Shown here in pieces: positions 1-64,000 of a stretch of DNA of 64,000 bases. The notes beneath the pieces were generated by a model. The model saw only the letters and a list, made by a program, of their open reading frames with translations, did not search any database and had not been told where the DNA came from. A program made the translations under genes and the position numbers. Origin of the DNA: Acidimicrobiales bacterium (GTDB lineage: Bacteria; Actinomycetota; Acidimicrobiia; Acidimicrobiales; DATDAH01). The stretch spans positions 1-64,000 of the forward strand of contig JAEUJM010000018.1 in the NCBI GenBank assembly GCA_016794585.1. The letters run 5' to 3'. Within the stretch, counting starts at the first letter, position 1; each line of letters starts with the position of its first letter.

Positions 1-282
1 GGGCTTGTCCGAGCGGCCGAAGCCGAGGTGGTCGGGGGCGACCACCCGGTAGCCGTCGGCCACCAGGGGCCCGATCCAGTCCTTGTAGAGGTAGGCCCAG
101 CTGGGCTCGCCGTGCAGCAGCAGGAACGTGCCCCGCTCCTCCCCGGCGGCGATGCCGGCGGGCCGCTCGTCCACGTAGTGCTGGCGCAGGCCGTCGGGGT
201 GCTCGAAGTACCGGGGCGACCACTCCCAGCCGATACCGGCGAAGCGCTCGTCGGGGGTGCGCACGACGTCGACGCCAGCCAT
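1..282 (-). CDS. haloalkane dehalogenase-like hydrolase, N-terminal part
   Basis: The first 94 codons of an alpha/beta hydrolase that runs off the left edge. The visible part contains [10 protein letters not shown], the oxyanion/HGxP strand of subfamily I haloalkane dehalogenases, then a [11 protein letters not shown] turn. The catalytic Asp and His would lie outside the window. Its N-terminus ([11 protein letters not shown]) closely matches the paralogue at 4346 (VDVLRTPDERF). The ATG follows the DinB-like gene by 8 bases, so it is the last visible gene of a minus-strand operon (lipoprotein, DinB-like, this). By family it would cleave carbon-halogen bonds of small haloalkanes in the cytoplasm; the true substrate is unknown. 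Confidence 0.8.
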
Positions 283-290
283 GGGGCGAG

Positions 291-893
291 CTACGACGTC
301 ATCCCGCCGAGGCCGACGAGGCCCCGGGCCAGCTCGATCTCGCCCATGTGGCGCAGGCCGTGCTGGTAGTGCCAGCACTCGAAGCCGTCGAGCACGGTGA
401 TGCCCTGCGGGCCGGCGCAGCGGGCGCTGTAGGTGCTGGCCACCTGCGGTGGGTACGGCGGGGCGATCAGCACCCGGGTGAGGTCGGCGGGGTCGATGGC
501 GGCGAGGTGCGCCTCGGTGCGGTCGAACACGGTGCGCTGGTACTCCTTGAACGCCTCCCAGTCACCCAGGCGCTGGTGGACCATCTCCTCGACCGTGCGG
601 TGCTTGCCGTGGTCGTTGATGGTGGGCTTGACCCGCTCGTACCACTCCTCGTTCCAGACCGGCATCTCGCCGGTGATGACCATGAAGGTGGAGTCCTCCA
701 TGTTCGTGTAGTGGAACAGCGAGAACGCGATGGGCAGCACGCCCTCGCGCTCGAAGTGGTTGACGTGCTCGAGGCCCATCGAGCCGACGGCCTGGTAGTA
801 GAGGCCGTGCATGGTGGCCATGCGCCGGCGGAGGCTGTCGAGCAGCAGGTCGGCGGGAGGGGCGGCGGTCGTGGCGGCGGTCGCGTCGGTCAT
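291..893 (-). CDS. DinB-like four-helix protein
   Basis: A 200-residue protein with no signal peptide. The C-terminal [14 protein letters not shown] and the mid-protein LFHYTN stretch resemble the metal-binding histidine helices of the DinB/YfiT superfamily, which includes thiol transferases and damage-inducible proteins. No specific reaction can be assigned. I chose the ATG at 893 because translation upstream of it is only the shadow of the lipoprotein gene. It starts 1 base after the lipoprotein stop and ends 8 bases before the haloalkane dehalogenase start, so the three are probably co-transcribed. Confidence 0.75.
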
Positions 894-894
894 G

Positions 895-1590
895 TCAGTT
901 CGCCTCCGGGGCGGTCGCTTCGAGCTCGTCGATGGTGGCACCCGGGTCGGCGTCGGCGTCGCCGATCTTGTCGAGCCGGGCGGTGAAGCCGAGGTAGTCC
1001 CACACCAGCTGGTCGCCGTCGCGGCGCCGGCGCACCTCCACGGGCAGGCCCACCGGGCGCAGCACGTGGACGCCGTCCTCGTAGGTGGCCACCACCGTGA
1101 TGGGCGTGGCGTAGTCCATCTCGGCGACGTCGTGGACGCCGTTCTCCTCGGTGCCGTCCACCCGCATGTCGTGGATGATCCCGCCGGCGGTGACGACGAG
1201 GCGGTCGCCGCACTGCTCGATGCGCTGCACCTTGCCGAGGGCCCGGTGGTCGGGGACGACCGCGCCGCCGGACTCGACCTCGACGATCTGCCAGAGGCCA
1301 CCCAGCTCGGGGGCCCCGTCGACGAGCGGCTGGGTGCAGCCGGCGAGGACGGGCGCGGGCATGGTCCCGTGCCACCCGCCCTCCGGAGTGTGGGCGACGG
1401 GGATGTCGTCGGCGGTCAGCGACGGGGCGCTGGTCGCCGGGCTGGCGGTCGTGGACGGCCCACCGGCCGCCGCTGCCTCGGTCCCCGGATCGCTCACGTC
1501 GTCCCCCTGTCCGCCGCACGCGCTGAGCGCCAGCACCACGGTCAGCGCCACGGTGCGGACGGCGACGCCTGCGGCTCGTTCCACTTGCAC
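895..1590 (-). CDS. putative lipoprotein of unknown function
   Basis: A 231-residue protein that starts with GTG. The N-terminus has a hydrophobic segment ending in LSACGG, a lipobox, followed by a low-complexity Ala/Thr/Ser-rich linker and a globular domain of about 180 residues. It should be exported and lipid-anchored on the outer face of the membrane. I do not recognise the domain. It is the first gene of the minus-strand operon that continues with the DinB-like protein and the left-hand dehalogenase. Its position suggests a substrate-contact or surface role beside cytoplasmic catabolic enzymes, but that is inference. Confidence 0.7.
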   Translation of the reverse strand: MQVERAAGVAVRTVALTVVLALSACGGQGDDVSDPGTEAAAAGGPSTTASPATSAPSLTADDIPVAHTPEGGWHGTMPAPVLAGCTQPLVDGAPELGGLWQIVEVESGGAVVPDHRALGKVQRIEQCGDRLVVTAGGIIHDMRVDGTEENGVHDVAEMDYATPITVVATYEDGVHVLRPVGLPVEVRRRRDGDQLVWDYLGFTARLDKIGDADADPGATIDELEATAPEAN

Positions 1591-1599
1591 AGGCTAAGT

Positions 1600-1620
1600 A
1601 TTGTCACTACCTTTGTCAAT
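1600..1620. promoter_or_regulatory. candidate operator between divergent operons
   Basis: The short control region between the lipoprotein (-) and DUF2855 (+) genes is AT-richer than its surroundings. It contains TTGTCA at 1601-1606 and again at 1613-1618, exactly 12 bases apart. The same 21 bases also form an imperfect inverted repeat, ATTGTCA and TGTCAAT around a 7-base spacer. On the minus strand this supplies TTGACA as a possible -35. A plus-strand promoter of TTGCAC (1585-1590), 17 bases, then TACCTT (1608-1613) is possible but weak. A dimeric repressor site serving both operons is the simplest reading. Confidence 0.45.
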
Positions 1621-1658
1621 TGTCTCGTCGTGTGATGCCGAGCCGTTGGGGGAGCGTC

Positions 1659-2756
1659 GTGGATCTCGAGGTCGATCGCAGCCACCTGGACCGGGTGCAG
1701 GTACGTGATGAGCCGCCGGCGCCCCTGGCCGACGGCGCCGCCCGCATCGAGGTCGAGCAGTTCGCGCTGTCGGCCAACAACATCAGCTACGCGGCCTTCG
1801 GCGACCTGCTGCGCTACTGGGAGTTCTTCCCCGCGCCGGCCGGCGCCGACGGCACCCCCTGGGGGCGCATCCCGGTGTGGGGGTACGGCCGGGTCGTCGA
1901 GAGCCGGTGCGACGAGCTGGCCGTCGGCCGGCGCGTCTTCGGCTACCTGCCGATGTCGTCCGAGGTCACCTTCACCCCGGGGCGCTTCGACGAGCGCGGC
2001 TTCACCGACCTCGCCGCCCACCGGTCGGGCATGGCCGCCGCCTACAACCGGTACGTCTTCGTCGACGCCGACCCCTCCTACCGGGCCGACCGGGAGGGCC
2101 ACCACCTCCTGCTCTACCCCCTGTTCTTCACCGCCTTCGTGGTGGACGACTTCCTCGACGACAACGACGACTACAGCGCCGAGCAGCTCTGGATCTCCAG
2201 CGCCTCGGCCAAGACGTCGATCGGCATCGCCTTCCTCGCCCGCCAGCGCCAGGCGGCGACGGTGATCGGGCTCACCTCCGAGCGCAACCAGGCCTTCGTC
2301 GAGGGCCTGGGCATCTACGACCGGGTCGTGACGTACGACGAGGTGGCCGAGGTCGATCCGGCGCCCGCCGTGTACGTCGACATCGCGGGCAACGACGACG
2401 TCACCCGTGCGGTCCACACCCACCTGGGCGACGCCCTCGCCTACAGCATGCGCGTCGGCGGCACCCACTGGGACCACCAGGCCGGTGCGCCGCCGGCCGA
2501 GGGACTGCCCGGGCCGACGCCCGAGTTCTTCTTCGCCCCGAACCAGCTGGCCAAGCGGTCCCACGAGTGGGGCCAGGACGAGCTCGACGCCCGCATGGGT
2601 GCGGCATGGTCCACCTTCGCCGACTGGATCGACGGCTGGCTGCGCTTCGAGCGCGCCGAGGGCCCCGAGGCAGTCGAGGCCGCCTACCGGTCGCTGCTGA
2701 CCAACGAGGCCGACCCCGCCACCGGCCACCTCTGCACCCTGGCCCGCGCCGACTGA
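1659..2756 (+). CDS. DUF2855 family protein
   Basis: A 365-residue protein matching the DUF2855 family as I know it: an MDR-like fold with the early motif SANNISYAAFGD and a central LWISSASAKTSIGIAF nucleotide-binding-like strand. The family is distantly related to quinone oxidoreductases but has no proven reaction. I chose GTG at 1659 because GGGGGAG (1648-1654) lies 4 bases upstream; TTG 1620 and ATG 1635 are in frame but lack this. It is the first gene of a plus-strand operon with an SDR, a DUF1330-like protein and a haloalkane dehalogenase, so a redox step in the same catabolic route is likely. Confidence 0.75.
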   Translation: MDLEVDRSHLDRVQVRDEPPAPLADGAARIEVEQFALSANNISYAAFGDLLRYWEFFPAPAGADGTPWGRIPVWGYGRVVESRCDELAVGRRVFGYLPMSSEVTFTPGRFDERGFTDLAAHRSGMAAAYNRYVFVDADPSYRADREGHHLLLYPLFFTAFVVDDFLDDNDDYSAEQLWISSASAKTSIGIAFLARQRQAATVIGLTSERNQAFVEGLGIYDRVVTYDEVAEVDPAPAVYVDIAGNDDVTRAVHTHLGDALAYSMRVGGTHWDHQAGAPPAEGLPGPTPEFFFAPNQLAKRSHEWGQDELDARMGAAWSTFADWIDGWLRFERAEGPEAVEAAYRSLLTNEADPATGHLCTLARAD

Positions 2757-2793
2757 ACGACCCACCAACCGACGACACGAGGGAACGAACGAG

Positions 2794-3609
2794 ATGCAGC
2801 TGGACGGACGAGTGGCCGTGGTGACCGGAGCGGCCTCGGGCATCGGGCGGGCCATGAGCGAACGGTTCGTGGCCGAGGGCATGTCGGTGGTCATGGCCGA
2901 CATCGAGGGCGACAAGCTGAAGGGCGTGGCGGACGAGCTCGCCGCCGCGGGCGCCGCCGTGCACGCGGTCGAGATGGACGTCGCCGACGCTGACCAGGTC
3001 GAGGCCCTGCGGGACCAGGCCATCGCCAGCTTCGGGGCGGTCCACCTCCTGTGCAACAACGCCGGCGTGGGCTCGCCCCGGCCGAACGTGTCCACCAGCC
3101 CGGCGCTGTGGCGCTGGGTCACCGAGGTCAACCTGCTCGGCGTCGCGTACGGCGTGAGCGCCTTCGCCCCGCACTTCGTCGAGCAGGGCGAGGGCCACAT
3201 CGTCAACACCGCCTCCGAGGCCGGTCTCACCCCGTCGCCGCTCCTCGGCGCCTACCACGCCACCAAGTACGCGGTCGTGGGGCTGTCCGAGTCGCTGGCC
3301 CTCGAGCTGAACGGCACGGGCGTCGGCGTGTCCTGCCTGTGCCCCGAGCTGGTCGACACCCTCGTGTTCGAGTCCACCCGCAACGCGCCGGCCGAGCTCG
3401 GCCTGGGCGACCCGCCGCCGGTGGACATCCACCAGGTCGAGCAGTGGATGCAGACCGTGGCCATGGATCCGGCCGACGTCGCCGCCGACGTCGCCTACGC
3501 GGTGAAGGCCGGCCGCTTCTGGGTGCTCACCCACCAGTCCACGCTCGACCGCGTCAAGCGCCGCAACGCCGACCTCGAGGCCGGCCGCATCCCGAGAGGT
3601 GTCCGATGA
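2794..3609 (+). CDS. short-chain dehydrogenase/reductase
   Basis: A 271-residue SDR, the usual family length. Rossmann motif TGAASGIG is at residues 11-18, NNAG near 88-91, and the catalytic triad is visible as S141, Y154 and K158 (YHATK). An acidic residue at the end of the second strand (ADIEG) favours NAD(H) over NADP(H). It should oxidise or reduce an alcohol/ketone in the cytoplasm. It lies 37 bases after DUF2855 and overlaps the next start by ATGA, so it is translationally coupled to the DUF1330-like gene and in the same operon as the dehalogenase. An alcohol released by dehalogenation is a logical substrate, but that is inference. Confidence 0.85.
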   Translation: MQLDGRVAVVTGAASGIGRAMSERFVAEGMSVVMADIEGDKLKGVADELAAAGAAVHAVEMDVADADQVEALRDQAIASFGAVHLLCNNAGVGSPRPNVSTSPALWRWVTEVNLLGVAYGVSAFAPHFVEQGEGHIVNTASEAGLTPSPLLGAYHATKYAVVGLSESLALELNGTGVGVSCLCPELVDTLVFESTRNAPAELGLGDPPPVDIHQVEQWMQTVAMDPADVAADVAYAVKAGRFWVLTHQSTLDRVKRRNADLEAGRIPRGVR

Positions 3610-4343
3610 GCGAACGTCGAGGGCCGAGCTACGGCACCCCGAACTTCGAGATGATCAGCCGCTGGTTCCAGCTGCCTCCCGAGGACGACACCCCCTTCTG
3701 GGCCGTCAACCTCATGAAGTACAAGGCGCGGGCGGACTACGGCGACGACGGGGACCAGGGCCGCACCGGCCGCGAGGCCGACGACGCCTACACGCCCTAC
3801 GGCCCGCTGGCGGAGATCGGCGCCATGATCGCCTTCGCCGGCGACGTCGTGGAGCAGCGGGGGAGCAGCCCCACGTGGGACCGCATCGGCATCGTGCGCT
3901 ACCCGCACCGCGCCGGGTTCTTCGCCATGCAGCAGCGCGACGACTTCAAGGACCAGCACGTCCACAAGGAGGCGGGCATGGAGGCGACCATCGTGATGTC
4001 GTGCCTGCCGGTCGAGGGGGCGCCGCTCGCGGCCACCCCCGACGGCGGCACGGTGGTGCTGCGGGTACGACGCTTCCCCGGCGAAGCGCCCGCCGACGAG
4101 CGGCTGCCCGACGGGATCACCCCGCTCAGCCGCTTCGCGGTGGAGGGCGTGATCGTCGGTGACGACCGCACGTGGCACGAGGTCCGCTTCGACCACGTGG
4201 CCGAGGGCGCCGACGGCGAGGCGCTGCTCGACCTCGCCGGCACGGAGGAGGGCTTCGCCGTCGTGGTGACGCCGACGGCCCCGTACGACCGGCTGGTCGA
4301 GTCCATCGAGACCGCCGACGACGCACCGAAGCGGGAGGCCTGA
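3606..4343 (+). CDS. DUF1330/ABM-like protein of unknown function
   Basis: A 245-residue cytoplasmic protein. The N-terminal half has VNLMKYKARADY followed by a YGPLAEIGAMIAFAGDV stretch, which resembles the dimeric alpha-beta barrel of DUF1330 proteins. The C-terminal half looks like a second, diverged copy of the same fold, but I cannot prove this by eye. Function is unknown; ABM-fold proteins include monooxygenases and isomerases. It is embedded between the SDR (4-base ATGA overlap) and the haloalkane dehalogenase (2-base gap), so it is very probably part of the same pathway. Confidence 0.65.
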   Translation: MSERRGPSYGTPNFEMISRWFQLPPEDDTPFWAVNLMKYKARADYGDDGDQGRTGREADDAYTPYGPLAEIGAMIAFAGDVVEQRGSSPTWDRIGIVRYPHRAGFFAMQQRDDFKDQHVHKEAGMEATIVMSCLPVEGAPLAATPDGGTVVLRVRRFPGEAPADERLPDGITPLSRFAVEGVIVGDDRTWHEVRFDHVAEGADGEALLDLAGTEEGFAVVVTPTAPYDRLVESIETADDAPKREA

Positions 4344-4345
4344 CC

Positions 4346-5251
4346 GTGGACGTCCTTCGCACCCCTGACGAGCGCTTCGAGGGTCTGCCCGACTGGGACT
4401 TCGCCCCGCACTACGGGACGGTCACCGCGGCCGACGGCACCGAGCTGCGCTTCCACTTCGTGGACGAGGGCCCCCGTGACGCCGCGCCGATCCTGCTCCT
4501 GCACGGCAACCCGTCGTGGTCGTACCTGTACCGCCACATGATCCGGGGGCTCGCTGATCGGGGCCACCGAGTGCTGGCGCTCGACCTCATGGGCATGGGC
4601 CGCTCGGACAAGCCGACGGCCCGAAGCGACTACACCCTGGCCGCCCACGTCGACTGGGTGGGCCAGTGGCTCGAGGCCGAGGACGTCACCAGCGCCACCC
4701 TGTTCTGCCAGGACTGGGGCGGCATCATCGGGCTCTGCGCCCTGCGCGAGCACGGTGACCGGTTCGACCGGGTGCTGGCCTCGAACACCGGGATCCCCGT
4801 CGGCGAGGGCGTCAACGAGTTCATGCAACAGTGGCTCGACTTCAGCCAGGGCGTCGACGAGCTGCCCGTGGGCTCGCTGCTCGCCGGCGGCACGACCCGG
4901 CCGCTGTCGCCCGAGGAGCAGGCCGCGTACGACGCGCCCTTCCCCGACGGCTCGTATCAGGCCTCCCCGCTCCAGTTCCCCCTGCTCATCCCGTTGCAGC
5001 CCGACAACCCCGGGGTGCCGATGTGCGTCGAGACCTGGGCGTACCTCGAGACATGGACCAAGCCGTTCCTCACGGTGTTCGGCTCCGAAGACGCCATCTC
5101 CTACAAGCCCGGCGCCCACCGCAAGTTCCAGCGCCTGGTGCCGGGCGCGGCGGGCCAGTCGCACCAGGTGATCGACGGCGCCAACCACTTCATCCAGGAG
5201 GACGCCCCCGACGCGCTCGTCGAAATACTCGACGGGTTCGCGAGAGCCTGA
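4346..5251 (+). CDS. haloalkane dehalogenase, subfamily I
   Basis: A 301-residue alpha/beta hydrolase with the complete haloalkane dehalogenase set: HGNPSW (53-58), nucleophile D123 with halide-stabilising W124 in CQDWGG, acid D249 in FGSED, and catalytic H281 in GANHF. The reaction expected is hydrolysis of a haloalkane to an alcohol plus halide in the cytoplasm. GTG 4346 is chosen because it begins two bases after the previous stop and the resulting N-terminus matches the paralogue at 282. It closes the four-gene plus-strand operon. The DhlA-like acid position after strand 7 supports subfamily I. An ether or epoxide substrate cannot be excluded. Confidence 0.85.
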   Translation: MDVLRTPDERFEGLPDWDFAPHYGTVTAADGTELRFHFVDEGPRDAAPILLLHGNPSWSYLYRHMIRGLADRGHRVLALDLMGMGRSDKPTARSDYTLAAHVDWVGQWLEAEDVTSATLFCQDWGGIIGLCALREHGDRFDRVLASNTGIPVGEGVNEFMQQWLDFSQGVDELPVGSLLAGGTTRPLSPEEQAAYDAPFPDGSYQASPLQFPLLIPLQPDNPGVPMCVETWAYLETWTKPFLTVFGSEDAISYKPGAHRKFQRLVPGAAGQSHQVIDGANHFIQEDAPDALVEILDGFARA

Positions 5252-5481
5252 CCAGGGAGTTCGCCCTCCGACCGTCGCTCGGCTCGTGCTCCGCTCCCCA
5301 ACATGGGGGGTCGATCAGGGGTGATTCGTCCGAGCCCCGGTCGAATTAGTGCAAAGGGCCCTATTTCGGGAATTCGGTCAACCAGCGCTTCGTTCACCGT
5401 CCCCGGTGGTCGATACCTGTGGTGCACCGACACCCGATCCCCGATCGAGCGTCAGACGTGCCTCGGCGAAGGGAGGCGGTC
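5252..5481 (+). promoter_or_regulatory. AT-richer leader of the secreted protein gene
   Basis: A 230-base gap. A small hairpin with CCCC/GGGG arms at 5296-5308 could terminate the upstream operon. CGAATT (5342-5347) and AATTCG (5371-5376) flank the palindrome GGGCCC, an AT-rich island unusual for this genome. GTCGATAC (5409-5416) resembles the -10 of sigma-28/WhiG promoters, but no matching -35 is at the right distance. The ribosome-binding site GGGAGG is at 5471-5476. I see no further gene here. Confidence 0.35.
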
Positions 5482-5943
5482 ATGACCCAGCGGATGCGAC
5501 AGCGAGTGGCAGCAGCGGCGGTGCTCGGACTCACCGCAGGAGCGGGCGTGGCCGTGGCCCAATGGTCGTCGGACGCCGTGGGCGGCGGCTCGGTGACCGC
5601 GGGGGCGGCGCAGACCATCGTGGTCCGCGGAGGCGCCGCCGACGCCGACCTCTACCCCGGGTTCACCGCCGGCGACCTGGCCGTGCGGATCGACAACCCG
5701 AACCCCTATCCGGTGCGGTTCACCCTCCTCGAGGGTGGCGCGGTCACGCCGGACACGACGGCCTGCCCGACCGACGCCGTGCAGGTCGACGACGCGACGG
5801 TGGACGTGCTGGTCCCCGCCGGCGCCGCCGACGTCCCGGCGGTGCTCGCCGACGTGGTCAGCATGGACGCCTCGGCCCCGCAAGGCTGCAGCGGCGCCAC
5901 GTTCGCCATCGAGGTCGAGCTCACCGGCAGCCAGGCCGCCTGA
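5482..5943 (+). CDS. secreted protein of unknown function
   Basis: A 153-residue protein with a charged start (MTQRMRQR), a hydrophobic core and an alanine-rich cleavage site ending near VAVAQ, so it should be exported by Sec. The mature part is rich in Val, Asp and Ala, has a pair of well separated cysteines that could form a disulfide, and looks all-beta. It recalls SipW/TasA-like secreted proteins only in the layout of its N-terminus; no family is recognised. ATG 5482 is preferred because GGGAGG is 5 bases upstream; an earlier in-frame ATG gives a charged extension that would disrupt the signal peptide. Confidence 0.65.
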   Translation: MTQRMRQRVAAAAVLGLTAGAGVAVAQWSSDAVGGGSVTAGAAQTIVVRGGAADADLYPGFTAGDLAVRIDNPNPYPVRFTLLEGGAVTPDTTACPTDAVQVDDATVDVLVPAGAADVPAVLADVVSMDASAPQGCSGATFAIEVELTGSQAA

Positions 5944-5970
5944 CCGGAGGCCGGCCGTCCGGTCGTCCGG

Positions 5971-5976
5971 TAGCTT
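5971..5976 (+). promoter_or_regulatory. -10 element TAGCTT, probable leaderless start
   Basis: TAGCTT ends 7 bases before GTG 5984, and no Shine-Dalgarno sequence lies between. Transcription starting at or beside the start codon would give a leaderless mRNA for the crotonase gene. Confidence 0.5.
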
Positions 5977-5983
5977 CGCCGGC

Positions 5984-6676
5984 GTGAGCGAGGCAGCGAG
6001 CGACCTGGTCCGCACCACGAGCGAGGGCGGGGTCACCACCCTCACCCTCGACGACGGCAAGGTGAACGCCCTCTCGCCGGCCATGCAGGCCGCCATCCAC
6101 GGAGGCCTCGACGTCGCCGAGGCCGCGGGCGATGCGGTGCTCCTCGTCGGGCGTGAAGGCCGGTTCTCCGCCGGCTACGACCTGTCGCTCAGCGGCGACC
6201 CCGCCGCCTTCGTCGACCAGGTGCGCACGGGTTTCGAGCTCTGCGAGCGCCTCCTCGGCTTCCCCCACCCCGTCGTGATGGCCGCGACCGGCCACGCCAT
6301 CGCCGGCGGTCTCTTCCTCCTGCTCTCCGGCGACTACCGCCTCGCCGCCGACGGCCCCTACAAGTTCACGGCCAACGAGGTGGCGATCGGCCTGCCCATC
6401 CCCACCGCCGCGGTGGAGATCTGCCGCCAGCGCCTCAGCCCGGCGGCGTTCGCCCGGGCCATCCCGCTCGCCGAGGTGTTCGGGCCGGAGGACGTCGTCG
6501 CCGCCGGCATCGTCGAGCGCGTGGTGCCGGCCGCCGAGCTCCTCCCAGCGGCGCGCGAGGTGGCGGAGCGCCTCGCGGGGCTCGACCGCAGCGCCCACCA
6601 GATCGCCAAGCAGCGCACCCGCGGCCAGGCTCTCGCCGCCATCCGAGCCGCGGTCGAGGCGGAGTTTCCGAGCTGA
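5984..6676 (+). CDS. enoyl-CoA hydratase/isomerase family protein
   Basis: A 230-residue crotonase-fold protein, a little short for the family (about 255-265). FSAGYDLS supplies the first oxyanion-hole NH and GHAIAGGLFLLLSGDYRLAA the second. The usual catalytic glutamates of hydratases are not obvious in the ANEVAIGLPIP region, so it may be an isomerase, hydrolase or another crotonase activity on an acyl-CoA. GTG 5984 follows a leaderless-type -10. It stands alone, 40 bases after the secreted protein and 65 before the ABC exporter. Confidence 0.8.
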   Translation: MSEAASDLVRTTSEGGVTTLTLDDGKVNALSPAMQAAIHGGLDVAEAAGDAVLLVGREGRFSAGYDLSLSGDPAAFVDQVRTGFELCERLLGFPHPVVMAATGHAIAGGLFLLLSGDYRLAADGPYKFTANEVAIGLPIPTAAVEICRQRLSPAAFARAIPLAEVFGPEDVVAAGIVERVVPAAELLPAAREVAERLAGLDRSAHQIAKQRTRGQALAAIRAAVEAEFPS

Positions 6677-6741
6677 CGTGACCCTGCCGCCCGGAAAAGC
6701 AGCGGGCGCGCCGATGAGTCTTGGGCTTGTATGGGGTCGAC

Positions 6742-7709
<968 letters not shown>

Positions 7710-7713
<4 letters not shown>

Positions 7714-8546
7714 CCGTGCTCGACACCGACACCCCGCTCGAGGAGTCGGCCCTGCGCTCGGCGGTCTCCACCGCCGCCCGCCCGTCCCAGCCCGGAGCGC
7801 TGTCTGCCTCGCTCACGTTCGCCTGGCGCGCCATGCGCAAGATCAAGCACGTCCCCATGCAGCTGTTCGACGTGACCGCCTTCCCGATCATGTTCGTGCT
7901 GCTGTACACGTACCTCTTCGGAGGCGCGTTGGCCGGGTCACCCAGCGCCTATCTCCAGTTGCTGCTGCCCGGCATCCTGGTCATGACCGTCACCTGGATC
8001 ACGATGTACACGGGCCAGGCCCTCAACACCGACATCTCCAAGGGCGTGTTCGACCGCTTCCGTTCGCTGCCGATGTGGCGGCCGGCGGTGCTGGTGGGGA
8101 TGCTCCTCGCCGACACCGTCCGCTACACGATCGCCTCGGTCGTGGTCATCACCGTGGGCGTCATCCTCGGCTTCCGTCCCGACGGCGGCCCGCTCGGCGT
8201 GGTCGCCGCGGTGGCGCTGCTCCTGGTGTTCTCGTTCGCCCTCTCTTGGGTGTGGACCGTGGTGGGCCTCAAGGTGCAGAAGCCCGACACCGTGCTCCAG
8301 GTCAGCATGACCGTCCTCTTCCCGCTCACCTTCGCCAGCAACGTGTTCGTGGCGGTCGACACCATGCCGGGCTGGGTGCAGGCCTTCGTTCGGGTGAACC
8401 CCGTCACCCACCTCACCACCGCCTCCCGCGGCCTGATGCACGGGCTGCCCGTCGGCACCGAGGTCGGGTGGGTGCTGCTCTGGAGCGCCGGCCTGATCCT
8501 GGTGTTCGCTCCGGTCACCATGCGCCTCTACAACACCGAGCGTTAG
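7710..8546 (+). CDS. DrrB-like ABC-2 permease
   Basis: A 278-residue membrane protein with about six hydrophobic helices after a cytoplasmic N-terminus of roughly 45 residues. The motif [22 protein letters not shown] is typical of ABC-2 permeases of the DrrB family, and [16 protein letters not shown] marks the last loop. It starts inside the stop of the DrrA-like gene (ATGA), so both subunits should be made together. It forms the membrane channel of the exporter. Confidence 0.9.
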
Positions 8547-8562
8547 GGCCCACACCGCCGTC

Positions 8563-9432
8563 GTGGCCCCCGAGGTCCTCTTCGCCACCAGCGACCTCGC
8601 GTACGGCTACTTCGCCGGCGGCCTCTCGCCGTCCGACGAGATCCTGCGCGAGGCGCTCGAGCATCGGGGGCGCCCCGTGGTCCCGGTGGTGTGGGGTGGT
8701 CCCGTGCCGCATGGCGCTTCGGTGGTGCTGCGGGCGACCTGGGACTACGTGGACGACCCCGAGCGCTTCGTGCGGTGGCTCGACCACCTCGACGAGCAGG
8801 AGGCGGCGGTGGCGAACCCCACCCCGACCGTCCGCTGGAACCTGCACAAGCGCTACCTCAACGACCTCGAGGCCCGAGGCGTGCCGATCGTGCCCACGCG
8901 GTTGCTGGCCCGCTCCAGCCCGGTGACGCTCGACGACGTCCGCCGCGCCACCGGTTGGGGCGACGTCGTGGTGAAGCCGGCCATCGGCGCCACCGCTCGC
9001 CTGACCGTGCACGAGGCCCGAGAGGGGCCGGAGGCGACGGCAGCCCACCTCGACGCCGTCCTGGCGGGCGAGGACGTGCTGGTCCAGCCCTTCGTCGCCT
9101 CGGTGGCCACCGAGGGCGAGGTGTCGGTGATGGCGGCGGCGGGGGTACCGACCCACGCGGTCCGGAAGCGACCGAAGGCCGGCGACTGGCGCGTGCAGGT
9201 CAACTTCGGCGGCACCGACGAGCGCATCGACCTGGACGATGAGCTCGAAGCCGTCGCCCGCCACGTGCTGGCGGCCCTCGACGAGGTGCCGGCGTACGCG
9301 CGGATCGACCTCGTGCGCCACGAGGGCGTGCTGCGCCTCATCGAGCTCGAGTTGATCGAGCCCGACCTCTTCCTCGACCGCGCGCCCGAGACCGCCGAGG
9401 TGCTCGCGGACGTCCTGGTGGGCGCAGTGTGA
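8563..9432 (+). CDS. ATP-grasp family protein
   Basis: A 289-residue protein with an ATP-grasp layout: an N-terminal pre-ATP domain (RATWDYVDDPERF), VVVKPAIGA as the ATP-binding lysine strand, VQPFV and the metal-binding end YARIDLVRHEGVLRLIELELIEPDLF. It resembles the glutathione-synthetase-like ATP-grasp proteins with unassigned substrates. The family forms amide bonds through an acyl-phosphate. Start is GTG, 16 bases after the DrrB stop, so it may be read through from the exporter operon; a link to the exported compound is possible but not shown. Confidence 0.75.
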   Translation: MAPEVLFATSDLAYGYFAGGLSPSDEILREALEHRGRPVVPVVWGGPVPHGASVVLRATWDYVDDPERFVRWLDHLDEQEAAVANPTPTVRWNLHKRYLNDLEARGVPIVPTRLLARSSPVTLDDVRRATGWGDVVVKPAIGATARLTVHEAREGPEATAAHLDAVLAGEDVLVQPFVASVATEGEVSVMAAAGVPTHAVRKRPKAGDWRVQVNFGGTDERIDLDDELEAVARHVLAALDEVPAYARIDLVRHEGVLRLIELELIEPDLFLDRAPETAEVLADVLVGAV

Positions 9433-9460
9433 TCGTGCCGCGGCCCAGCGCCGCGATGGT

Positions 9461-9466
9461 TAGCGT
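9461..9466 (+). promoter_or_regulatory. -10 element TAGCGT, probable leaderless start
   Basis: TAGCGT is followed by 6 bases and then GTG 9473, with no ribosome-binding site. This is the spacing expected when the transcript starts at the initiation codon of the PhyH gene. Confidence 0.5.
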
Positions 9467-9472
9467 CTGGCC

Positions 9473-10390
9473 GTGCCCGACGAGCGATCGCACCTGCTGA
9501 CCACCGCGGAGATGGCCCGGTTCGTGGCCGACGGGATGCTCCGCTTCGAGGCCCTCGTGCCCGACGACATCAACCAGGCCGCGCTCGAGCTCTTCAGCCA
9601 GACCGGCATGGCCGACATGTTCCGCCCCAAGCCGAACAGCGGCACGCCCTTCGCCGACCTCTACCCCGAGCCCTCGCCCATCGGGGCGATGCTGCGTCTG
9701 CCCCAGATCCAGGGCATCCTCACCAGCCTCGTCGGCCCCGATCCCCGCTACGACCACGACTGGGTGCACGTGCGTCTCCCCGGCGACCTGGTCGACCAGC
9801 ACCTGCACCAGGACGCCATCATCGACACGACCCTGGCCTTCGACGTCCAGCTGTTCTGGTTCCCCCACGAGGTGCGCCCCGGGGAGGGCGGCACCGGGTA
9901 CATCCCGGGCTCGCACCTGCGTGTGGTCAACGAGTTCGACGTCGCCCGGTACCAGAACCTGGTCGGCCAGCGCGACGTCGTCGGCCCCGCCGGCACCGTC
10001 GCCGTGTTCCACCAGGGGCTCTGGCACCGGGGCCGGGCCAACGCCGGCGACTCGCAGCGGTGGATGTACAAGATCCGTCTGAACCCGACCCAGCCCCAGG
10101 TGCGCCATTGGGACCTCGCCGACTTCGACGAGGTGAACGGCCACCCCCACGACCACATCTTCGCCACCTATCAGGACAGCACCGCGGCGGCGATGTTCCG
10201 GGCACCCCAACCGTGGTTCGAGCACGGCGCCAGCCGCCTCGAGACGGTCAACCGCTCGCGGCTGTGGCGCTACCTGACCGGTGACGACCAGTTCGACTCG
10301 GACTGGTACCTCACCCGCACGAGCGGCAGGCAGGGCCTCGACGCGGCGACGGCCGGCGTGGGCTCGGCCGGGGGAGACGCGGTCCGATGA
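9473..10390 (+). CDS. phytanoyl-CoA dioxygenase (PhyH) family protein
   Basis: A 305-residue Fe(II)/2-oxoglutarate oxygenase. The facial triad is visible as H112 and D114 (HQD) with distal H185, and R196 is positioned to hold 2-oxoglutarate. GTGYIPGSHL is the conserved turn of the double-stranded beta helix. It should hydroxylate a carboxylic or CoA-bound substrate in the cytoplasm with release of CO2 and succinate. It overlaps the small downstream gene by ATGA. Bacterial members act on many different substrates (ectoine and halogenated compounds among them), so no product is named. Confidence 0.85.
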   Translation: MPDERSHLLTTAEMARFVADGMLRFEALVPDDINQAALELFSQTGMADMFRPKPNSGTPFADLYPEPSPIGAMLRLPQIQGILTSLVGPDPRYDHDWVHVRLPGDLVDQHLHQDAIIDTTLAFDVQLFWFPHEVRPGEGGTGYIPGSHLRVVNEFDVARYQNLVGQRDVVGPAGTVAVFHQGLWHRGRANAGDSQRWMYKIRLNPTQPQVRHWDLADFDEVNGHPHDHIFATYQDSTAAAMFRAPQPWFEHGASRLETVNRSRLWRYLTGDDQFDSDWYLTRTSGRQGLDAATAGVGSAGGDAVR

Positions 10391-10662
10391 GCACTCGTCA
10401 ACAGGTCCTCGTCCTCTACTTGGCCTCGAGCGCGCTGGACGGTGCCGTGGTCGGCTGGGCCCGCTACGACGGCGACCAGCCCGGGCCGACCCCACCGGTG
10501 GCCGACAAGCCCAGCGCCCCCTACGCCACCGGCGTCGACGCCCTTCGCGACGGCTGGCGCCTCTTCCAGGCGTCGCCGCTGCAACCGCCGGCGCCCGGGG
10601 CCGAGCGTCGCACCAGCTACCTCCAACACGAGTTCCTCTTCGAGCGCCTCGTCGAGGTCTGA
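10387..10662 (+). CDS. small conserved-looking protein, unknown function
   Basis: A 91-residue soluble protein coupled to the PhyH gene by ATGA. The segment ALRDGWRLFQASPLQPP followed by SYLQHEFLFER has the look of a conserved motif I have seen in unnamed bacterial proteins, but I know no function. It has no cysteines, no membrane segment and no signal peptide. Co-translation suggests it partners the oxygenase. Confidence 0.6.
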   Translation: MSTRQQVLVLYLASSALDGAVVGWARYDGDQPGPTPPVADKPSAPYATGVDALRDGWRLFQASPLQPPAPGAERRTSYLQHEFLFERLVEV

Positions 10663-10780
10663 GACCGGGCGGCTTCTGCCTCGGCCGGCTCGTCGTCATG
10701 ACGGCCTGAGCACCACCGGCCGATCCGACGAACACGCGAAGGCACTGGCGGGATCGTCCGGATCGGCGCATGCTGACGGG

Positions 10781-11797
10781 GTGGGGGTCGTGTTGACGCC
10801 CCGCCCGGTGGCGGGGTCGGTGGACGAGGTGTTGGCGGGCGCATCCCGCCGCGAGTCGTGGGCGCCGGCGGCGTCGCGCTCGAACACCGCGTTCGAGCGG
10901 GTGTGGATCGACGGCGAGCCGATGCTCGTGAAGCACCTGCACCTCGACGACGACTTCATCGGTCGCACCACCGGCGACATCGGTTGCCGTCCGCTTCGTG
11001 CGTGGGAGGCGGGTCTCTACGACGTCGCTCCGGACCGGATCGACCACGGCGTGGTGGGGGTGGCCGCCGGCGACGGGCGCAACGGCTGGGGGACGGCGCT
11101 GCTCATGCGCGATCTGTCCGCCTCGCTGGCATCCACCGGAGACCGTCCCTTCACCGAGGACGAGCACGTGGCCTTCCTCGGGGCGATGGCCGCCATGTGC
11201 GCGGCGACGTGGGGCTGGGAGGACCACCTCGACCTGCTTCCCTATCCCCGGCGATGGGAGTTCTTCGCCGAGGCGACCCTCGTCGGCGAGCAGGCGCTGG
11301 GGTGGCCCGAGCGGGTGCCCGAGATCGCCGACGAGGGGTGGCGACGCTTCTTCGCCGGCGCCCCGGCGCCGGTGGCCGACGGGGTGCGGGCGCTTTGGAG
11401 CGACGTCGGCCCGCTCGCCGAGGCCCTTGCCGCCACGCCGTCCTGCTTCCTCCACGGTGACTGGAAGAACGGCAACATCGGCCTCGGCGCCGACGGCCGG
11501 GTGGTGCTCATCGACTGGGTGTACCTGGGCGCCGGCCCGGCCTGCCACGAGCTCGGCTGGTACCTCGCCCTCAACCGCGACCTGATCCCGGCGGACCGGT
11601 CGAAGGAGGACGTCATCGAGGAGTTCCGCTCGGCGCTGGAGGCCGCCGGCGTGGCCACCGACGGCTGGTGGTCCCGTCAGCTCCCCCTCGCCCTGCTGGG
11701 GACGTTGGTGCAGTTCGGCTGGGAGAAGGCCTACGGCGACGCCGACGAGCTCGGCTGGTGGTGCGACCGCGCCGAGGAAGGCCTCGCAATCCTCTGA
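10781..11797 (+). CDS. aminoglycoside phosphotransferase-fold kinase-like protein
   Basis: A 338-residue protein with a protein-kinase-like fold: catalytic loop HGDWKNGNIG and metal-binding IDWVYLGAGPACHELGWYL. These are the Brenner and DFG-equivalent motifs of the APH/choline kinase superfamily. The substrate is a small molecule, unspecified. GTG 10781 is preferred because CATGCT, a plausible -10, ends 6 bases upstream; GTG 10790 is a close alternative. It stands 118 bases after the PhyH gene pair. Confidence 0.75.
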   Translation: MGVVLTPRPVAGSVDEVLAGASRRESWAPAASRSNTAFERVWIDGEPMLVKHLHLDDDFIGRTTGDIGCRPLRAWEAGLYDVAPDRIDHGVVGVAAGDGRNGWGTALLMRDLSASLASTGDRPFTEDEHVAFLGAMAAMCAATWGWEDHLDLLPYPRRWEFFAEATLVGEQALGWPERVPEIADEGWRRFFAGAPAPVADGVRALWSDVGPLAEALAATPSCFLHGDWKNGNIGLGADGRVVLIDWVYLGAGPACHELGWYLALNRDLIPADRSKEDVIEEFRSALEAAGVATDGWWSRQLPLALLGTLVQFGWEKAYGDADELGWWCDRAEEGLAIL

Positions 11798-11877
11798 CCG
11801 CAGGCGCTCGCGAGAACGGACGGTCGGTCCCCACCGGGGCTGCGCTCGTCCCGTCGGCGCCCACGGCCCCGGCCCTG

Positions 11878-11947
11878 GACCTTCGACCCTTCTCCTGAGG
11901 TCGCGGCGGGAGGACGATCTCGGTGGAGAGCAGAGCAACCGCTCTCC
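11878..11947 (+). promoter_or_regulatory. leader element copy A with hairpin
   Basis: GACCTTCGACCCTTC (11878-11892), 15 variable bases, GGGAGGACGATC (11908-11919), then a hairpin with 7-base arms GGAGAGC (11925-11931) and GCTCTCC (11941-11947) around a 9-base loop. A second copy with the same two boxes at the same spacing, and a hairpin of different sequence but equal size, lies at 28798-28861. Each precedes a secreted-protein gene. The preserved structure despite changed stem sequence points to a functional RNA or a shared promoter plus leader. Confidence 0.6.
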
Positions 11948-11968
11948 GGGAGAGAGGAAGGTCCCACG

Positions 11969-12640
11969 ATGCGCCGCCTCCGCCGCCCGGTCCGGGGGGT
12001 TCTGGTGGTTGTCCTCGCGGTCCTCTTCGTCGGCCTGGTGGTCGTGCCGCCGACCGCCCGTGCGCAGGTCTCGCCGGGGTATGCGAATCGGGTGACCCGG
12101 ACCATCGAGGATCGGTGCGGTCGGCCCGTCGACGACTTCCCGTTCCCGATCATGGTCACCCCTCCGCACACGCCGCACGACCCGATCGGTGACTTCGACC
12201 GGGTCGACCGGGATCGTACGGGATCGCGGACGTTCTGGATCCCGACGGTCGCCTGTACCACCGGCTTGTTCGGTCGCTACTGGCTGACACCGCGGGCGCC
12301 GACGTCGGCCGCTCGCCTCGTGGGGGTGAAGTTCGTCGGCGTGTCGTGGACGGGTGCCGCCGACAACGCGCTCGTGGTCTTCAGCCTGTTGGACCGCACG
12401 ACCGAGGACAACGCGCTGGGGACGGTCGAGGGTGCCGCCGCCACCATGCCGGGCCAACTGGTCGGGGTGCTCTTCGAAAGATCCACGCCTCAGATCCTGA
12501 TGCGGTTGGAAGCGCCGGTCCCAGAGGCCGAGCGGCGCTTCGTGGCGGCCGTCGACACCGAGAACCTGCCCACGGGGAAGCCGACGACCTATCCCACCAG
12601 CATCACCGTCGACCGGATCGTGTGGCTCTGGCGGGTCTGA
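11969..12640 (+). CDS. secreted protein of unknown function
   Basis: A 223-residue protein with an arginine-rich start (MRRLRRPVRG), a long hydrophobic run of about 20 residues and a cleavage site near TARAQ, so it is exported by Sec. The mature part has three cysteines and several aromatic beta-like segments. No family is recognised. It is preceded by leader element copy A and a purine-rich ribosome-binding site (GAGAGAGGAAGG). A hairpin terminator follows at 12748. The shared leader links it to the M23-NHL protein at 28887, suggesting a common cell-envelope programme. Confidence 0.65.
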   Translation: MRRLRRPVRGVLVVVLAVLFVGLVVVPPTARAQVSPGYANRVTRTIEDRCGRPVDDFPFPIMVTPPHTPHDPIGDFDRVDRDRTGSRTFWIPTVACTTGLFGRYWLTPRAPTSAARLVGVKFVGVSWTGAADNALVVFSLLDRTTEDNALGTVEGAAATMPGQLVGVLFERSTPQILMRLEAPVPEAERRFVAAVDTENLPTGKPTTYPTSITVDRIVWLWRV

Positions 12641-12747
12641 CCGGCTCGGCCTCCACGGCAACTCGGTTGGGCGGTCGTCGCGGCTGCACCCGGATGAGCG
12701 GTGTCAGTCCGCGGGTGGTGCGGTGGACGATGGTGCTCATCGTCGGT

Positions 12748-12786
12748 CTCCGTGGTCACTCTGACGACCCTTCAGAGACCCCGGAG
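12748..12786. terminator. hairpin between convergent genes
   Basis: Nested inverted repeats CTCCG/CGGAG, GGT/ACC and CTCTGA/TCAGAG form a long stem around the loop CGACCCT. It lies between the ends of the secreted-protein gene (+) and the SCO6745-family gene (-), so it can terminate from both sides. No T tract is present. Confidence 0.55.
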
Positions 12787-12804
12787 CTGTCGGGTCGGGG
12801 TGCG

Positions 12805-13704
12805 TCAGGCGCGGCGGTCGCGGCCGGCGGGCATCCAGTTGGGGCCGGCGGTGGCGTCGATGCGGGCCATGAGGGTCGGGCCGGCGGGCTCGACGAGGTC
12901 GAGGAAGGCCCGGGTGCGGTCCTCGCCGAGGTGTTGCCACGCCGCTGCGCAGAGTTGGTCGAGGCGGTCCTCGAGGCCTTGGCGGTAGGCGATGCCGTCG
13001 GCGTTGACGACCCCGTCCTCGGCGAGGCCCCGGCGTTCGAGCTCGGCCAGTGCCACGGTGAGGGCGTCGTCGTCGGCGCCGCGGCTGCGGGCCACCCAAT
13101 GGTCGTCGTAGGCCCGCCACGCACCGTCGAGCACGCCGGCCATGTCGCCCGTGAGGTCCTCGGCGATCTGGATGGCCCAGTGGGTGTCGCCTCGCCACTC
13201 TCGGACGCAGTTGACCGCCAGCCACGCCGACAGCAGCGGATCGTCGGCCGGGCGCGGCCAGGCCCGGTGGGCGGCGAACAGTGCCCGACCCGCGACGGGG
13301 AGCGCGTCGGCGGCGTCCCACAGCGGTTCCGCGAGCTCGGCCAGGCCGTCGCAGAGCTCGGGGACGTGGCGGCGCAGGCCGCCCACCACGGCCTCGTCGC
13401 GCACTCGGGCGGCCTCGGCGAAGGTCGTGTGCTGGCAGCAGAGGTCCAGCGAGACGGCCACGAAGGCGGGGTGGATGGAGTAGAAGGCGGCCGTCACGAC
13501 GTCGTTGCCCGCCGCTCCCAGCGGCGCCCCGCGTGACGCGATGTAGTAACCCAGGCCGTCGGGCACGCCGAGGTCGGCGTAGCCGGCGATGGCCTCCGGA
13601 TCCCAGTAGATCCAGCCCACGAGGCGGTGCGACGCCTTCCCGGCGCGGCGGCTCAGCTCGAGCCAGTCGGGGGCGGTCGTCGCGTCGGTCGAGGGCGGGG
13701 ACAC
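12805..13704 (-). CDS. SCO6745 family protein
   Basis: A 299-residue all-helical protein matching the SCO6745 family as I know it: an early ALHRLV-like segment (ASHRLVGWIYWDPEA), then GLGYYIASRGAPLGA and VVTAAFYSIHPAFV. The family is actinobacterial and has no established reaction. GTG start. It follows the TIGR03086 gene by 13 bases and is probably co-transcribed with it. Confidence 0.75.
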   Translation of the reverse strand: MSPPSTDATTAPDWLELSRRAGKASHRLVGWIYWDPEAIAGYADLGVPDGLGYYIASRGAPLGAAGNDVVTAAFYSIHPAFVAVSLDLCCQHTTFAEAARVRDEAVVGGLRRHVPELCDGLAELAEPLWDAADALPVAGRALFAAHRAWPRPADDPLLSAWLAVNCVREWRGDTHWAIQIAEDLTGDMAGVLDGAWRAYDDHWVARSRGADDDALTVALAELERRGLAEDGVVNADGIAYRQGLEDRLDQLCAAAWQHLGEDRTRAFLDLVEPAGPTLMARIDATAGPNWMPAGRDRRA

Positions 13705-13717
13705 CGGGGCGTGCGCC

Positions 13718-14275
13718 TCAGACCTTCCGGCCCAGGAAGGCGGCCAGTTGGTCGGCCGCGCTGGCTCCTTCGGGGGCGGGCTGCTCGGGGCCGAACACGG
13801 TGCCCTCCTCCGAGCGGAATGCCGGCTGGATCATCACCTTCGAGGTCTCCAGCAGCTGTACGGCGAGCTCGGGCGCGAGGTCGGTGTCCTGGCCGGTGGC
13901 CTTGGCGACGTCCCATGCGTGCGTGAACGTGTCGGTCGTCAGGAGGCCCATCACCGCGGCGCCGGGCATGTCGCCGAAGGGCAGCGAGACCGTCTTCTGG
14001 AGGGCACCGTCGGCCTGGAAGGCCTCGATGCACTGGCGGGACTCGTCATCGAAGCTGGCGAGGAAGTCGCCGGCGGCGTAGTCGACCTCGTCGCCGCCGG
14101 GCTGCTCGCCGCGCATCGCCGTGGTGAAGAACTTCTGGCCGCCGACGATGTGGTTCACGACGTCGCGGACCTTCCACTGGGCGCACGGCGAGGGTGCGTC
14201 GAGCTGGTCCGAGGCGACGCCGGCGAGCACCGATCGGGTGGCGGCGATGGCTTGTTCGAGCGGCTGGGTCGACAT
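13718..14275 (-). CDS. TIGR03086 family metal-binding protein (mycothiol DinB type)
   Basis: A 185-residue protein with the family hallmark PCAQWKVRDVVNHIVGG near residues 30-46 and a TFTHAWDVAKATG helix; the two histidines in these motifs bind a metal in the mycothiol-dependent maleylpyruvate isomerase N-terminal fold. Such proteins are typical of mycothiol-producing actinobacteria. Probably a thiol-dependent transferase or isomerase in the cytoplasm; the substrate is unknown. It leads a two-gene minus-strand unit with the SCO6745 protein and is divergent from the DsbA-like gene. Confidence 0.8.
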   Translation of the reverse strand: MSTQPLEQAIAATRSVLAGVASDQLDAPSPCAQWKVRDVVNHIVGGQKFFTTAMRGEQPGGDEVDYAAGDFLASFDDESRQCIEAFQADGALQKTVSLPFGDMPGAAVMGLLTTDTFTHAWDVAKATGQDTDLAPELAVQLLETSKVMIQPAFRSEEGTVFGPEQPAPEGASAADQLAAFLGRKV

Positions 14276-14391
14276 GTCTGGCTCCTCGGGGGTCGTGGTG
14301 CGGGCGCCACCCTACGACGGGGCGCCGGGCGAGGCTGACGAGCGCCGCCCGAGACGGGAATCCTCCGTCCACGCCCCGGGTTGGACCCGCC

Positions 14392-15036
14392 GTGCGCATC
14401 GATGTGTGGTCCGACGTCATCTGTCCGTGGTGCTACCTGGGTGCCCGTCGCCTCCACCGGGCGATCGACCAACTCGGCTGGCAGGAGGAGGTGGAGATCC
14501 ACTGGCGGGCCTTCCAGCTGGATCCGTCCACCTCCCGAGAGCCCGGCGACCTGCGTGAGGCCATCAACCGCAAGTACGGCCCAGGTTCCTTCGACGGCAT
14601 GACCGAGCGCCTCACCGCCCTGGGCGTCCCCGAGGGCATCGACTACCGCTTCGACCTGGCGCTGCGGGTCAACACCCTCGACGCCCACCGCCTGCTCTCC
14701 TGGGCCCACACCGCCGGCGTGGCGGAGCAGGGCGCCCTCTACGACCGACTCTTCCTCGCCTACTTCACCGAGGGCGCGAACGTGGCCGACCACGAGACCC
14801 TCGTGCGGCTGGCGGCCGAGGCCGGCCTGGACCCCGACGAGGCCGCCGAGGTGCTCGCCGCCGGCGCCTTCGCCGGCGAGGTGCAGGCGGACCTCGACGC
14901 CGCCCGCGACCGCGACATCCACGGCGTGCCCAACTTCGTCATCGAGGACCGGTTGTCCATCCCGGGTGCGCAGGAGGTCGACACCATGGTCCTGCTCCTC
15001 CAGCGCGCCCGGGAGCGCCTCACCGCCGGCGCCTGA
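14392..15036 (+). CDS. DsbA family (FrnE-like) oxidoreductase
   Basis: A 214-residue thioredoxin-fold protein with active-site C11-P-W-C14 (CPWCYLG), a large helical insertion and the cis-proline strand HGVPNFVI. This is the 2-hydroxychromene-2-carboxylate isomerase/FrnE type of DsbA. No signal peptide, so it acts in the cytoplasm, probably on small molecules or proteins by thiol-disulfide exchange. The GTG start is fixed by the conserved N-terminal strand. A hairpin terminator follows at 15038. Confidence 0.85.
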   Translation: MRIDVWSDVICPWCYLGARRLHRAIDQLGWQEEVEIHWRAFQLDPSTSREPGDLREAINRKYGPGSFDGMTERLTALGVPEGIDYRFDLALRVNTLDAHRLLSWAHTAGVAEQGALYDRLFLAYFTEGANVADHETLVRLAAEAGLDPDEAAEVLAAGAFAGEVQADLDAARDRDIHGVPNFVIEDRLSIPGAQEVDTMVLLLQRARERLTAGA

Positions 15037-15037
15037 C

Positions 15038-15077
15038 GACCTCACGCCGATCGTCCCGGGACCAGGATCGTGAGGTC
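15038..15077. terminator. hairpin between convergent genes
   Basis: GACCTCACG (15038-15046) and CGTGAGGTC (15069-15077) are perfect 9-base arms, with a weaker GATC/GATC and TCCCGGGA inside. It separates the DsbA-like gene (+) from the lipase-like gene (-) and can act in both directions. Confidence 0.55.
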
Positions 15078-15122
15078 CACGTCGCGATCACGAGACCGGA
15101 ACGCCTACCCCGAAGAAGGGGG

Positions 15123-16403
15123 TCAGCTGAGGTCGGTGGGGGCGGGCTCGCAGGTGGTCGGCGGGGGGCCGCCGTGGTCGGCCAGCCAGGTGAGGGTCTC
15201 GCAGACGCTGGGCCCGAGGACCGTGTCGTGGCCCTCGCCGGCGTAGAGGCGGTAAGTGACGTCGACGTCCTGTGCCTCGAGGCTGTTCACCAGGTCGTCG
15301 GTGAGGAACTGGGGGACGTCGTGGTCCTCGCTGCCCTGGACCACGAGGAGTGGCCCCTCGGTCGGCTCGAGGTCGGGGTTGCCCACCTCGGCCAGCAGGT
15401 CGGACAGGCGCTGCATCTCGGCGTCGGGCATGGCGAACAGGTCACCGGGCGGAGCGTCGCTCAACGCGTCGAGGGCCTCGAGCAGGCAGCCCGACTCGAG
15501 CAGCAGATCGGCGTGGGGTCGGGCGGCAGGGCCGAGGAGGGAAGCGACGTCGAGGCCCTGGTCCACGGTGCTGAGCCCGGCCAGGAAGTAGACGCCGTAG
15601 GCCACGTCGGCGGGGACCGCGCCGAGGGCGATGCCGGGCAGGGCGAGCTCCAGGTTGCTCGACGGGGCGATGGCCACGGTGGCGGCGAGGTGGAGGTCGG
15701 GATGGCGCGCCGCGGCCCGGGTGGCGAAGAGCGCCGCCTGCCCGCCCTCGGAGTGGCCGACCGCGAACCAGGTCGGTGCGAGGTCGGCGTCCAACGAGCG
15801 CGCCGCAGGCACGATGTCGGCGACCGCGTTCCCGAGGTCCTCGCCGACCGAATACGAGTGCAGGCCCGGGGTCCCGAGGCCGACGTAGTCGCCGGCGGCG
15901 ACGGCGTACCCCGCCTCGAGGAACCAGCGCACCTGCTGGGCGTACTCGTTGTAGAAGAGGTTGGGGTGCAGCGACGGGGCGCAGGCGTCGGCCACCCCGG
16001 ACGTGCCGTGGGCCCAGGAGAGCACCGGCCACCCACCCTCGGGCGGCTCGCCGTCGGGGACGATCAGGGTGCCGCTGACGGCCCGGTCGGCGCCCGTGCG
16101 ATCGGTCGAGTGGTAGAGCAGGTCGGTGCGGGTGGCGCCCTCGAACTCCTCGCTCGGAGCGGTCTCGCCGACGGCGATCACCTCGCCGGGCTCGCCGGCG
16201 GGGAAGGGATCGGGCACGGCCCAGCCGTCGCCGTCGCGCTCGAGGGTGTCGACCCGGACGCCATCCTGGGTGGCGGCCGTCGTCGCGGGGCCGCCCGCGG
16301 CGGCATCTGTGTCGGCGTCGGACGAGCAGGCCGCGCTCACTCCAGCGGACAGCACCAGCATGAACGCCAACGCACCGGTGCGAACCCCGAGACCGACGCC
16401 CAT
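15123..16403 (-). CDS. secreted lipase-family lipoprotein (LIP)
   Basis: A 426-residue exported hydrolase. The signal segment ends in SAACSS with lipidated C26. The body has SWAHGTSG (oxyanion hole), nucleophile elbow GHSEGG, acid region QGSEDHDVP and a C-terminal GEGHDTV histidine, the arrangement of the secretory lipase/LIP family. Four further cysteines may form disulfides. It should hydrolyse esters outside the cell membrane. A TAGGTT hexamer 9 bases upstream of the ATG may be its -10. It stands alone, convergent with the DsbA-like gene. Confidence 0.8.
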   Translation of the reverse strand: MGVGLGVRTGALAFMLVLSAGVSAACSSDADTDAAAGGPATTAATQDGVRVDTLERDGDGWAVPDPFPAGEPGEVIAVGETAPSEEFEGATRTDLLYHSTDRTGADRAVSGTLIVPDGEPPEGGWPVLSWAHGTSGVADACAPSLHPNLFYNEYAQQVRWFLEAGYAVAAGDYVGLGTPGLHSYSVGEDLGNAVADIVPAARSLDADLAPTWFAVGHSEGGQAALFATRAAARHPDLHLAATVAIAPSSNLELALPGIALGAVPADVAYGVYFLAGLSTVDQGLDVASLLGPAARPHADLLLESGCLLEALDALSDAPPGDLFAMPDAEMQRLSDLLAEVGNPDLEPTEGPLLVVQGSEDHDVPQFLTDDLVNSLEAQDVDVTYRLYAGEGHDTVLGPSVCETLTWLADHGGPPPTTCEPAPTDLS

Positions 16404-16535
16404 GGCTGTGAGAACCTACGACATGGCGATCTCGTCTGACAGTTGCACGGACGGACCCGTCGTGCGCCCGGCCTGCGCCGCCGGTCGAACGGCTCCGACG
16501 TCCCCTGGGTGCTCACTCCGTGGGGGCGGGCGCTG

Positions 16536-17531
16536 ATGCGGGCGGCGGTGATGGCGGGTCTCGGCGCCCCCCTCGACGTGATCGACGTCCCCGACCCCAC
16601 GCCGGCACCCCACGAGGTTGTGCTGCGCGTGGGTCACTGCGGCATCTGCGGGTCCGACCTGCACCTGCACGACGCCTTCGATCTGCCCGGATTGGTCCTC
16701 GGCCACGAGTTCGCCGGCGAGGTCGTCGCCGTGGGCACCGAGGTGGACGGATGGGCGCCCGGTCGACTCGCCGCCGGCTTGTCGCTGGCGTCGTGCGGGC
16801 AGTGCGACCACTGCCGGGCCGGACGCGTGCGCAAGTGCGCGACCGTGGCCATGCTCGGCGTCGAGCGCCCCGGTGCCTTCGCCGAGTACGTGGCGCTGCC
16901 CGCCCACGATCTGGTGGACCTGCCCGCCAACCTCACGTCCGCCCTCGGGGCGCTGGTCGAGCCGCTGTCGGTGGCCCGCCACGCCGTCGAGCGCGCCGGC
17001 GGGGTCGAGGGTCGGCACACCCTGGTGATCGGCGGTGGCCCGGTGGGGCTGGCGGTGTCGCTGTGGCTGCCGCTCTTCGGTGCCGCCTCGGTCACCGTCA
17101 GCGACCCGGCCGCAGGCCGACGCGAGACCGCTCTCGCCCTGGGTGTCGACGCGGTCGTCGACCCGACCGCCGGCCCGGTGCAGGGTGCCGACGGGACGGC
17201 CCCGTCCGTGGTGTTCGAGTGCGTCGGCCTGCCCGGCCTGATCGAGGGCGCCGCCGCGGCCTGCGCGGTCGATGGCCGGGTGGTGGTCGTGGGCGTCTGC
17301 ATGGGGCCCGACACCATTGTCCCCATGACGGCCATGGCCAAGGAGCTCGACCTCGCCTACGCCTTCTACTACCGCCGCCAGGACTTCGAGGCCACCGTCG
17401 CCGCCCTCGACGACGGCTCGCTGCCGGGCGATCGCCTCATCACCGGGCAGGTGGGCCTCGACGACCTGCCCGCCCGCTTCGACGCTCTGAAGACGGCCAA
17501 GGACGACGTCAAGATCCTCCTGGCCCCCTGA
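16536..17531 (+). CDS. zinc-dependent alcohol/polyol dehydrogenase (MDR)
   Basis: A 331-residue medium-chain dehydrogenase. Catalytic zinc ligands C35 (CGICGSD), H57 and E58 (GHE), structural zinc cysteines C87, C90, C93 and C101, and a Rossmann GGGPVGLAV strand are all present. It most resembles threonine or butanediol dehydrogenases. It oxidises a secondary alcohol or polyol with NAD(P)+. ATG 16536 puts the first strand (MRAAVMAG) at the normal place. It ends 6 bases from the stop of the convergent SRPBCC gene. Confidence 0.85.
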   Translation: MRAAVMAGLGAPLDVIDVPDPTPAPHEVVLRVGHCGICGSDLHLHDAFDLPGLVLGHEFAGEVVAVGTEVDGWAPGRLAAGLSLASCGQCDHCRAGRVRKCATVAMLGVERPGAFAEYVALPAHDLVDLPANLTSALGALVEPLSVARHAVERAGGVEGRHTLVIGGGPVGLAVSLWLPLFGAASVTVSDPAAGRRETALALGVDAVVDPTAGPVQGADGTAPSVVFECVGLPGLIEGAAAACAVDGRVVVVGVCMGPDTIVPMTAMAKELDLAYAFYYRRQDFEATVAALDDGSLPGDRLITGQVGLDDLPARFDALKTAKDDVKILLAP

Positions 17532-17537
17532 GACAGG

Positions 17538-18047
17538 TCAGTTGTCGGTGATGGCGGGCGGGTGGGCCTCGACGTACTTGCGGAAGTTGGCGAGGGTCTT
17601 GCGGATGAAGGCGCCCATCACGGGCTTCAGTGGGGGCATGGTGTAGCGACTGGCCCCCTTCGGGGTCATGGCCATCACCCAGTCGACCCGGCAGCGGCCG
17701 TCGCCGAGGTCGGTCACCTGGTAGTCCTCGCCGAACGCCGCCGCGGCGGCCTTCGACATCTCGTTGAAGCGGAAGGCCATGCGCACCCCCGGCTCCCAGG
17801 CGATGAACTCCTCGTAGGCCGCCAACCCGCCGAGCATGTGGACCGTGCGGGTCGAGCCGACCTCGAGGGGGAACGGCGAGGTCCACTCGACTCTGGTGAT
17901 GGCGAACACCCACTTCGTCCACGCCTCGGCGTCGAGGAAGACCGCGAAGACCTGCTCGGGCGTGGCCTCGATGGTCTCGCTGGCGGTGAAGCGAACCGGG
18001 GCGGTGTCGAAGTAGTCGAGTCCGACCTTCTCGCAGGATTCAGGCAT
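17538..18047 (-). CDS. SRPBCC (START-like) family protein
   Basis: A 169-residue protein with the START-like pattern: an initial beta strand, the EATPEQVFAVFLDAEAWTKW helix, a long curved sheet and a C-terminal helix (MGAFIRKTLANFRKYVEA). Such proteins bind hydrophobic ligands or act as cyclases/hydrolase activators. The gene follows the amidohydrolase by 57 bases on the same strand and may be the last member of the operon that begins at 22443. Confidence 0.75.
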   Translation of the reverse strand: MPESCEKVGLDYFDTAPVRFTASETIEATPEQVFAVFLDAEAWTKWVFAITRVEWTSPFPLEVGSTRTVHMLGGLAAYEEFIAWEPGVRMAFRFNEMSKAAAAAFGEDYQVTDLGDGRCRVDWVMAMTPKGASRYTMPPLKPVMGAFIRKTLANFRKYVEAHPPAITDN

Positions 18048-18104
18048 GGGGCGTTCCCGTCGACGTCGTCATCTTGGACCGTGGCGTACAGGAGAACGCC
18101 GGTC

Positions 18105-19358
18105 TCACCAGCTTCGCATCACCTGCGCGGTGTCGAAGGCGTTGCACGTCGACGCCTTGGGGTAGTCGGCGGGGGCGAGGGGCGCCGCCACCTCGGCCGG
18201 GGTGGGGCCGATGCGGTCGGCCACAGGGCGCAGGGCGTCGAGGTCGAAGCGGAAGAACGCCGCGGCGTTGGTCTCGATCATCGCCCGGGCCTCGGCCTCG
18301 GGCTTGCCCCCGAAGGCCGCTCGCAGCGCCTCGGTGGTGAAGCCGAGCGAGCCCTCCGAGTGGGGGTAGTCCGAGCCCCACATGACCCGGTCGGTGGCGA
18401 CGAGGTCGCCGGCGATGGGTGCCTCGGACGGGCGCAGGAAGCTGGCCCCCATCCAGAAGTTCCGGGCGAAGTACTCCGACGGCTTCATGGCCATGCCCGC
18501 GGCGACCTCGCCGAAGAAGAGCGACTCGGCCGAGTCGGGCAGGGTCATGCGCCGGTGGAACCAGTCGAGGGTCTCGAGGCCGCGGGGGAGCCACGCCATG
18601 CCCTGCTCGGTGAGGACCACCCGCAGGTCGGGGAAGCGCTCGAGCACGCCACCGAAGATCAGGTGCCAGACCGGGCGGTGGGCGAACCACGGCAGCTCGA
18701 TCAGCATCATGGCCCGGGCGGCGATGTGCTCGCCGTAGTCGGGCAGGCCGCCGCCGCCGTGCACCTGGATGGGCAGGTCGAGCTCCTGGCAGACCGCCCA
18801 GAGCGGGTCGTAGTAGGGCTCCCAGAAGCCGGGCAGGCCGGCGTTCGGGGGCACCGATGGCAACAGCACGCCGCCCGTGAGGACGCCCTGATCGGCGGCC
18901 CAGCGCACCTCGGCGACGGCGTCGTCGATGTCGTTGGCGAACACCTGGAACACGCCGGCACGGCGGCCGGGGGTCTCCTTGCAGAAGTCGACCAGCCAGC
19001 GGTTGTGGGCCTGGACGCCGGCCCAACGCCGGTCGTAGTCGGCCGGCGTCGGGGGCAGAGCGGTGAGCTGGCTCGACTCGAAGAACGGCGGGACGGTGTT
19101 GGGGAAGAGCACCTCGGCGACGATGCCGTCGGCCTCGGTCTCCTCGAGGCGACGGGCCGAGTCCCAGCTGCGGTAGGCGGTGGGGGCCTGGAGGTCGGCG
19201 TACGGGTTGACGTAGGTGGGTGCCCACGCGTCGAAGTCGTCGTGCCACGACGACGCCAGGTACGCCTTGTAGTCGTAGAGGTCGGCGCCGGCGTGCCCGT
19301 CCGACGACACGACCGCGTACCGGCGCGCGTCGGGGGTGGTGTCGGTGGTCGTGCTCAC
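18105..19358 (-). CDS. amidohydrolase (COG2159-type TIM barrel)
   Basis: A 417-residue metal-dependent hydrolase or decarboxylase. Metal-site segments are VVSSDGHAG (start, in place of the usual HxH), IQVHGGGG and MWGSDYPHSEG near the end. The overall plan matches COG2159/ACMSD-like enzymes, which often decarboxylate or hydrate aromatic-derived acids. GTG 19358 overlaps the SDR stop by GTGA, so it is translated with the SDR. A second, related amidohydrolase lies at 20358; the two share HNR(W/F)LVDFC and MWG(S/T)DYPH, so they are paralogues. Confidence 0.8.
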   Translation of the reverse strand: MSTTTDTTPDARRYAVVSSDGHAGADLYDYKAYLASSWHDDFDAWAPTYVNPYADLQAPTAYRSWDSARRLEETEADGIVAEVLFPNTVPPFFESSQLTALPPTPADYDRRWAGVQAHNRWLVDFCKETPGRRAGVFQVFANDIDDAVAEVRWAADQGVLTGGVLLPSVPPNAGLPGFWEPYYDPLWAVCQELDLPIQVHGGGGLPDYGEHIAARAMMLIELPWFAHRPVWHLIFGGVLERFPDLRVVLTEQGMAWLPRGLETLDWFHRRMTLPDSAESLFFGEVAAGMAMKPSEYFARNFWMGASFLRPSEAPIAGDLVATDRVMWGSDYPHSEGSLGFTTEALRAAFGGKPEAEARAMIETNAAAFFRFDLDALRPVADRIGPTPAEVAAPLAPADYPKASTCNAFDTAQVMRSW

Positions 19359-20251
19359 AGCATCTCCATCATGTTGGGGGGCAGGGTGCCCTCTGCGATG
19401 GCGTCGGCGCGGGCGTGCAGGAGCCGGCCGGCGCGGTCCAGGTCGTGGCCGATGATGAAGTGGCCGGCCTTCACGCCGGCGACCACGAAGCGCCCGAGCT
19501 CGACGAGGTCGACCACGTCGGCGGGGCGGCCGGCGGCCTCGAGCTGCGCCTTGAACTCGGCGAAGGTGGTGCCCGGCGCCGCCGCCCGCTCCTTCTGGCG
19601 GGCCAGCTCGGCGGGGCGGTTGCGCTGGGCGGTCCACAGGCCGGTGTCGAGCAGCCCGCCGCCGGGATAGAAGATCGCCGCCCTCACGCGGTCCCCGGTC
19701 TCGCCCTTCAACTGGTGGGCGACGGCCTCGGTGAGGCAGGAGACGGCGGCCTTGCTGGACGCGTACACCGAGGCGTAGGGCACCGGGGCGATGCCGCCGT
19801 CGCCCGACGACGTGTTGACCACGAGACCGGGCTCGCCCGAGGCGATCATGCGGGGCAGGAAGCTGATGACCCCGTTGGCGGTGCCGAACACGTTGACGCT
19901 GAAGCACCAGCGCCAGTCGTTGGCCTCCTGCTCCCACGGCTTGCCCCCGCCACCGGAGGTGACGCCGGCGTTGTTGAACAGCAGGTGACAGGCGCCCTCG
20001 GTGGCGAACACGTCGGCGGCGAGTGCCTCGAACGAGGCGGCGTCGGACACGTCGGTGCGCACGCCCCGCACCGAGCCCTCGGGGAACTGCTCGCGCAGCT
20101 CCGCCACCGCGGCGTCGAGCACGGGCGCCTCGATGTCGCCGATGACGACCCGCACGCCCTCCTCCAACAGGGCGGTGACGATGCCCCGCCCGATCCCGCC
20201 GGCGCCGCCCGTCACCACGGCGACCTTCCCGCTCAGCTCCTCCATCGTCAC
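19355..20251 (-). CDS. short-chain dehydrogenase/reductase
   Basis: A 298-residue SDR with TGGAGGIG near residue 15, NNAG, and the catalytic YASSK motif. A C-terminal tail of about 40 residues extends beyond the core and ends in TLPPNMMEML. The GDIEAP acid after strand 2 suggests NAD(H). GTG 20251 or ATG 20245 are equally possible starts. It is flanked by two amidohydrolase paralogues and separated from the upstream one by 106 bases that contain a strong inverted repeat. Confidence 0.85.
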   Translation of the reverse strand: MTMEELSGKVAVVTGGAGGIGRGIVTALLEEGVRVVIGDIEAPVLDAAVAELREQFPEGSVRGVRTDVSDAASFEALAADVFATEGACHLLFNNAGVTSGGGGKPWEQEANDWRWCFSVNVFGTANGVISFLPRMIASGEPGLVVNTSSGDGGIAPVPYASVYASSKAAVSCLTEAVAHQLKGETGDRVRAAIFYPGGGLLDTGLWTAQRNRPAELARQKERAAAPGTTFAEFKAQLEAAGRPADVVDLVELGRFVVAGVKAGHFIIGHDLDRAGRLLHARADAIAEGTLPPNMMEML

Positions 20252-20270
20252 GCCCGACCCCCAATTCCCT

Positions 20271-20322
20271 CGTTCTGGCCGCGGCGACCTGTTGTCACGC
20301 CAGAGAATCCGCGGCCAGAACG
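20271..20322. repeat. 14-base perfect inverted repeat
   Basis: CGTTCTGGCCGCGG (20271-20284) and CCGCGGCCAGAACG (20309-20322) are perfect complements separated by 24 bases. They lie in the only sizeable gap of the minus-strand operon, between the upstream amidohydrolase and the SDR. In RNA this would be a very stable hairpin 20 bases before the SDR start, so it may attenuate or stabilise the message; a repeat-family or operator role is also possible. Confidence 0.6.
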
Positions 20323-20357
20323 GACAGCGGGCGGGACCCGACGGACGTCGACGCCGC

Positions 20358-21674
20358 TCATACCGGCGGCCTCACCTGGTACTCGTCCTTCCACCAGCGG
20401 GCGGACTCGACCACGGCGGGGTCGGTGCGCCGGCTGGTGTCCTGGCCCAGCAGCGCCGGCGTCGGGCCGACCCGCTCGGCGACGGGCGCCAGCGCGTCGA
20501 GGTCGAAGCCGTAGCAGCGGGCCGCGGTGGTGCCGAGCATCGCCGCGGTGTCCTCCACGGGGACGTCGGCGAAGTCGGACTGGAGCTTGGCCAGCGTGTG
20601 GGGCCACGTGCCCTCGGGGTGCGGGTAGTCCGTCCCCCACATCACGACGTCGGTGCCGATGACATGGCGCCGGCGGATCTCCTCCTTGGACATGGTGGAG
20701 GCCCCGATGAAGATGTTCTCGCCGAAGTAGTCAGACGGCAGCTTCGAGATCTTGCCCTTCATGAGGGCGGCCATCTTCTTCGTGGTGTGGCCCCCACCCA
20801 GGTACTGGTCCCACTTCCACATCATGTCGGTGGACCAGTAGGCGGCGGCCTCGGTGACCACGAACTTGAGGCCGGGGAACTTCTCGAACGCCCCCGAGAA
20901 CAGCAGATGCCACATCGGGCGGGTGGCCCACCAGACCACCTCGGCCAGGTAGATGCCGATGTGGTCGCCCATCTCCTCGCGTGGCGCCTCGCCCGAGTGG
21001 GTGTGGACGGGGAAGCCGGCCTCCTCGCACGCCGCCCAGAACGGGTCGTAGGCGGCGTCGTTGTAGGGGAGCTTCTCCCGCCACATGGTCGGGATCATCA
21101 CGCCCCGGATGCCGGGCTCGCCGGCGAGGCGCTCGACCTCGGCCACACCTGCGTCGATGTCGAACGCCACCGGCACGAGGGCCACGCCGCCCCGCCGCTC
21201 GGGGTTGGTGGCGCAGAAGTCGACCAGGAAGCGGTTGTGGGCCCGGGCCCCGGCGAAGGCGAGATCGGGGCGCTCGATCATGCCCGCCCCGAGGCCGGCG
21301 CCGAACGGCGGCGAGGCGAAGCCGGTGATGGCGTCGGCGTCGGCGAACATGACCTCGGCGGCCACGCCGTCGGCGTCGAGTTCCTTGTCGCGCTGGGCGG
21401 CGTCGTAGCTGCCGCGGAGACCCTCCTCGTTCTCGGTCTCCCACCCCATGATGTAGTCGTAGTTGAGGGTCAGGGCCTCGTCCCGCTGGGCCTGCTGCTG
21501 GGCCAGGTACTGGTCGAAGTCGGCGTGGAAGGCCGGGTCGAGGTAGTCCCGGTAGTCGGGGGCGGGCAGGCCGCAGTGCGAGTCGGCCGAGATGATCGTG
21601 TAGCGACCGCCGGCGGCGTCGAGGATGCCGCTCGGCTCACCGGTGATGACGGCGTCGGGGGTCGGGTCAGTCAT
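20358..21674 (-). CDS. amidohydrolase (COG2159-type TIM barrel)
   Basis: A 438-residue paralogue of the enzyme at 18105. It begins with a small domain carrying IISADSHCGLPAPDYRDYLD, continues with VHTHSGEAP (metal histidines) and finishes with VVMWGTDYPHPEGTWPH, the C-terminal Asp metal ligand motif. It is probably a metal-dependent decarboxylase or hydrolase. Its start overlaps the stop of the acetoacetate decarboxylase-like gene by 8 bases (ATGACTGA), so the two are coupled. Confidence 0.8.
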   Translation of the reverse strand: MTDPTPDAVITGEPSGILDAAGGRYTIISADSHCGLPAPDYRDYLDPAFHADFDQYLAQQQAQRDEALTLNYDYIMGWETENEEGLRGSYDAAQRDKELDADGVAAEVMFADADAITGFASPPFGAGLGAGMIERPDLAFAGARAHNRFLVDFCATNPERRGGVALVPVAFDIDAGVAEVERLAGEPGIRGVMIPTMWREKLPYNDAAYDPFWAACEEAGFPVHTHSGEAPREEMGDHIGIYLAEVVWWATRPMWHLLFSGAFEKFPGLKFVVTEAAAYWSTDMMWKWDQYLGGGHTTKKMAALMKGKISKLPSDYFGENIFIGASTMSKEEIRRRHVIGTDVVMWGTDYPHPEGTWPHTLAKLQSDFADVPVEDTAAMLGTTAARCYGFDLDALAPVAERVGPTPALLGQDTSRRTDPAVVESARWWKDEYQVRPPV

Positions 21675-22443
21675 CGCCGCCTCCCAGCACCGAGAAGTCG
21701 TCGTAGCGCTGGTGCAGGAACGGGACCAGGTTCCCCCGGGGGACCGGGCCGATGATGCGCCCGACCTGCGTCGATGCCCGCTCGGTCCAGTTGAGGTCGA
21801 CCATGCGCACGATGGCCAGGTCGGCGATGGGGTCGAGGGGCGCCTCTTTCAGGATGACCTCGCCCTCGATGGTCTCGTGCACCCGGGCCTTCTCGGTCTT
21901 CTCGCCGTAGACGAGCAGCGGATCCTGGTCGAGCTCGCCCGGGGTCTCGGCCGAGGGCGACACCTTGAACCAGAAGTCCCGCTTGGTCTTCTCGTAGGGC
22001 TCGCGGGCGTCGGTGACCGTGCCGTGGATCTCGCACACCGTGAAGCCCATGCGGGCGATGCCGGCGTCGATGGTGTCGCCGTCGCGCGTGGCCCAGACAT
22101 CGGCGATCTTCTTGGGCTCGCCGTAGTGGTCCCGCCCGCCCATCACCGACTGCTCGGTGGTCATGGGCATGAAGATCGGGTACTCGCCCTCGTCGTCGCC
22201 GTGCTTCGCGGCCACCCCGAACCACCCGGCGCCGAACGTGGGGTAGCCGGGCATCTGCACCGACGTGATCGTGAGCCGTACCAGTGGGCGCGCTGCCGGC
22301 GACAACGGCGCGGGCAGCACCGCGGCGATGGCGTCCGGGTCGGTCTCCCACACCGCGGTCACCGCGGTCGACCAGATCTCGGCGGCGGTGGCCTCGATCT
22401 CCCGACTGCGCTGCACCGCCTTGGCCCCGTAGCGAACAGACAT
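21667..22443 (-). CDS. acetoacetate decarboxylase family protein
   Basis: A 258-residue protein resembling the ADC fold: YPIFMPMTTEQSVMGGRDHYGEPKKIADV carries the conserved GR(D/E)xYGxPKK stretch with the lysine pair that forms the Schiff base in acetoacetate decarboxylase. It could decarboxylate or act as an aldolase/hydratase on a beta-keto acid. ATG 22443 has GGGGG a few bases upstream; longer readings have no support. It heads the operon, and a GAACACTGTTA palindrome resembling the TetR sites at 26908 lies about 50 bases upstream. Confidence 0.8.
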   Translation of the reverse strand: MSVRYGAKAVQRSREIEATAAEIWSTAVTAVWETDPDAIAAVLPAPLSPAARPLVRLTITSVQMPGYPTFGAGWFGVAAKHGDDEGEYPIFMPMTTEQSVMGGRDHYGEPKKIADVWATRDGDTIDAGIARMGFTVCEIHGTVTDAREPYEKTKRDFWFKVSPSAETPGELDQDPLLVYGEKTEKARVHETIEGEVILKEAPLDPIADLAIVRMVDLNWTERASTQVGRIIGPVPRGNLVPFLHQRYDDFSVLGGGDD

Positions 22444-22490
22444 GTGTGATCCCCCGATCGGACCCCCGGCCGACGGGCCGGAGCGTCTCT

Positions 22491-22501
22491 GAACACTGTT
22501 A
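22491..22501. promoter_or_regulatory. candidate TetR-type operator of the decarboxylase operon
   Basis: GAACACTGTTA contains the 9-base palindrome AACACTGTT. Its core GAACANTGTT is identical to that of the perfect palindrome at 26908-26920 in front of the TetR gene. It sits 48-58 bases upstream of the ADC start, a suitable place for a repressor site. Confidence 0.4.
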
Positions 22502-22569
22502 CAGATGGCAGACGGCGTGCACGTCCGCGAGCTCGCCAACGGCTCGCCGAAGCCGATCGCGCTCCCTCG

Positions 22570-23097
22570 TCAGCGTTCGTCGATCTTGGCCACGAGCTTG
22601 CGCAGCATCGTGGTGTTGCGGCTGGTGCTGAGGTCGCCGACGACTCGCCACTTCTTCTGGCTCACGGTGGTCGCCGACGACAGCCCGTGCATGAGCCAGT
22701 GCACGTCGCGACCCTCGACCAGCAGCGTGTCGTAGTCGTTCGAACAGGCCTCGAGCTCCCTGGCGGCCGCCTCCCGAGGGGCGGCCTGGAGGAAGGTGAT
22801 GAAGTAGGTGTCGCCGTCGGCCAGGGTGAATGGTTCGCGGGCGAGGATCTTGCGGATCTCCGCCGCAGTGCGGACGAAGGTGGTGATCTCGAATCCGAAC
22901 TCCTCCTCGAGCGCCGCGCCGATCGTCGCCTCGAGGCTCGCTCGGGGCCCGGACCCGTCGAAGACCAGGTTGCCGCTGTTGATGTAGGACCAGACGTCGG
23001 TGAACCCGAGCCGTTCGAGGACGGAGACCGCGGTGGCCATCGGCACCCGACGCTTGCCGACGTTCACCGCTCGGAGGAATGCGATCTGGGTGGTCAC
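22570..23097 (-). CDS. DUF1697 family protein
   Basis: A 175-residue protein with the DUF1697 signature: FLRAVNVGKRRVPM, then LGFTDVWSYINSGNLVF and a mid-protein LVEGRDVHWLMHG. The family is widespread and soluble but its role is unknown. The GTG start at 23097 is set by the conserved N-terminal FLRAVNVG. It is monocistronic, divergent from the F420-type enzyme gene. Confidence 0.85.
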   Translation of the reverse strand: MTTQIAFLRAVNVGKRRVPMATAVSVLERLGFTDVWSYINSGNLVFDGSGPRASLEATIGAALEEEFGFEITTFVRTAAEIRKILAREPFTLADGDTYFITFLQAAPREAAARELEACSNDYDTLLVEGRDVHWLMHGLSSATTVSQKKWRVVGDLSTSRNTTMLRKLVAKIDER

Positions 23098-23178
23098 GCC
23101 GTGATGATCCCACGCCTCATCCGTCCTGGGACGGGCCGACCGGGCGAGGAGCACCGGCGGCCCTCGGGGCGGGGTCGG

Positions 23179-23184
23179 TAGGGT
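23179..23184 (+). promoter_or_regulatory. -10 element TAGGGT, probable leaderless start
   Basis: TAGGGT ends 6 bases before ATG 23191. The bases between (GCGGGG) cannot serve as a usefully spaced ribosome-binding site, so leaderless initiation is likely. Confidence 0.5.
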
Positions 23185-23190
23185 GCGGGG

Positions 23191-23622
23191 ATGCCCAGCG
23201 ACTTCGCCCTGAAGGCCATGAACGCGGTGCACCGGGTGGTGCGGACGGTCACGTTCGGCAAGGTGGGGAACAACCTGCTGGGCATGCCGGTGCTCGAGCT
23301 CACCACGAAGGGCCGCAAGTCCGGCCAGCCCCGGTCGGTGATGCTCACCGCGCCGGTGGTCGAGGGCGACACCGTCGTGATCGTGGCCTCCCGGGGCGGC
23401 GACGACACCCACCCCGCCTGGTTCCTCAACCTGCGCGACGACCCCGACGTGCAGGTGGCGTTGGAGGGAGGTCCGGCCAAGCCCTACCGCGCCGAGATCG
23501 CCGACGCCGAGACCCGCGCCCGCCTGTGGCCGAAGATCACGGCCGACCACGACAACTACGCCGGCTACCAGACGAAGACCGACCGCGAGATCCCGGTCGT
23601 CCTGCTCCACCCCGCCGGCTGA
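23191..23622 (+). CDS. nitroreductase/deazaflavin-dependent oxidoreductase (DDN type)
   Basis: A 143-residue split beta-barrel protein. ELTTKGRKSGQPRSVML and HPAWFLNLRDDPDVQV are the signature segments of the F420-dependent deazaflavin nitroreductase (Ddn) family. It should use reduced F420 to reduce quinones or nitro compounds. Family and context point to actinobacteria. Its stop codon lies inside the stem of the terminator at 23619. Confidence 0.85.
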   Translation: MPSDFALKAMNAVHRVVRTVTFGKVGNNLLGMPVLELTTKGRKSGQPRSVMLTAPVVEGDTVVIVASRGGDDTHPAWFLNLRDDPDVQVALEGGPAKPYRAEIADAETRARLWPKITADHDNYAGYQTKTDREIPVVLLHPAG

Positions 23623-23662
23623 ACGACCGCCCGACCCCGGCTCGGGGTGCCGGTCCGTTCAG
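23619..23662. terminator. bidirectional terminator containing both stop codons
   Basis: CTGAACG (23619-23625) pairs with CGTTCAG (23656-23662), ACCG (23626-23629) with CGGT (23651-23654), and ACCCCG (23634-23639) with CGGGGT (23643-23648) around a GCT loop. The TGA stops of the convergent genes on both sides are part of the outer stem. Confidence 0.65.
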
Positions 23663-24441
23663 GGCGGCGGCGGCGCCGGCGGGTAGCTGCTCGGGGGAGA
23701 CGGTCCGGGTGGGGCGCTGCCAGGCGGTGCCGTGCCCATCGGAGACGGGTGGGCCGCCGCCGCCTGGAACGCGGCCTGGTTGCGTCGGCGCTTGCGGCTG
23801 CTGGAGCGGAGCCCGGTGACGATCAGGAGCACCACGGCGGCGAGGAACACGGGCACGGCCAGCAGGACGAGGAGGAGGCCCTCGAGGCCGAACTCGTCGG
23901 GCTCGACCACCAGGCGCTGGGTGCCGAGCGGCGCGTCGGACTCCACCTGGTAGGTGCCGACCTCGTCCGCCTCGAAGGTCCACACCGTGACCGTGATCTC
24001 GTCGTTGATGCGCAGCACGCCGGCGTCGCCGTTGTCGAGGGCCAGACGGTCCCCACCGCCCGGCGGGCGCACCACGGGCTCACCCTCGAGGGCCAGCAGG
24101 CTCGGATCGCAGATGGTGTCGGTCGTCGTCCGGCGATCGGACCCGGTGCCGGTCTGGCGGCGCTCGATCCGGCACACCCCCGTCTCGGTGAAGCGGTCCG
24201 ACTGGTACCGGATGCGGTAGGTGCCGGTCTCCTCGACGAGGATCGATCCCCGCCCGGGCACGTCGAACGTGGACGCCTCGTCCGGGGTGTTCGCGCCGAT
24301 GAACTGAGCGCAGCCGCCGATGCCCAGGCCGCACGCGGCGATGAACAGCAGCGCGCACAGGACCCACCAGAGCTTCGAGACCCGACGCGGGGCCTCGACC
24401 GGGAGGCCGGCGGGGTCGGGCGAGGCGAAGGGCTGGCTCAT
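23659..24441 (-). CDS. membrane protein with proline-rich tail, unknown function
   Basis: A 260-residue protein with one hydrophobic helix near residues 25-45, an extracytoplasmic domain with paired cysteines (VCRIERR and TICDPS), a second helix near 185-210, and a cytoplasmic tail that is basic and then proline-rich, ending in PPAPPPP. The middle part (TGTYRIRYQSD, VGTYQVESD) looks like two beta-sandwich repeats. No family is recognised. A TAGCGT hexamer 9 bases before the ATG may be the -10. Confidence 0.65.
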   Translation of the reverse strand: MSQPFASPDPAGLPVEAPRRVSKLWWVLCALLFIAACGLGIGGCAQFIGANTPDEASTFDVPGRGSILVEETGTYRIRYQSDRFTETGVCRIERRQTGTGSDRRTTTDTICDPSLLALEGEPVVRPPGGGDRLALDNGDAGVLRINDEITVTVWTFEADEVGTYQVESDAPLGTQRLVVEPDEFGLEGLLLVLLAVPVFLAAVVLLIVTGLRSSSRKRRRNQAAFQAAAAHPSPMGTAPPGSAPPGPSPPSSYPPAPPPP

Positions 24442-24563
24442 CGCCGTCCGACGCTAATCGCGACGCTCGTGGCCCTTGGTGAGGCGTTCACGGTGCGCTC
24501 CCCGGGCCGAAACGTCCCGGCAACGCGTGCTGCCTACGTTCGATCCGACGGAGGGGAGACCTC

Positions 24564-26039
24564 GTGGTGGACGTGACGGCAGACCCCATCGACATCGACC
24601 CCACCCTCATGGCGCCGGTCAACGCCCACGTGATCGTCCTGTTCGGGGCCAGCGGGGACCTGGCCAGGCGCAAGCTGCTTCCCGGCTTGTTCCACCTCTA
24701 CCTCGAGGGTCTCGTCCCCGAGGTCCGCATCATCGGCACTTCCCTCGACGACCTCGACACGGAGGCGTTCCGCAAGGTCGCCCGGATGGCCTGCGACGAG
24801 TTCAGCCACCGCAGCTTCAGCACCGAGGAGTGGGAGGCCTTCGAGGACAAGGTCAGCTTCGTCGGCCAAGGGGACGGCCCGACCGCCCTCGGCGACGCGG
24901 TACGCGACGCCGAGCACCGGCTCGGCGGGCCGTGCCGGCGCCTGCACTACCTGAGCGTCCCGCCCAGCGCCGCCCGGGCGGTGGTCGCCACCCTGGGCGA
25001 GGCAGGCCTCGTGGACCGCTCGCGGATCATCATGGAGAAGCCCTTCGGGACCGACCTCGAGAGCTCGCGAGCGCTGAACTGGGCCTTGCACGCCACCTTC
25101 GACGAGGACCAGATCTTCCGCATCGACCACTTCCTCGGCAAGGAGGCGGCGCAGAACATCCTCGCCTTCCGGTTCGCCAACGGCCTCTTCGAGCCCATCT
25201 GGAACCGGTCCCACATCGACCACGTCCAGATCGACGTCCCCGAGACCCTCGGCCTCGGCCAGCGCTCGGCGTTCTACGAGTCGACCGGGGCCTACCGAGA
25301 CATGGTCGTGACCCACCTCTTCCAGGTGCTGGCCTTCGTCGCCATGGAGCCGCCGACTGCGCTCGAGCCCCACGCCATCAGCGAGGAGAAGAACAAGGTC
25401 TTCCGCTCGATGGGACCCATCACGCCGGACCACGTGGTGCGGGGCCAGTACCAGGGCTACCGGGACGAACCCGGGGTGAGCCCGGAGTCCGAGACCGAGA
25501 CCTTCATCGCCCTCCAGTGCGAGATCGACAACTGGCGGTGGGCGGGGGTGCCCTTCTACCTGCGCACCGGCAAGCGCCTGGCCGAGGGCCAGCGCATCAT
25601 CTCGATCGCCTTCCGTGAGCCTCCGCGGAGCATGTTCCCGGCAGGGTCCGGCGTCGGCGCCCACGGCCCCGACCACCTCACCTTCGACCTCGCCGACGCC
25701 CCGAAGCTCTCGCTCTCGTTCTACGGCAAGCGCCCCGGCCCCGGCATGAAGCTCGACAAGCTGAGCCTCCAGTTCTCGCTGCACGGGACCGGTCACCAGG
25801 GCGACGTGCTCGAGGCCTACGAGCGTCTGATCTACGACGCCATCATCGGCGACCGCACGCTGTTCACCAGCGCCGACGGCATCGAGCGCCTGTGGGAGAT
25901 CTCCAAGCCGTTGCTGGAGAGCCCCCCACCCGTGCGGCCCTACGCCCCGGGGTCGTGGGGCCCCAACGCCATCCATCAGCTCATCGCCCCCTACGCCTGG
26001 CGCCTCCCGTTCGAGCGCCCTTGGCGGGAGAACGGCTGA
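24564..26039 (+). CDS. zwf: glucose-6-phosphate 1-dehydrogenase
   Basis: A 491-residue enzyme of normal length. The Rossmann motif GASGDLARRK is at 28-37, EKPFG at 158-162, and the active-site peptide RIDHFLGKE at 186-194, with the catalytic histidine and the substrate-binding lysine. It converts glucose 6-phosphate to 6-phosphogluconolactone with NADP+, the first step of the oxidative pentose phosphate route, in the cytoplasm. GTG 24564 has GGAGGGGAG upstream. It is not clustered with gnd, pgl or tal here, unlike many actinobacterial loci. A strong hairpin follows. Confidence 0.95.
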   Translation: MVDVTADPIDIDPTLMAPVNAHVIVLFGASGDLARRKLLPGLFHLYLEGLVPEVRIIGTSLDDLDTEAFRKVARMACDEFSHRSFSTEEWEAFEDKVSFVGQGDGPTALGDAVRDAEHRLGGPCRRLHYLSVPPSAARAVVATLGEAGLVDRSRIIMEKPFGTDLESSRALNWALHATFDEDQIFRIDHFLGKEAAQNILAFRFANGLFEPIWNRSHIDHVQIDVPETLGLGQRSAFYESTGAYRDMVVTHLFQVLAFVAMEPPTALEPHAISEEKNKVFRSMGPITPDHVVRGQYQGYRDEPGVSPESETETFIALQCEIDNWRWAGVPFYLRTGKRLAEGQRIISIAFREPPRSMFPAGSGVGAHGPDHLTFDLADAPKLSLSFYGKRPGPGMKLDKLSLQFSLHGTGHQGDVLEAYERLIYDAIIGDRTLFTSADGIERLWEISKPLLESPPPVRPYAPGSWGPNAIHQLIAPYAWRLPFERPWRENG

Positions 26040-26078
26040 GGCCGCCCCGCCCACGATCCCCCAGCCCCGCCGTCGGGG

Positions 26079-26121
26079 CGCCGGCGCCGTTTCGGGGCGG
26101 CGTCGGCCCCCGGCGCCGGCG
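26079..26121. terminator. GC hairpin after zwf
   Basis: CGCCGGCGCCG (26079-26089) and CGGCGCCGGCG (26111-26121) are perfect 11-base arms around a 21-base loop. They lie between zwf (+) and the TetR gene (-), so it is probably a bidirectional terminator. Confidence 0.5.
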
Positions 26122-26181
26122 GTCGGGTGGGGTCGGTAGGTCGGAGGGCGCAGGCGTGCGTCATCTCCGGTCCGCGTCCGC

Positions 26182-26874
26182 TCAGGAGGGGGCGCCGGCC
26201 CAGCGGTCGAAGCGGGGGCGGACGTCGGACGACGGCGTGGGCAGCCCGGTGGCGGCGAAGGCGCGGCGTACGGCCCTCTCGTAGGCGGCGCCGGGGTCAT
26301 CGAGCCAGACGAGGTGGTGGTTGGCCTCGAGCAGCACGAACCCGTGGAAGGCCGCCCAGACGCCGGCGCGGGCCTCGTCCGAGTCGTCGACCTGGGACTT
26401 CGGTGCGCTGGACAGCTCGGCGACCGCGTCCGTGAGCGGGCGGAAGACCTCGACCTGGGCGTCGATGGTGGGGCCGCCCTCGGGGGCGGCATAGCCAGGA
26501 AGCTGGTCGGTGAAGACGAGGTTCAGCTCGTTGGGGTGGTCGAGGCCCCAGCGGCGGTAGGCGAGGGTGACCGCCAGGGCCCGATCGATTGCCGGGTCGT
26601 CGGCGAAGTGCGCGGCGGCCGCAGAGGTCGCCTCGGCCAGTCGCCCATAGCTGGCCAGCAGCAGCATGGTGAGCACGGCGTCGAGCCCGTCGAAGTAGGT
26701 GTAGAGCGACGCCGGCCCGATGCCCACCTCCCGGGCGATCGCCCGCATCGACACGTTGGCGGCGCCGCCCTCGTCGAGCAGGCGTCGGGCGGCAGCCTCG
26801 ATGTCCGCCAGAAGCTGACGGCGCTGCTGTGCCCGCCGCCCCCCGGCCGGCGGTGACGTGCCCACGTCGTCCAT
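26182..26874 (-). CDS. TetR family regulator (WHG domain)
   Basis: A 230-residue repressor. The N-terminal helix-turn-helix reads NVSMRAIAREVGIGPASLYTYF, and the C-terminal half has AAFHGFVLLEANHHLVW, the WHG-type TetR ligand domain common in actinobacteria. ATG 26874 is 7 bases after TAACAT, so the mRNA is probably leaderless. It is divergent from the epimerase gene, and a perfect palindrome in between very likely is its own operator. The ligand is unknown. Confidence 0.85.
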   Translation of the reverse strand: MDDVGTSPPAGGRRAQQRRQLLADIEAAARRLLDEGGAANVSMRAIAREVGIGPASLYTYFDGLDAVLTMLLLASYGRLAEATSAAAAHFADDPAIDRALAVTLAYRRWGLDHPNELNLVFTDQLPGYAAPEGGPTIDAQVEVFRPLTDAVAELSSAPKSQVDDSDEARAGVWAAFHGFVLLEANHHLVWLDDPGAAYERAVRRAFAATGLPTPSSDVRPRFDRWAGAPS

Positions 26875-26881
26875 GTGACCG

Positions 26882-26887
26882 ATGTTA
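26882..26887 (-). promoter_or_regulatory. -10 element TAACAT of the TetR gene
   Basis: Read on the minus strand, TAACAT is followed by 7 bases and ATG 26874. The operator at 26908-26920 covers the expected -35 position, consistent with autorepression. Confidence 0.5.
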
Positions 26888-26899
26888 CTCGAACGACCC

Positions 26900-26955
26900 T
26901 TGCTTTCCGAACATTGTTCGAGAATAGTGAGAGCACAAAGCCGAACAGCGTTCGG
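26900..26955 (+). promoter_or_regulatory. TetR operator pair and epimerase promoter
   Basis: CGAACATTGTTCG (26908-26920) is a perfect 13-base palindrome. CCGAACAGCGTTCGG (26941-26955) is a second palindrome with 6-base arms. A plus-strand promoter TTGCTT (26900-26905), 17 bases, AATAGT (26923-26928) has the first operator inside its spacer. Repression of both divergent genes by the adjacent TetR is the clear reading. Confidence 0.7.
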
Positions 26956-26977
26956 GAACCTCACCTCAGGAGTCCCC

Positions 26978-27934
26978 ATGAGCCCCCATCCCACCCACGT
27001 CGTGCTCGGTGCCGGACCCGTCGGGCGGGCGGTCGTCGCGTCGCTCGTCGCCCGGGGCATCCACCCGGTCGTCGTCACCCGTTCGGGGGCGAGCGTGCCC
27101 GGCGCTCGCAGCCGCATCGCCGATGTCAGCGACCCGGCCCAGGTGGCTGAAGCGGTGGCCGGTGCCGACGTGGTGTTCCAATGCGCCCAGCCCGAGTACC
27201 ACCGCTGGCCCGAGGAGTTCCCGGCTCTCCAGGCGGGGATCGTGGACGCCGCCGCGGCGGCCGGGGCACTGCTGGTGGTCGCCGAGAACCTCTACGGCTA
27301 CGGGCCGCACGACGGGCCCCTCACCGAGGGCCTGCCCCTCGCCGCCACCACCCGCAAGGGCGCCGTGCGCGCCCGGATGTGGCGGGACCTCGAGGCGGCC
27401 CACGAGGCCGGGCGCCTCCGGGTCGTCGCCGGTCGGGCCTCCGACTTCTTCGGTCCCGGGGTCGAGGGCTCGGCCGTGGGGGAGCGGTTCTTCGGCCCGC
27501 TCGCGGCGGGCAAGGCCGCCGAGATCGCGGGCGACCCCGATCGCCTCCACACCTACACCTACGTCGGAGACTTCGGCGAGGCGCTCGTCCGCCTGTCCGA
27601 GACGCCGGCCACGTGGGGCCGGGCCTGGCACGTGCCGAACGCCCCGACCGGAACCACCCGCACCCTCGCCGAGCAGGCCGCGCTCCTCGCGGGTACCACG
27701 CCCCGCCTGCGCACCTTCGCCCGGTGGCAGCTCCGCCTCGTCGGCCTGTTCGTGCCACCGGTTCGCGAGACGGTCGAGATGCTCTACGAGTTCGAGCACG
27801 ACTTCGTGGTCGACCACTCGGCCTACGCCGCCCACTGCGGGGACCACGCCACGCCCCTGGCGGAGTCGCTCGCCGTCACGGTCGCAGCCGAACGCGGAAC
27901 GGCCACGACGAGAAGTGGTCGCGTGGTTGGATGA
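26978..27934 (+). CDS. NAD-dependent epimerase/dehydratase family protein
   Basis: A 318-residue extended-SDR-like protein. The dinucleotide motif is VVLGAGPVGRAVV at residues 8-20. The usual YxxxK site is altered (ENLYGYGP, then TTRKGAVRARM), as in atypical or regulatory members, so catalysis is uncertain. AGGAG sits 6 bases before ATG 26978. It is controlled by the divergent TetR and is followed 34 bases later by an SDR gene. Effector-induced redox on a hydrophobic compound is a reasonable guess. Confidence 0.75.
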   Translation: MSPHPTHVVLGAGPVGRAVVASLVARGIHPVVVTRSGASVPGARSRIADVSDPAQVAEAVAGADVVFQCAQPEYHRWPEEFPALQAGIVDAAAAAGALLVVAENLYGYGPHDGPLTEGLPLAATTRKGAVRARMWRDLEAAHEAGRLRVVAGRASDFFGPGVEGSAVGERFFGPLAAGKAAEIAGDPDRLHTYTYVGDFGEALVRLSETPATWGRAWHVPNAPTGTTRTLAEQAALLAGTTPRLRTFARWQLRLVGLFVPPVRETVEMLYEFEHDFVVDHSAYAAHCGDHATPLAESLAVTVAAERGTATTRSGRVVG

Positions 27935-27968
27935 CGTCGACGGACGACGAGCGACGATGGGTGGCGAC

Positions 27969-28766
27969 ATGGCACGGGTGCTGATCACGGGGTGTTCGAC
28001 GGGTATCGGGCGGGCGACCGCCGTGGAGCTCACCACCCGGGGTCACGAGGTGGTGGCGACCGCTCGCCGCGTCGAGGCCCTCGAGGGCCTCGACGTCGCC
28101 GCCACCCTGACGCTCGACGTCGACGACGACGCCTCGGTGGCCGCCGCGGTGGCCGCGGCCGGGGACCTCGACGTCCTGGTGAACAACGCCGGCTGGGAGG
28201 CCGGCGGGCCCGTCGAGCGGGTGCCCCTCGAACGGGTGCGGGCCATGTTCGAGACCAACGTCTTCGGGGTGGCGCGCATGGTGCAGGCCGTCGCGCCCCA
28301 TCTGCGGGCGAAAGGTGCCGGCACGATCGTGAACGTCTCGTCGATGGCCGGCCGGGTCGCCGCGCCGCTCAACGCCTACTACTCGGCCTCGAAGTTCGCG
28401 GTCGAGGCCCTCTCCGAGAGCCTGCACTACGAGCTCGGGCACTTCGGGATCCGGGTCGTCATCGTCGAGCCCGGCAACATCGCCACGAACTTCGGCGACA
28501 ACGTCCAGCGCTTCGGCGAGGACACCGCCCCCTACGACGAGCTCCGGCGCCAGTGGGATGCCGCCTCCGAGGTGCTGGGTGGCGGCGGCGACGTCCCCGG
28601 ACCCGAGCTGGTGGCCACCGCCATCGCCGATGCCGTCGAGGCCGCCGACCCACCGTTGCGGATCCCGGTCGGCCCCGATGCAGAGATGATCGCGGCAGTG
28701 CGGTCCAGCAGCGATGACGCCGTGTTCGAGGCCACGATGCGGGCCACGCTCGGCCTCAGCTGGTAG
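27969..28766 (+). CDS. short-chain dehydrogenase/reductase
   Basis: A 265-residue SDR. TGCSTGIG is at residues 7-14, NNAG near 73-76, and the active site is S (VSSMAG) with YSASK. Basic residues after strand 2 (TARRVE) favour NADP(H). It belongs to the fatty-aldehyde/retinol-type SDRs. ATG 27969 is chosen for the canonical N-terminus; ATG 27957 adds four residues. It lies 34 bases after the epimerase and is probably in the same TetR-controlled unit. Confidence 0.85.
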   Translation: MARVLITGCSTGIGRATAVELTTRGHEVVATARRVEALEGLDVAATLTLDVDDDASVAAAVAAAGDLDVLVNNAGWEAGGPVERVPLERVRAMFETNVFGVARMVQAVAPHLRAKGAGTIVNVSSMAGRVAAPLNAYYSASKFAVEALSESLHYELGHFGIRVVIVEPGNIATNFGDNVQRFGEDTAPYDELRRQWDAASEVLGGGGDVPGPELVATAIADAVEAADPPLRIPVGPDAEMIAAVRSSSDDAVFEATMRATLGLSW

Positions 28767-28797
28767 CGAACCGAACGCCGGCCTCGCTCAGCGAACC

Positions 28798-28861
28798 GAC
28801 CTTCGGCCCTTCCGCCACACGGCGACCGGGAGGACGATCCAGGTGTCGTCAAGGCACCTGG
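28798..28861 (+). promoter_or_regulatory. leader element copy B with hairpin
   Basis: GACCTTCGGCCCTTC (28798-28812), 15 bases, GGGAGGACGATC (28828-28839), then arms CCAGGTG (28839-28845) and CACCTGG (28855-28861) around a 9-base loop. Compared with copy A (11878), both boxes and their 30-base offset are conserved. The hairpin differs in both arms but keeps 7 pairs and a 9-base loop. The ribosome-binding site AGAGGAGG follows at 28871-28878. Confidence 0.6.
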
Positions 28862-28886
28862 GACTCCGCGAGAGGAGGTCGGGGCG

Positions 28887-31595
28887 ATGCGCCGGGATCA
28901 CCGAGCCGTTCGCTCACCGCAAGCGGCGCTCCTCGGTGGTGGCCTGGTCCTCGTCCTCGTGGCCGCACTCGTCCTGCCGGCGGGACCGCTGGCCCGGGCG
29001 CTGGACACGGGCACACCCGAAGTGGCCATCAGCGCCGCGTCTGCGTCGCTGGTGTTCGCCTGTGACACCGGATCGGTGCCCATGACCGTGGAGGCTCTGC
29101 TCGAGCCGGGTGAGGTGGTCGACGGCGGCACGGTGACGGTCACCTGGGCGCTCGGCACGCCGGCGGCCGACGAGCTGGGACTCGGTGACCGGATCGCCGT
29201 CTCCTTCCCGGTTCCTGCGGAGGTGTCCACCGTGCCCGCAGTCGACGTGGTGGCGAGTGGCGTCGACGGCACGGCATGGTCCACCGGGGGCGGACGACTG
29301 ACCGTCGACCTCAGCCTGGTCGAGGAGTCCACCTCGGTCGGGGCGACCGTGATGGCGTCGATGGACCTGAGCCCAGGGCTGGCCCCCACCGTGGTGTCCT
29401 TCGGTGCCCCGGAGGAGCTGGTGGTCGGCGGCGCCGCGGTCGGCGGCGACCAACGGTGCGCGCCGGAGGTTCCGGTGCCCTCGCTGGTGCGTGTGGCCGT
29501 GGTCCCGGCGACCCCGCCCACCACGGACACGACGACGCCCACCACGAGCACCACGACGCCGACCACGCCGACGACCCGACCGTGGTCGGCGGTGACGTCC
29601 ACGACGCGGCCGAGTGACCCCGCCGCCGGGGGCGATGCCCCGTCGCCACCGCCCCTCGACCCCGTCGACATCCCCGCGCTGCCGCCGCCACCGGACCCGA
29701 TGGCCGCCAGCCAGGTGGTGACCGGCGGCGTGGGAGGCGCCGCGGCCCGCCTCGACCGCGCCAGCGTGGACCTCACGGCCTCGACCCGGGAGTTGGAGGC
29801 GATGGAGCAGCAGGCGGCCGCGCTCGAGCGACGGGAGCGCCACCTCGCGGCCGAGCGCCGCCGGCTGGCCGCCAAGGTCGACCACCACCGAGACGAGGCG
29901 GAGCGCCTCGCGGCGGCCGCGTACGTGGCCGCCGTCGACGCGTACGTGAGCCTGGCGGCCACCAGCGACGACGTGATCGTGCTCGGCACCGCGCTCGAGC
30001 AGGGCACCTCGACCTACCTGCGGCTGCTCGCGCGCCAGGCCGACGTGGACGCCCAGCTCCGGTCGGTGGCCGCCCGTCGGTCCGACGGGTGGGAGTCGCT
30101 CGATCGGGCCGAGGCCCGCACCCGGACCCTGCGATCCCGGGTGGCGGATGGCGAGCAACTGCTCACCGCCTTCGATCTCGGCGCCGACGTCGCGGTGACG
30201 GGGTTCCGCTTCCCGGTGGGGGGGCCCACGGACTTCAGCGACACGTGGCACGCACCCCGCTCAGGGGGGCGGCTCCACCAGGGCACGGACCTGTTCGCTG
30301 CGGAGGGGACGCCGCTGCGTTCGGTCGAGCGCGGGGTCCTCGCCCGGGTCGGCCACGACACCTTGGGTGGGACCAAGCTCTGGCTCGTCGGTGAGAGCGG
30401 GACGCAGTACTACTACGCCCACCTCAGCGGGTTCGCCCCGGGGGTCACCGACGGGTTGGTCGTCGATGCCGGCGCCGTGATCGGGTACGTCGGCCACACC
30501 GGCAACGCCCGGACGACGCCACCGCACCTGCACTTCGAGGTCCACCCGGGAGGCGGTCCGGCCATCGACGCGTACCCGATGCTCCGGGCCGCGGGCTCGA
30601 CGGTGCGCGACCCCGTGGAGGACCCCTCCTCCGACGGGACCGCACCGTCGGCCTCGTCGACCACGACGACCACCGCCACGACCGCGGCGACGTCGTCGAC
30701 CGCGAGCTCGACCGTCACACCCGGACCGACGGGTCCGGCGAGCGCCCGGCCCGAGGTAGCCGCCGGTTGGGGGGATGCCGGGCAGTTGGTCGAAGGGCTG
30801 GCCCGTCCCACCGCCGTCGCATCGGCCCCGGACGGCACGGTCCTGGTCGCCGATCCCGGAGCCGACCTCATCGTCGTGCTCGACGCCGACGGGTCGATCA
30901 TCCGGTCGTGGGGTGGGGCCGGGAGCACCGACGGCCGTCTCCACGAGCCGCGCGGTCTGGCCGTGGGTCCGGACGGCACCGTCTACGTCGCCGACACAGG
31001 CAACGCCCGGATCCAGCGCTTCACCGGCGAGGGCGAGCTGCTCGCGTCGTGGGACGGCGCCGACACCCCGGAGGGGCCGATGGCCCGACCGGTGGCCGTC
31101 GCAGTCGACGGCGACCAGGTGTACGTCCTGGACTCGCTGAACAGCGAGGTGCGGGTGTTCGACCCCGACGGCGAGCCCGTGCGGACCTGGGGCGGGTTCG
31201 GCGACGATCCCGGACGCTTCGCCGATCCGGTCGGCATCGCCGTCGGGCCCGACGGCGACCTGTACGTGGCCGATCGCTTCAACGGGAGGGTGCAGCGTCT
31301 CACTCCGCAGGGCGAGCCGGTGGCGCAATGGAGCGAAGGCCTGCGCCGACCTGCCGCCGTCGCGGTCACCGCCGAGGGCCTGCTGATCGTCGCCGACCGG
31401 GCGGAAGGGTCCGTGCTGCAGTACGACGCCGGTGGCCACCTGCGGGCGTCCTGGGGCCGTGCGCAGCTCGAGCGTCCCGAGGCGCTCGTCGTCGATCAGA
31501 CAGGACGACTCCTCGTCGCCGACTCAGGATCTGGCCGCCTGCTGGCCTTCCGATGGAACGTCGGCTCCCGCGATCGAGACCCTGCGTCCCGGTGA
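28887..31595 (+). CDS. secreted M23 peptidase fused to an NHL-repeat propeller
   Basis: A 902-residue exported protein with an unusual domain order. Residues 1-38 are a signal segment; about 40-205 is a beta-rich domain; about 210-240 is a Thr/Pro linker; about 285-430 is an alpha-helical coiled coil of the kind found in NlpD/EnvC-like activators; about 440-560 is an M23 metallopeptidase with zinc ligands H464 and D468 (HQGTD) and H547/H549 (HLHFEV). A second Thr/Ser linker leads to about 620-895, a six-bladed NHL-type propeller with repeats such as GPDGTVYVADTGNARIQRF. It should cut peptidoglycan cross-links outside the cell while the propeller binds a partner. It is preceded by leader copy B. 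Confidence 0.85.
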   Translation: MRRDHRAVRSPQAALLGGGLVLVLVAALVLPAGPLARALDTGTPEVAISAASASLVFACDTGSVPMTVEALLEPGEVVDGGTVTVTWALGTPAADELGLGDRIAVSFPVPAEVSTVPAVDVVASGVDGTAWSTGGGRLTVDLSLVEESTSVGATVMASMDLSPGLAPTVVSFGAPEELVVGGAAVGGDQRCAPEVPVPSLVRVAVVPATPPTTDTTTPTTSTTTPTTPTTRPWSAVTSTTRPSDPAAGGDAPSPPPLDPVDIPALPPPPDPMAASQVVTGGVGGAAARLDRASVDLTASTRELEAMEQQAAALERRERHLAAERRRLAAKVDHHRDEAERLAAAAYVAAVDAYVSLAATSDDVIVLGTALEQGTSTYLRLLARQADVDAQLRSVAARRSDGWESLDRAEARTRTLRSRVADGEQLLTAFDLGADVAVTGFRFPVGGPTDFSDTWHAPRSGGRLHQGTDLFAAEGTPLRSVERGVLARVGHDTLGGTKLWLVGESGTQYYYAHLSGFAPGVTDGLVVDAGAVIGYVGHTGNARTTPPHLHFEVHPGGGPAIDAYPMLRAAGSTVRDPVEDPSSDGTAPSASSTTTTTATTAATSSTASSTVTPGPTGPASARPEVAAGWGDAGQLVEGLARPTAVASAPDGTVLVADPGADLIVVLDADGSIIRSWGGAGSTDGRLHEPRGLAVGPDGTVYVADTGNARIQRFTGEGELLASWDGADTPEGPMARPVAVAVDGDQVYVLDSLNSEVRVFDPDGEPVRTWGGFGDDPGRFADPVGIAVGPDGDLYVADRFNGRVQRLTPQGEPVAQWSEGLRRPAAVAVTAEGLLIVADRAEGSVLQYDAGGHLRASWGRAQLERPEALVVDQTGRLLVADSGSGRLLAFRWNVGSRDRDPASR

Positions 31596-31670
31596 CGAGA
31601 CGCCTTCCTCCCAGTCAGTAGGATGAGTCGTTCCGGGACGGGGGTCTCGGGCGGGAGGAGGCGAAATCCA

Positions 31671-32957
31671 TTGGGCATCTCACGACGCACGTTCCTCGCC
31701 GGGAGTGCCGGCGCGGCCGCGCTGGCGGCGCTCGGCGTCTCCGCGTGCGGCTCGTCCGACGAAGGCGGCACCGTCGACCAGTCGACCGCGACGCTGCCCG
31801 ACCCGAGCGATGCCCCCTTCGACACCGTCGTGGTGCTGATGATGGAGAACCGGTCGTTCGACCACATGGTGGGGTGGCTGCCCGGCGCCGACGGCAAGCA
31901 GGCCGGGCTGAGCTACGTCGACCAGAAGGGCGACTCGCACGACACGTACCGACTCGCCCCCGACTGGCAGGGCTGCGACATGCAGGACCCCTTCCACATC
32001 TGGCAGGCGATGAAGTCGCACTACAACGACGGCGCCTGCGACGGGTTCCTGAAGACCCAGCCCAACGGCGACCTCTTCCCCATCGGCTACTACGAGGCCG
32101 AGGACCTGCCCATCCTCGCCGCCCTGATGCAGGGCTACACCGCCTTCGACAAGTACTTCGCGTCGATGCTGGGCCCCACGTGGCCCAACCGGCTCTACCA
32201 GCTCTGCGCCACCACCGACCTGGACGAGACCCTCGACTACCCCGCCCCGGGAGAGCCCCGGCCGGTGAACCTCGACCTCGCCATCTTCGACCGGGTCAAG
32301 GACGCCGGGCTGACCGCGGGCTACTACTACTTCGGTGAGCCGATGACGGGTCTGTTCGCCAGTCAGCGCTACGACGACATCTCGCACCGCATCGAGAAGT
32401 TCTTCCACGATGCCGAGGCGGGGACGCTGCCCAACGTCGTGTTCGTGGACCCGGACTACACGGCGCACGCAGAGTTCAACGGCACGTCCAACGACTACCA
32501 CCCCTACGGCAGCGTCCAGGTGGCCGAGGCCTTCGTGGCCAAGGTGCACGATGCCCTCGCCAACAGCCCCCACTGGGACAAGCTCGTGTTCGTCCTCAAC
32601 TTCGACGAGAGCGGCGGCTTCTACGACCACGTCCCGCCGCCCCGGGTCGAGGACCACACGGTGCTCCCGGGGACGGGCCCCAAGCCCGACCTCAAGCGCC
32701 TCGGCTTCCGCGTGCCTGCGGTCGTGATGGGCCCCTTCGCCAAGCAGCGCCTCGACCAGACCGGCCCCTACGAGCACAGCTCGGTGCTGAAGATGATCGA
32801 GTGGCGCTGGGACCTCGAGCCCATGACGGTGCGCGATCGCAAGGCCAAGAACCTCGCCGACGCGCTCGACTTCTCCATCAAGCGCGACCCCATCACCCTC
32901 CCGGACTTCACCCCCGAGCCCGCCAAGATCTGCCGCAACCCGAACCACGTGGCCTGA
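31671..32957 (+). CDS. Tat-exported phosphoesterase (phospholipase C/acid phosphatase family)
   Basis: A 428-residue enzyme with a twin-arginine signal SRRTFLAGSAG near its start and a following SACGSS that may be lipidated. MMENRSFDHM is the hallmark of the phosphoesterase family (PF04185) that includes mycobacterial phospholipases C and AcpA. FDESGGFYDHVPPP and the late HSSVLKMIEW complete the site. TTG 31671 is preferred: GGGAGGAGG lies 9 bases upstream and it places the twin arginine right after the start, while TAGGAT (31619-31624) would be the -10. ATG 31623 overlaps that hexamer and gives a 16-residue extension. It should hydrolyse phosphoesters outside the membrane. Confidence 0.8.
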   Translation: MGISRRTFLAGSAGAAALAALGVSACGSSDEGGTVDQSTATLPDPSDAPFDTVVVLMMENRSFDHMVGWLPGADGKQAGLSYVDQKGDSHDTYRLAPDWQGCDMQDPFHIWQAMKSHYNDGACDGFLKTQPNGDLFPIGYYEAEDLPILAALMQGYTAFDKYFASMLGPTWPNRLYQLCATTDLDETLDYPAPGEPRPVNLDLAIFDRVKDAGLTAGYYYFGEPMTGLFASQRYDDISHRIEKFFHDAEAGTLPNVVFVDPDYTAHAEFNGTSNDYHPYGSVQVAEAFVAKVHDALANSPHWDKLVFVLNFDESGGFYDHVPPPRVEDHTVLPGTGPKPDLKRLGFRVPAVVMGPFAKQRLDQTGPYEHSSVLKMIEWRWDLEPMTVRDRKAKNLADALDFSIKRDPITLPDFTPEPAKICRNPNHVA

Positions 32958-33009
32958 GGGCGCCCGGGCCACGCGGCTATCGGGGGAGGAGGACGGGTAG
33001 GGGCCGCGC

Positions 33010-34017
33010 GTGTCGCGTCCGGACCCCTCCGCCGACCTTCTCGCCCTCCATGGGGTGCGCCAGCGCTTCGGGGACCGGGTCGTACTGGACGGGGTCGACC
33101 TCGAGGTGCCCGCCGGCCAGGTGATCGGCCTGCTCGGACCCAACGGTGCCGGCAAGACCACGCTCATGCGGGTGCTGTTCGGCGTCCTGCCCCCCGACGA
33201 GGGGGCGGTGACGTGGCGGGGTCGGCCCGCCACCGCGGTGGATCGGCAGCGTTGGGGCTACATGCCCCAGGAGCGCGGGATCTATCGCGACATGCGCGTG
33301 CTGGACCTCCTGACGTGGATCGCCCGCCTCCACGGGCTGTCGCGCGCCTCGGGCCGGTCCCGGGCAGCAGCCCTCCTCGAGCGGCTCGGGCTCGGCGACC
33401 GGGGTCTCGACACCGTCCAGGACCTGTCCGGCGGCATGGCGCAGCGGGTCCAGCTCGCGGCCGCGATGGTCCACGAGCCCGAGGTGCTGGTGTTGGACGA
33501 GCCCTTCGCCGGCCTCGACCCGGGCGCCGTCGACTTCCTCTCCGACGTGATCCTCGACCACGTGCGCGCCGGACGGCACCTCCTCTTCTCCAGCCACCAG
33601 CTCGATCTGGTCGAGGGGCTGTGCGACGTGATCACCATGATCCACCACGGCCGCACCGTGCTCCACGGACGCGTCACGGACCTGAAGGCAGAGAGCCCGG
33701 ACCGGTTCCTGCGAGTGGACGTCGCCGTCGAGCCATCATGGGCCGCCGGCACGGGTGCCACGGTCGAGACCACCGATGCATCCGGCTCACGGCTGCGGCT
33801 GGCGCCCGGCAGCTCGGCCGTCGAGGTGCTCGACCTGATCCGCCACAAGGCGACGGTGAGCGATTTCGGCGTCGAGTCCCCGACCCTGTCCGAGCTCTTC
33901 CTCGACGCGGCGGGCGACGGTGCACTCGACGACGACGCACCCGATGCCGGCGGCGACGACGGGTGGGGGCGGGCGGGCGGTGAGGGGCCCCGGCGACAGC
34001 CCGTGGCGGCACGATGA
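33010..34017 (+). CDS. ABC exporter ATP-binding protein (NatA-like)
   Basis: A 335-residue ATPase. Walker [11 protein letters not shown]-loop, signature LSGGMAQRVQLA, Walker B VLVLDEPFAGLD and switch SSHQLDLVE are intact. The C-terminal extension with the ESPTLSELFLDA motif is the DUF4162 domain of NatA-type ATPases. A charged Asp/Gly-rich tail follows. It overlaps the permease start by ATGA. Likely exports Na+ or a small toxic compound; the substrate is unknown. Confidence 0.85.
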   Translation: MSRPDPSADLLALHGVRQRFGDRVVLDGVDLEVPAGQVIGLLGPNGAGKTTLMRVLFGVLPPDEGAVTWRGRPATAVDRQRWGYMPQERGIYRDMRVLDLLTWIARLHGLSRASGRSRAAALLERLGLGDRGLDTVQDLSGGMAQRVQLAAAMVHEPEVLVLDEPFAGLDPGAVDFLSDVILDHVRAGRHLLFSSHQLDLVEGLCDVITMIHHGRTVLHGRVTDLKAESPDRFLRVDVAVEPSWAAGTGATVETTDASGSRLRLAPGSSAVEVLDLIRHKATVSDFGVESPTLSELFLDAAGDGALDDDAPDAGGDDGWGRAGGEGPRRQPVAAR

Positions 34018-35180
34018 GCCGGCCCCGGGCGACCCTCCTGGTCGCCGGCCGTGAGGTTCGTGAAGCCCTGCGCCGCAAGGGCACCTGGGTCGTGATCGGT
34101 GTCTTCTTCTTCGGCTCCTTGGCGGTGATGGTCCTGCCCGCGGTCCTCGCCGGTGACGACCGGACCACCTACGACGTGGTGCTGGTGGGCCCGTCGCCCG
34201 GCGTGGAAGGGGCCCTGGAACGTCTCCAGGGTGACCTCGACGCGGACATCGACGTGAGCCACGTACGCACCGTGGGCGCCGCTCGTGATCGCGTGGAAGC
34301 CGAGGGCGCCGACGTCGCGGTGGTCCCCGCCAGTGGCGGGGAGACGCCCTCGATCATCGTCCGGTCCGGGGAGAACGACGCACTGGTCGGCGCGGCCCGC
34401 CAGGCCCTAGCCGGCGCGGCGCTGGCGAACCGGCTGGGTGAGGCCGGCCTGTCCGACCCGGAGGTGGCCGACGTGCTGCGTGCCCCGGAGGTGCGCGTCG
34501 ACGACGTCGACCAGGGGTCCGACGCACGGCGGGTCGCCTCGTTCGCCATCTCGCTCGTCCTCTACCTGTTGTTGTTCTCGTTGATGATGCAGGTGGCCAA
34601 CGGGGTGGCGATCGAGAAGGCGAGCCGTATCAGCGAGGTCCTCCTGGCCATCGTCCGGCCCGGGGCCCTGCTCTACGGCAAGGTGCTCGGGGTGGCCGCG
34701 ACCGGCGCCATCGGGCTCGTCATCGGATCCATCCCGATCACCGTGAAGCAGGTCACCGGCGGCGACGTCCCTGACGGCCTCGGCGGCGCGCTCCTGGCGG
34801 GCGCGGCGTGGTTCGGGCTCGGTTCGATCCTCTACCTGTCGCTGGCCGGCTCGCTGGCCGCGCTCGTCGAGCGGCCAGAGGAGGCGGGGTCGGTCCTCAG
34901 CCCGTTGATGGCGGCGTTGATCGGGACCTTCATCGCGGCGCAGAGCGGTGTCGACACGCCGCTCGGCACGGTGCTGGCCTACGTCCCGCTGACCTCGCCG
35001 GTGATGGAGCCGGCCCGGATCGCCACGGGGGTCTCGAGCCCGGTCGAGATCGCCGTCTCGCTTCTCCTGCTGGCGGCGTCGGTGGTGGCCGTCGTGCGCT
35101 TCGGATCGGTGGTGTTCGGTCGGGCGGTGGTGCGGACCGGGCGCCGACTGAAGCTCCGTGAGGTGCTGGCGGACGGGTGA
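34014..35180 (+). CDS. ABC-2 permease (NatB-like)
   Basis: A 388-residue membrane protein. One helix lies near residues 20-45, then a large extracytoplasmic domain (about 50-165), then five more helices. LLFSLMMQVANGVAIEKASRISEVLLAIVRP is the conserved loop of the NatB/ABC2_membrane_3 family. It is the channel partner of the preceding ATPase, coupled by ATGA. The gene ends 24 bases from the convergent Mo-enzyme gene. Confidence 0.85.
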   Translation: MSRPRATLLVAGREVREALRRKGTWVVIGVFFFGSLAVMVLPAVLAGDDRTTYDVVLVGPSPGVEGALERLQGDLDADIDVSHVRTVGAARDRVEAEGADVAVVPASGGETPSIIVRSGENDALVGAARQALAGAALANRLGEAGLSDPEVADVLRAPEVRVDDVDQGSDARRVASFAISLVLYLLLFSLMMQVANGVAIEKASRISEVLLAIVRPGALLYGKVLGVAATGAIGLVIGSIPITVKQVTGGDVPDGLGGALLAGAAWFGLGSILYLSLAGSLAALVERPEEAGSVLSPLMAALIGTFIAAQSGVDTPLGTVLAYVPLTSPVMEPARIATGVSSPVEIAVSLLLLAASVVAVVRFGSVVFGRAVVRTGRRLKLREVLADG

Positions 35181-35204
35181 ACCCGAGCGGGCGTCGTCGA
35201 ACGG

Positions 35205-37520
35205 TCAGGTGCCGATCGAGACCGACGTGACCGATCCCTGACGTTCGGCCGCCGGTAGTCCGGACCAGTCGGTGGTGTCGCGCGGCCCTGCGGCCGGCGC
35301 CACCGTGACCGGGATGCCGGTGAGGTGGGCCATGCCCGACGCCGGGTCGACGCCGTCGACCCCGTCGGCGGCCAGCAGGTTCACGTTCACGCCGCGGGTC
35401 TGCGAGGCCACCGACAGGCCGGTGGCGTGTTGGTGTCCCCAGCCATGGGGGAGCGCCACCGTCCCGGGGAGCAGGTCCTCCAGGAGGCGCACCGGGACCC
35501 GCACGGTCCCCGTCGCCGAGGTGACGTCGGCGACCGCGCCCTCGTCGAGGTCGAGGCGGGCCGCGTCGTCGGGGTGGACGTACAGGTGGTTCGTGTCGCC
35601 GTCGGGGCCGCTGACCATGCCGGGGTGGTTGTGGGTCCACGAGTTGTGGGTCTTGGTGCGTCGCTTGGTGATGAGCTTGAGCGTTCCGTCGGCGGCGCGT
35701 ACCTGCTCGGCGGCGAAGTCCGCCTCGAGCCGGTCGGCCCGCTCGACCAGGCGCTCGGGCGCGAGGTGCACCCGCTTGTCCCCGGTGACGATGCGCCCGC
35801 CGTCGCCGAGGAAGGTCCCGGCCTCGTGGCCGGCGCGGGCGAGGCCGTGGGGATGGGCGAGGAGCTTGGCGAAGCTCGGCTGCCGCGTGAGGCGGAGCAG
35901 CCAGGTCAGCAGGGCCTCCTGGGGCACCCGGCGTCCGGCGGTCGGGTCGACCTTGCGGCGCTTGCGGGTGTGCCGGTCGGTGGCCCGCTCCAGCGCCCGC
36001 TGGGCCACCTTCGACCCGAAGAGCCCGACCCCGCACGCCTTCGCCAGGTCGAGGTAGATGGTGGCCTCGTCGCGCTGCTCGCCCACCGTGTCCACGAGGG
36101 CCTCGGTGGCCTGGAGGTAGGGCCGGGACTGAAGGCCGAGCATCAGGGGGAAGATGAAAGGCAGGTCCGGCCGCTGCATCGGGTCGGTGGCGGGCAGGGT
36201 GAAGTGGGCCAGCGAGCCCGTCTCGTTGCGGTAGATGTCGACGGTCACCAGCAGGTCGAGGGACTCGAAGGCCTCGCGCAGCCGGCCGGCGTTGGCCATG
36301 GTGATCAACGGGTTCCCACCGGTCACGAACAGGGCCCGGACCTGGCGGTCGCCGGGGGTGAGGATCTCGTCGGCGAGGATCCCGCCCGGGTAGGCGTCGT
36401 TGACCTTGCGGAAGCCTCCGATGCGCGACGTGTCGTCCTTCATGAGGGTGCCGGTGCGGAGACCGAACTTGGCGAAGTCCATGACCCCCTTGCCCACCAG
36501 CGTGCCGCCGGGGCGGTCGAGGTTGCCCGAGACCGCGTTGATGACCTCCTGGAGCCAGAAGGCCAGCACGCCGTTGGTGCCCATGTTCACGCCGGTCGAG
36601 CTGTAGAGCGCGGCGCCGTCGGCCCCGCGGTAGGCGGCCACGAGGTCACGCAGCACTTCGGGTGTGATCCCCGTGACCTCCTCGGTGCGTTCGGGCGACC
36701 AGGGCGCCACCAGCTGCTCCACCTCGTCGAAGCCCGTGGTGTGGGCGGCCACCCGCTCGGCGTCCACGCCCCCGGCGGCCAGCAGCTCGTGGAGGAACGA
36801 GAGGTAGAAGAACACGTCGGTGTCGGGCCGGATGAAGACGTGGTCGGTCGCCACCCGCGCCGTCTCGGTGCGCCGGGGGTCGACCACGATCACCCGGCCG
36901 CCGCGGGCCTCGATCTCGCGGAGGCGCTTGGTGGGGTCGGGCACCTGGAGGAAGCTCCATTTCGACACCACCGGGTTGGCCCCGACGATGATCAGGCACT
37001 CGGTGCGGTCGACGTCGGGGAAGGGCTGGGTGAACGGGTAGCCGTACACCTCGCGGGCCGCGGCGAACTTGTTGGCGCAGTCCTGGGTGGCGCTGGCGTA
37101 CATCGAGGTCGACCCCAGGCCGTCCATGAACCCTTGGGCGAACACCGGGTGGAGCACCCCAAAGCCGGCGGCGGTGCCGACGTACATGGCCACCGAATCG
37201 GGGCCGTGCTCGTCGACGATGGCCCGCACCCGCCGGCCGATCTCGGCGTTGGCGTGGTCCCAGCCCACCTGCTGCCACCTGTCGCCGGTGCGCTCCATGG
37301 GGTGGGTGAGCCGGTCGGGTGACGTGTACATCTCGTGCTGGCGGATGCCCTTGATGCACGCGAACCCCCCGGTGGCCACGTGCTCGTCGTCCGGGCGGAT
37401 CTTCGTGATGGCCCCGTCCTCGACGGTGACCTCGAGCCCGCAGAGGGACTCGCAGATTCGACAGAACGTGTGGTGGGTCTCGGCGGCGCCCCCCGGGCCC
37501 CCCGTGGCGATGTCGGTCAC
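35205..37520 (-). CDS. molybdopterin-dependent oxidoreductase
   Basis: A 771-residue member of the bis-MGD (DMSO reductase) superfamily. C20, C23, C27 and C55 should bind an N-terminal 4Fe-4S cluster. MoCo-domain motifs SATQDCANKF, IIVGANPVVSKWS, VVDPRRTETA and the C-terminal molydopterin-dinucleotide domain (NHLYVHPDDAARL, HGWGHQHATG) are present. Substrate class (formate, thiosulfate, other) cannot be set. There is no Tat signal, so it is cytoplasmic. It is a single gene; the redox partner is not adjacent. GTG start. Confidence 0.85.
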   Translation of the reverse strand: MTDIATGGPGGAAETHHTFCRICESLCGLEVTVEDGAITKIRPDDEHVATGGFACIKGIRQHEMYTSPDRLTHPMERTGDRWQQVGWDHANAEIGRRVRAIVDEHGPDSVAMYVGTAAGFGVLHPVFAQGFMDGLGSTSMYASATQDCANKFAAAREVYGYPFTQPFPDVDRTECLIIVGANPVVSKWSFLQVPDPTKRLREIEARGGRVIVVDPRRTETARVATDHVFIRPDTDVFFYLSFLHELLAAGGVDAERVAAHTTGFDEVEQLVAPWSPERTEEVTGITPEVLRDLVAAYRGADGAALYSSTGVNMGTNGVLAFWLQEVINAVSGNLDRPGGTLVGKGVMDFAKFGLRTGTLMKDDTSRIGGFRKVNDAYPGGILADEILTPGDRQVRALFVTGGNPLITMANAGRLREAFESLDLLVTVDIYRNETGSLAHFTLPATDPMQRPDLPFIFPLMLGLQSRPYLQATEALVDTVGEQRDEATIYLDLAKACGVGLFGSKVAQRALERATDRHTRKRRKVDPTAGRRVPQEALLTWLLRLTRQPSFAKLLAHPHGLARAGHEAGTFLGDGGRIVTGDKRVHLAPERLVERADRLEADFAAEQVRAADGTLKLITKRRTKTHNSWTHNHPGMVSGPDGDTNHLYVHPDDAARLDLDEGAVADVTSATGTVRVPVRLLEDLLPGTVALPHGWGHQHATGLSVASQTRGVNVNLLAADGVDGVDPASGMAHLTGIPVTVAPAAGPRDTTDWSGLPAAERQGSVTSVSIGT

Positions 37521-37553
37521 CCCTGTGCTCCTGCTCGTCGGCTGCGGTCAGGG

Positions 37554-37559
37554 TAGACA
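37554..37559 (+). promoter_or_regulatory. -10-like element TAGACA before the DUF1295 gene
   Basis: TAGACA ends 6 bases before ATG 37566, the same spacing as other leaderless genes here. It supports ATG 37566 over GTG 37563. Confidence 0.35.
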
Positions 37560-37565
37560 GGGGTG

Positions 37566-38432
37566 ATGGGCGACACGGGATCGAGCGGGGCGGGTGTGTA
37601 CGTCGGGCCGAAGCGGGCGTTGTCCCGCCGGGCGTCGTTCGGCGTCGTGGCGATCGCCTACCTGCTCGCCCTCGTCGCCGGCGTGGTGTCCGGGGCGGTC
37701 GACGACGGCTCGCCCTACCTGGCCGTCGCCGCCGGGATGTTCGCCGGGACCGTGGTGATCTTCGTGTTCAGCCGCGCCGTGAACAACACGTCCATGTTCG
37801 ACGCCTACTGGAGCCTCGCCCCGCCCGTCGTGGCCGTCTACCTGGTGGTCGTCGCCGAGCCGGACGTGCCCGTGGTTCGCCAGGCGCTCGTGCTGCTGGT
37901 CGTGTTCGCGTGGGCCATCCGCCTGACCTCGAACTGGGCCCGCGGCTGGCCGGGCCTCGACCACGAGGACTGGCGCTACACCGCCATGCGCACCAACGGC
38001 CACCCGTACTGGGTGCAGAGCTTCTTCGGTTTGCACCTCGTGCCCACGATCGAGGTGTACGTCGGCTGCCTGCCGCTCGTGCCGGCGCTGGCCGTCGGCA
38101 CCCGGTCGCTCGGCGACGAGCAGTTGCGACGCTTCAACCGAACGAAGTCCCCGGGCGACATCTGCGACGTCGGCCTCTGGTCCTGGTCCCGGCACCCCAA
38201 CTACTTCGGCGAGCTCTGCTTCTGGTGGTCGCTGTTCCTGTTCGGCCTGGCCGCCGCCCCCGGCTACTGGTGGACCGTGCTCGGGGCGGTGTCGATCACG
38301 ATCATGTTCGCGGCGGCGTCCATCCCCATGCTCGAGAAGCGCAGCGCCGAGCGCCGGCCGGCCTGGGAGGCCTACCGGCGCCGCACCTCGGTCCTCGTCC
38401 CCCGTCCGCCCCGGTCGTCGGCACCCTCCTGA
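37566..38432 (+). CDS. DUF1295 (steroid 5-alpha-reductase-like) membrane protein
   Basis: A 288-residue integral membrane protein with about seven hydrophobic helices. The C-terminal GLWSWSRHPNYFGELCFWW is the signature of DUF1295/steroid 5-alpha-reductase-like and isoprenylcysteine methyltransferase-like proteins, where it forms the NADPH or cofactor site. It probably reduces a lipid double bond. It is convergent with the F420-type gene; CCTGA/TCAGG arms built from both stop codons form a weak hairpin between them. Confidence 0.8.
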   Translation: MGDTGSSGAGVYVGPKRALSRRASFGVVAIAYLLALVAGVVSGAVDDGSPYLAVAAGMFAGTVVIFVFSRAVNNTSMFDAYWSLAPPVVAVYLVVVAEPDVPVVRQALVLLVVFAWAIRLTSNWARGWPGLDHEDWRYTAMRTNGHPYWVQSFFGLHLVPTIEVYVGCLPLVPALAVGTRSLGDEQLRRFNRTKSPGDICDVGLWSWSRHPNYFGELCFWWSLFLFGLAAAPGYWWTVLGAVSITIMFAAASIPMLEKRSAERRPAWEAYRRRTSVLVPRPPRSSAPS

Positions 38433-38453
38433 GCGCGGTGCGGTCCGGAAGGG

Positions 38454-38843
38454 TCAGGCGCGGCCGAGGATGCGGGTGACCTGGACCTCGATGGCCACCC
38501 GGTCGTTGCGGGGGCGCGGGGCCTGGTAGCGCTCGCCGTAGCGGCGCTCGGCCTCTGCCACCCGCGCCTCCTCATCGGTGACGACCGCCGTGCCTTCCAG
38601 GCTGAGCCAGCGACCGCCGTCGATCTGGGTGACCGCCACCCGCGGCTCGCCGCTGATGTTCCTGGCCTTGCGCGACGAGCGGGCGGTGATGATGCGCACG
38701 AGGTGGGCGTCGGCGTCGTAGGTGAAGCCGACGGGTACGACGTGGGGCGAACCGTCGGGGCGCAAGGTGGTGAGGGTGGCCAGGTGGCGTTCGGCCAGGA
38801 AGGCCAGCACGTCGGGTCCAGGGGCGTCGGGAGCGATGGCCAT
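38454..38843 (-). CDS. PPOX-class F420-dependent oxidoreductase (TIGR03618-like)
   Basis: A 129-residue split beta-barrel protein. ERHLATLTTLRPDGSPHVVPVGFTYD and ISGEPRVAVTQIDGG are the flavin/F420-binding strands of the family. It reduces or oxidises a small substrate with F420 or FMN, so it is consistent with an F420-producing actinobacterium. It is a single gene; TAGGTT nine bases upstream may be the -10. Confidence 0.85.
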   Translation of the reverse strand: MAIAPDAPGPDVLAFLAERHLATLTTLRPDGSPHVVPVGFTYDADAHLVRIITARSSRKARNISGEPRVAVTQIDGGRWLSLEGTAVVTDEEARVAEAERRYGERYQAPRPRNDRVAIEVQVTRILGRA

Positions 38844-38912
38844 CGCCGGCCGAACCTACCGGCGACGGGGCCCGGCTTCCCGATCCGGCACGGTCTCGGC
38901 CAAGATCGGGGG

Positions 38913-39491
38913 ATGGACGACGGGCACGGCGCGTCCGACGCGCCCGGCGAGCACCACCACCCCGAGGGCACCGCGCCCTTCCTCCCCGACGCGTGGTGGG
39001 GGATGAGCCTCCTGCGTCGCCGCGAGGTCGCCATCGCGATCGTGGTCCTGTTCGTGCTCGTCGCCGGCGTCATCGGCTACCTCGTGCTCGACGACGACGA
39101 CGGCAGCGGGTCGCAGGACGCGGCGGCCGAGGGCGCAGCGGCGGCGGGTCCGGCGGCGGCCCCCTCCACGAGCGCGGCGCCGGGCGCCACCACGTCGACG
39201 ACCGTCGCCAACGCCGAGGCGGACAGCTACGTGGCGTCGATGTCGCCGCAGCGGGTGGAATCGTTCAACTCGATCGCGATGTGCGAGTCGAGTGGCGACT
39301 GGTCGGCCGATACGGGGAACGGCTTCTACGGGGGGCTCCAGTTCACCCTCGACTCCTGGCAGATGGAGGGGGGCACCGGGAACCCGGCGGACGCCACCCA
39401 GAACGAGCAGATCATGCGGGCCAGCATGTTGCAGGCCGACCAGGGCTGGGTCGCCTGGCCCCAGTGCGCCGCGCAGCTCGGCCTGACCTGA
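38913..39491 (+). CDS. membrane-anchored Rpf-like transglycosylase
   Basis: A 192-residue protein with one transmembrane helix (about 38-58), an Ala/Thr-rich linker, and a C-terminal resuscitation-promoting-factor domain (about 112-192). IAMCESSGDWSADTGNGFYGGLQF shows the family catalytic E125 and the disulfide cysteine C124, which should pair with C185. It should cleave peptidoglycan glycan strands outside the membrane and aid growth restart. The ATG is preceded by CAAGAT six bases away, a possible leaderless -10. Confidence 0.85.
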   Translation: MDDGHGASDAPGEHHHPEGTAPFLPDAWWGMSLLRRREVAIAIVVLFVLVAGVIGYLVLDDDDGSGSQDAAAEGAAAAGPAAAPSTSAAPGATTSTTVANAEADSYVASMSPQRVESFNSIAMCESSGDWSADTGNGFYGGLQFTLDSWQMEGGTGNPADATQNEQIMRASMLQADQGWVAWPQCAAQLGLT

Positions 39492-39514
39492 GCGCCCGCC
39501 TGCGGGCGGCTCCG

Positions 39515-39520
39515 TAGGAT
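39515..39520 (+). promoter_or_regulatory. -10 element TAGGAT, probable leaderless start
   Basis: TAGGAT is followed by 6 bases and ATG 39527; no Shine-Dalgarno sequence fits. Confidence 0.5.
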
Positions 39521-39526
39521 CGGGCC

Positions 39527-40522
39527 ATGCGCGCCGTGCTGTCCATCGAAACCGGAGGGCCCGACACCCTCGCCCTCACCGACGTCCCCTCCCCCGAGGC
39601 CGGCCCGGGCGAGGTGGTGGTGGACGTCGAGGCGGTCGCGGTCAACTACCCCGACGTGTTGATCATCGAGGACCTCTACCAGTTCAAGCCGCGCCGGCCC
39701 TTCGCACCGGGCGCGGAGGTGGCCGGGACGGTGTCGTCGGTCGGCGACGGCGTGACCACCCCCGCGGTGGGCGACCGTGTCCTCGCGGTCCCCGGCTTCG
39801 GCGGCATGGTCGAGCAGCTCGCGGTGAAGGCCGACGCCTGCATCCCCATCCCGGACTCGATGCCCGCGGACGACGCCGCCGCGTTCGTCATGGCCTACGG
39901 AACGAGCCACTACGCACTCAAGGACCGCGCCCACGCCCGACCGGGCGAGTCCCTGTTCGTGCTCGGTGCCGCCGGCGGCGTCGGTCTCGCCGCGGTGCAG
40001 CTCGGCAAAGCGATGGGGCTCCGGGTGATCGCCGGGTGCAGCTCGCAGGAGAAGGTGGACCTGTGCCTGGCCAACGGTGCCGACGCCGGCATCGTCTATC
40101 CACGCCAGCCGCTCGAGCGGGCGCAGCAGAAGGCGCTGGCCGACGAGATCAAGGCCGCCGGCGGTGGGGGCGTCGACATCGTCTACGACGCGGTGGGCGG
40201 CGACTACGCCGAGCCCGCGGTGCGCGCCCTCAACTGGGAGGGCCGCTTCCTCGTGGTCGGCTTCCCCGCCGGCATCCCGGCGCTCCCCCTCAACCTCACC
40301 CTCCTGAAGTCGTGCCAGATCGTCGGCGTGTTCTGGGGTGCGTTCGTGATGAGCCAGCCCGAGGCCAACGCCGCCAACCTGGCCGAGCTCTTCGCCCTCT
40401 ACGACGAGGGGAAGATCAAGCCGCACATCTCCGCGAGGTTCCCCCTCGAGCGCGCCGCCGACGCCATCACCGAGCTGGCCGAGCGGCGCGCCGAGGGCAA
40501 GGTCGTCGTCACCGTTCCCTGA
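39527..40522 (+). CDS. NADPH:quinone oxidoreductase-like MDR protein
   Basis: A 331-residue zinc-free medium-chain reductase. The cofactor motif is GAAGGVGLAAVQL, and SIPAD-like PIPDSMPADDAAAFVMAYGTSHYALKDRA is typical of quinone oxidoreductases. The catalytic zinc ligands of alcohol dehydrogenases are absent. It probably reduces quinones or enones with NADPH. It is a single gene with its own leaderless-type promoter; a compact terminator follows. Confidence 0.85.
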   Translation: MRAVLSIETGGPDTLALTDVPSPEAGPGEVVVDVEAVAVNYPDVLIIEDLYQFKPRRPFAPGAEVAGTVSSVGDGVTTPAVGDRVLAVPGFGGMVEQLAVKADACIPIPDSMPADDAAAFVMAYGTSHYALKDRAHARPGESLFVLGAAGGVGLAAVQLGKAMGLRVIAGCSSQEKVDLCLANGADAGIVYPRQPLERAQQKALADEIKAAGGGGVDIVYDAVGGDYAEPAVRALNWEGRFLVVGFPAGIPALPLNLTLLKSCQIVGVFWGAFVMSQPEANAANLAELFALYDEGKIKPHISARFPLERAADAITELAERRAEGKVVVTVP

Positions 40523-40546
40523 GCCCCCAGCTGGTGGCCGGGCTCA
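40520..40546. terminator. bidirectional terminator containing both stop codons
   Basis: TGAGCCC (40520-40526) and GGGCTCA (40540-40546) are perfect 7-base arms around a 13-base loop containing CCAGCTGG. The first arm starts with the TGA of the quinone reductase gene and the second ends with the complement of the TGA of the HD gene. Confidence 0.6.
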
Positions 40547-41218
40547 GCCTCGGCCCGCCATGTCGGCGAACGCGGCCTCGATCCGGGCGTCGATGTCGGG
40601 GACGTCGGCCCGCACCCGGTCGCGCACGTCGGTCAGGCAGGCGGTCAGGGCCACGGTGAGCGGGTGGTCGGGCAGGCGCCGGCGGAACAGCTGGGCCAGC
40701 GCCTCGTAGTACCAGAGCTGGTACTCGGCCCGCTGCTCGTTGAACTTGGCCCAGGTCTCGGGGCCGGCGTCGCGGTAGTCGGCCAGGAACGACCGGGCGT
40801 TGTGGAGCTTGTCGGCCACGGAGACCTCGAGCACCTCGTCCGGCTCGTCGGCCAGCTTGGCGACATAGGCGGGCTTGCGGTCCAGCCACGGCACCTTCGT
40901 GATGTCGTCGGTGGTGTCCACGAGGCTGTCGGACAAGGCGGCGACCAGTTCGGCCACGTGGGGGTCGACCTCGACGGCGATCCGATCGAGCGTCGCCCGG
41001 CCCCCGGCGTCCTCGGCGGCGTCGTGCAGGTACGCGGCGGCGACCTGGGCGTCGGTGCCGCCCGCGGCGCGCACCAGGTGGGCCACGGGGTCGAGGTGAC
41101 CCTCCACATAGGAGGTGCCGGTGCCCTTGCGCACCTGGCCGGCGTGCAGCTCCAGGGCGAGGGAGCGGGCCCGAGCCGGGAGATCGTGGCTGGTGGCGTC
41201 GGAGGACGGATCGTTCAC
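40544..41218 (-). CDS. HD-domain phosphohydrolase (RelA/SpoT hydrolase-like)
   Basis: A 224-residue all-helical protein. HLDPVAHLV, YLHDAAED (the HD pair) and DKLHNARSFL are the metal and nucleotide-binding motifs of the short RelA/SpoT-type hydrolase family (MESH1-like). It may hydrolyse (p)ppGpp or a related nucleotide, but no synthetase domain is present. GTG 41218 is preferred over GTG 41224 because GGGAGG (41227-41232) is 8 bases away from the former and only 2 from the latter. Confidence 0.8.
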   Translation of the reverse strand: MNDPSSDATSHDLPARARSLALELHAGQVRKGTGTSYVEGHLDPVAHLVRAAGGTDAQVAAAYLHDAAEDAGGRATLDRIAVEVDPHVAELVAALSDSLVDTTDDITKVPWLDRKPAYVAKLADEPDEVLEVSVADKLHNARSFLADYRDAGPETWAKFNEQRAEYQLWYYEALAQLFRRRLPDHPLTVALTACLTDVRDRVRADVPDIDARIEAAFADMAGRG

Positions 41219-41270
41219 GGTCACATCCTCCCGTACGGGGGAGCCGTGACGGCCACCGCCCCTGTCCCGG

Positions 41271-43289
41271 TCAGGCGCGTCGCACCTCGACGCGAGCGTC
41301 GTTGAAGCGGGCGCCGCCGGCGAGGTCGGACAACGAGTCGGGCGCGAAGACGTTGGCCGTCCAGCCCTCGGGGGTCGCCGTGCACCACAGGCCCTTGGGC
41401 ATCACCGCCACGCCGGGGCGGACGTCGCTCCCGATGGCGAGCGGCACGTGGACCTCGTGGCGGCCGTTCGTGACCACGACGGCGTCGCCGGCGGCGAGCC
41501 CTCGGGCGGCGGCATCGTCGGGGTGGATGCGCACCGCCGGATCGGGCGGGTCGTACTCGGCGAACATCGAGGTGATGGTGCGGTTGGTGGCCGGCGTGAG
41601 CAGGGTGAGCGGCCCGCCGACGGCGTCGTTGTCCCGGTAGGTCGGCAGCCGGTCGGCGCCGGCGGCCACCTCGGCGTCGGTGGCCACGAGGCGGGCGGTG
41701 GGCGCGCCGCCGTCGGCGTGCGCCGGCCACACGTCGGCGAACTGGACGAACCCCTCGGCCTGGAGGCGCAGCGGCAGGGGCAGTCCGGACAGGAGGACGT
41801 CCCGGAGGCGCGCCGGGGCGGGGTCGAAGGCGTCGTCCTCCAGCCCCAGACGCACGGCGAGGCCGTGGGCGAGCTCGTTGTTCGTGCGGCTCTCGCCCAC
41901 CGGGGGGATGACCGCGGGGGCGTCCTGGACGACGTAGTTGCCGTAGCCCGCCACGAGGTCGTCGGCCTCGAAGTGGGTGGTGGCCGGCAACACCACGTCG
42001 GCGAACCGGGCGGTGTCGGTGAGGACCTGGTCGTGGACCACGGTGAACAGGTCGTCGCGGGCCAGGCCGTCGAGCACCGACTCCTGGTTGGGGCAGGTGG
42101 CGGCGGGGTTCGACCCCTGGACGAAGAGCACCCGAACGGGCCCACCCTCGCCCGCGAGGACGGCGCCGAGTCGGTTCATGTTGACGACCCGGCGATCGGG
42201 ACCGGCGAAGCCCTTGCCGAGCACCGCGTCGCGGACCCCGCCGGTGGCGCTCTCCTTCGGGCTCGTCGAGCCCACCACGCCGGTGCCGGGTCGGCCGAAG
42301 GCCCCGGCGAGGGCCCACAGCGACAGCGCCGCCCGGTGGGCGCTGCCGCCGTTGCGGTTGCGCTCCATCCCCCAGCCCACCCGCAGCAGCGGGCGCTCGG
42401 CCTGGGCGATGTCGCGGGCGAGTCCGGTGATGTCGGCCGCGGGGATGCCGCACACCTCGGCGGCACGGTCGACCGACCAGGCTCGGCAGGCGGCGAGGTA
42501 CTCGTCGGCCCCCTCGACGTGGGCGGCCACGAAGGCAGTGTCGACGCCGCCGAGGCGCTCGAGCTCGGCCGAGAGGGCGAGCGCGAGGACCACGTCGGTA
42601 CCCGGGAGGAGGGCGAGGTGACGATGGGCCTTGCCCGCCAGCGGGGTGCGCCGCGGGTCGACCACGACGATCCGGGCGCCGGCGCGCCGGCGCTGCTCGA
42701 GGAGGGTGGCGAGGTGCGAGTTCGACACCGTGGGGTTGGCGCCCCAGATGACCACGAGGTCGCTGTGGGCCACGTCGAGGGGGTCGCCGCTGGGCATCGA
42801 GCCGAGCACGAGGCGCCAGGCCTCGGAGGCGGTGGCCGCGCAGATCGTCTCGTCCACCTCGGCCGTACCGAGGGCCTCGAAGAGCAGCGGGGTCAACCCG
42901 GCCGACGCCAACACGGCCGCCGAGGAGTTGTAGAGGTAGGGCACCACTGATGCGGGGCCGTCCTCGGCGATGGCCGTCGCGATGGCCGTCGCGATGCGGT
43001 CCAGGGCGTCGTCCCAGGAGATCGGGGCGAACTCGCCGGCGCCCTTGGGGCCGGTGCGGGCGAGCGGCGTGGTGAGTCGCTGCGGCCCGTGGACCCGCTG
43101 GGTCATGCGCCGGACCTTGCGGCAGATCCAGCCGTCGGTCAGGGCGTTGGCCGCCTCACCGACGGGAACCGCGTCGATGGCGGTGATGCGGTCCGCCTCG
43201 ACGGTGACGTCGAGTGAGCACCCGTCGGGGCAGTCGAGCGGGCACGCCGTGCGCACCGTCGTGGCCGAGGTCTGGGTCGGGAGGGCCAT
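41271..43289 (-). CDS. molybdopterin-dependent oxidoreductase
   Basis: A 672-residue bis-MGD enzyme, short for the superfamily. Cysteines C16, C20, C24 and C56 bind the 4Fe-4S cluster. VVIWGANPTVSNSHL, VVDPRRTPLA, LFVQGSNPAATCPNQ and a compact C-terminal domain ending in MPKGLWC are visible. The length and ACPLDCPDGCSL start match the actinobacterial molybdopterin oxidoreductases of unknown substrate. There is no Tat signal. The ATG follows TAGGGT by 6 bases, so it is likely leaderless. Confidence 0.85.
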   Translation of the reverse strand: MALPTQTSATTVRTACPLDCPDGCSLDVTVEADRITAIDAVPVGEAANALTDGWICRKVRRMTQRVHGPQRLTTPLARTGPKGAGEFAPISWDDALDRIATAIATAIAEDGPASVVPYLYNSSAAVLASAGLTPLLFEALGTAEVDETICAATASEAWRLVLGSMPSGDPLDVAHSDLVVIWGANPTVSNSHLATLLEQRRRAGARIVVVDPRRTPLAGKAHRHLALLPGTDVVLALALSAELERLGGVDTAFVAAHVEGADEYLAACRAWSVDRAAEVCGIPAADITGLARDIAQAERPLLRVGWGMERNRNGGSAHRAALSLWALAGAFGRPGTGVVGSTSPKESATGGVRDAVLGKGFAGPDRRVVNMNRLGAVLAGEGGPVRVLFVQGSNPAATCPNQESVLDGLARDDLFTVVHDQVLTDTARFADVVLPATTHFEADDLVAGYGNYVVQDAPAVIPPVGESRTNNELAHGLAVRLGLEDDAFDPAPARLRDVLLSGLPLPLRLQAEGFVQFADVWPAHADGGAPTARLVATDAEVAAGADRLPTYRDNDAVGGPLTLLTPATNRTITSMFAEYDPPDPAVRIHPDDAAARGLAAGDAVVVTNGRHEVHVPLAIGSDVRPGVAVMPKGLWCTATPEGWTANVFAPDSLSDLAGGARFNDARVEVRRA

Positions 43290-43295
43290 GCCCAG

Positions 43296-43301
43296 ACCCT
43301 A
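43296..43301 (-). promoter_or_regulatory. -10 element TAGGGT of the Mo-enzyme gene
   Basis: Read on the minus strand, TAGGGT is followed by CTGGGC and ATG 43289, a leaderless arrangement. Confidence 0.5.
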
Positions 43302-43366
43302 GGGAGCAGGGCGACGCAGCGCTCCCGGATTCCCTCGCCCCTCGTCCCTCGGCGAAGGGTGAGCGA

Positions 43367-43397
43367 CGGCGCCGGCCGGAAGAACCGACCGGCGCCG
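43367..43397. terminator. hairpin after the MMPL gene
   Basis: CGGCGCCGG (43367-43375) pairs with CCGGCGCCG (43389-43397), extended inward by CGG/CCG after one mismatch, with loop AAGAA. It lies 7 bases beyond the MMPL stop on the minus strand and is the strongest hairpin in this gap. Confidence 0.6.
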
Positions 43398-43403
43398 CCG
43401 ATC

Positions 43404-45887
43404 TCAGCGGTCGGCGCCGACGGGCTCGCGCTCGTCGCCGGGGACCTCGACGGACCCGTCGGCCGGCAGGTCGTCCGACGCGTCCTGGAGGTGGCCTTCG
43501 ACGTCGATGTTGGGCAAGATCCGGTCGAGCCACCGGGGGAGCCACCAGTTCTTGTCGCCGAGCAGCTCCATGGTGGCGGGCACGAGGAGCATGCGGACGA
43601 TGGTGGCGTCCAGCAGGATCGCGGTGGCGAGGCCGACACCCATGAGCTTGACCGTGCGGTCCTGCTCGAGGATGAAGCTGCCGAAGACGAACACCATGAT
43701 CGCGGCGGCGGCGGTGATGACCTTGGCTGTCGCGGCCAGGCCGTCGGCCACCGAGCCCCGACTGTCACCGGTGCGGTGCCACTCCTCACGGATGCGGGAG
43801 AGCAGGAAGACCTCGTAGTCCATCGACAGGCCGAACACGATGGCGAAGAGCATCATCGGCATCCACGGCTCGATCGGCGCCGGCTGGACCCCGGTGATGT
43901 CGCTCAGCCAGCCCCATTGGAACAGCGCCACGATGATGCCGTAGGCCGCGCCGATGGACAGCAGGTTCATGATCACGGCCTTGAACGGGACCAGCAGCGA
44001 CCGGAACACGACCATCAGCAGCAGGAACGACAACAGCAGCACGGCCCCGAAGAAGTAGGGCAGCCGGGAGGTGAGGTAGTCCGAGAAGTCGATGTTGACC
44101 GCGACCGCACCCGACACGTTCACGTCGATGCCGGTGGCCTCCTCGACCGGGGGCAGGATGTCGTCGCGCAGCCGGTTGACGAGCTCGGTGGTGGCCTCGG
44201 CCTGGGGACCGGTGGTCGGCACCACGTTCCACACCACCGCGGTGGGGTTCTCGGGATCGTTGGGGACCGCCGGAGAGGCGAAGGCCACGTCCGGATCGGC
44301 GGCGACCGCCTCCTGGACGGCCGCGACGTCGTCCACCGTGGTGCCGTCGGGTAGCTCGGCCACCAGGACCATCGGCCCGTTGAAGCCCTCGCCGAACCCG
44401 ACGACGAGCAGGTCGTACGCCTGCTTGGTGGTCGTCTCCTGAGCGAAGTTGCTCTCGTCCGAGAAGCCGAGGCGCAACCCGAGCACGGGCAGCGCCAGGA
44501 TGATCAGGGCCAGCGATCCGGCGATGGCGCTGATCCACGGGTGGTGCTGGATGACCCGGCTCCAGCGGTAGGCCGTGGTCTCGTGGCGGGGCTTGACCGC
44601 CCGGCGGGGCACGTCGGCCCGGAGCGGAGCGATGAACCCGACCCAGCGGCCCAGGATGCTGACGAGCAGCGTGACGACGGCCAGGAAGAACGCCGCGAGG
44701 GCCACCGGTCCGAGGTTGAGGCCGGTGGCCATGAGCCCGATCGCCACGAACCCGGCGGCGATGAGGCCGCGCCACCGGGTGCGCTCGACCTTCTCGCCGG
44801 CGAAGCCGAGCAGTGCCGGCAGCAAGGTCAGGGAGGCCAGGACGGTGACGGCGACGACCGACGAGGCGCCCACGGCGAGGCCCTGGACGAAGCTGACGCC
44901 CATCAAGAGCATGCCCAGCAGCGAGATGACCACGGTCAGGCCGGCGAACACGACGGAGCGGCCTGCGGTGTCCATGGCGATGGCGACCGACTCGCGCGAG
45001 GTGTGGCCGGCGTGCAGCTGCTCGCGGTACCGGGTGACGATCAACAGCGCGTAGTCGATGCCGACGCCGAGGCCGATCATGATCCCGAGGAACGTGGCGA
45101 AGTCCGGGATGGTCAGCACGTTGCTGAGGATGGTGATGAGGGCGGACCCGATACCGATGCCGAACAGCGCCACGCCGAGAGGCAGGCCCATGGCGAGCAC
45201 CGACCCGAAGGCCAGGATCAGGATGATGATGGCGAAGCCGACGCCGATGATCTCGGACGACGGCTCCTCGAACTCGGCGAAGATGAAGCCGCCGAGCTCG
45301 ATGTTGAGCCCCTCGATCTCGGGCGCGGCCTCGAGGATGTCCTCACGGATCTCCTGCCCGCGCTCCCACTCGACGTCGTCGGGCAGCTCGATGTTGGCGT
45401 AGGCGATCTGGCCGGCCCGCTCGCCCTGGGACGAGATCTGCAGCTCGCCTCCCTCGGCGTACGGGCTCTGCACGCGGACGACGTCCTCGTACGTGGCCAC
45501 CTCGTCGAACAGCTCCTGCATGGCCGCCTCGACCTCGGGGTCGGTCACGCCCTGCTCGGAGTCGACCTCGAACACGATGGTGCCGGTGATGCCGGCGCCC
45601 TGGCCGCCGAACTGCTCGTCGAGGGTGTCGAGGCCTCGCTTGGACTCGACGTCGGGGAGGTTGAACTCATCCCGGAAGGCGTTGCCCATGGCGCCGGCGC
45701 CGACGTTGGCCAGGACCAACAACAGCACCCAGGCCGCGAGCACCCACCGGCGCCGGTCGTGGCAGAACGGGCCGATGCGGGCGAACCACCCGAGGTCCGG
45801 GGCGTCGTCGTCGCCGCCGCCGCTGCCGTTGGCGCCGCCGTTCCGGCTGGCCGACCCGGCGTCGAGGGTGGAGGGGGTGTCGGTCAC
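43404..45887 (-). CDS. MMPL/RND family transporter
   Basis: An 827-residue RND-type membrane protein with two halves of about six helices, each with a large external loop. Proton-relay motifs GVGIDYALLIVTRYREQ and GLSMDYEVFLLSRIREEW are intact, as is GFSDESNF early in the second half. MMPL proteins export lipids or other envelope molecules with the proton gradient. GTG 45887 is chosen because AGGAG (45896-45900) lies 8 bases upstream; longer in-frame ATG starts lack a ribosome-binding site. Confidence 0.85.
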   Translation of the reverse strand: MTDTPSTLDAGSASRNGGANGSGGGDDDAPDLGWFARIGPFCHDRRRWVLAAWVLLLVLANVGAGAMGNAFRDEFNLPDVESKRGLDTLDEQFGGQGAGITGTIVFEVDSEQGVTDPEVEAAMQELFDEVATYEDVVRVQSPYAEGGELQISSQGERAGQIAYANIELPDDVEWERGQEIREDILEAAPEIEGLNIELGGFIFAEFEEPSSEIIGVGFAIIILILAFGSVLAMGLPLGVALFGIGIGSALITILSNVLTIPDFATFLGIMIGLGVGIDYALLIVTRYREQLHAGHTSRESVAIAMDTAGRSVVFAGLTVVISLLGMLLMGVSFVQGLAVGASSVVAVTVLASLTLLPALLGFAGEKVERTRWRGLIAAGFVAIGLMATGLNLGPVALAAFFLAVVTLLVSILGRWVGFIAPLRADVPRRAVKPRHETTAYRWSRVIQHHPWISAIAGSLALIILALPVLGLRLGFSDESNFAQETTTKQAYDLLVVGFGEGFNGPMVLVAELPDGTTVDDVAAVQEAVAADPDVAFASPAVPNDPENPTAVVWNVVPTTGPQAEATTELVNRLRDDILPPVEEATGIDVNVSGAVAVNIDFSDYLTSRLPYFFGAVLLLSFLLLMVVFRSLLVPFKAVIMNLLSIGAAYGIIVALFQWGWLSDITGVQPAPIEPWMPMMLFAIVFGLSMDYEVFLLSRIREEWHRTGDSRGSVADGLAATAKVITAAAAIMVFVFGSFILEQDRTVKLMGVGLATAILLDATIVRMLLVPATMELLGDKNWWLPRWLDRILPNIDVEGHLQDASDDLPADGSVEVPGDEREPVGADR

Positions 45888-46076
45888 CTGCGGGGCTCCT
45901 TCGTCTGCGGTCACACGGGTTCGACCGGCGACCGCTCTGGAATTCATCGGTGGCGTCTCGCGCCCCTGCCCCGATCGGGGCGCCGCCATGGGCCGCTCGT
46001 GGAGGCTACCGGCGCCGCAGGCCGCGGACCACAGCGATTTCGGGTCGCGCGACCGGTCGCGTCCCGCGCCCCGGGC

Positions 46077-46322
<246 letters not shown>

Positions 46323-46401
46323 GGCGGCGAACCTACCCAGAGGGTGGCGCTACCGTGCCGGGGCGGCCGGTAGGGCGCCGACACGCGACGAGGGGGACAT
46401 G

Positions 46402-47571
46402 ATGAGCGGGAGCATCGGGCCACTGCTGCCCGCGGACGAGCGCTTCGACCATCAGATCGTCGACACCTTCGCCACGGTCGCGCAGACCGACCCCGGCTGG
46501 ACCGAGAAGGTGTGCGGCATGGCCTGTGCCCGCGACGGCTCGCTCCAGGTCGCCTTCGGCTTCGGCAAGTACACGAACCGCGACGTGATGGACGGCTACG
46601 GCGGCATCTCGATGGGCGTGCAGCAGCGCACCGTGCGTGCCAGCCGGCGGCTCTCGCCCGACCCGTCGACCACCCGCATCGGCCCCCTGCACTACGAGGT
46701 GCTCGAGCCGCTGCGCAGGGTGCGGGTGCGCCTCGAGCCCACCGACGTCCAGCCCATCGCCTTCGACCTCACCTTCGAAGGCGTGGTGCCGTGCTTCCTG
46801 GAAGAGCGCGAGGACTGGCGGGTGCCCAACGGCTACCGCCACCAGGCCCACCAGATCCGCTACCACCAGACGGGAGTCGGGAGTGGGTGGGTCGAGGTCG
46901 ACGGCGAGCGGACGGCGATCACGCCCGACGGCTGGGTCTCGACCAGGGACCACTCGTGGGGGGTCCGGCCCGACGTGGGCCTTCCGCTCGGCGACGTCGA
47001 GCACCCCGACCGTCCGCCGGAGCTGGCGGTGCTGGCCATCTGGAACCCCGTGCTGCTCACCCGCGACGACGGCTCGCAGTACGCGCTCCACCACTACCTG
47101 CGCCGCATCGAGATCCCCGACCTCTACCGCGACGAGCGCTTCCAGGGCGGCATCGAGCACCCTGACGGCCGCAAGGAGCTGTTCGCCACGCACACGCCCG
47201 AGATCCGCTTCGATCCGGTGAACCGGCGCTTTCGGGGCGGTCGGTTCGGCTTCACGATGACCGACGGCACGGCGCGGCCGGTCGACGTCGAGGTGGTCAG
47301 CGACACGGGGTTCCACCTCGGGACGGGGCTCTACCACGGCTTCGACGGATGGCACCACGGCAGCTTCCGGGGCGAGCTGAACGTCGACGGCGAGCTGGTG
47401 CCCGACTGCACGACCCGCGAGGCCGCCGAGCGGGTGCACCAGATCCGCGACTGCGTGGTGAAGGTGACCGACCCGGTCGGCGGCGGCGTGGGCATCGGCA
47501 ACTGCCAGACCGTGGCCCTCGGTGCCTTCCCCGCATGGGGCCTCCCCACCGCCGACGACTCCTTCCTCTAG
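46402..47571 (+). CDS. AttH/CrtC-like lipocalin-fold protein
   Basis: A 389-residue protein without signal peptide. WVSTRDHSWGVRPD is the conserved loop of the AttH/CrtC (hydroxyneurosporene synthase-like) two-barrel family, and DGWHHGSFRGEL recurs in the second half. Such proteins bind lipids or terpenoids; some hydrate double bonds. Family assignment is by motif only. ATG 46402 is preferred over ATG 46399 because the AGGGGG site is then 5 bases away. It ends 16 bases before the ABC exporter pair and may share its transcript. Confidence 0.65.
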   Translation: MSGSIGPLLPADERFDHQIVDTFATVAQTDPGWTEKVCGMACARDGSLQVAFGFGKYTNRDVMDGYGGISMGVQQRTVRASRRLSPDPSTTRIGPLHYEVLEPLRRVRVRLEPTDVQPIAFDLTFEGVVPCFLEEREDWRVPNGYRHQAHQIRYHQTGVGSGWVEVDGERTAITPDGWVSTRDHSWGVRPDVGLPLGDVEHPDRPPELAVLAIWNPVLLTRDDGSQYALHHYLRRIEIPDLYRDERFQGGIEHPDGRKELFATHTPEIRFDPVNRRFRGGRFGFTMTDGTARPVDVEVVSDTGFHLGTGLYHGFDGWHHGSFRGELNVDGELVPDCTTREAAERVHQIRDCVVKVTDPVGGGVGIGNCQTVALGAFPAWGLPTADDSFL

Positions 47572-47587
47572 CGGACAGACTGCGGGG

Positions 47588-49432
47588 GTGACGTCACCCC
47601 TCACACGACTGCGGCGGCGGCAGGAGTGGACCTTCTTCGGCGTGCTCCCCAAGGCCGACGCCAAGCTCGCCGCGGGCTGGTGGGCCGCGCTCGGCCTGCG
47701 GGGCGTGCTGCCGGCCGCGTTCGCGGTCGCGATGGGCGTCGTCACCGCTGCGGTGCAGGACGGCTCCTCCCTGGCGCTGCCCCTCACCTTCATGGGGGTG
47801 GTCTTCCTGCTGTTGCAGGTGGTGTTCCCCATCCACGCGGCCATCAGCGCCAACCTCGGTGACCGCACCGCCGCCTGGCTCTACGACGAGCTGACCGAGG
47901 CGTGCCTGGCGCCGCCCGGCCTCGCCCACCTCGAGGACACGGAGCTGGCCAACGACCTCCAGGTGGCCCGCGACTTCGACCTGGGCATGACCGGCCCGCC
48001 GCTCTCGGTGTCGATGGACTTCATCGCCCAGGGGCTGGCGCAGATGCTGGCCGGTCTGGTCTCCGCGGCGCTGCTCTTCGGGTTCGCCTGGTGGGCGCCG
48101 CTGGTGCTGGCCGGCGGTTGGCTGGCGACGCACTGGCTGCTCCGGGAGAGCGGGGTCTGGAAGGACCGCAACACCGACGAGGTGCGGGCCGCGCAGCGTG
48201 ACGCCGACTACGCCTACCGCCTCGCGGTCGATCCGCCCGCGGCCAAGGAGCTGCGCATGTTCGGTCTGGCGGACTGGACCATCGACCGCTTCATCGCCCG
48301 CCGGACCCGACTCCACGAGCTCCAGTACGAGGCCACGAAGCTGCGTGAGCGCTCGGTGCTCTCCAGCCTGGTGGTGGTGCTCGCCGCCAACCTGGTCGTG
48401 TTCTGGGCGCTCGCGGAAGCCACCATCAGCGGCGACCTCGGGCTCGGCCGCCTCGTCACCTACGGCTCGGCCGCCCTGGGGGCGTCGCTGATCGCCTTCG
48501 GGGGGCTCAACTGGGCCCTCGACGGGTCCGCCGCACCGGTCGCGGCGGTGCTGCGCCTGCGGGCGGCGATGGCGCCGGCCGGGTCGCTGGTGTCGGGCGA
48601 CCGCCCCGCCGGCGGCCTGCCCGCCCGCGAGCTGCGCTTCCGGGACGTCACCTTCGCCTACCCGAGCGGCGACGGCCTGCCCGTCCTCGACGGCTTCGAC
48701 CTCACCATCCCCGCCGGCACGTCGCTCGCCATCGTGGGCCAGAACGGCGCCGGCAAGACCACGCTGGCGAAGCTGCTCTGCCGCCTCTACGACCCGCAGC
48801 AGGGTGCACTCGAGGTGGACGGCGTGGACGTGCGCGACCTCGACCTCGCGTCGTGGCGCCGCCAGGTGACGGCCGTGTTCCAGGACTTCATCAAGTTCGA
48901 GCTGCCCCTGCGGGACAACGTGGTTCCGGGCGGAGCGACGGCCGAGGTCATCGACGAGGTGGTGCTCGCCGCCCTCAGCGACGCCGGCGCCGACGGCCTG
49001 GCCGACCTCGACACCATCCTGGCCAAGGGCTATCCGGGGGGCACCGACCTGTCCGGCGGGCAGTGGCAACGGGTGGCGCTGGCGCGGGCACTCGCGGCGG
49101 TCTCCCTCGGCGCCGGGGTCGTCCTGCTCGACGAGCCCACGGCGCAGCTCGACGTCCGCGGCGAGGCCGAGATCTTCGATCGCATCCTCACCGCCACGCG
49201 CGAGTGCACGACCATCCTCATCTCGCACCGGTTCTCCACCGTGCGTCACGCCGACCGGATCTGCGTGCTCGAGCAGGGCCACGTCGTCGAGCTCGGCACC
49301 CACGACGAGCTGATGGCCCAGGGCGGGCGCTACCGCACCATGTTCGACCTCCAGGCGCAGCGCTTCGCCGACGGCCTCACCGCCGAGGGCGACGCTCCCG
49401 CCGAGGGCGAGGAGGTGGCCCTCGATGTGTGA
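47588..49432 (+). CDS. ABC exporter half-transporter, first subunit
   Basis: A 614-residue fused membrane-ATPase half-transporter. The N-terminal part has about six helices (residues 25-330). The ATPase follows with Walker A GQNGAGKTT, canonical signature LSGGQWQRVALA, Walker B VVLLDEPTAQLD and switch ISHRFST. The C-terminus ends in GEEVALDV, encoded by the first copy of a 30-base direct repeat. The stop overlaps a 28-codon ORF, and the partner subunit follows. The pair is likely a heterodimeric exporter. Confidence 0.85.
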   Translation: MTSPLTRLRRRQEWTFFGVLPKADAKLAAGWWAALGLRGVLPAAFAVAMGVVTAAVQDGSSLALPLTFMGVVFLLLQVVFPIHAAISANLGDRTAAWLYDELTEACLAPPGLAHLEDTELANDLQVARDFDLGMTGPPLSVSMDFIAQGLAQMLAGLVSAALLFGFAWWAPLVLAGGWLATHWLLRESGVWKDRNTDEVRAAQRDADYAYRLAVDPPAAKELRMFGLADWTIDRFIARRTRLHELQYEATKLRERSVLSSLVVVLAANLVVFWALAEATISGDLGLGRLVTYGSAALGASLIAFGGLNWALDGSAAPVAAVLRLRAAMAPAGSLVSGDRPAGGLPARELRFRDVTFAYPSGDGLPVLDGFDLTIPAGTSLAIVGQNGAGKTTLAKLLCRLYDPQQGALEVDGVDVRDLDLASWRRQVTAVFQDFIKFELPLRDNVVPGGATAEVIDEVVLAALSDAGADGLADLDTILAKGYPGGTDLSGGQWQRVALARALAAVSLGAGVVLLDEPTAQLDVRGEAEIFDRILTATRECTTILISHRFSTVRHADRICVLEQGHVVELGTHDELMAQGGRYRTMFDLQAQRFADGLTAEGDAPAEGEEVALDV

Positions 49433-49511
49433 TCGTCGACTGGCCCGGATCGGCCGCCGACGAGCCCGACCAGACGGGCGCGAGGGCGAGGAGGTGGCGC
49501 TCGATGCGTGA
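49403..49511 (+). repeat. 30-base direct repeat bracketing the ABC gene junction
   Basis: Copy 1 (49403-49432) and copy 2 (49482-49511) differ at two positions in 30 and are 79 bases apart. Each contains GAGGAGG, a ribosome-binding site, and ends in ATGxGTGA, where a start and a stop overlap by 8 bases. Copy 1 ends the first ABC gene; copy 2 starts the second. A tandem duplication of the junction, followed by divergence of the spacer, explains it. Confidence 0.75.
49425..49511 (+). CDS. 28-residue coupling ORF between ABC subunits
   Basis: ATG 49425 overlaps the stop of the first ABC gene as ATGTGTGA; its own stop overlaps the start of the second ABC gene as ATGCGTGA. Both starts have the same GAGGAGG upstream. 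The arginine-rich product ends in EGEEVALDA, nearly repeating the C-terminus of the first ABC protein (EGEEVALDV), because the end is encoded by repeat copy 2. It may be translated purely to pass ribosomes on to the second subunit. No function of the peptide itself is evident. Confidence 0.4.
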   Translation: MCDRRLARIGRRRARPDGREGEEVALDA

Positions 49512-51315
49512 CCTCGGCCACGGGGGTGGCGAGGACGACGAGCTGCCGCCGGCACTGAAGTCGATGTGGCGGCTCTGCAAGCTGGGCTACCAGCACGAGC
49601 CGGCGCTGATGAGCGTCGCCTTCGGGCTCGCCCTGCTGGCCGCCCTCCCCGAGGCGATGCTGGCGCTCGGGTTCGCCGTGCTGGCCAACGCGGTCGAGGA
49701 CGGCGACGCCGAGCGCATCCGGGTGGTGCTGCTCCTGCTCGGGGTGGCCGCGGTCGCCACCTGGTTCCTGACCACGGTCTCGGCGCGCGTGCAGCGGCGC
49801 TTCCGCGACCGCGTGACCATCGCCCTCGAGTCCCACGTGGCCCGGCTCCAGGCCTCGGTGACCACCATCGCCCACCACGAGCGACCCGAGCACCTCGACC
49901 GGCTCTCGGTGCTGCGTGACCAGATCTTCGTGCTCGACCACATGTACATGTCGGTCTTCTCGACCGCCGGGTGGATCCTGCGCCTCGGCGTGACCATCGC
50001 CCTCCTCGTGGCCATCAGCCCCGTCCTCATCCTGATGGTGCTCTTCGCCCTGCCCACCGTGCTGACGTCCTCGTGGCGGCCCGGGGTCGAACGGACCGCG
50101 CGGGAGGCGGGGGCGCCCCATGAGCGCCTGGCCCGTCACCTCTTCGCCACGGCCACCACCGCACCGCCGGCGAAGGAGGTGCGGGTCACCGGCATCGGGC
50201 CCCGTCTCGTCGTCGACCGCCGGGACGCGTGGGAGCGGTGGTACGGCCCGCTCGCCGCGACCCGCACCGCGTCCGCGGTCTGGCACAGCCTGGGATGGCT
50301 CGTGTTCGGCCTCGGCTTCGTGGGCTCGGTCGTGTACGTGGCCTCGGTGCTCGACGCGCCGGTCGCGCAGGTGCTCCTCGTCCTCGGCGCCGGCTCGCGC
50401 CTGTCGGCCTACATCGGGGCGACCGTCGGGGAGATCGGCTTCCTGCGGGGCATCTGGATGGACGGGTCGCAGCGGCTCGCCTGGCTGGAGGACTACGCCG
50501 CGTCGGTGGCGTCGGCCGCCGACGTCGACGTGCCCGACCGCCTGCACGAGGGCATCCGCCTCGAGCACGTCAGCTTCGCCTATCCGGGGACCGACCGGCT
50601 CGTGCTCGAGGACGTCGACCTCGAGCTGCCGGCGGGTGCGGTGGTGGCCGTGGTGGGGGAGAACGGCGCGGGCAAGACCACCCTCGTGAAGCTGCTGTCC
50701 AAGCTGTACGAGCCCACCGCGGGGCGCATCCTCGTCGACGGCGCCGAGCTGTCACGGATGGCCGCCGAGGAGTGGCGGGACCGGCTGGCCGGCGCCTACC
50801 AGGACTTCTTCCGCTTCGAGCTGCTCGCCCGACAGAGCGTCGGCGTGGGCGACGTGCCGCATCTGGACGACCGGCCGGCGGTCGAAGCGGCCGTCGAGCG
50901 GGCCGGCGCCGACGACGTGGTCGAGGGCTTCGAGCGGGGCCTGGACACCCAGCTCGGCCCGACGTGGCCCGAGGGGGTCGAGGTGTCGTTCGGGCAGTGG
51001 CAGAAGCTGGCCCTCGCTCGTGGCTTCATGCGCGAGTCGCCGCTGCTGCTCGTGCTCGACGAGCCCACTGCGGCCCTCGACGCCGAGACCGAGCACGCCC
51101 TGTTCGAGCGCTACGCCGCCGGTGCGAAGGACGAGCGCGGGGACGGCCGCATCACCGTGCTCGTGTCGCACAGGTTCTCGACGGTGCGCATGGCCGATCT
51201 GATCGTGGTGCTCGACGGCGCCCACGTCGTCGAGGTCGGCTCGCACGAGGACCTGATGGCCCGAGGCGGCCAGTACGCCGAGCTCTACGAGATCCAAGCC
51301 GGCGCCTACCGCTGA
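49504..51315 (+). CDS. ABC exporter half-transporter, second subunit
   Basis: A 603-residue half-transporter with about six helices (residues 30-330) and a C-terminal ATPase. Walker A GENGAGKTT, Walker B LLVLDEPTAALD and switch VSHRFST are normal, but the signature reads VSFGQWQKLALA instead of LSGGQ, so one of the two ATP sites of the heterodimer is degenerate. A long substrate loop (residues 90-240) is present. The ATG lies in copy 2 of the direct repeat. Function: partner of the previous subunit in an asymmetrical exporter, substrate unknown. Confidence 0.85.
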   Translation: MRDLGHGGGEDDELPPALKSMWRLCKLGYQHEPALMSVAFGLALLAALPEAMLALGFAVLANAVEDGDAERIRVVLLLLGVAAVATWFLTTVSARVQRRFRDRVTIALESHVARLQASVTTIAHHERPEHLDRLSVLRDQIFVLDHMYMSVFSTAGWILRLGVTIALLVAISPVLILMVLFALPTVLTSSWRPGVERTAREAGAPHERLARHLFATATTAPPAKEVRVTGIGPRLVVDRRDAWERWYGPLAATRTASAVWHSLGWLVFGLGFVGSVVYVASVLDAPVAQVLLVLGAGSRLSAYIGATVGEIGFLRGIWMDGSQRLAWLEDYAASVASAADVDVPDRLHEGIRLEHVSFAYPGTDRLVLEDVDLELPAGAVVAVVGENGAGKTTLVKLLSKLYEPTAGRILVDGAELSRMAAEEWRDRLAGAYQDFFRFELLARQSVGVGDVPHLDDRPAVEAAVERAGADDVVEGFERGLDTQLGPTWPEGVEVSFGQWQKLALARGFMRESPLLLVLDEPTAALDAETEHALFERYAAGAKDERGDGRITVLVSHRFSTVRMADLIVVLDGAHVVEVGSHEDLMARGGQYAELYEIQAGAYR

Positions 51316-51389
51316 CGCCGGCCCGTCCGGAGGGGGGTCGGGCACCTGCAAGACTCGACGCCGACGTCCCGACCCCTGGGGGTGGTCCA

Positions 51390-52826
51390 GTGCGCTTCGC
51401 CATCATCGGCGCCGGCATGTCCGGCATCCTGGCCTCGATCAAGCTGAGCGAGGCCGGCCACGACGACCAGGTCATCTACGAGAAGGCCGACCGTCTCGGC
51501 GGCACCTGGCGGGAGAACACCTACCCGGGCATCGCCTGCGACGTCCCGTCCCACCTCTACAGCTACTCGTTCGCCCCGAACCCGGGGTGGTCGCACCAGT
51601 TCTCCCCCGGCGACGAGATCGAGGGCTACTTCGAGAAGGTGGCCGACGACTACGGCGTCACGCCCCGGATCCGCTTCGGCGAGGAGGTCACCCACACCGA
51701 GTGGCGCGACGGCCGCTGGCACCTCGAGACCGGCGCCGGCCGCACCGACGAGGCCGACGTGGTCATCGCCGCGACCGGTGTGCTGCACCATCCGCGGATG
51801 CCCGACGTCGCCGGTCTCGACACGTTCGCCGGGCCGTGTTTCCACAGCGCCCGTTGGGACCATGGCGTCGACCTCGCCGGCAAGCGGGTCGGCGTGATCG
51901 GGACGGGCTCGACCGCGGTCCAGATCGTCTCGGCCATCGTCGACGAGGTCGGCCACCTCGACGTCTTCCAGCGGACGCCCCCGTGGATCTTCCCGGTGCA
52001 GAACACGGCCTACACCGACGACGAGCTGGCCGCCTTCCGTGACCACCCCGAGCGCCTCACCCAGCTGCACGACACCCTCGCCGACCTCTTCTCCGGCTTT
52101 GCGGCGGCGGTCACGGACGCCGAGTCCGAGCAGAACAAGGGCATCGCCACCGCCTGCGTGGCCAACCTCGAGAACAGCGTCACCGACCCGGAGCTGCGCG
52201 AGCGCCTTCGGCCCGATTACGCGCCGGCGTGCAAGCGTCTCATCATGTCCGGGGACTACTACGAGGCCATCCAGAAGCCCAACGCAGAGGTAGTGACCGA
52301 GGGCATCGAGTGCGTGGTGCCCGAGGGGGTGCGCACCAAGGACGGCGAGCTGCACGAGCTGGACGTGCTCGTGTGCGCCACCGGCTTCAAGGCCGATGCG
52401 TTCATGCGGCCCATGGACATCGTCGGGCGGGGTGGCGTCACCTTGGCCGAGGCCTGGGACCCCCGCCCCAACGCCTACCTCTCCATCTCCATCCCTGAGT
52501 TCCCCAACCTGTTCATGCTCAACGGTCCCAACGGCCCGGTCGGCAACTTCTCGCTCATCGAGGTGGCCGAGCTGCAGATGGCGTACTCGATGGGCCTGAT
52601 CGACGAGCTCGCCGCCGGCCGCTGCACCGAGATCTGCGCTACCCAGGAGGCGATGGACGCCCACGAGGAGGCCCGGGTGGCGGAGATGGGCCACACCATC
52701 TGGGTGACGGGGTGTTCCAGTTGGTACCTCGACGACCGGGGCATCCCGGCGACGTGGCCCTGGCCCTTCGAGGACTTCCGGGCGGCGATGGCCGCCCCCG
52801 ACCTCGCCGCCTACGAGCGCCGCTGA
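51390..52826 (+). CDS. Baeyer-Villiger-type flavin monooxygenase
   Basis: A 478-residue enzyme. The FAD motif GAGMSG is at 7-12, RENTYPG follows, and the type I BVMO fingerprint FxGxxxHxxxW is perfect at 146-156 (FAGPCFHSARW), with an NADPH motif GTGSTA at 171-176. It should insert oxygen next to a ketone using NADPH and O2. GTG 51390 has a purine-rich stretch (GGGGGTGG) upstream. It stands alone 74 bases after the ABC pair; no alcohol dehydrogenase or esterase is adjacent. Confidence 0.9.
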   Translation: MRFAIIGAGMSGILASIKLSEAGHDDQVIYEKADRLGGTWRENTYPGIACDVPSHLYSYSFAPNPGWSHQFSPGDEIEGYFEKVADDYGVTPRIRFGEEVTHTEWRDGRWHLETGAGRTDEADVVIAATGVLHHPRMPDVAGLDTFAGPCFHSARWDHGVDLAGKRVGVIGTGSTAVQIVSAIVDEVGHLDVFQRTPPWIFPVQNTAYTDDELAAFRDHPERLTQLHDTLADLFSGFAAAVTDAESEQNKGIATACVANLENSVTDPELRERLRPDYAPACKRLIMSGDYYEAIQKPNAEVVTEGIECVVPEGVRTKDGELHELDVLVCATGFKADAFMRPMDIVGRGGVTLAEAWDPRPNAYLSISIPEFPNLFMLNGPNGPVGNFSLIEVAELQMAYSMGLIDELAAGRCTEICATQEAMDAHEEARVAEMGHTIWVTGCSSWYLDDRGIPATWPWPFEDFRAAMAAPDLAAYERR

Positions 52827-52912
52827 GCCACCCGCCGCAGTCCCGCGATCGCCCGGCCACTCTCCGTCCCGGGAGCTGAGGTGATGGCAGGTGCAATGGT
52901 GGATTCGATGGC

Positions 52913-53122
52913 ATGAGAACGACCATCGACCGCGCCGGGCGGATCGTGGTGCCGAAGGCCATCCGCGACCGCCTGCAGTTGCTCGGCGGTGGAGAGGTGG
53001 AGGTCGAGGAGCGGGACGGTGTCATCGAGATCACCCCGGTGCCCGTCGACATGGTCTTCGCTGACACGCCGGAAGGCCCGGTGGTGGTCTCGCCCGCCGG
53101 GCGGTTCGCCCCGCTCGGGTGA
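52913..53122 (+). CDS. AbrB/MazE-type DNA-binding protein
   Basis: A 69-residue protein. TTIDRAGRIVVPKAIRDRLQL is the swapped-hairpin AbrB/SpoVT/MazE DNA-binding motif, and the C-terminal half is short and acidic. Such proteins are usually antitoxins of VapBC/MazEF pairs, but no toxin gene follows: the next gene is convergent. An orphan regulator or a lone antitoxin are both possible. No strong ribosome-binding site is visible. Confidence 0.8.
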   Translation: MRTTIDRAGRIVVPKAIRDRLQLLGGGEVEVEERDGVIEITPVPVDMVFADTPEGPVVVSPAGRFAPLG

Positions 53123-53147
53123 GGCGTCGGCGTCCCCAAGGGCGCGT

Positions 53148-54185
53148 TCAGACGTCGATCGCGAGGTCCTGGCCGACCACCAGACCCTCGGCGCCGCCGA
53201 CGTAGAGGGCGGACCCGTCACCGCTCCAGGCCATGCAGGCGCCCGACTCGCCGAGGTCATGATCAGCGACCGGTCGCGCTCGCTTCGGGGTCGCCCAGAG
53301 GTACTGGCCCCCGGCGCCGTCGAGCGCGGCGAGCGCCCGGCCGTCCGGGCGGTAGGCCAGCGCGGCGATGTGGCGGGTGGGTCCCGTGAGGGTCGCGGGC
53401 CGCGTACCGCGCGGGCCTCGACCGGCGAAGTCCCAGATCGTCACGTCGCCGACGCCGCCGACGGCGAGGTAGCGCGACGACGGGTCCCAGGCGAGGTGCT
53501 CGATCTTGGCGGGATAGCCGGTCATCGCCAGGTCGTCGCCGGACCACAGCCGCCACACGTGGACGGTCGCGTCCTGGCCGCCGGCAGCCACCCACTTCCC
53601 GTCCGGTGAGCGCTCGAGGCTGAGCAGCGAGCCCTTCCAGGCGAAGTGGGTGGTGGGGCGATCGGGGTCGCCTGGGCGGTACCACCGGACACCGCCGTAA
53701 CAGGCCACGCCGACCGACACGCCGTCCGCCGACCACTCGAGCGCGGTCGCCGTCGACTCGAGGTCCGACCAGCGGTGGACGATCGCGCCTTCGGCGTCGA
53801 GCACGGTCAGCGATCGACCGGCGGCGACCGCCACGAGCGGGTCGACCGGCGACCACCGTACGGCCGCCCCCCAGCCGTCGAGGCCGACCTCGGCCACGGC
53901 CCGGCCACCCTCCGCGAGCGCCAGTCGGATGCAGTTGTCCTGGCCCGCCGTGGCTACGACGCGCCCGTCGCACGACCATGCTCCGGAGAGAGCACCCAGA
54001 GGGTGGAGCGGGAGCCGGGCGGTCGCCTCACCTGACGCCGTGTCGAGGAGGGTGGCCTCTCCTGACAGGGACGTGGCCAGGAGATGGCGGCCATCCGGCG
54101 CGGGCGAGACCGAGGTGACGTAGTCGTCGAGTCGGGTCGCCCATCGCCGGGTCACGGTCGTGGGCAGGCGGGACAGCGCGCTCAT
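53148..54185 (-). CDS. WD40-repeat beta-propeller protein
   Basis: A 345-residue cytoplasmic protein without signal peptide. At least six repeats with the WD40 pattern are visible, for example SPDGKWVAAGGQDATVHVWR and SSRYLAVGGVGDVTIWDF; a seven-bladed propeller is likely. It has no catalytic motif, so it should act as a protein-interaction platform. It overlaps the CobW-type GTPase by ATGA and is the last gene of the zinc-uptake operon. WD40 proteins are uncommon in such operons; a link to the GTPase or to zinc delivery is inference. Confidence 0.75.
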   Translation of the reverse strand: MSALSRLPTTVTRRWATRLDDYVTSVSPAPDGRHLLATSLSGEATLLDTASGEATARLPLHPLGALSGAWSCDGRVVATAGQDNCIRLALAEGGRAVAEVGLDGWGAAVRWSPVDPLVAVAAGRSLTVLDAEGAIVHRWSDLESTATALEWSADGVSVGVACYGGVRWYRPGDPDRPTTHFAWKGSLLSLERSPDGKWVAAGGQDATVHVWRLWSGDDLAMTGYPAKIEHLAWDPSSRYLAVGGVGDVTIWDFAGRGPRGTRPATLTGPTRHIAALAYRPDGRALAALDGAGGQYLWATPKRARPVADHDLGESGACMAWSGDGSALYVGGAEGLVVGQDLAIDV

Positions 54186-55186
54186 CGGGGACCCGCCAGG
54201 CATCCGCGGAGCGAGGACTCGAGCTGCACCCGGTCCAGGTTGCGGCCGATGAACACGAGGCGGTTGGTGCGGGGACCGCCCGACTCCCACGGTCGGTCTG
54301 GCTGTGAGTCGAAGAGCATGTGTACGCCCTGGAACACGTGGCGGCGGTCGTCGCCGGCGATGGCGAGGATGCCCTTCATGCGGAAGATGTCGATGCCCTG
54401 CTCGGCCAGCAGGGTGCCGAGCCAGTCGTTGAGCCGCTCGCCGTCGAGCTCGCCGTCGAGCTCGATGCCCACGGAGGTGACGCTCAGGTCGTGCTGGTGG
54501 TCGGTGTCGGTGAGGAAGGTGGGGTCGAGATCGAGCGCGCGATCGAGGTCGAACGCGCCCACGTCGAGGATGGCGTCGAGGTCCACCTGGCCGTAGGTGG
54601 CGCGGTGGATGTCGGCGAGCGCGTTCACGGACCGCAGGCGCAGCTCGACAGCGTCGGCTTCCTCCTCGGTCACCAGGTCGAGCTTGTTCAGAACGATCCG
54701 GTCGGCGAACGCCACCTGCTCCAGTGACTCGTTCTCGACCCCTTCGGGCTTCTCCTCGTCGAGGTGCTGGCCGATGTGCCTGGCGTCGACCAGCGTGACG
54801 ATGGCGTCGAGTCGGAGCTGGCTGCGGATCTCGTCGTCGACGAAGAACGTCTGGGCGACCGGCGCCGGGTCGGCGAGGCCGGTGGTCTCCACGAGGATGT
54901 GGTCGAAGCGCTCGCGGCGGCGCATCAGGTTGCCGAGGATGCGGATGAGGTCGCCCCGCACCGTGCAGCAGATGCAGCCGTTGTTCATCTCGAAGATCTC
55001 CTCCTCCGCATCGAGCACGAGGGCGTCGTCGATGCCGATCTCGCCGAACTCGTTCTCGATCACCGCGATGCGGCGCCCGTGCTGTGCCGTGAGGATGTGG
55101 TTCAACAGCGTCGTCTTCCCCGAGCCGAGGAAGCCCGTGAGCACGGTCACGGGCACGAGGTCGGTGGTGGTGTCTGTGTCGGTCAT
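54182..55186 (-). CDS. CobW/COG0523 family zinc-metallochaperone GTPase
   Basis: A 334-residue GTPase. The P-loop GFLGSGKTT is at 18-26, the metal-binding CICC (C71, C73, C74) is at 71-74, ETTG (Walker B) near 99-102, and NKLD at 166-169. COG0523 proteins (ZigA/ZNG1) deliver zinc to client enzymes using GTP under zinc shortage. Its place behind znuACB and ahead of the WD40 gene, with 4-base overlaps at each junction, fits that role strongly. Confidence 0.88.
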   Translation of the reverse strand: MTDTDTTTDLVPVTVLTGFLGSGKTTLLNHILTAQHGRRIAVIENEFGEIGIDDALVLDAEEEIFEMNNGCICCTVRGDLIRILGNLMRRRERFDHILVETTGLADPAPVAQTFFVDDEIRSQLRLDAIVTLVDARHIGQHLDEEKPEGVENESLEQVAFADRIVLNKLDLVTEEEADAVELRLRSVNALADIHRATYGQVDLDAILDVGAFDLDRALDLDPTFLTDTDHQHDLSVTSVGIELDGELDGERLNDWLGTLLAEQGIDIFRMKGILAIAGDDRRHVFQGVHMLFDSQPDRPWESGGPRTNRLVFIGRNLDRVQLESSLRGCLAGPR

Positions 55187-56067
55187 GTCGGAACTCCGTT
55201 GTGAGGGGCGATCGGTGGTGGTTCGGCGGGCTGGCGTCGGAACCGGTGCTCGACACGGGCCGGCACGGTGGCGGTGAACACGACGAGGAAGATGCCGGCG
55301 GCGGTCAGGGCGATGGTCGCCCCGGGCGGCGTGTCGAGGTGGTAGCTGGCGGTCAGGCCGCCGACGGTCGAGGTGAGCCCGCCCACGACGGCCACCGCCG
55401 TCATGGTCGACAGGCGATGGGTGACGAGGCGGGCCGTGGCCGCCGGCGTGACGAGGATGGCGACGCTCATCAGGAGCCCGACGGTCTGGAGGGAGACCAC
55501 GACGCTGACGGACACGAGGGCGAGGACGACCAGGCGGAGCTTGCGGTCGTCGATGCCGACCTGGCGGGCGTGGGTGGGGTCGAAGGTGGCGGCGAGCAGG
55601 TCCCGGTGCAGGACGGCGACGACGACGAGCGCGCTCAGGGCGAGCACGCCGTTCACCCGCAGTTCGCTCACGCTCACCGTGGTGATCTGGCCGAGGAGGA
55701 AGTGGGAGAGGTCGACCCCGATCCCGTCGCTGCGCGAGATGATCAGCACGCCGACCGCGAAGAGGATCGTCTCGACGACGCCGATGACCGTGTCATCCCC
55801 GAGTCGCCGCCGGCTTCCGAGCACGCTGATGAGGCCGCCCATCACCAGCCCGGCCACCAGCGCGCCCGCGGCGATGCTGGCACCGACCAGATAGGCGACC
55901 GCGACCCCCGAGAGCGTGGCGTGGGACATCGCGTCGCCGAGGTAGGCCAGGCGGCGCAGCACCACCCACACACCCACCACCGGGCAGAGGACGCCGATGA
56001 TGGCCGCCGTGGCCAGGGCGTGGCGCATGAACTGGGTCTGGTAGGGGTCCAGCAGCCACGACGCCAT
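55183..56067 (-). CDS. znuB: zinc ABC transporter permease ZnuB
   Basis: A 294-residue membrane protein with about eight hydrophobic helices. GDAMSHATLSGVAVAYLVG and the YHLDTPPGATIAL C-terminal loop are typical of the ABC-3 (ZnuB/TroC) metal permease family. It moves Zn2+ (Mn2+ cannot be excluded) inward together with ZnuA and ZnuC. It overlaps ZnuC by TGATG (1 base) and CobW by ATGA. The C-terminal tail is basic and proline-rich. Confidence 0.88.
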   Translation of the reverse strand: MASWLLDPYQTQFMRHALATAAIIGVLCPVVGVWVVLRRLAYLGDAMSHATLSGVAVAYLVGASIAAGALVAGLVMGGLISVLGSRRRLGDDTVIGVVETILFAVGVLIISRSDGIGVDLSHFLLGQITTVSVSELRVNGVLALSALVVVAVLHRDLLAATFDPTHARQVGIDDRKLRLVVLALVSVSVVVSLQTVGLLMSVAILVTPAATARLVTHRLSTMTAVAVVGGLTSTVGGLTASYHLDTPPGATIALTAAGIFLVVFTATVPARVEHRFRRQPAEPPPIAPHNGVPT

Positions 56068-56837
56068 CAGACGGCCGCCACGGTCAGGTCGGCGAGGTCG
56101 GTGCCGCTGCCAAAGGTGGCATCGAGGGTGTCGGCGTCGAGGACCTGGTCGGGCGAGCCGTCGGCCACGAGTCGGCCGTTGATGGCCAGGCAGCGGGCGA
56201 AATGGTGGCGGGTGAGGGCCAGGTCGTGGGTGGCGACGAGCACGGTGCGCCCGTCGTCGGCGAGCGACCGGAGGAGGTGGATGAGGTCGGTGGTGCTCGG
56301 CAGGTCGAGACCGGCCATCGGCTCGTCGAGCAGCAGGACTCCCGCCTCCTGCGTGAGCGCTCGGGCGACGAAGGCGCGCTGCGCCTGGCCACCGGAGAGG
56401 GTGCCGATGGGATCCCGGCCGCGATCGGTGAGCCCCACGCGCTCGAGCGCGCCGGCGACCGCCTGGCGGTCGATGTGACGGGGTCGGCGCCACGGAGGCA
56501 GATGTGGCCGGCGGCCGGTGAGGACGAGCTGCTCGACCGTGATGGGGAAGTGAAGGTCCACGTCGGCCCGCTGGGGGAGGAAGGCGACCTTGGCCCGTGT
56601 GCTCCGCTGGTGGTGGCAGCCGTCGCCGCCGACGGCGAGCTCGCCGTCCGCGGGGACCAACCCGCACAGCGCCTTGAAGAGGGTCGACTTCCCCGCACCG
56701 TTCGGCCCGATGACCGCGATGAGCTCGCTCCATCCGGCTGCGAACGAGACGGAGCGCAAGGCGACCCGGGTGCCGTAGGTGACCGAGACGTCACGGGCCA
56801 GGACCGCGGCGGGGGGCCCGCCGGCGCGACCCGTCAC
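56067..56837 (-). CDS. znuC: zinc ABC transporter ATP-binding protein ZnuC
   Basis: A 256-residue ATPase. Walker A GPNGAGKST, signature LSGGQAQRAFVA, Walker B VLLLDEPMAGLD and switch ATHDLAL are all present; the length is normal for ZnuC. It powers the ZnuA-ZnuB metal importer. GTG start overlaps the ZnuA stop by GTGA. Confidence 0.88.
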   Translation of the reverse strand: MTGRAGGPPAAVLARDVSVTYGTRVALRSVSFAAGWSELIAVIGPNGAGKSTLFKALCGLVPADGELAVGGDGCHHQRSTRAKVAFLPQRADVDLHFPITVEQLVLTGRRPHLPPWRRPRHIDRQAVAGALERVGLTDRGRDPIGTLSGGQAQRAFVARALTQEAGVLLLDEPMAGLDLPSTTDLIHLLRSLADDGRTVLVATHDLALTRHHFARCLAINGRLVADGSPDQVLDADTLDATFGSGTDLADLTVAAV

Positions 56838-57814
56838 GAGCAGCCGAGGCCCTCGGTCAGCGAGTCGAGGTTCTCCCGCATGATCGTGTCGTAGGTGGCC
56901 CCGTCGTCGAGGCGGTCCTGGGTGATGCTCTCGACCGGGTCCAGGGCGTCGGTGCTCGCGCCGATCTCGTCGGCCACGGTCTCGGCGAGGTCCGGCGGCA
57001 CCTGCTCCTCGAAGAAGATGACCTGCACGTCGTTCTCGCGGGCTGCGTCCGCCACGGCCTCGAGGGTGCGAGGGTCCGGATCGTCGTCCGGGGTGATCCC
57101 GGCGATCGCGATCTGGACGAGGTCGTGACGTCGGGCCAGGTACTCGAAGGCGCGGTGGCTGGTGACGATGACCCGTGAGTCGCAGTCGGCGAGGCCCGCC
57201 CGATAGTCGGCGTCCAGCGTGTTCAGCTCGTCCTGGTAGGCGGCGAGGCCCGCGTCGAAGTCGGCGGCGCCGTCCGGATCGAGATCGACAAGGGCGGCGT
57301 GGGCGTCCTCGGCGATCTGCGCCTGGAGGAGGGGGTCGACCCAGACGTGAGGATCGGAGCCGTCGGCGAGCACCTCGCCGTCGGCCTCGCCCTGGGTGCC
57401 CTGGAGTTGATCGGCGGCCGGAAGGAGGTCGATCCCTTCCAGACCGTCGACGACCGTGACGTCGTCGCCGAGGCCACCCACCGCATCCTCGACCTGAGGC
57501 TGGAACCCACCCGACAGGTACAGGACGAGGTCGACGTCGGCGAGGTCGGTGACCTGCCGAGGCGTGAGCTCCAGGTCGTGAGGGCCCCCACCGGGCGGTG
57601 TGAGGTTCGTCACCTCGACCCGATCACCGCCGACGCGCTCGAGTGCCTCGGCCAGCGGATAGAAGGCGGCGGCCGCCTGGACTTGCTCCCTGTCGGCGCC
57701 GACCTCCGAGTCCCCGGCATCCTCCTCGGAGGACGCGCACGACGCAGACACGGCGAGGGCGAGGACGATCATCGCGGGGCGGAGGGCACGGGCGGTGAGA
57801 AAGGCAGAAAGCAT
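56834..57814 (-). CDS. znuA: zinc ABC transporter substrate-binding lipoprotein ZnuA
   Basis: A 326-residue exported lipoprotein with lipobox VSASC, C26. The metal-site histidines H79 (PHDLE), H156 (PHVWVD) and H220 (TSHRAF) are visible, the fourth ligand being an acidic residue in the C-terminal lobe. The flexible loop that is histidine-rich in many ZnuA proteins is short and acidic here. It binds Zn2+ outside and passes it to ZnuB. A Zur-like palindrome overlaps the promoter upstream. Confidence 0.88.
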   Translation of the reverse strand: MLSAFLTARALRPAMIVLALAVSASCASSEEDAGDSEVGADREQVQAAAAFYPLAEALERVGGDRVEVTNLTPPGGGPHDLELTPRQVTDLADVDLVLYLSGGFQPQVEDAVGGLGDDVTVVDGLEGIDLLPAADQLQGTQGEADGEVLADGSDPHVWVDPLLQAQIAEDAHAALVDLDPDGAADFDAGLAAYQDELNTLDADYRAGLADCDSRVIVTSHRAFEYLARRHDLVQIAIAGITPDDDPDPRTLEAVADAARENDVQVIFFEEQVPPDLAETVADEIGASTDALDPVESITQDRLDDGATYDTIMRENLDSLTEGLGCS

Positions 57815-57832
57815 GACGGCGTCCTATCTGGT

Positions 57833-57853
57833 TAAGAATAGGAATCATTCTTA
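57833..57853 (-). promoter_or_regulatory. Zur-like operator in the znuA promoter
   Basis: TAAGAAT (57833-57839) and ATTCTTA (57847-57853) are perfect 7-base arms with a 7-base centre, AT-rich in a GC-rich genome, as in Fur/Zur boxes. On the minus strand, TTGACC (57860-57865) is a possible -35 and TATTCT (inside the palindrome) the -10, spaced slightly wide at 19 bases. The site is 19-39 bases before the znuA ATG, so a Zn-loaded Zur would block transcription. Confidence 0.7.
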
Positions 57854-58087
57854 TCAGTGGGTCAAGGGGCCGGCCAAATCAGCTGCCGATCGCCTCTGGC
57901 CGGATGCGGCCTCGGAGCCGGTTTGCTCGTTCGCTGGCCGCGGTCGCGGCGCGGGTGCAGGCGACCTCGGTCCCCAGCCCGGCCGGCCCGACATGTTGGA
58001 AGGGGTGATCGAAGCCGGCGGCCGCCACGACCCGCTGCCGTGATCACCGTGCGCCGCTGAGACTCTCGCGACCAGCCCCTCCTGGGT
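57854..58087. other. noncoding gap between znuA and the kinase-like gene
   Basis: A 234-base stretch. I see no credible ORF, RNA gene or strong hairpin in it. It presumably carries the znuA promoter at its left edge. Confidence 0.4.
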
Positions 58088-58861
58088 CTACGTCGGGAGC
58101 GAGTCCCCGGTCTCACGGGCGACGAGGGTGCGGATGGCGTCGGCCTCGCCGGGGCGGACGTTGGGGTCGTGCAGGCGGTGGCGGGCGACGGCGGGGAGGA
58201 GGGCCCGGGCGGCCGCTTCGCGGCCGGACGAACGGACGAAGGTGCGCACCAATCGGGCGCGCAGGCGGGGCTCCGCTGCTCGTTCGACCATCGTCACGAG
58301 GCGGTGGGGCAGCGAGCCTGCCGGCGGTGGCTGGTCATGGTCGAACGCCGCCATCAGCAGCCAGGTGAGGGCGACGTCGGCGTCCGGATCGGCCCGCCGG
58401 GCGTTGGTCCAGTCGATCACCACCGGGCCGGCGGCGGAGAGCAGGACGTTGCCGGGGTGCAGGTCCTGGTGGACGATGGCGTCGCCGGCGAGTGCCGACT
58501 CGGCGTGGTGGGCCAGGTCGGCCGGCGGGGGAAGGACGTGCAGCCGCGTGTGCAAATCGGCGAGCGTGCGGGCGTGGCGATCGACCTGCCACACCTTGGC
58601 CTCGATGGCCTCGAGCATGGTCGGGCCCTCGATGCGCTCGAGGACCATCTCGCCCGGGCCCACCCGGAACACCTGCGGGGCGGGGTAGCCCGCCGCCCGC
58701 ACGTGCTCCATGATGGCGGCCTCCGCTCGCAGGTCACGCGCCGCCGAGGGTGTCCGCCGCAGCACCCGGTCGTCACCGAGGGCGTGAACCGCGGCGTCCC
58801 GGCCGGCGGCCAGCACCGGCCCGAGCTCATCCTCCGGCGTGCGCCGCTCGTCGACCTCCAT
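58088..58861 (-). CDS. aminoglycoside phosphotransferase-fold kinase-like protein
   Basis: A 257-residue kinase-like protein. The catalytic loop is HQDLHPGNVL and the metal-binding site is VIDWTNARRADPDADVALTW; MVLERIEGPTM is the hinge region. The substrate is a small molecule, not identified. TAGCGT lies 8 bases before the ATG (58870-58875), a probable near-leaderless promoter. It is a single gene, downstream of the AKR on the same strand. Confidence 0.78.
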   Translation of the reverse strand: MEVDERRTPEDELGPVLAAGRDAAVHALGDDRVLRRTPSAARDLRAEAAIMEHVRAAGYPAPQVFRVGPGEMVLERIEGPTMLEAIEAKVWQVDRHARTLADLHTRLHVLPPPADLAHHAESALAGDAIVHQDLHPGNVLLSAAGPVVIDWTNARRADPDADVALTWLLMAAFDHDQPPPAGSLPHRLVTMVERAAEPRLRARLVRTFVRSSGREAAARALLPAVARHRLHDPNVRPGEADAIRTLVARETGDSLPT

Positions 58862-58917
58862 CCCCGCCGACGCTACGCCTCCCCCTCACCTCCTCGCTGT
58901 GGGCGTGGCGCTCCGGG

Positions 58918-59883
58918 CTACGCCAGCGCCGCCGCGATGCGGGTGAGGACCTCGTCGTCGAGGAGGGGGACCACGTCGAGGGCGGCGAGGTTCTCCTCGA
59001 GCTGGCTCACCCGGCTGGCGCCGAGGATCACCGTCGAGACGTTCGGGTTGCGGGTGCACCAGGCGATGGCGAGGTGGGTGAGGCTGCACCCGAGGTCGTC
59101 GGCGATGGCCTTCAGGGCCAGCACCTTCTGGTTGGCGTCCTCGGTGAGGAGCACGTCCCGCAGCCACTCGTAGCCCTCGAGGCCGAGGCGGCTGCCGTCG
59201 GGCACCTCGTCGAGGTACTTGCCGGTGAGCAGGCCCGACGCCAGGGGGCTCCACGTGGTGAGGCCGAGGCCGATCTCGTCGTAGAGCGGGGCGTACTCGT
59301 CCTCGACTCGGCCGGGCACGAGCAGGCTGTACTGCGGCTGCTCCATCACCGGCTTGTGCAGGTGGTGACGGTCGGCGATCTTCCAGGCCGTCCGGATGTC
59401 CTCGGCGCTCCACTCCGATGTGCCCCAGTAGAGGGCCTTGCCCGACGCCACGATGTCGTGCATCGCCCACACCGTCTCCTCGATGGGCGTCTGCGGGTCC
59501 GGCCGGTGGCAGAACAGCAGGTCGACGTAGTCGAGCCCGAAGCGCTCGAGGCTGCCGTCGATGGCCGACAACAGGTACTTGCGGTTCAGCGTCTCCTTCA
59601 TGTTGACGTCGTCCTTGATGCCGAAGAAGAGCTTCGTGGACACGACGTAGGTGTCCCGGTCCCAGCCCAGGTCGGCTAGGGCCTGGCCCATGACCCGCTC
59701 GGACTCGCCGCCCTCGTAGCCCTCGGCGTTGTCGAAGAAGTTCACGCCGGCGTCGCGTGCGGTGGTCAGGCACTCGAGAGCGAGGTCGCGGTCGACCTGG
59801 CGCCCGAAGGTCACCCACGAGCCGAACGACAGCACGCTGAGCTTCAGGCCGGATCGTCCGAGGCGGCGGTATTCCATGGTCAT
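58918..59883 (-). CDS. aldo/keto reductase
   Basis: A 321-residue AKR of the Kv-beta/L-glyceraldehyde 3-phosphate reductase type. The catalytic tetrad is visible: D (FFDNAEGY), Y (GYEGG), K (VSTKLFFG) and H (LLFCHRPD). NADPH-binding [10 protein letters not shown] is near the C-terminus. It reduces aldehydes or ketones in the cytoplasm. TAGCGT is 7 bases before ATG (59891-59896), so it is likely leaderless. ATG 59883 and ATG 59877 are both possible starts. Confidence 0.85.
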
Positions 59884-59945
59884 GGCGCCAACGCTAGAGG
59901 TGTGAGCGCCGGAGCCCTACGAGATCGTGGGGCACCGGTCGGAGC

Positions 59946-61079
59946 TCAGGTCGGGCTCGGGTGACGGCGTCGGGCCACGCCGAGCGCGCCGCGGTGCACG
60001 AGACCGACGAACGCCGCCGTCCAGGCCGCGGCGGCCACGATCAACGCGACCTTCGGGAGCCAGTCCAGCGTCGAGGGGCCGAGGACGGCCAGCATCTTGA
60101 ACGTGGCCACGCTGTACATGCCGAGAGGGAAGACCAGCGCCCAGTAGGCGGGGTCGTAGCGCAGGGGCACCCGTCGGATGAGGTGGCGCCAGACGCCGAT
60201 CGCGATCATCAGTGGGAACCAGAAGGTGGCGGTCGCCCAGGCGAGGACGACCATGCCCTCGATGACGGGGGCGACCCGGTCGATGCGGCCGACGACCGCC
60301 TCCACATCGGGTGAGAGCGCCTCGCCCAGGGTCCCGGCCACGCCCAGGAGGTTGGAGCCCGCCAGGACGGTGATGGCCACGGCGCCGGCGGCGATCCATG
60401 CCGGCGGTGCCGCTTCGGTGGGCTCGAGCTCGTGGAACGTCCAGCGCAGGAACACCATGGTCATCACGATCAGGTACAGCACGATGCCCAGCAGGAACGC
60501 AGCGAGGCACAGGAAGGCCAGGGTCTCGCTGGGATGGAACGGCAGGAGCAGCGCGCCGAGCACCGCCACCGACTCGGTGGACACGGTGAGCAGGAACCAC
60601 GTGCCGTTGATGCCGGCGCCGAGACCGGGCTTCGGGGAGCGCAGCACGACGGCGATGAGCGTGGCGTAGACGAGGACCGCCCACAGGCACATGCTGATCC
60701 ACCACAGCACCCAGGCCAGGTCCCACCAGCCCTGGGTGATGCCCGACGCGCTGCCGAGGACGTTGGTGCCGGCCACGATGGTGAGGAAGGCGAAGCCCTT
60801 GGCGTGGCTGGTGAGGTCGTCGATCAGTCGTCTCGGGAAACGGACCAGCCGAGCCACGGTGAGCACGACCAGGATCACGTAGGCCACCCCGGCGACCACG
60901 TACAGCCCGTCGGCCAGCCGCGACAGCTCCTGCTGCTCGGCCCCGATGGTCACGATGCCGGTGGCCATCACGAGGGCGAAGTAGCCCGGGAAGAGGGTGG
61001 CCACGGGCGACGGGCGGTCGGGCGGTGGAGCGTCGCGCGAAGGATCGTCCGGTGGGGCCGTCGCGCCGGTGCCGTTCAC
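59946..61079 (-). CDS. TehA/SLAC1-type anion channel-like membrane protein
   Basis: A 377-residue membrane protein with ten hydrophobic helices. FPGYFALVMATGIVTIG at the first helix, and repeated patterns such as NGTWFLLTVSTESVAVLG, match the TehA/SLAC1 (tellurite-resistance/dicarboxylate transporter) family. It should be an anion channel; in this operon nitrate, nitrite, formate or a carboxylate are plausible. GTG 61079 overlaps the small membrane protein gene by GTGA. It is the last gene of the five-gene redox operon. Confidence 0.8.
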   Translation of the reverse strand: MNGTGATAPPDDPSRDAPPPDRPSPVATLFPGYFALVMATGIVTIGAEQQELSRLADGLYVVAGVAYVILVVLTVARLVRFPRRLIDDLTSHAKGFAFLTIVAGTNVLGSASGITQGWWDLAWVLWWISMCLWAVLVYATLIAVVLRSPKPGLGAGINGTWFLLTVSTESVAVLGALLLPFHPSETLAFLCLAAFLLGIVLYLIVMTMVFLRWTFHELEPTEAAPPAWIAAGAVAITVLAGSNLLGVAGTLGEALSPDVEAVVGRIDRVAPVIEGMVVLAWATATFWFPLMIAIGVWRHLIRRVPLRYDPAYWALVFPLGMYSVATFKMLAVLGPSTLDWLPKVALIVAAAAWTAAFVGLVHRGALGVARRRHPSPT

Positions 61080-61279
61080 GGCTGGAGGTACCGCAACAGG
61101 ACGGCCGACAACGCAGCGAGCACCACCGACACGCCGGCGGTGGCCCACGCGAGGGCCTCCTCGTCGGTCTGGAAGGCTTCGACCGCGACCGTGATGAGGA
61201 ACACCTGGAACGCGACCAGGATGATGACGTAGAGGACGATGGCCGAGGTGGCCCGGCGGTTCCGCGCCGACGTCCTCAT
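61076..61279 (-). CDS. small membrane protein, unknown function
   Basis: A 67-residue protein with two hydrophobic helices (about 10-32 and 41-63) connected by an acidic turn (QTDEEALAW). It overlaps the Rieske gene by ATGA and the TehA-like gene by GTGA. No family recognised. It could anchor the Rieske/ferredoxin proteins to the membrane. Confidence 0.7.
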   Translation of the reverse strand: MRTSARNRRATSAIVLYVIILVAFQVFLITVAVEAFQTDEEALAWATAGVSVVLAALSAVLLRYLQP

Positions 61280-61785
61280 GCCTTCGCCCCGAGCGCCCAG
61301 ATGACACCGTCGTCGCGGATCTCGACGTCGATGCGTCCGAGCGGCCGCGTCGGGGGGCCCGAGCGCACGGCGCCGGTGAGGGCTTCGAAGTTGCCCTCGT
61401 GGCAGGGGCAGTGCCAGCGCTGCTCGTCGGCCTCGAAGAACACCACGCAGCCGAGGTGGGTGCACTTCTGGCTGAACGCCACCACGTTCCGGTCGTCGAC
61501 CCGCAGCAGGACGGCGGGGTCGTTCTCGGTGGGGTAGCGGAAGAGGAAGGTGTCGCCCACGACCACGTCGTCCAACGGCACGATCGCCCTCGGTCGGCCC
61601 GCGTTGATGGTCCGCAGCTGGGTCCAGATGGCGAGCCCCACGTTGCCGGCCGCCATCACCCCGGCACCAGCCACGAGGTAGCGAGCGAACTCCCGGCGGG
61701 TCACCTCCTCCTCGGCCGCGGCCTCGTACGGGAAGTCGCGCTTCCAGATGGGCTGCGGGTCGGGGACGGGGGTGCCGGCGGTCAT
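61276..61785 (-). CDS. Rieske 2Fe-2S protein
   Basis: A 169-residue protein. C108-T-H110 (CTHLGC) and C126-P-C128-H129 (CPCHEG) form the Rieske cluster site, with C113 and C128 as the likely disulfide. [16 protein letters not shown] segment (about 29-44) is a twin-arginine-like signal or membrane anchor, so the cluster probably faces outward. It overlaps both neighbours by ATGA. It should pass electrons to or from the Mo enzyme and the ferredoxin-type protein. Confidence 0.88.
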
Positions 61786-62441
61786 CGGACCACCCCGCCA
61801 GAGCGATCGTGCATGCCCTCGTCCAGGCCGAACGGGTCGTCGAGCCATGTGCCGGTCGCCGCGCCACCGAGCACGTCGATCGGGCCGCCGCCGACGTCAT
61901 CGACGACGGCATGCACCTTGGTGTGCACCGACTGGCGGCCGAACAGCCAGTTGTCGACCAGGGCCCCGGGGCGGGTGGCGTGGAACTCCTCGACCGTGCC
62001 GTACCAGAGCGCCTCGCTGGGGCACACCGAGGCGCACATGGGCGCGTACCCCTCGGACGTCCGGTCGGTGCACATGTCGCACTTCATCATCTGGTCGACC
62101 TCGGCCACGTACTTGGGCACGCCGAACGGGCAGGCCAGGACGCAGTTGGAGCAGCCGATGCACCGGGGCTTGAGGGCGGACTGCACGACGCCGCCCTCGG
62201 TCTGCTTGATGGCGTCGGCGGGGCACACCTGCGCGCAGGTGGGGTCCTCGCAGTGCATGCACACCATGGGCGCGGTCTGGGTGCTGGCGGCCCGATCGAT
62301 GCGCTCGAGGTGGATGAGGGACTGGCCCCGGTGGGTGCCGCACTCCATGCAGGCCGACACACAGGCCTCGCAACCGATGCAGCGGCTCTGGTCGATGACG
62401 AACACCGGCGTGTCGTCGACGCCGTACCGCGTGGGCCTCAT
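61782..62441 (-). CDS. four-cluster ferredoxin-like electron-transfer subunit
   Basis: A 219-residue protein with four cysteine clusters in the DmsB/NrfC pattern: [37 protein letters not shown] and [14 protein letters not shown]. It should carry four 4Fe-4S clusters and wire the Mo enzyme to the membrane or to the Rieske protein. The ATG overlaps the Mo enzyme stop by ATGA. The C-terminal 60 residues after the last cluster ([21 protein letters not shown]) are unassigned. Confidence 0.88.
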
Positions 62442-64000
62442 GCGGATCCCTCGTGCAGGTCGAAGTCGCGCTGGTCGGTCGTGGGGGCTCCCTCGCCGGC
62501 CCGCTCGATGCGTACCGCCGCCACCTTGAACTCGGGCATCTTCGAGCGAGGGTCGACGGCGCGGATGGTGAGCTGGTTGGCGGCCTTGGCGCCGGGCCAG
62601 TGGTAGGGGATGAACACCGTGTCGGGCCGGATGGTGGTGACCACGTGGGCGGGCAGCGTGATGGTGCCGCGACGGGAGGTGACGGTGACCTGGTCGCCGT
62701 CGCCGATCCCGAGCCGCTCGGCCAGTCGGGGGTGCATCTCGCACAAGGGCTCCGGGTACTGCGCCACCAGGCCGGCGATGCGCCGGGTCTGGGTGCCGGA
62801 CAGGTACTGGCTGACCACCCGCCCGGTCGTCAGCCACACGGGGTAGTCGTCATCGACGACCTCGGCGGACTCCCGGAAGGGCACCGCATGGAAGCGGGCC
62901 TTGCCGTCGGGGTGCGAGAACCGGCCCCCCTCGTGCAAGCGGGGGGTGCCGGGGTGCCCGACCTCGGGGACGGGCCAGAAGAGGCCCTTCTCGGCCTCGA
63001 TGCGCTCCCAGGTGGCGCCGGTGTAGTCGGCGGTACCGCCCGAGGACGCCCGGCACAGCTCCTCGAAGATCTGGTGGGTGTCGTCGTACTGGAAGTGCTC
63101 GCCCCGGCCGAGCCGCTCGGCGATCTCGAGGAGGATCTGCCAGTCCAGTCGGGCCTCGCCGGGTGGCTCCACAGCGGCGTTGATCTTGATGATGCGCCCC
63201 TCGCCGCTGGTGGAGGTGCCCTCGTCCTCCTCGTGCAGCGAGCCGGGCAGCACCACGTCGGCGTGCTGGCCCGACTCGGACAGGAAGAAGTCGATGACCG
63301 CGTAGAACTCCAGCTTGTCGAGGGCTTCGGCGGTGAAGTTCGAGTCCGGCGCCGACACCAGCGGGTTGAAGCAGATCGACAGCAGGCCCTTGATGCTGCC
63401 TTCGTGGATGGCTTCGATGATCGCTTCGGCGGGCAGGCCCTTGCCCGGGATCTCGGACTCGTCGCACTCCCACACCTTCGCCACCGCAGCACGGTGGTCG
63501 GGGTTGGAGATGTCGCGGTTGCCGGGCAGCTGATCGCACTTGTGGCCGTGCTCTCGCCCGCCCTGGCCGTTGCCCTGGCCGGTGATGGTGGACACGCCGC
63601 AGCCGGGCTTGCCGAACTTGCCGGTGGCGAGGCCCAGGTTGATGGCGGCCAGCACGTTGTCGACGCCTTTGGACTGCTGCTCGATGCCCCGGGCGTGCAG
63701 CATCATCCCGGTCGCCGACGTGCCCCATAGCTCGGCCGCCTCCTCGATGCGGGCCGCGGGCACCCCGGTGATCTCGGCCGCCCATGCCGGCGTCATGTCG
63801 GCGGCCGCAGCGGCGGCTTCGTCGAAGTCCACGGTGTGGGCGTCGATGAAGTCGTGGTCGAGCCAGTCGTTGCGGATCAACGTGTGCAGCACGGCACCGA
63901 ACAGGGCAGAGTCGCTGCCGGGTCGGACAGGCAGGAACAGGTCGGCGGTGCGGGCGAGGGGCACCACCCGGGGGTCCTGCACGATGAGCTTGGCGCCGCG
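62438..64000 (-). CDS. molybdopterin oxidoreductase (formate dehydrogenase/NasA-like), C-terminal part
   Basis: The last 520 residues of a bis-MGD enzyme that extends past the right edge. [24 protein letters not shown] is a MoCo-binding stretch typical of NasA/NarB-type nitrate reductases and related formate dehydrogenase-like enzymes. [22 protein letters not shown] and [16 protein letters not shown] follow. The N-terminal cluster and the Mo ligand lie outside the window, so the substrate cannot be set. It starts a tightly overlapping operon with FeS, Rieske, small membrane and TehA-like genes. Confidence 0.85.

Follow-up and report, generated by a model that had tools for sequence, protein, structure and literature searches.

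What is the role of two haloalkane dehalogenase (HLD) genes that lie at the ends of divergent operons in an Acidimicrobiales bacterium? HLDs are widely used tools, and to our knowledge the natural substrates of many of them are unclear. We analysed a window of 64,000 nt at the start of contig C18 (JAEUJM010000018.1) of assembly GCA_016794585.1 (G000, the own genome below), in which the following features were found.

A pair of divergent operons at a contig end

1..282, minus strand: HLDm, haloalkane-dehalogenase-like alpha/beta hydrolase; window fragment of 94 residues, truncated at the contig end
291..893, minus strand: DinB_2 superfamily protein (PF12867, E 2.5e-6)
895..1590, minus strand: LP, lipoprotein-like protein (lipobox-like LSAC in the sequence)
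1602..1618, no strand: operator-like dyad TGTCA-N7-TGTCA, inside the 68-base intergenic region
1659..2756, plus strand: DUF2855 protein (PF11017, E 3e-105)
2794..3609, plus strand: SDR, short-chain dehydrogenase/reductase (PF00106, E 1.4e-52)
3606..4343, plus strand: DUF1330-like protein (D1330) with two ferredoxin-like domains (predicted model, structure and profile matches)
4346..5251, plus strand: HLDp, assigned as a haloalkane dehalogenase of HLD-I type (NCBIfam PRK00870, 387.8 bits)

Gene calls bore out all seven gene positions of the original prediction, as well as its divergent operons: the starts at 1590 (LP) and 1659 (DUF2855) enclose exactly 68 bases. The DUF1330-like start and the SDR stop overlap by four bases, and a scan of positions 1540-1720 for sigma-70 promoters and terminators found none. 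The end of contig C4 is identical to the start of C18 over 141 bases, and this junction restores an intact HLDm of 307 residues, the remainder of which lies on G000:C4 at about 37267-38049.

HLDp and HLDm are 37% identical over 309 residues (E 3e-52) and, being homologous along their length, are true relatives. The N-terminus VDV[V/L]RTPDERF that was predicted to be common to the two is likewise real, but RTPDERF also begins the solved HLDs 5esr and 4mj3 and is therefore a family marker rather than the sign of a special pair. We rejected a recent duplication as the source of the shared N-terminus on the strength of this family-wide start, the sequence identity and the HLD tree, where HLDm groups with the second HLD of locus L079, and HLDp with the first L079 HLD and those of L077, L083 and L084. 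L079 thus holds orthologues of both window dehalogenases, at 67% and 69% identity. HLDp matches 5esr with an E of 1.7e-105. The structures 5esr, 4mj3 and 6f9o, which we take to be DccA, DmrA and DpcA, have their fold family, N-terminus and D-H-D/W-W set in common with the window HLDs; they carry Glu at position 55, where HLDp has Asn, and unlike theirs the HLDp gene belongs to a putative sulfatase-linked regulon.

As predicted, the plus-strand enzyme has its full catalytic pentad (D123, W124, W163, D249 and H281), corresponding to the set given for HLD-I in the relevant section of PMC8584953. The same five residues (D-W-W-D-H) occur in HLDm and the pentad is complete in 26/27 further HLDs examined; both halide-binding tryptophans are present in HLDp, HLDm and 26 of those 27. 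By catalytic set and by family score, which exceeds the PRK00870 (haloalkane dehalogenase) cut-off of 265 bits, HLDp classifies as a haloalkane dehalogenase of HLD-I type. Full-length HLDm reaches 228.7 bits, below that cut-off, and we class it as HLD-like only.

The original prediction held that the DUF2855 and DUF1330-like proteins have no known reactions. A literature search on DUF2855 yielded no paper, but the protein is not featureless: its predicted model (pLDDT 91.8) matches 9ji7 and 1v3t with Z 24.0, superposing on the latter, leukotriene B4 12-hydroxydehydrogenase / prostaglandin reductase 1, with an rmsd of 3.3 over 301 residues at only ~13% identity. We predict a medium-chain reductase fold without zinc that resembles double-bond reductases. 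The model of the DUF1330-like protein (pLDDT 91.7) resembles in its first domain the DUF1330-related RPA0582 (PDB 3dca, 3hhl; structure Z 12, profile E 9e-16 to 3dca), to which the window protein adds a second ferredoxin-like domain. It matches no Pfam family, PF07045 included, at E up to 1, although a weak match to DUF1330 (best E 1.2e-5) is seen in 24/46 of its aligned relatives, and we name it DUF1330-like only. The DinB_2 protein weakly matches a mycothiol transferase family (NF047843, E 5.4e-8, under the cut-off). LP has no match in Pfam or NCBIfam; its lipoprotein signal is visible in the window protein and absent at the start of some relatives. Among 80 loci, orthologues of the SDR (62-67% identity) occur solely in L085 and L094.

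Sulfatases as the strongest linked partners

To ask whether relatives keep these genes together, we counted pairs within 10 kb in 148 genomes of the order, own genome excluded, and compared them with random placement, using rounded genome sizes (3.3 Mb where no size was entered). D1330 rows below 104 bits and sulfatase-1 rows below about 800 bits were dropped; for sulfatase-2, we also left out the second row in G137 and combined two rows in G058. A sulfatase emerges as the partner most strongly linked to these dehalogenases: HLD and sulfatase-1 are linked in 19/38 genomes having both (expected 0.31), spanning 10 families, and HLD and sulfatase-2 in 10/27 (expected 0.22). D1330 is linked to HLD in 9/29 genomes (expected 0.25), to sulfatase-1 in 10/24 (expected 0.21) and to DUF2855 in 7/19, and it co-occurs with sulfatase-2 in 23 genomes against 6.1 expected. 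Sulfatase-1 is also linked to DinB (8/16) and LP (7/18); HLD is linked to LP in 4/21 genomes and to DUF2855 in 5/27. DUF2855 was never within 10 kb of sulfatase-2 (0/17 genomes) or DinB (0/11).

Individual loci unite these elements. L079, with the order DUF2855-TetR-D1330-HLDp-sulfatase-1-HLDm, joins both halves, and L064 holds sulfatase-2, sulfatase-1, MBL, DinB, TetR, D1330 and LP in a single locus. An SDR and a third sulfatase neighbour the L079 genes. SRPBCC lipid-binding-type proteins appear in 12/80 loci, and SDRs recur nearby. The HLDs of these neighbourhoods are 37-77% identical, and the hosts, under 10 family labels, include lake and marine MAGs. Acidimicrobiia and their relatives carry a neighbourhood whose core comprises two formylglycine-type sulfatases, an HLD, a DUF1330-like protein and a TetR regulator, an arrangement that is apparently new to description. 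The search for shared gene order that the original prediction proposed as a check accordingly bears it out in part: the genes recur together, and L079 has both dehalogenases, but in many genomes they are unlinked. The cassette idea, which was to be given up if relatives carried the genes unlinked or the dehalogenases proved unrelated, survives, as both linkage and homology were found.

The own genome has both sulfatases, on contig C1. Sulfatase-1 is flanked there by a TetR gene (at about C1:31510-32151) together with genes for a reductase of mycothiol type and a mycothiol isomerase-like protein, and an SRPBCC gene accompanies sulfatase-2-DJ1; a second DUF1330-like gene is on contig C2. With signatures CSPTR and CVPSR and PF00884 scores of 240 and 124 bits, the two proteins fit the CxPxR-plus-PF00884 profile of formylglycine sulfatases, although PF00884 enzymes can also cleave other esters. 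They are 70% (sulfatase-1) and 64% (sulfatase-2) identical to the query sequences, and CxPxR is found in 17/21 sulfatase-1 and 13/15 sulfatase-2 sequences. None of these 21 and 15 sequences has an N-terminal hydrophobic stretch ahead of the core, so the enzymes are probably cytoplasmic. Sulfatase-1 is closest to the P. aeruginosa arylsulfatase, with carrageenan sulfatases less close. The genome has 24 PF00884 matches, none of them a sulfatase within the 64-kb window; on C18, position 156628 holds the closest one. Because the own sulfatases are on another contig, a joint role with the window genes rests on the other genomes and on a shared dyad.

An operator-like dyad ahead of both halves of a probable split regulon

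The region between the window's operons contains a 17-bp dyad, TGNCA-N7-TGNCA, that lies 5' of DUF2855 in 15/20 loci against 0.35 in shuffles, a count made on the same upstream regions from which the pattern was read by eye. Matrix scans are less circular. With a matrix trained solely on other genomes, the window dyad was the top site in 324 kb of own sequence, which had been picked for gene content and not at random. The four best sites scored 30.5, 26.9, 21.5 and 16.9 bits, the next-best 7.5; ranks 2-4 precede sulfatase-1 (C1), SRPBCC-sulfatase-2 (C1) and the second DUF1330-like gene (C2), the regions concerned being C1:36005-36030, C1:28313-28338 and C2:39802-39827. Non-training sites in other loci precede D1330, sulfatase-1, TetR and SRPBCC genes. 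The cultured relative IMCC26256 (L084) carries a D1330-HLD pair and its dyad. One training site reached just 6.3 on being withheld, and of the sites with at least 14 bits roughly one in three lacks an annotated gene start close by or falls in an AT-rich genome. The pattern itself matches five times in 5.49 Mb of the own genome, four times by construction, as it was drawn from those four own sites, and once at C9:150371. A covariance-type model found nothing genome-wide; with filters off, it returned the window site at E 0.079, L068 at 0.3 and L198 at 1.8, and gave L198 a lower rank than an unrelated site in the window (61397). This outcome counts against the operator, and we read the operator model as too short for that program.

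The dyad would fit co-regulation of both window operons, and its recurrence ahead of member operons is the pattern expected of a TetR regulon, with a TetR repressor predicted to bind there. Since own dyad sites also precede the C1 sulfatase and C2 genes, the window probably represents the dehalogenase half of a regulon that is split between contigs.

Candidate substrates and rival readings

We consider it somewhat more probable than not that this regulon, whose other half would be the two sulfatase operons on C1, serves to degrade within the cell small compounds bearing both sulfate ester and carbon-halogen groups. In the order of reactions that we propose, a TetR repressor on the dyad ahead of each operon would be released when substrate or product binds; sulfatases would strip sulfate; the two HLDs would swap halogen for hydroxyl via an alkyl-enzyme ester on Asp; the SDR and the DUF2855 reductase would carry out redox steps on the alcohols, ketones or alkenes so formed; and the DinB and mycothiol proteins may handle halogens or electrophiles refractory to hydrolysis. 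A regulated gene set for taking off sulfate and oxidising the alcohol is likewise described in the SLF alkyl-sulfate (SDS) module of Psychrobacter, which differs in having a single alkyl sulfatase, an AraC-type regulator and, as presented in the account of that module, an operon without a dehalogenase (PMC10779009). The original prediction of an undescribed catabolic cassette for a halogenated compound thus holds as to a conserved cassette; with a sulfatase as the strongest dehalogenase partner, the likely substrate is a sulfate ester bearing halogen rather than a simple haloalkane, and detoxification would fit as well as catabolism. Algal chlorosulfolipids, which according to the occurrence data in PMC13413282 are present in freshwater chrysophytes and marine plankton, would be the leading candidate, and our search of the chlorosulfolipid literature found no report of their degradation.

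The rival that fares best, although we judge it unlikely, is a defensive role while sulfated material from algae is degraded, with the sulfatases acting on algal sulfate esters generally and the dehalogenases detoxifying algal halogenated compounds. In Zobellia, an HLD-domain gene beside a TetR gene and a kappa-carrageenase (ZGAL_234/235) is induced by carrageenan, and the study proposes that it guards against halogenated compounds from algae; here too an HLD-like gene and a TetR gene are adjacent in an algal-substrate setting, but in a polysaccharide locus, with a DbjA-like HLD domain and, in the passages on this locus, no dyad or DUF1330-like partner described (PMC5613140). Against defence, a scan of ten recurrent neighbour clusters turned up no polysaccharide lyase or glycosidase, and the sulfatases appear cytoplasmic, sulfatase-1 being nearer the P. 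aeruginosa enzyme than carrageenan sulfatases. Less likely again is that sulfate esters are scavenged from lipid sulfates, those of sterols among them, while the HLDs hydrolyse halogen-free substrates: the SRPBCC proteins and SDRs close by, and the SDR and third sulfatase at L079, would suit this reading, but the retained halide-binding tryptophans argue against it. A cassette for man-made haloalkanes seems improbable; haloalkane degraders are a known source of HLD-I enzymes, but the divergence of the HLDs across 10 family labels and lake and marine MAGs points to an old natural role, and the sulfatases would be left unexplained. Similarly improbable is mere proximity within gene-dense catabolic islands rich in sulfatases, which the 24 PF00884 matches might suggest, given that a genome carries roughly a single member of each of the sulfatase-1 and sulfatase-2 clades, that linkage far exceeds random placement, that DUF2855 is unlinked to sulfatase-2 and DinB, and that a common dyad precedes cluster genes.

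For the halogenated sulfate ester reading, the conserved putative HLD-sulfatase regulon in lake and ocean bacteria points to a directly testable natural substrate class, and working hypotheses are gained for DUF2855, with its predicted double-bond-reductase fold, and for the two-domain DUF1330-like family. If the substrate is a chlorosulfolipid, a gap in the fate of polychlorinated algal lipids would be filled. It is a tentative possibility that bacterial chlorosulfolipid breakdown here gains its first known gene system, in the form of a sulfatase-dehalogenase regulon under TetR control that is widespread across Acidimicrobiia and through which class I haloalkane dehalogenases would gain a natural substrate.

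Two divergent operons and their dehalogenases

The window covers the first 64 kb of contig C18 in a 5.49-Mb genome and opens with two operons whose starts are separated by 68 bases. The original prediction that both end in a haloalkane dehalogenase was confirmed on the window genes:

Plus strand: operon of DUF2855, SDR, D1330 (a DUF1330-like protein) and the dehalogenase HLDp; the SDR stop and D1330 start overlap
Minus strand: operon of LP (a lipoprotein-like protein), DinB_2 (a DinB superfamily protein) and the dehalogenase HLDm

HLDm is truncated by the contig end; the same 141 bases end contig C4, and the joined protein has 307 residues. HLDp scored 387.8 bits against PRK00870 (haloalkane dehalogenase; cut-off 265) and matched PDB 5esr (E 1.7e-105), while full-length HLDm scored 228.7 bits, under the cut-off, with 5esr as its best PDB match (E 4e-50). 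Both contain all five D-H-D/W-W residues, a set that defines subfamily I (PMC8584953). Among 27 further HLDs in the collected loci, 26 keep the full set and one has Phe for the second Trp. Position 55 is Asn in HLDp, as in 5 of these 27, and Glu in HLDm, as in 21. The two proteins are 37% identical; one locus (L079) carries orthologues of both, and a tree places the two lines apart.

The D1330 model (pLDDT 91.7) comprises two ferredoxin-like domains, the first resembling RPA0582 (Z 12.4, rmsd 3.0, 131 residues), and DUF2855 (pLDDT 91.8) is predicted to adopt a zinc-free double-bond reductase fold (Z 24, about 300 residues); both likenesses are fold matches between models and known structures and do not imply activity.

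A conserved neighbourhood with sulfatases

Collecting loci by D1330 gave 183 matching stretches in named genomes, of which 111 were confirmed and 80 kept. HLD was present in at least 27 and DUF2855 in at least 18 of the 80, lower bounds given the many short contigs; an orthologous SDR (>60% identity) was present in 2. Neighbour clustering of the 80 loci returned two formylglycine-type (PF00884) sulfatase clades, sulfatase-1 in 21 loci and sulfatase-2, fused with a DJ-1/PfpI domain, in 15, along with TetR (17), a metallo-beta-lactamase-fold protein (17) and SRPBCC (12). The sulfatase signature was intact in 17/21 and 13/15, respectively, and four of the six misses were fragments. In L079 the gene order is DUF2855-TetR-D1330-HLD-sulfatase-1-HLD, and DinB lies upstream on the opposite strand.

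We located seven families (HLD, sulfatase-1, sulfatase-2, D1330, DUF2855, LP and DinB) in 148 genomes of the order and counted pairs within 10 kb, leaving out the own genome. HLD and sulfatase-1 were paired in 19 of the 38 genomes having both (expected 0.31), across 10 family labels; as the 148 genomes are not independent, family counts are the safer measure.

Other pairs within 10 kb, per genomes having both families
HLD with sulfatase-2, 10/27; DUF2855, 5/27; LP, 4/21; DinB, 3/22
Sulfatase-1 with sulfatase-2, 13/25; D1330, 10/24; DinB, 8/16; LP, 7/18
D1330 with HLD, 9/29; sulfatase-2, 7/23; DUF2855, 7/19; LP, 5/17; DinB, 3/11
DUF2855 with sulfatase-2, 0/17; DinB, 0/11

These counts therefore tie each linkage-tested gene of both window operons to the same core, and a presence comparison found the families also co-present across genomes. 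The linkage is strong, and the predicted cassette is supported and extended.

In a Dehalococcoidia (Chloroflexota) MAG (L095), HLD, D1330, LP and sulfatase-1 lie together, with an operator-like dyad between LP and sulfatase-1; the cluster thus also occurs outside Actinomycetota. Downstream of the cluster, L079 (14773-17784) and L088 (3566-6789) each have a further SRPBCC protein and a third PF00884 sulfatase, together with a protein of 423 residues that matches no Pfam model. A family of 211-residue proteins (L097:4199-4831 and relatives) that matches neither Pfam nor NCBIfam adjoins D1330 in 11 loci, and a member in L200 adjoins an HLDp relative (70%). The window also encodes an HTH_67 family protein (12811-13704, minus strand), relatives of which lie between HLD and SRPBCC in the L055, L058 and L065 clusters; in L131, a dyad-like site lies 5' of one relative.

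A candidate operator and a probable split regulon

Of the 24 PF00884 matches in the own genome, none falls in the window; the orthologues lie on contig C1:

C1:33746-35977: sulfatase-1 orthologue (70%)
C1:28885-31437: sulfatase-2 orthologue (64%)

After sulfatase-1 come a DsbA protein resembling mycothiol-dependent nitroreductases, an MDMPI_N protein and TetR; SRPBCC lies 5' of sulfatase-2, and C2 carries a second D1330 gene. On C43 (G000:C43:119327-121342, L199), a distant sulfatase adjoins an alpha/beta hydrolase with 28% identity to an HLD.

The region between the window operons contains a 17-bp dyad, proposed as a TetR target:

Window 1602-1618: TGTCACTACCTTTGTCA, candidate operator within the 68-base shared region

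The slightly relaxed pattern TGNCA-N7-TGNCA occurred upstream of DUF2855 in 15/20 loci versus 0.35 in shuffles, the pattern having been derived from the same regions. A 29-bp matrix built from 22 sites in other genomes only was scanned over 324 kb of the own 5.49-Mb genome. The window site at 1602 ranked first (30.5 bits), followed by sites directly 5' of sulfatase-1 on C1 (26.9 bits), the second D1330 gene on C2 (21.5 bits) and SRPBCC-sulfatase-2 on C1 (16.9 bits); the fifth scored 7.5 bits. Non-training sites in named loci sit 5' of D1330, sulfatase-1, TetR, SRPBCC and DUF2855 genes, and a pattern built from the four own sites had one further match genome-wide (C9:150371-150396). Counting against an operator, a covariance-type model gave no matches genome-wide and weak ones locally. 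The regulon is likely.

A possible substrate

An N-terminal hydrophobic stretch over threshold was found in 0/21 sulfatase-1 and 0/15 sulfatase-2 proteins, which argues for sulfatase substrates that are small and would be imported whole. A molecule bearing several carbon-halogen bonds as well as sulfate esters would fit the combination of sulfatases, SN2 dehalogenases, redox enzymes and mycothiol-type proteins. Chlorosulfolipids answer to this description and are, hypothetically, candidate substrates; PMC13413282 reports them first from a freshwater chrysophyte, then from mussels and now from Pacific plankton samples. An open-access literature search found no paper on bacterial chlorosulfolipid degradation. 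The nearest published parallel is an HLD-domain gene of Zobellia induced with kappa-carrageenan (PMC5613140). For the substrate, the halogenated compound first predicted gives way to our hypothesis that the cassette may act on a halogenated sulfate ester.

Follow-up and report, generated by a model that had tools for sequence, protein, structure and literature searches.

The gene described here raises the question of whether a single exported protein can truly join an M23 peptidase to an NHL propeller, and what the propeller would contribute. The window (the whole stretch of DNA analyzed, 64,000 nucleotides) comes from an Actinomycetota bacterium, and the gene lies intact within it. An earlier note on this DNA had described an exported protein of 902 residues, with a coiled coil, an M23 peptidase carrying H464, D468 and H549, two Thr-rich linkers and about six NHL repeats. 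Translation gave the same open reading frame, a signal peptide was predicted at its N-terminus, and both linkers were present by composition (one Pro/Thr, the other Thr/Ser). The three peptidase residues were confirmed and six blades were found in the propeller. The features are listed below by window position.

28873..28878, + strand: AGGAGG Shine-Dalgarno sequence, read from the sequence, 8 nt 5' of the ATG
28887..31595, + strand: whole gene for a 902-aa predicted exported M23 peptidase with an NHL propeller (ORF, translation, Pfam)
28887..29000, + strand: predicted signal peptide, aa 1 to about 38 (hydropathy); likely cleavage ARA|LD, by inspection
29001..29495, + strand: N-terminal domain, aa 39-203, with two Cys residues (by inspection); no convincing match and no counterpart in the paralogue
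29496..29702, + strand: Pro/Thr-rich linker 1, aa 204-272 (20 Pro and 18 Thr of 70 residues); the paralogue has a linker too
29733..30176, + strand: predicted coiled-coil region, aa 283-430, aligning with the paralogue and other relatives
30201..30596, + strand: M23 peptidase domain, aa 439-570 (Pfam and alignment with solved M23 structures)
30612..30758, + strand: Thr/Ser-rich linker 2, aa 576-624 (13 Thr and 10 Ser of 49 residues)
30759..31565, + strand: six-bladed NHL propeller, aa 625-893 (Pfam, AlphaFold2, Foldseek)

The signal peptide suggests that the protein is exported. Its N-terminal segment was the sole strongly hydrophobic one in a hydropathy scan of all 902 residues, which showed no later transmembrane helix. 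A scan gave neither a sigma-70 promoter nor a terminator. The gene is placed between an SDR gene and a PF04185 phosphoesterase gene, and its neighbors also include an epimerase and an ABC transporter of the ABC2_membrane_3 type.

An unusual architecture could also arise if an assembly or sequencing error had fused two genes, and a second genome with the same joint was not found. However, the gene is a single open frame with steady GC3 (0.79-0.97 in every full 100-codon block) and has an interior position in a contig of 214 kb. With the fetched M23 and NHL genes of its own genome it shares no exact repeat longer than 18 bp, and exact sequence common to both linkers reaches at most 9 bp. In addition, the M23 domain and the propeller are each complete, and a distinct gene for a PF04185 phosphoesterase follows at 31623-32957; there was no sign of the frameshift or assembly joint that the earlier note had named as fatal to its reading. 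An assembler-made joint is unlikely on these observations, and to an error of either kind we assign only the slightest chance.

Pfam placed PF01551 (M23) at aa 463-557 (E 1.5e-18, 67.2 bits against a cut-off of 28.7) and matched PF01436 (NHL) to the C-terminal part (E 2.1e-35, 119.4 bits against a cut-off of 20), with five stretches individually significant; in view of these E-values, neither match is due to chance. The M23 signature is complete, comprising HxxxD, the second-shell His and the HxH zinc/catalytic set, such that H512 and H547 are present along with the three residues noted above. Because solved M23 peptidases have these catalytic residues at the aligned positions, the domain looks catalytically competent, and its family suggests peptidoglycan as the substrate.

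Blades of the propeller start at residues 640, 687, 734, 780, 821 and 863. The structure prediction that the earlier note had proposed as a check bore out the repeat count: AlphaFold2, given aa 620-902 alone and no alignment, returned a model with a pLDDT of 85.9 and 24 strands, and therefore six four-stranded blades. The propeller is thus modeled as a complete, closed six-bladed fold. The best Foldseek match was 6xg7 (E 1.4e-22, TM 0.83), and the top matches were NHL domains (6xg7, TRIM71, TRIM2/3) with TM values of about 0.83. The extracellular domain of PknD was within the top 50 and was matched by sequence as well. Recent amplification of a single blade was considered but not supported: in a comparison of one protein against many, five of the six blades scored higher against some other protein than against any sibling blade, although the excess was only slight for blade 5, and blade 4 tied (117 vs 117).

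NHL-like propellers are sometimes catalytic, as in Vgb lyase and PAL, and the protein would be bifunctional if its propeller were an enzyme of the lyase, lactonase or esterase type. The SMP-30/gluconolactonase (SGL) profile did pass its Pfam cut-off (49.8 against 26.3) and the Vgb-lyase model gave a weak match. However, the SGL profile is broad and cross-matches other NHL proteins, and only two histidines (686 and 851) occur in the propeller. A Vgb-type enzyme was rejected, with Vgb_lyase at 39.5 against a cut-off of 50 and NCBIfam VgbA/VgbB at 13 bits against 600. We regard an enzymatic propeller as very improbable.

The N-terminal half is less clearly placed. For the domain at aa 39-203, which the earlier note had taken to be beta-rich, a single-sequence model had too low a confidence (pLDDT 42) to bear this out, and no convincing relative of it was present in the fetched loci; this domain, instead of the propeller, could be the real targeting part. 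For the helical region that follows the first linker, the coiled-coil prediction rests only on alignment with M23 relatives, one of which (L016) matches CC_PcsB in Pfam with an E-value of 1.6e-8.

How unusual the protein is was assessed in overlapping genome sets that together held about 1,015 distinct genomes, with chromosomes drawn from Actinomycetota; the loci inspected were part of the matches listed. A coiled coil preceding M23 is common, as the earlier note had supposed, with matches to such a query in 100 of 148 genomes of the order. An M23 query found matches in 267 of 395 genomes of the class, and a stricter rerun did so in 126 of 397 genomes of the order. The NHL query at E 1e-22 found matches in 22 of 396 genomes of the phylum. 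Apart from the window gene, none of the best and long-frame M23 loci read as ORFs had NHL repeats, and none of the 20 loci found by NHL searches and read contained M23. In searches of plasmid (72,556) and phage (50,697) records, none of the places listed covered both domains, and no relative was found in viral contigs. An ortholog of the same architecture was absent from the loci inspected, and in open texts we found no paper that joins an NHL repeat or domain with an M23 peptidase or LytM. The suspicion that M23 with a C-terminal NHL propeller is unusual was thus upheld, since it was seen only here among the loci inspected in a search of about 1,000 genomes. These observations support rarity of the combination in Actinomycetota, not uniqueness. 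Both M23 and NHL are well known; what is new is their combination, seen in one genome.

Other long C-terminal additions to M23 were encountered. In two genomes of one genus in the same order (L083:5230-9669, - strand, G008:C106; L084:9526-13233, + strand, G065:C99), M23 is followed by an extension of about 900 aa in which LVIVD matches stay below threshold, a PA-like stretch is present and units of the form GYWLV..ADGGVFAFGDA recur. This extension is different and possibly of propeller type. In another protein (L092:3666-5663, - strand, G074:C203), M23 is followed by FG-GAP-like repeats and then a GH19 domain, such that peptidase and glycosidase are combined in one exported protein.

With regard to origin, the own-genome relative nearest to the M23 half, among the matches listed, is a gene on contig C47 (G000:C47; 63% identity in M23). 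It aligns with aa 206 to 581 only and thus differs from the window protein in having neither the N-terminal domain nor the propeller. Its neighbors are genes for thiamin pyrophosphokinase (TPK), an SRPBCC protein, a CNNM transporter and an APH-type kinase, and the order TPK-M23-SRPBCC-CNNM is common to a homologous locus in genome G018. Because the set of neighbors is the same, the C47 gene looks like the copy at the ancestral position. In the tree, the two paralogues grouped with the coiled-coil M23 proteins of the order in a clade with support of 97/89, within which exact branching was not resolved. This synteny, together with the lack of both modules in all relatives opened, suggests duplication, then relocation, then addition of modules; the window gene thus appears to be a duplicate that has moved and acquired a module on either side.

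The propeller itself was about equally similar to NHL proteins of its own genome and to foreign ones. An origin from an own-genome NHL gene was not favored, with alignment scores over the whole propeller of at best 394, against 447 for a foreign sulfatase with a C-terminal NHL propeller (L195:1691-4708, + strand, G526:C80), which was the best-scoring propeller relative among the proteins compared.

NHL is a recurrent exported module in this genome, where about nine proteins together gave 59 repeat matches. About eight NHL proteins besides the one studied here were noted (L093, L094, L095, L096, L097, L098 and L099), with lengths of up to about 1,800 aa. Domains found on them include GDSL lipase, carboxypeptidase-regulatory and DUF11/DUF7507 domains, and those read lacked M23. 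Elsewhere in the phylum, NHL was seen fused to a sulfatase and, in another protein, combined with SLH. At E 1e-20, NHL was matched in only 3 of 79 genomes of the order, the window genome included, and the expansion is therefore particular to this lineage within the sample. Because NHL is combined with many different partners and is attached here through a linker, its simplest interpretation is as a part for binding or tethering. Judging from its fold and its recurrence on other exported proteins, binding is the most likely role of the propeller.

On balance, we think it probable, with appreciable room for doubt, that the window gene encodes an active secreted M23 endopeptidase whose propeller is non-catalytic and serves to bind a partner in the envelope, and that it is a relocated duplicate with two added modules. 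The exported zinc endopeptidase would cut cross-links or stem peptides of peptidoglycan. A gene of the order-wide coiled-coil/M23 family would have been duplicated and relocated, and would have gained the N-terminal domain as well as the NHL propeller, the latter via a flexible Thr/Ser linker. The propeller would do no chemistry and would act as a binding module, holding the enzyme at a site or partner in the envelope, such as a wall polymer, a surface protein or another exported protein; the gene neighborhood suggests no particular partner.

The earlier note had offered two roles for the propeller, recruitment of a partner or sensing of a ligand that controls wall cleavage. The first is the likelier half, since recurrent NHL accessories on exported proteins favor simple binding or targeting. 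A regulatory sensor, in which a ligand relieves or imposes inhibition of M23 and cleavage follows a signal, appears unlikely. Its precedents are that the mycobacterial receptor kinase PknD has NHL as its extracellular domain, which was matched here by sequence and fold, and that coiled-coil M23 proteins can be regulated, as PMC7668044 describes for EnvC/FtsX. However, the long and presumably flexible Thr/Ser linker between propeller and peptidase does not suggest tight allostery, no FtsEX or receptor adjoins the gene, and the other own-genome NHL proteins read have no M23.

Alternatively, the enzyme could be aimed at other bacteria, with the propeller binding the surface of the target cell in the manner of the wall-binding part of lysostaphin. 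Lysostaphin-type M23 proteins were among the structural matches, the layout is the same in that a C-terminal binding domain follows a linker, and no membrane anchor was seen in the hydropathy scan. Yet the nearest relatives belong to a conserved chromosomal family found across the order in a housekeeping-like locus, and neither an immunity gene nor a secretion locus adjoins the gene, which makes an outward-aimed enzyme distinctly unlikely.

The gene is an example of how new targeting parts may be gained by a wall hydrolase, through duplication, relocation and addition of modules at both ends. The module-free paralogue at C47 provides a natural control within the same genome. If the propeller steers or gates cleavage, M23 enzymes would have a mode of control that is new and can be tested. 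A signal-responsive wall hydrolase, in which the propeller would bind a soluble or surface ligand and thereby switch or steer M23 activity, is something of a long shot; if true, it would, together with the LVIVD-like/GYWLV and FG-GAP/GH19 M23 proteins, point to a wider habit of placing propellers on wall peptidases.

The closest known counterparts are the coiled-coil/M23 proteins of the order (G000:C47, G079, G029, G012, G018 and others). Signal peptide, Thr/Pro linker, predicted coiled-coil region and the same set of M23 motifs are common to these and the window protein. However, in close relatives no more than about 150 aa come after M23, in most cases only a few residues or a low-complexity tail, and all relatives inspected lack the NHL repeats and the N-terminal domain, both of which the window protein has. 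The predicted succession of coiled coil and M23 also resembles that of the LytM factors EnvC, PcsB and MepM. EnvC has a coiled coil followed by its M23/LytM domain, and EnvC-type factors are linked to FtsEX; to our knowledge, no propeller is known in these three families. Neither ftsE nor ftsX was found among the neighbors of the window gene, which by its neighborhood is not an EnvC-type factor of an FtsEX locus. As a wall hydrolase that would be targeted by a binding part at its C-terminus, the window protein has the familiar layout of lysostaphin. It shares with lysostaphin and zoocin A an M23 endopeptidase that precedes a non-catalytic C-terminal domain; in both of those enzymes, this domain is a small binding fold, unlike the NHL propeller observed here. 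PknD has a C-terminal, six-bladed extracellular NHL propeller, as does the window protein, but it is a membrane kinase, whereas the window protein is a predicted secreted peptidase. The sulfatase-NHL protein (G526, L195) and the NHL-GDSL lipase (L096) resemble it in placing a propeller on a hydrolase with an N-terminal leader-like segment; in these the enzyme differs from M23, and the propeller of L096 is N-terminal.
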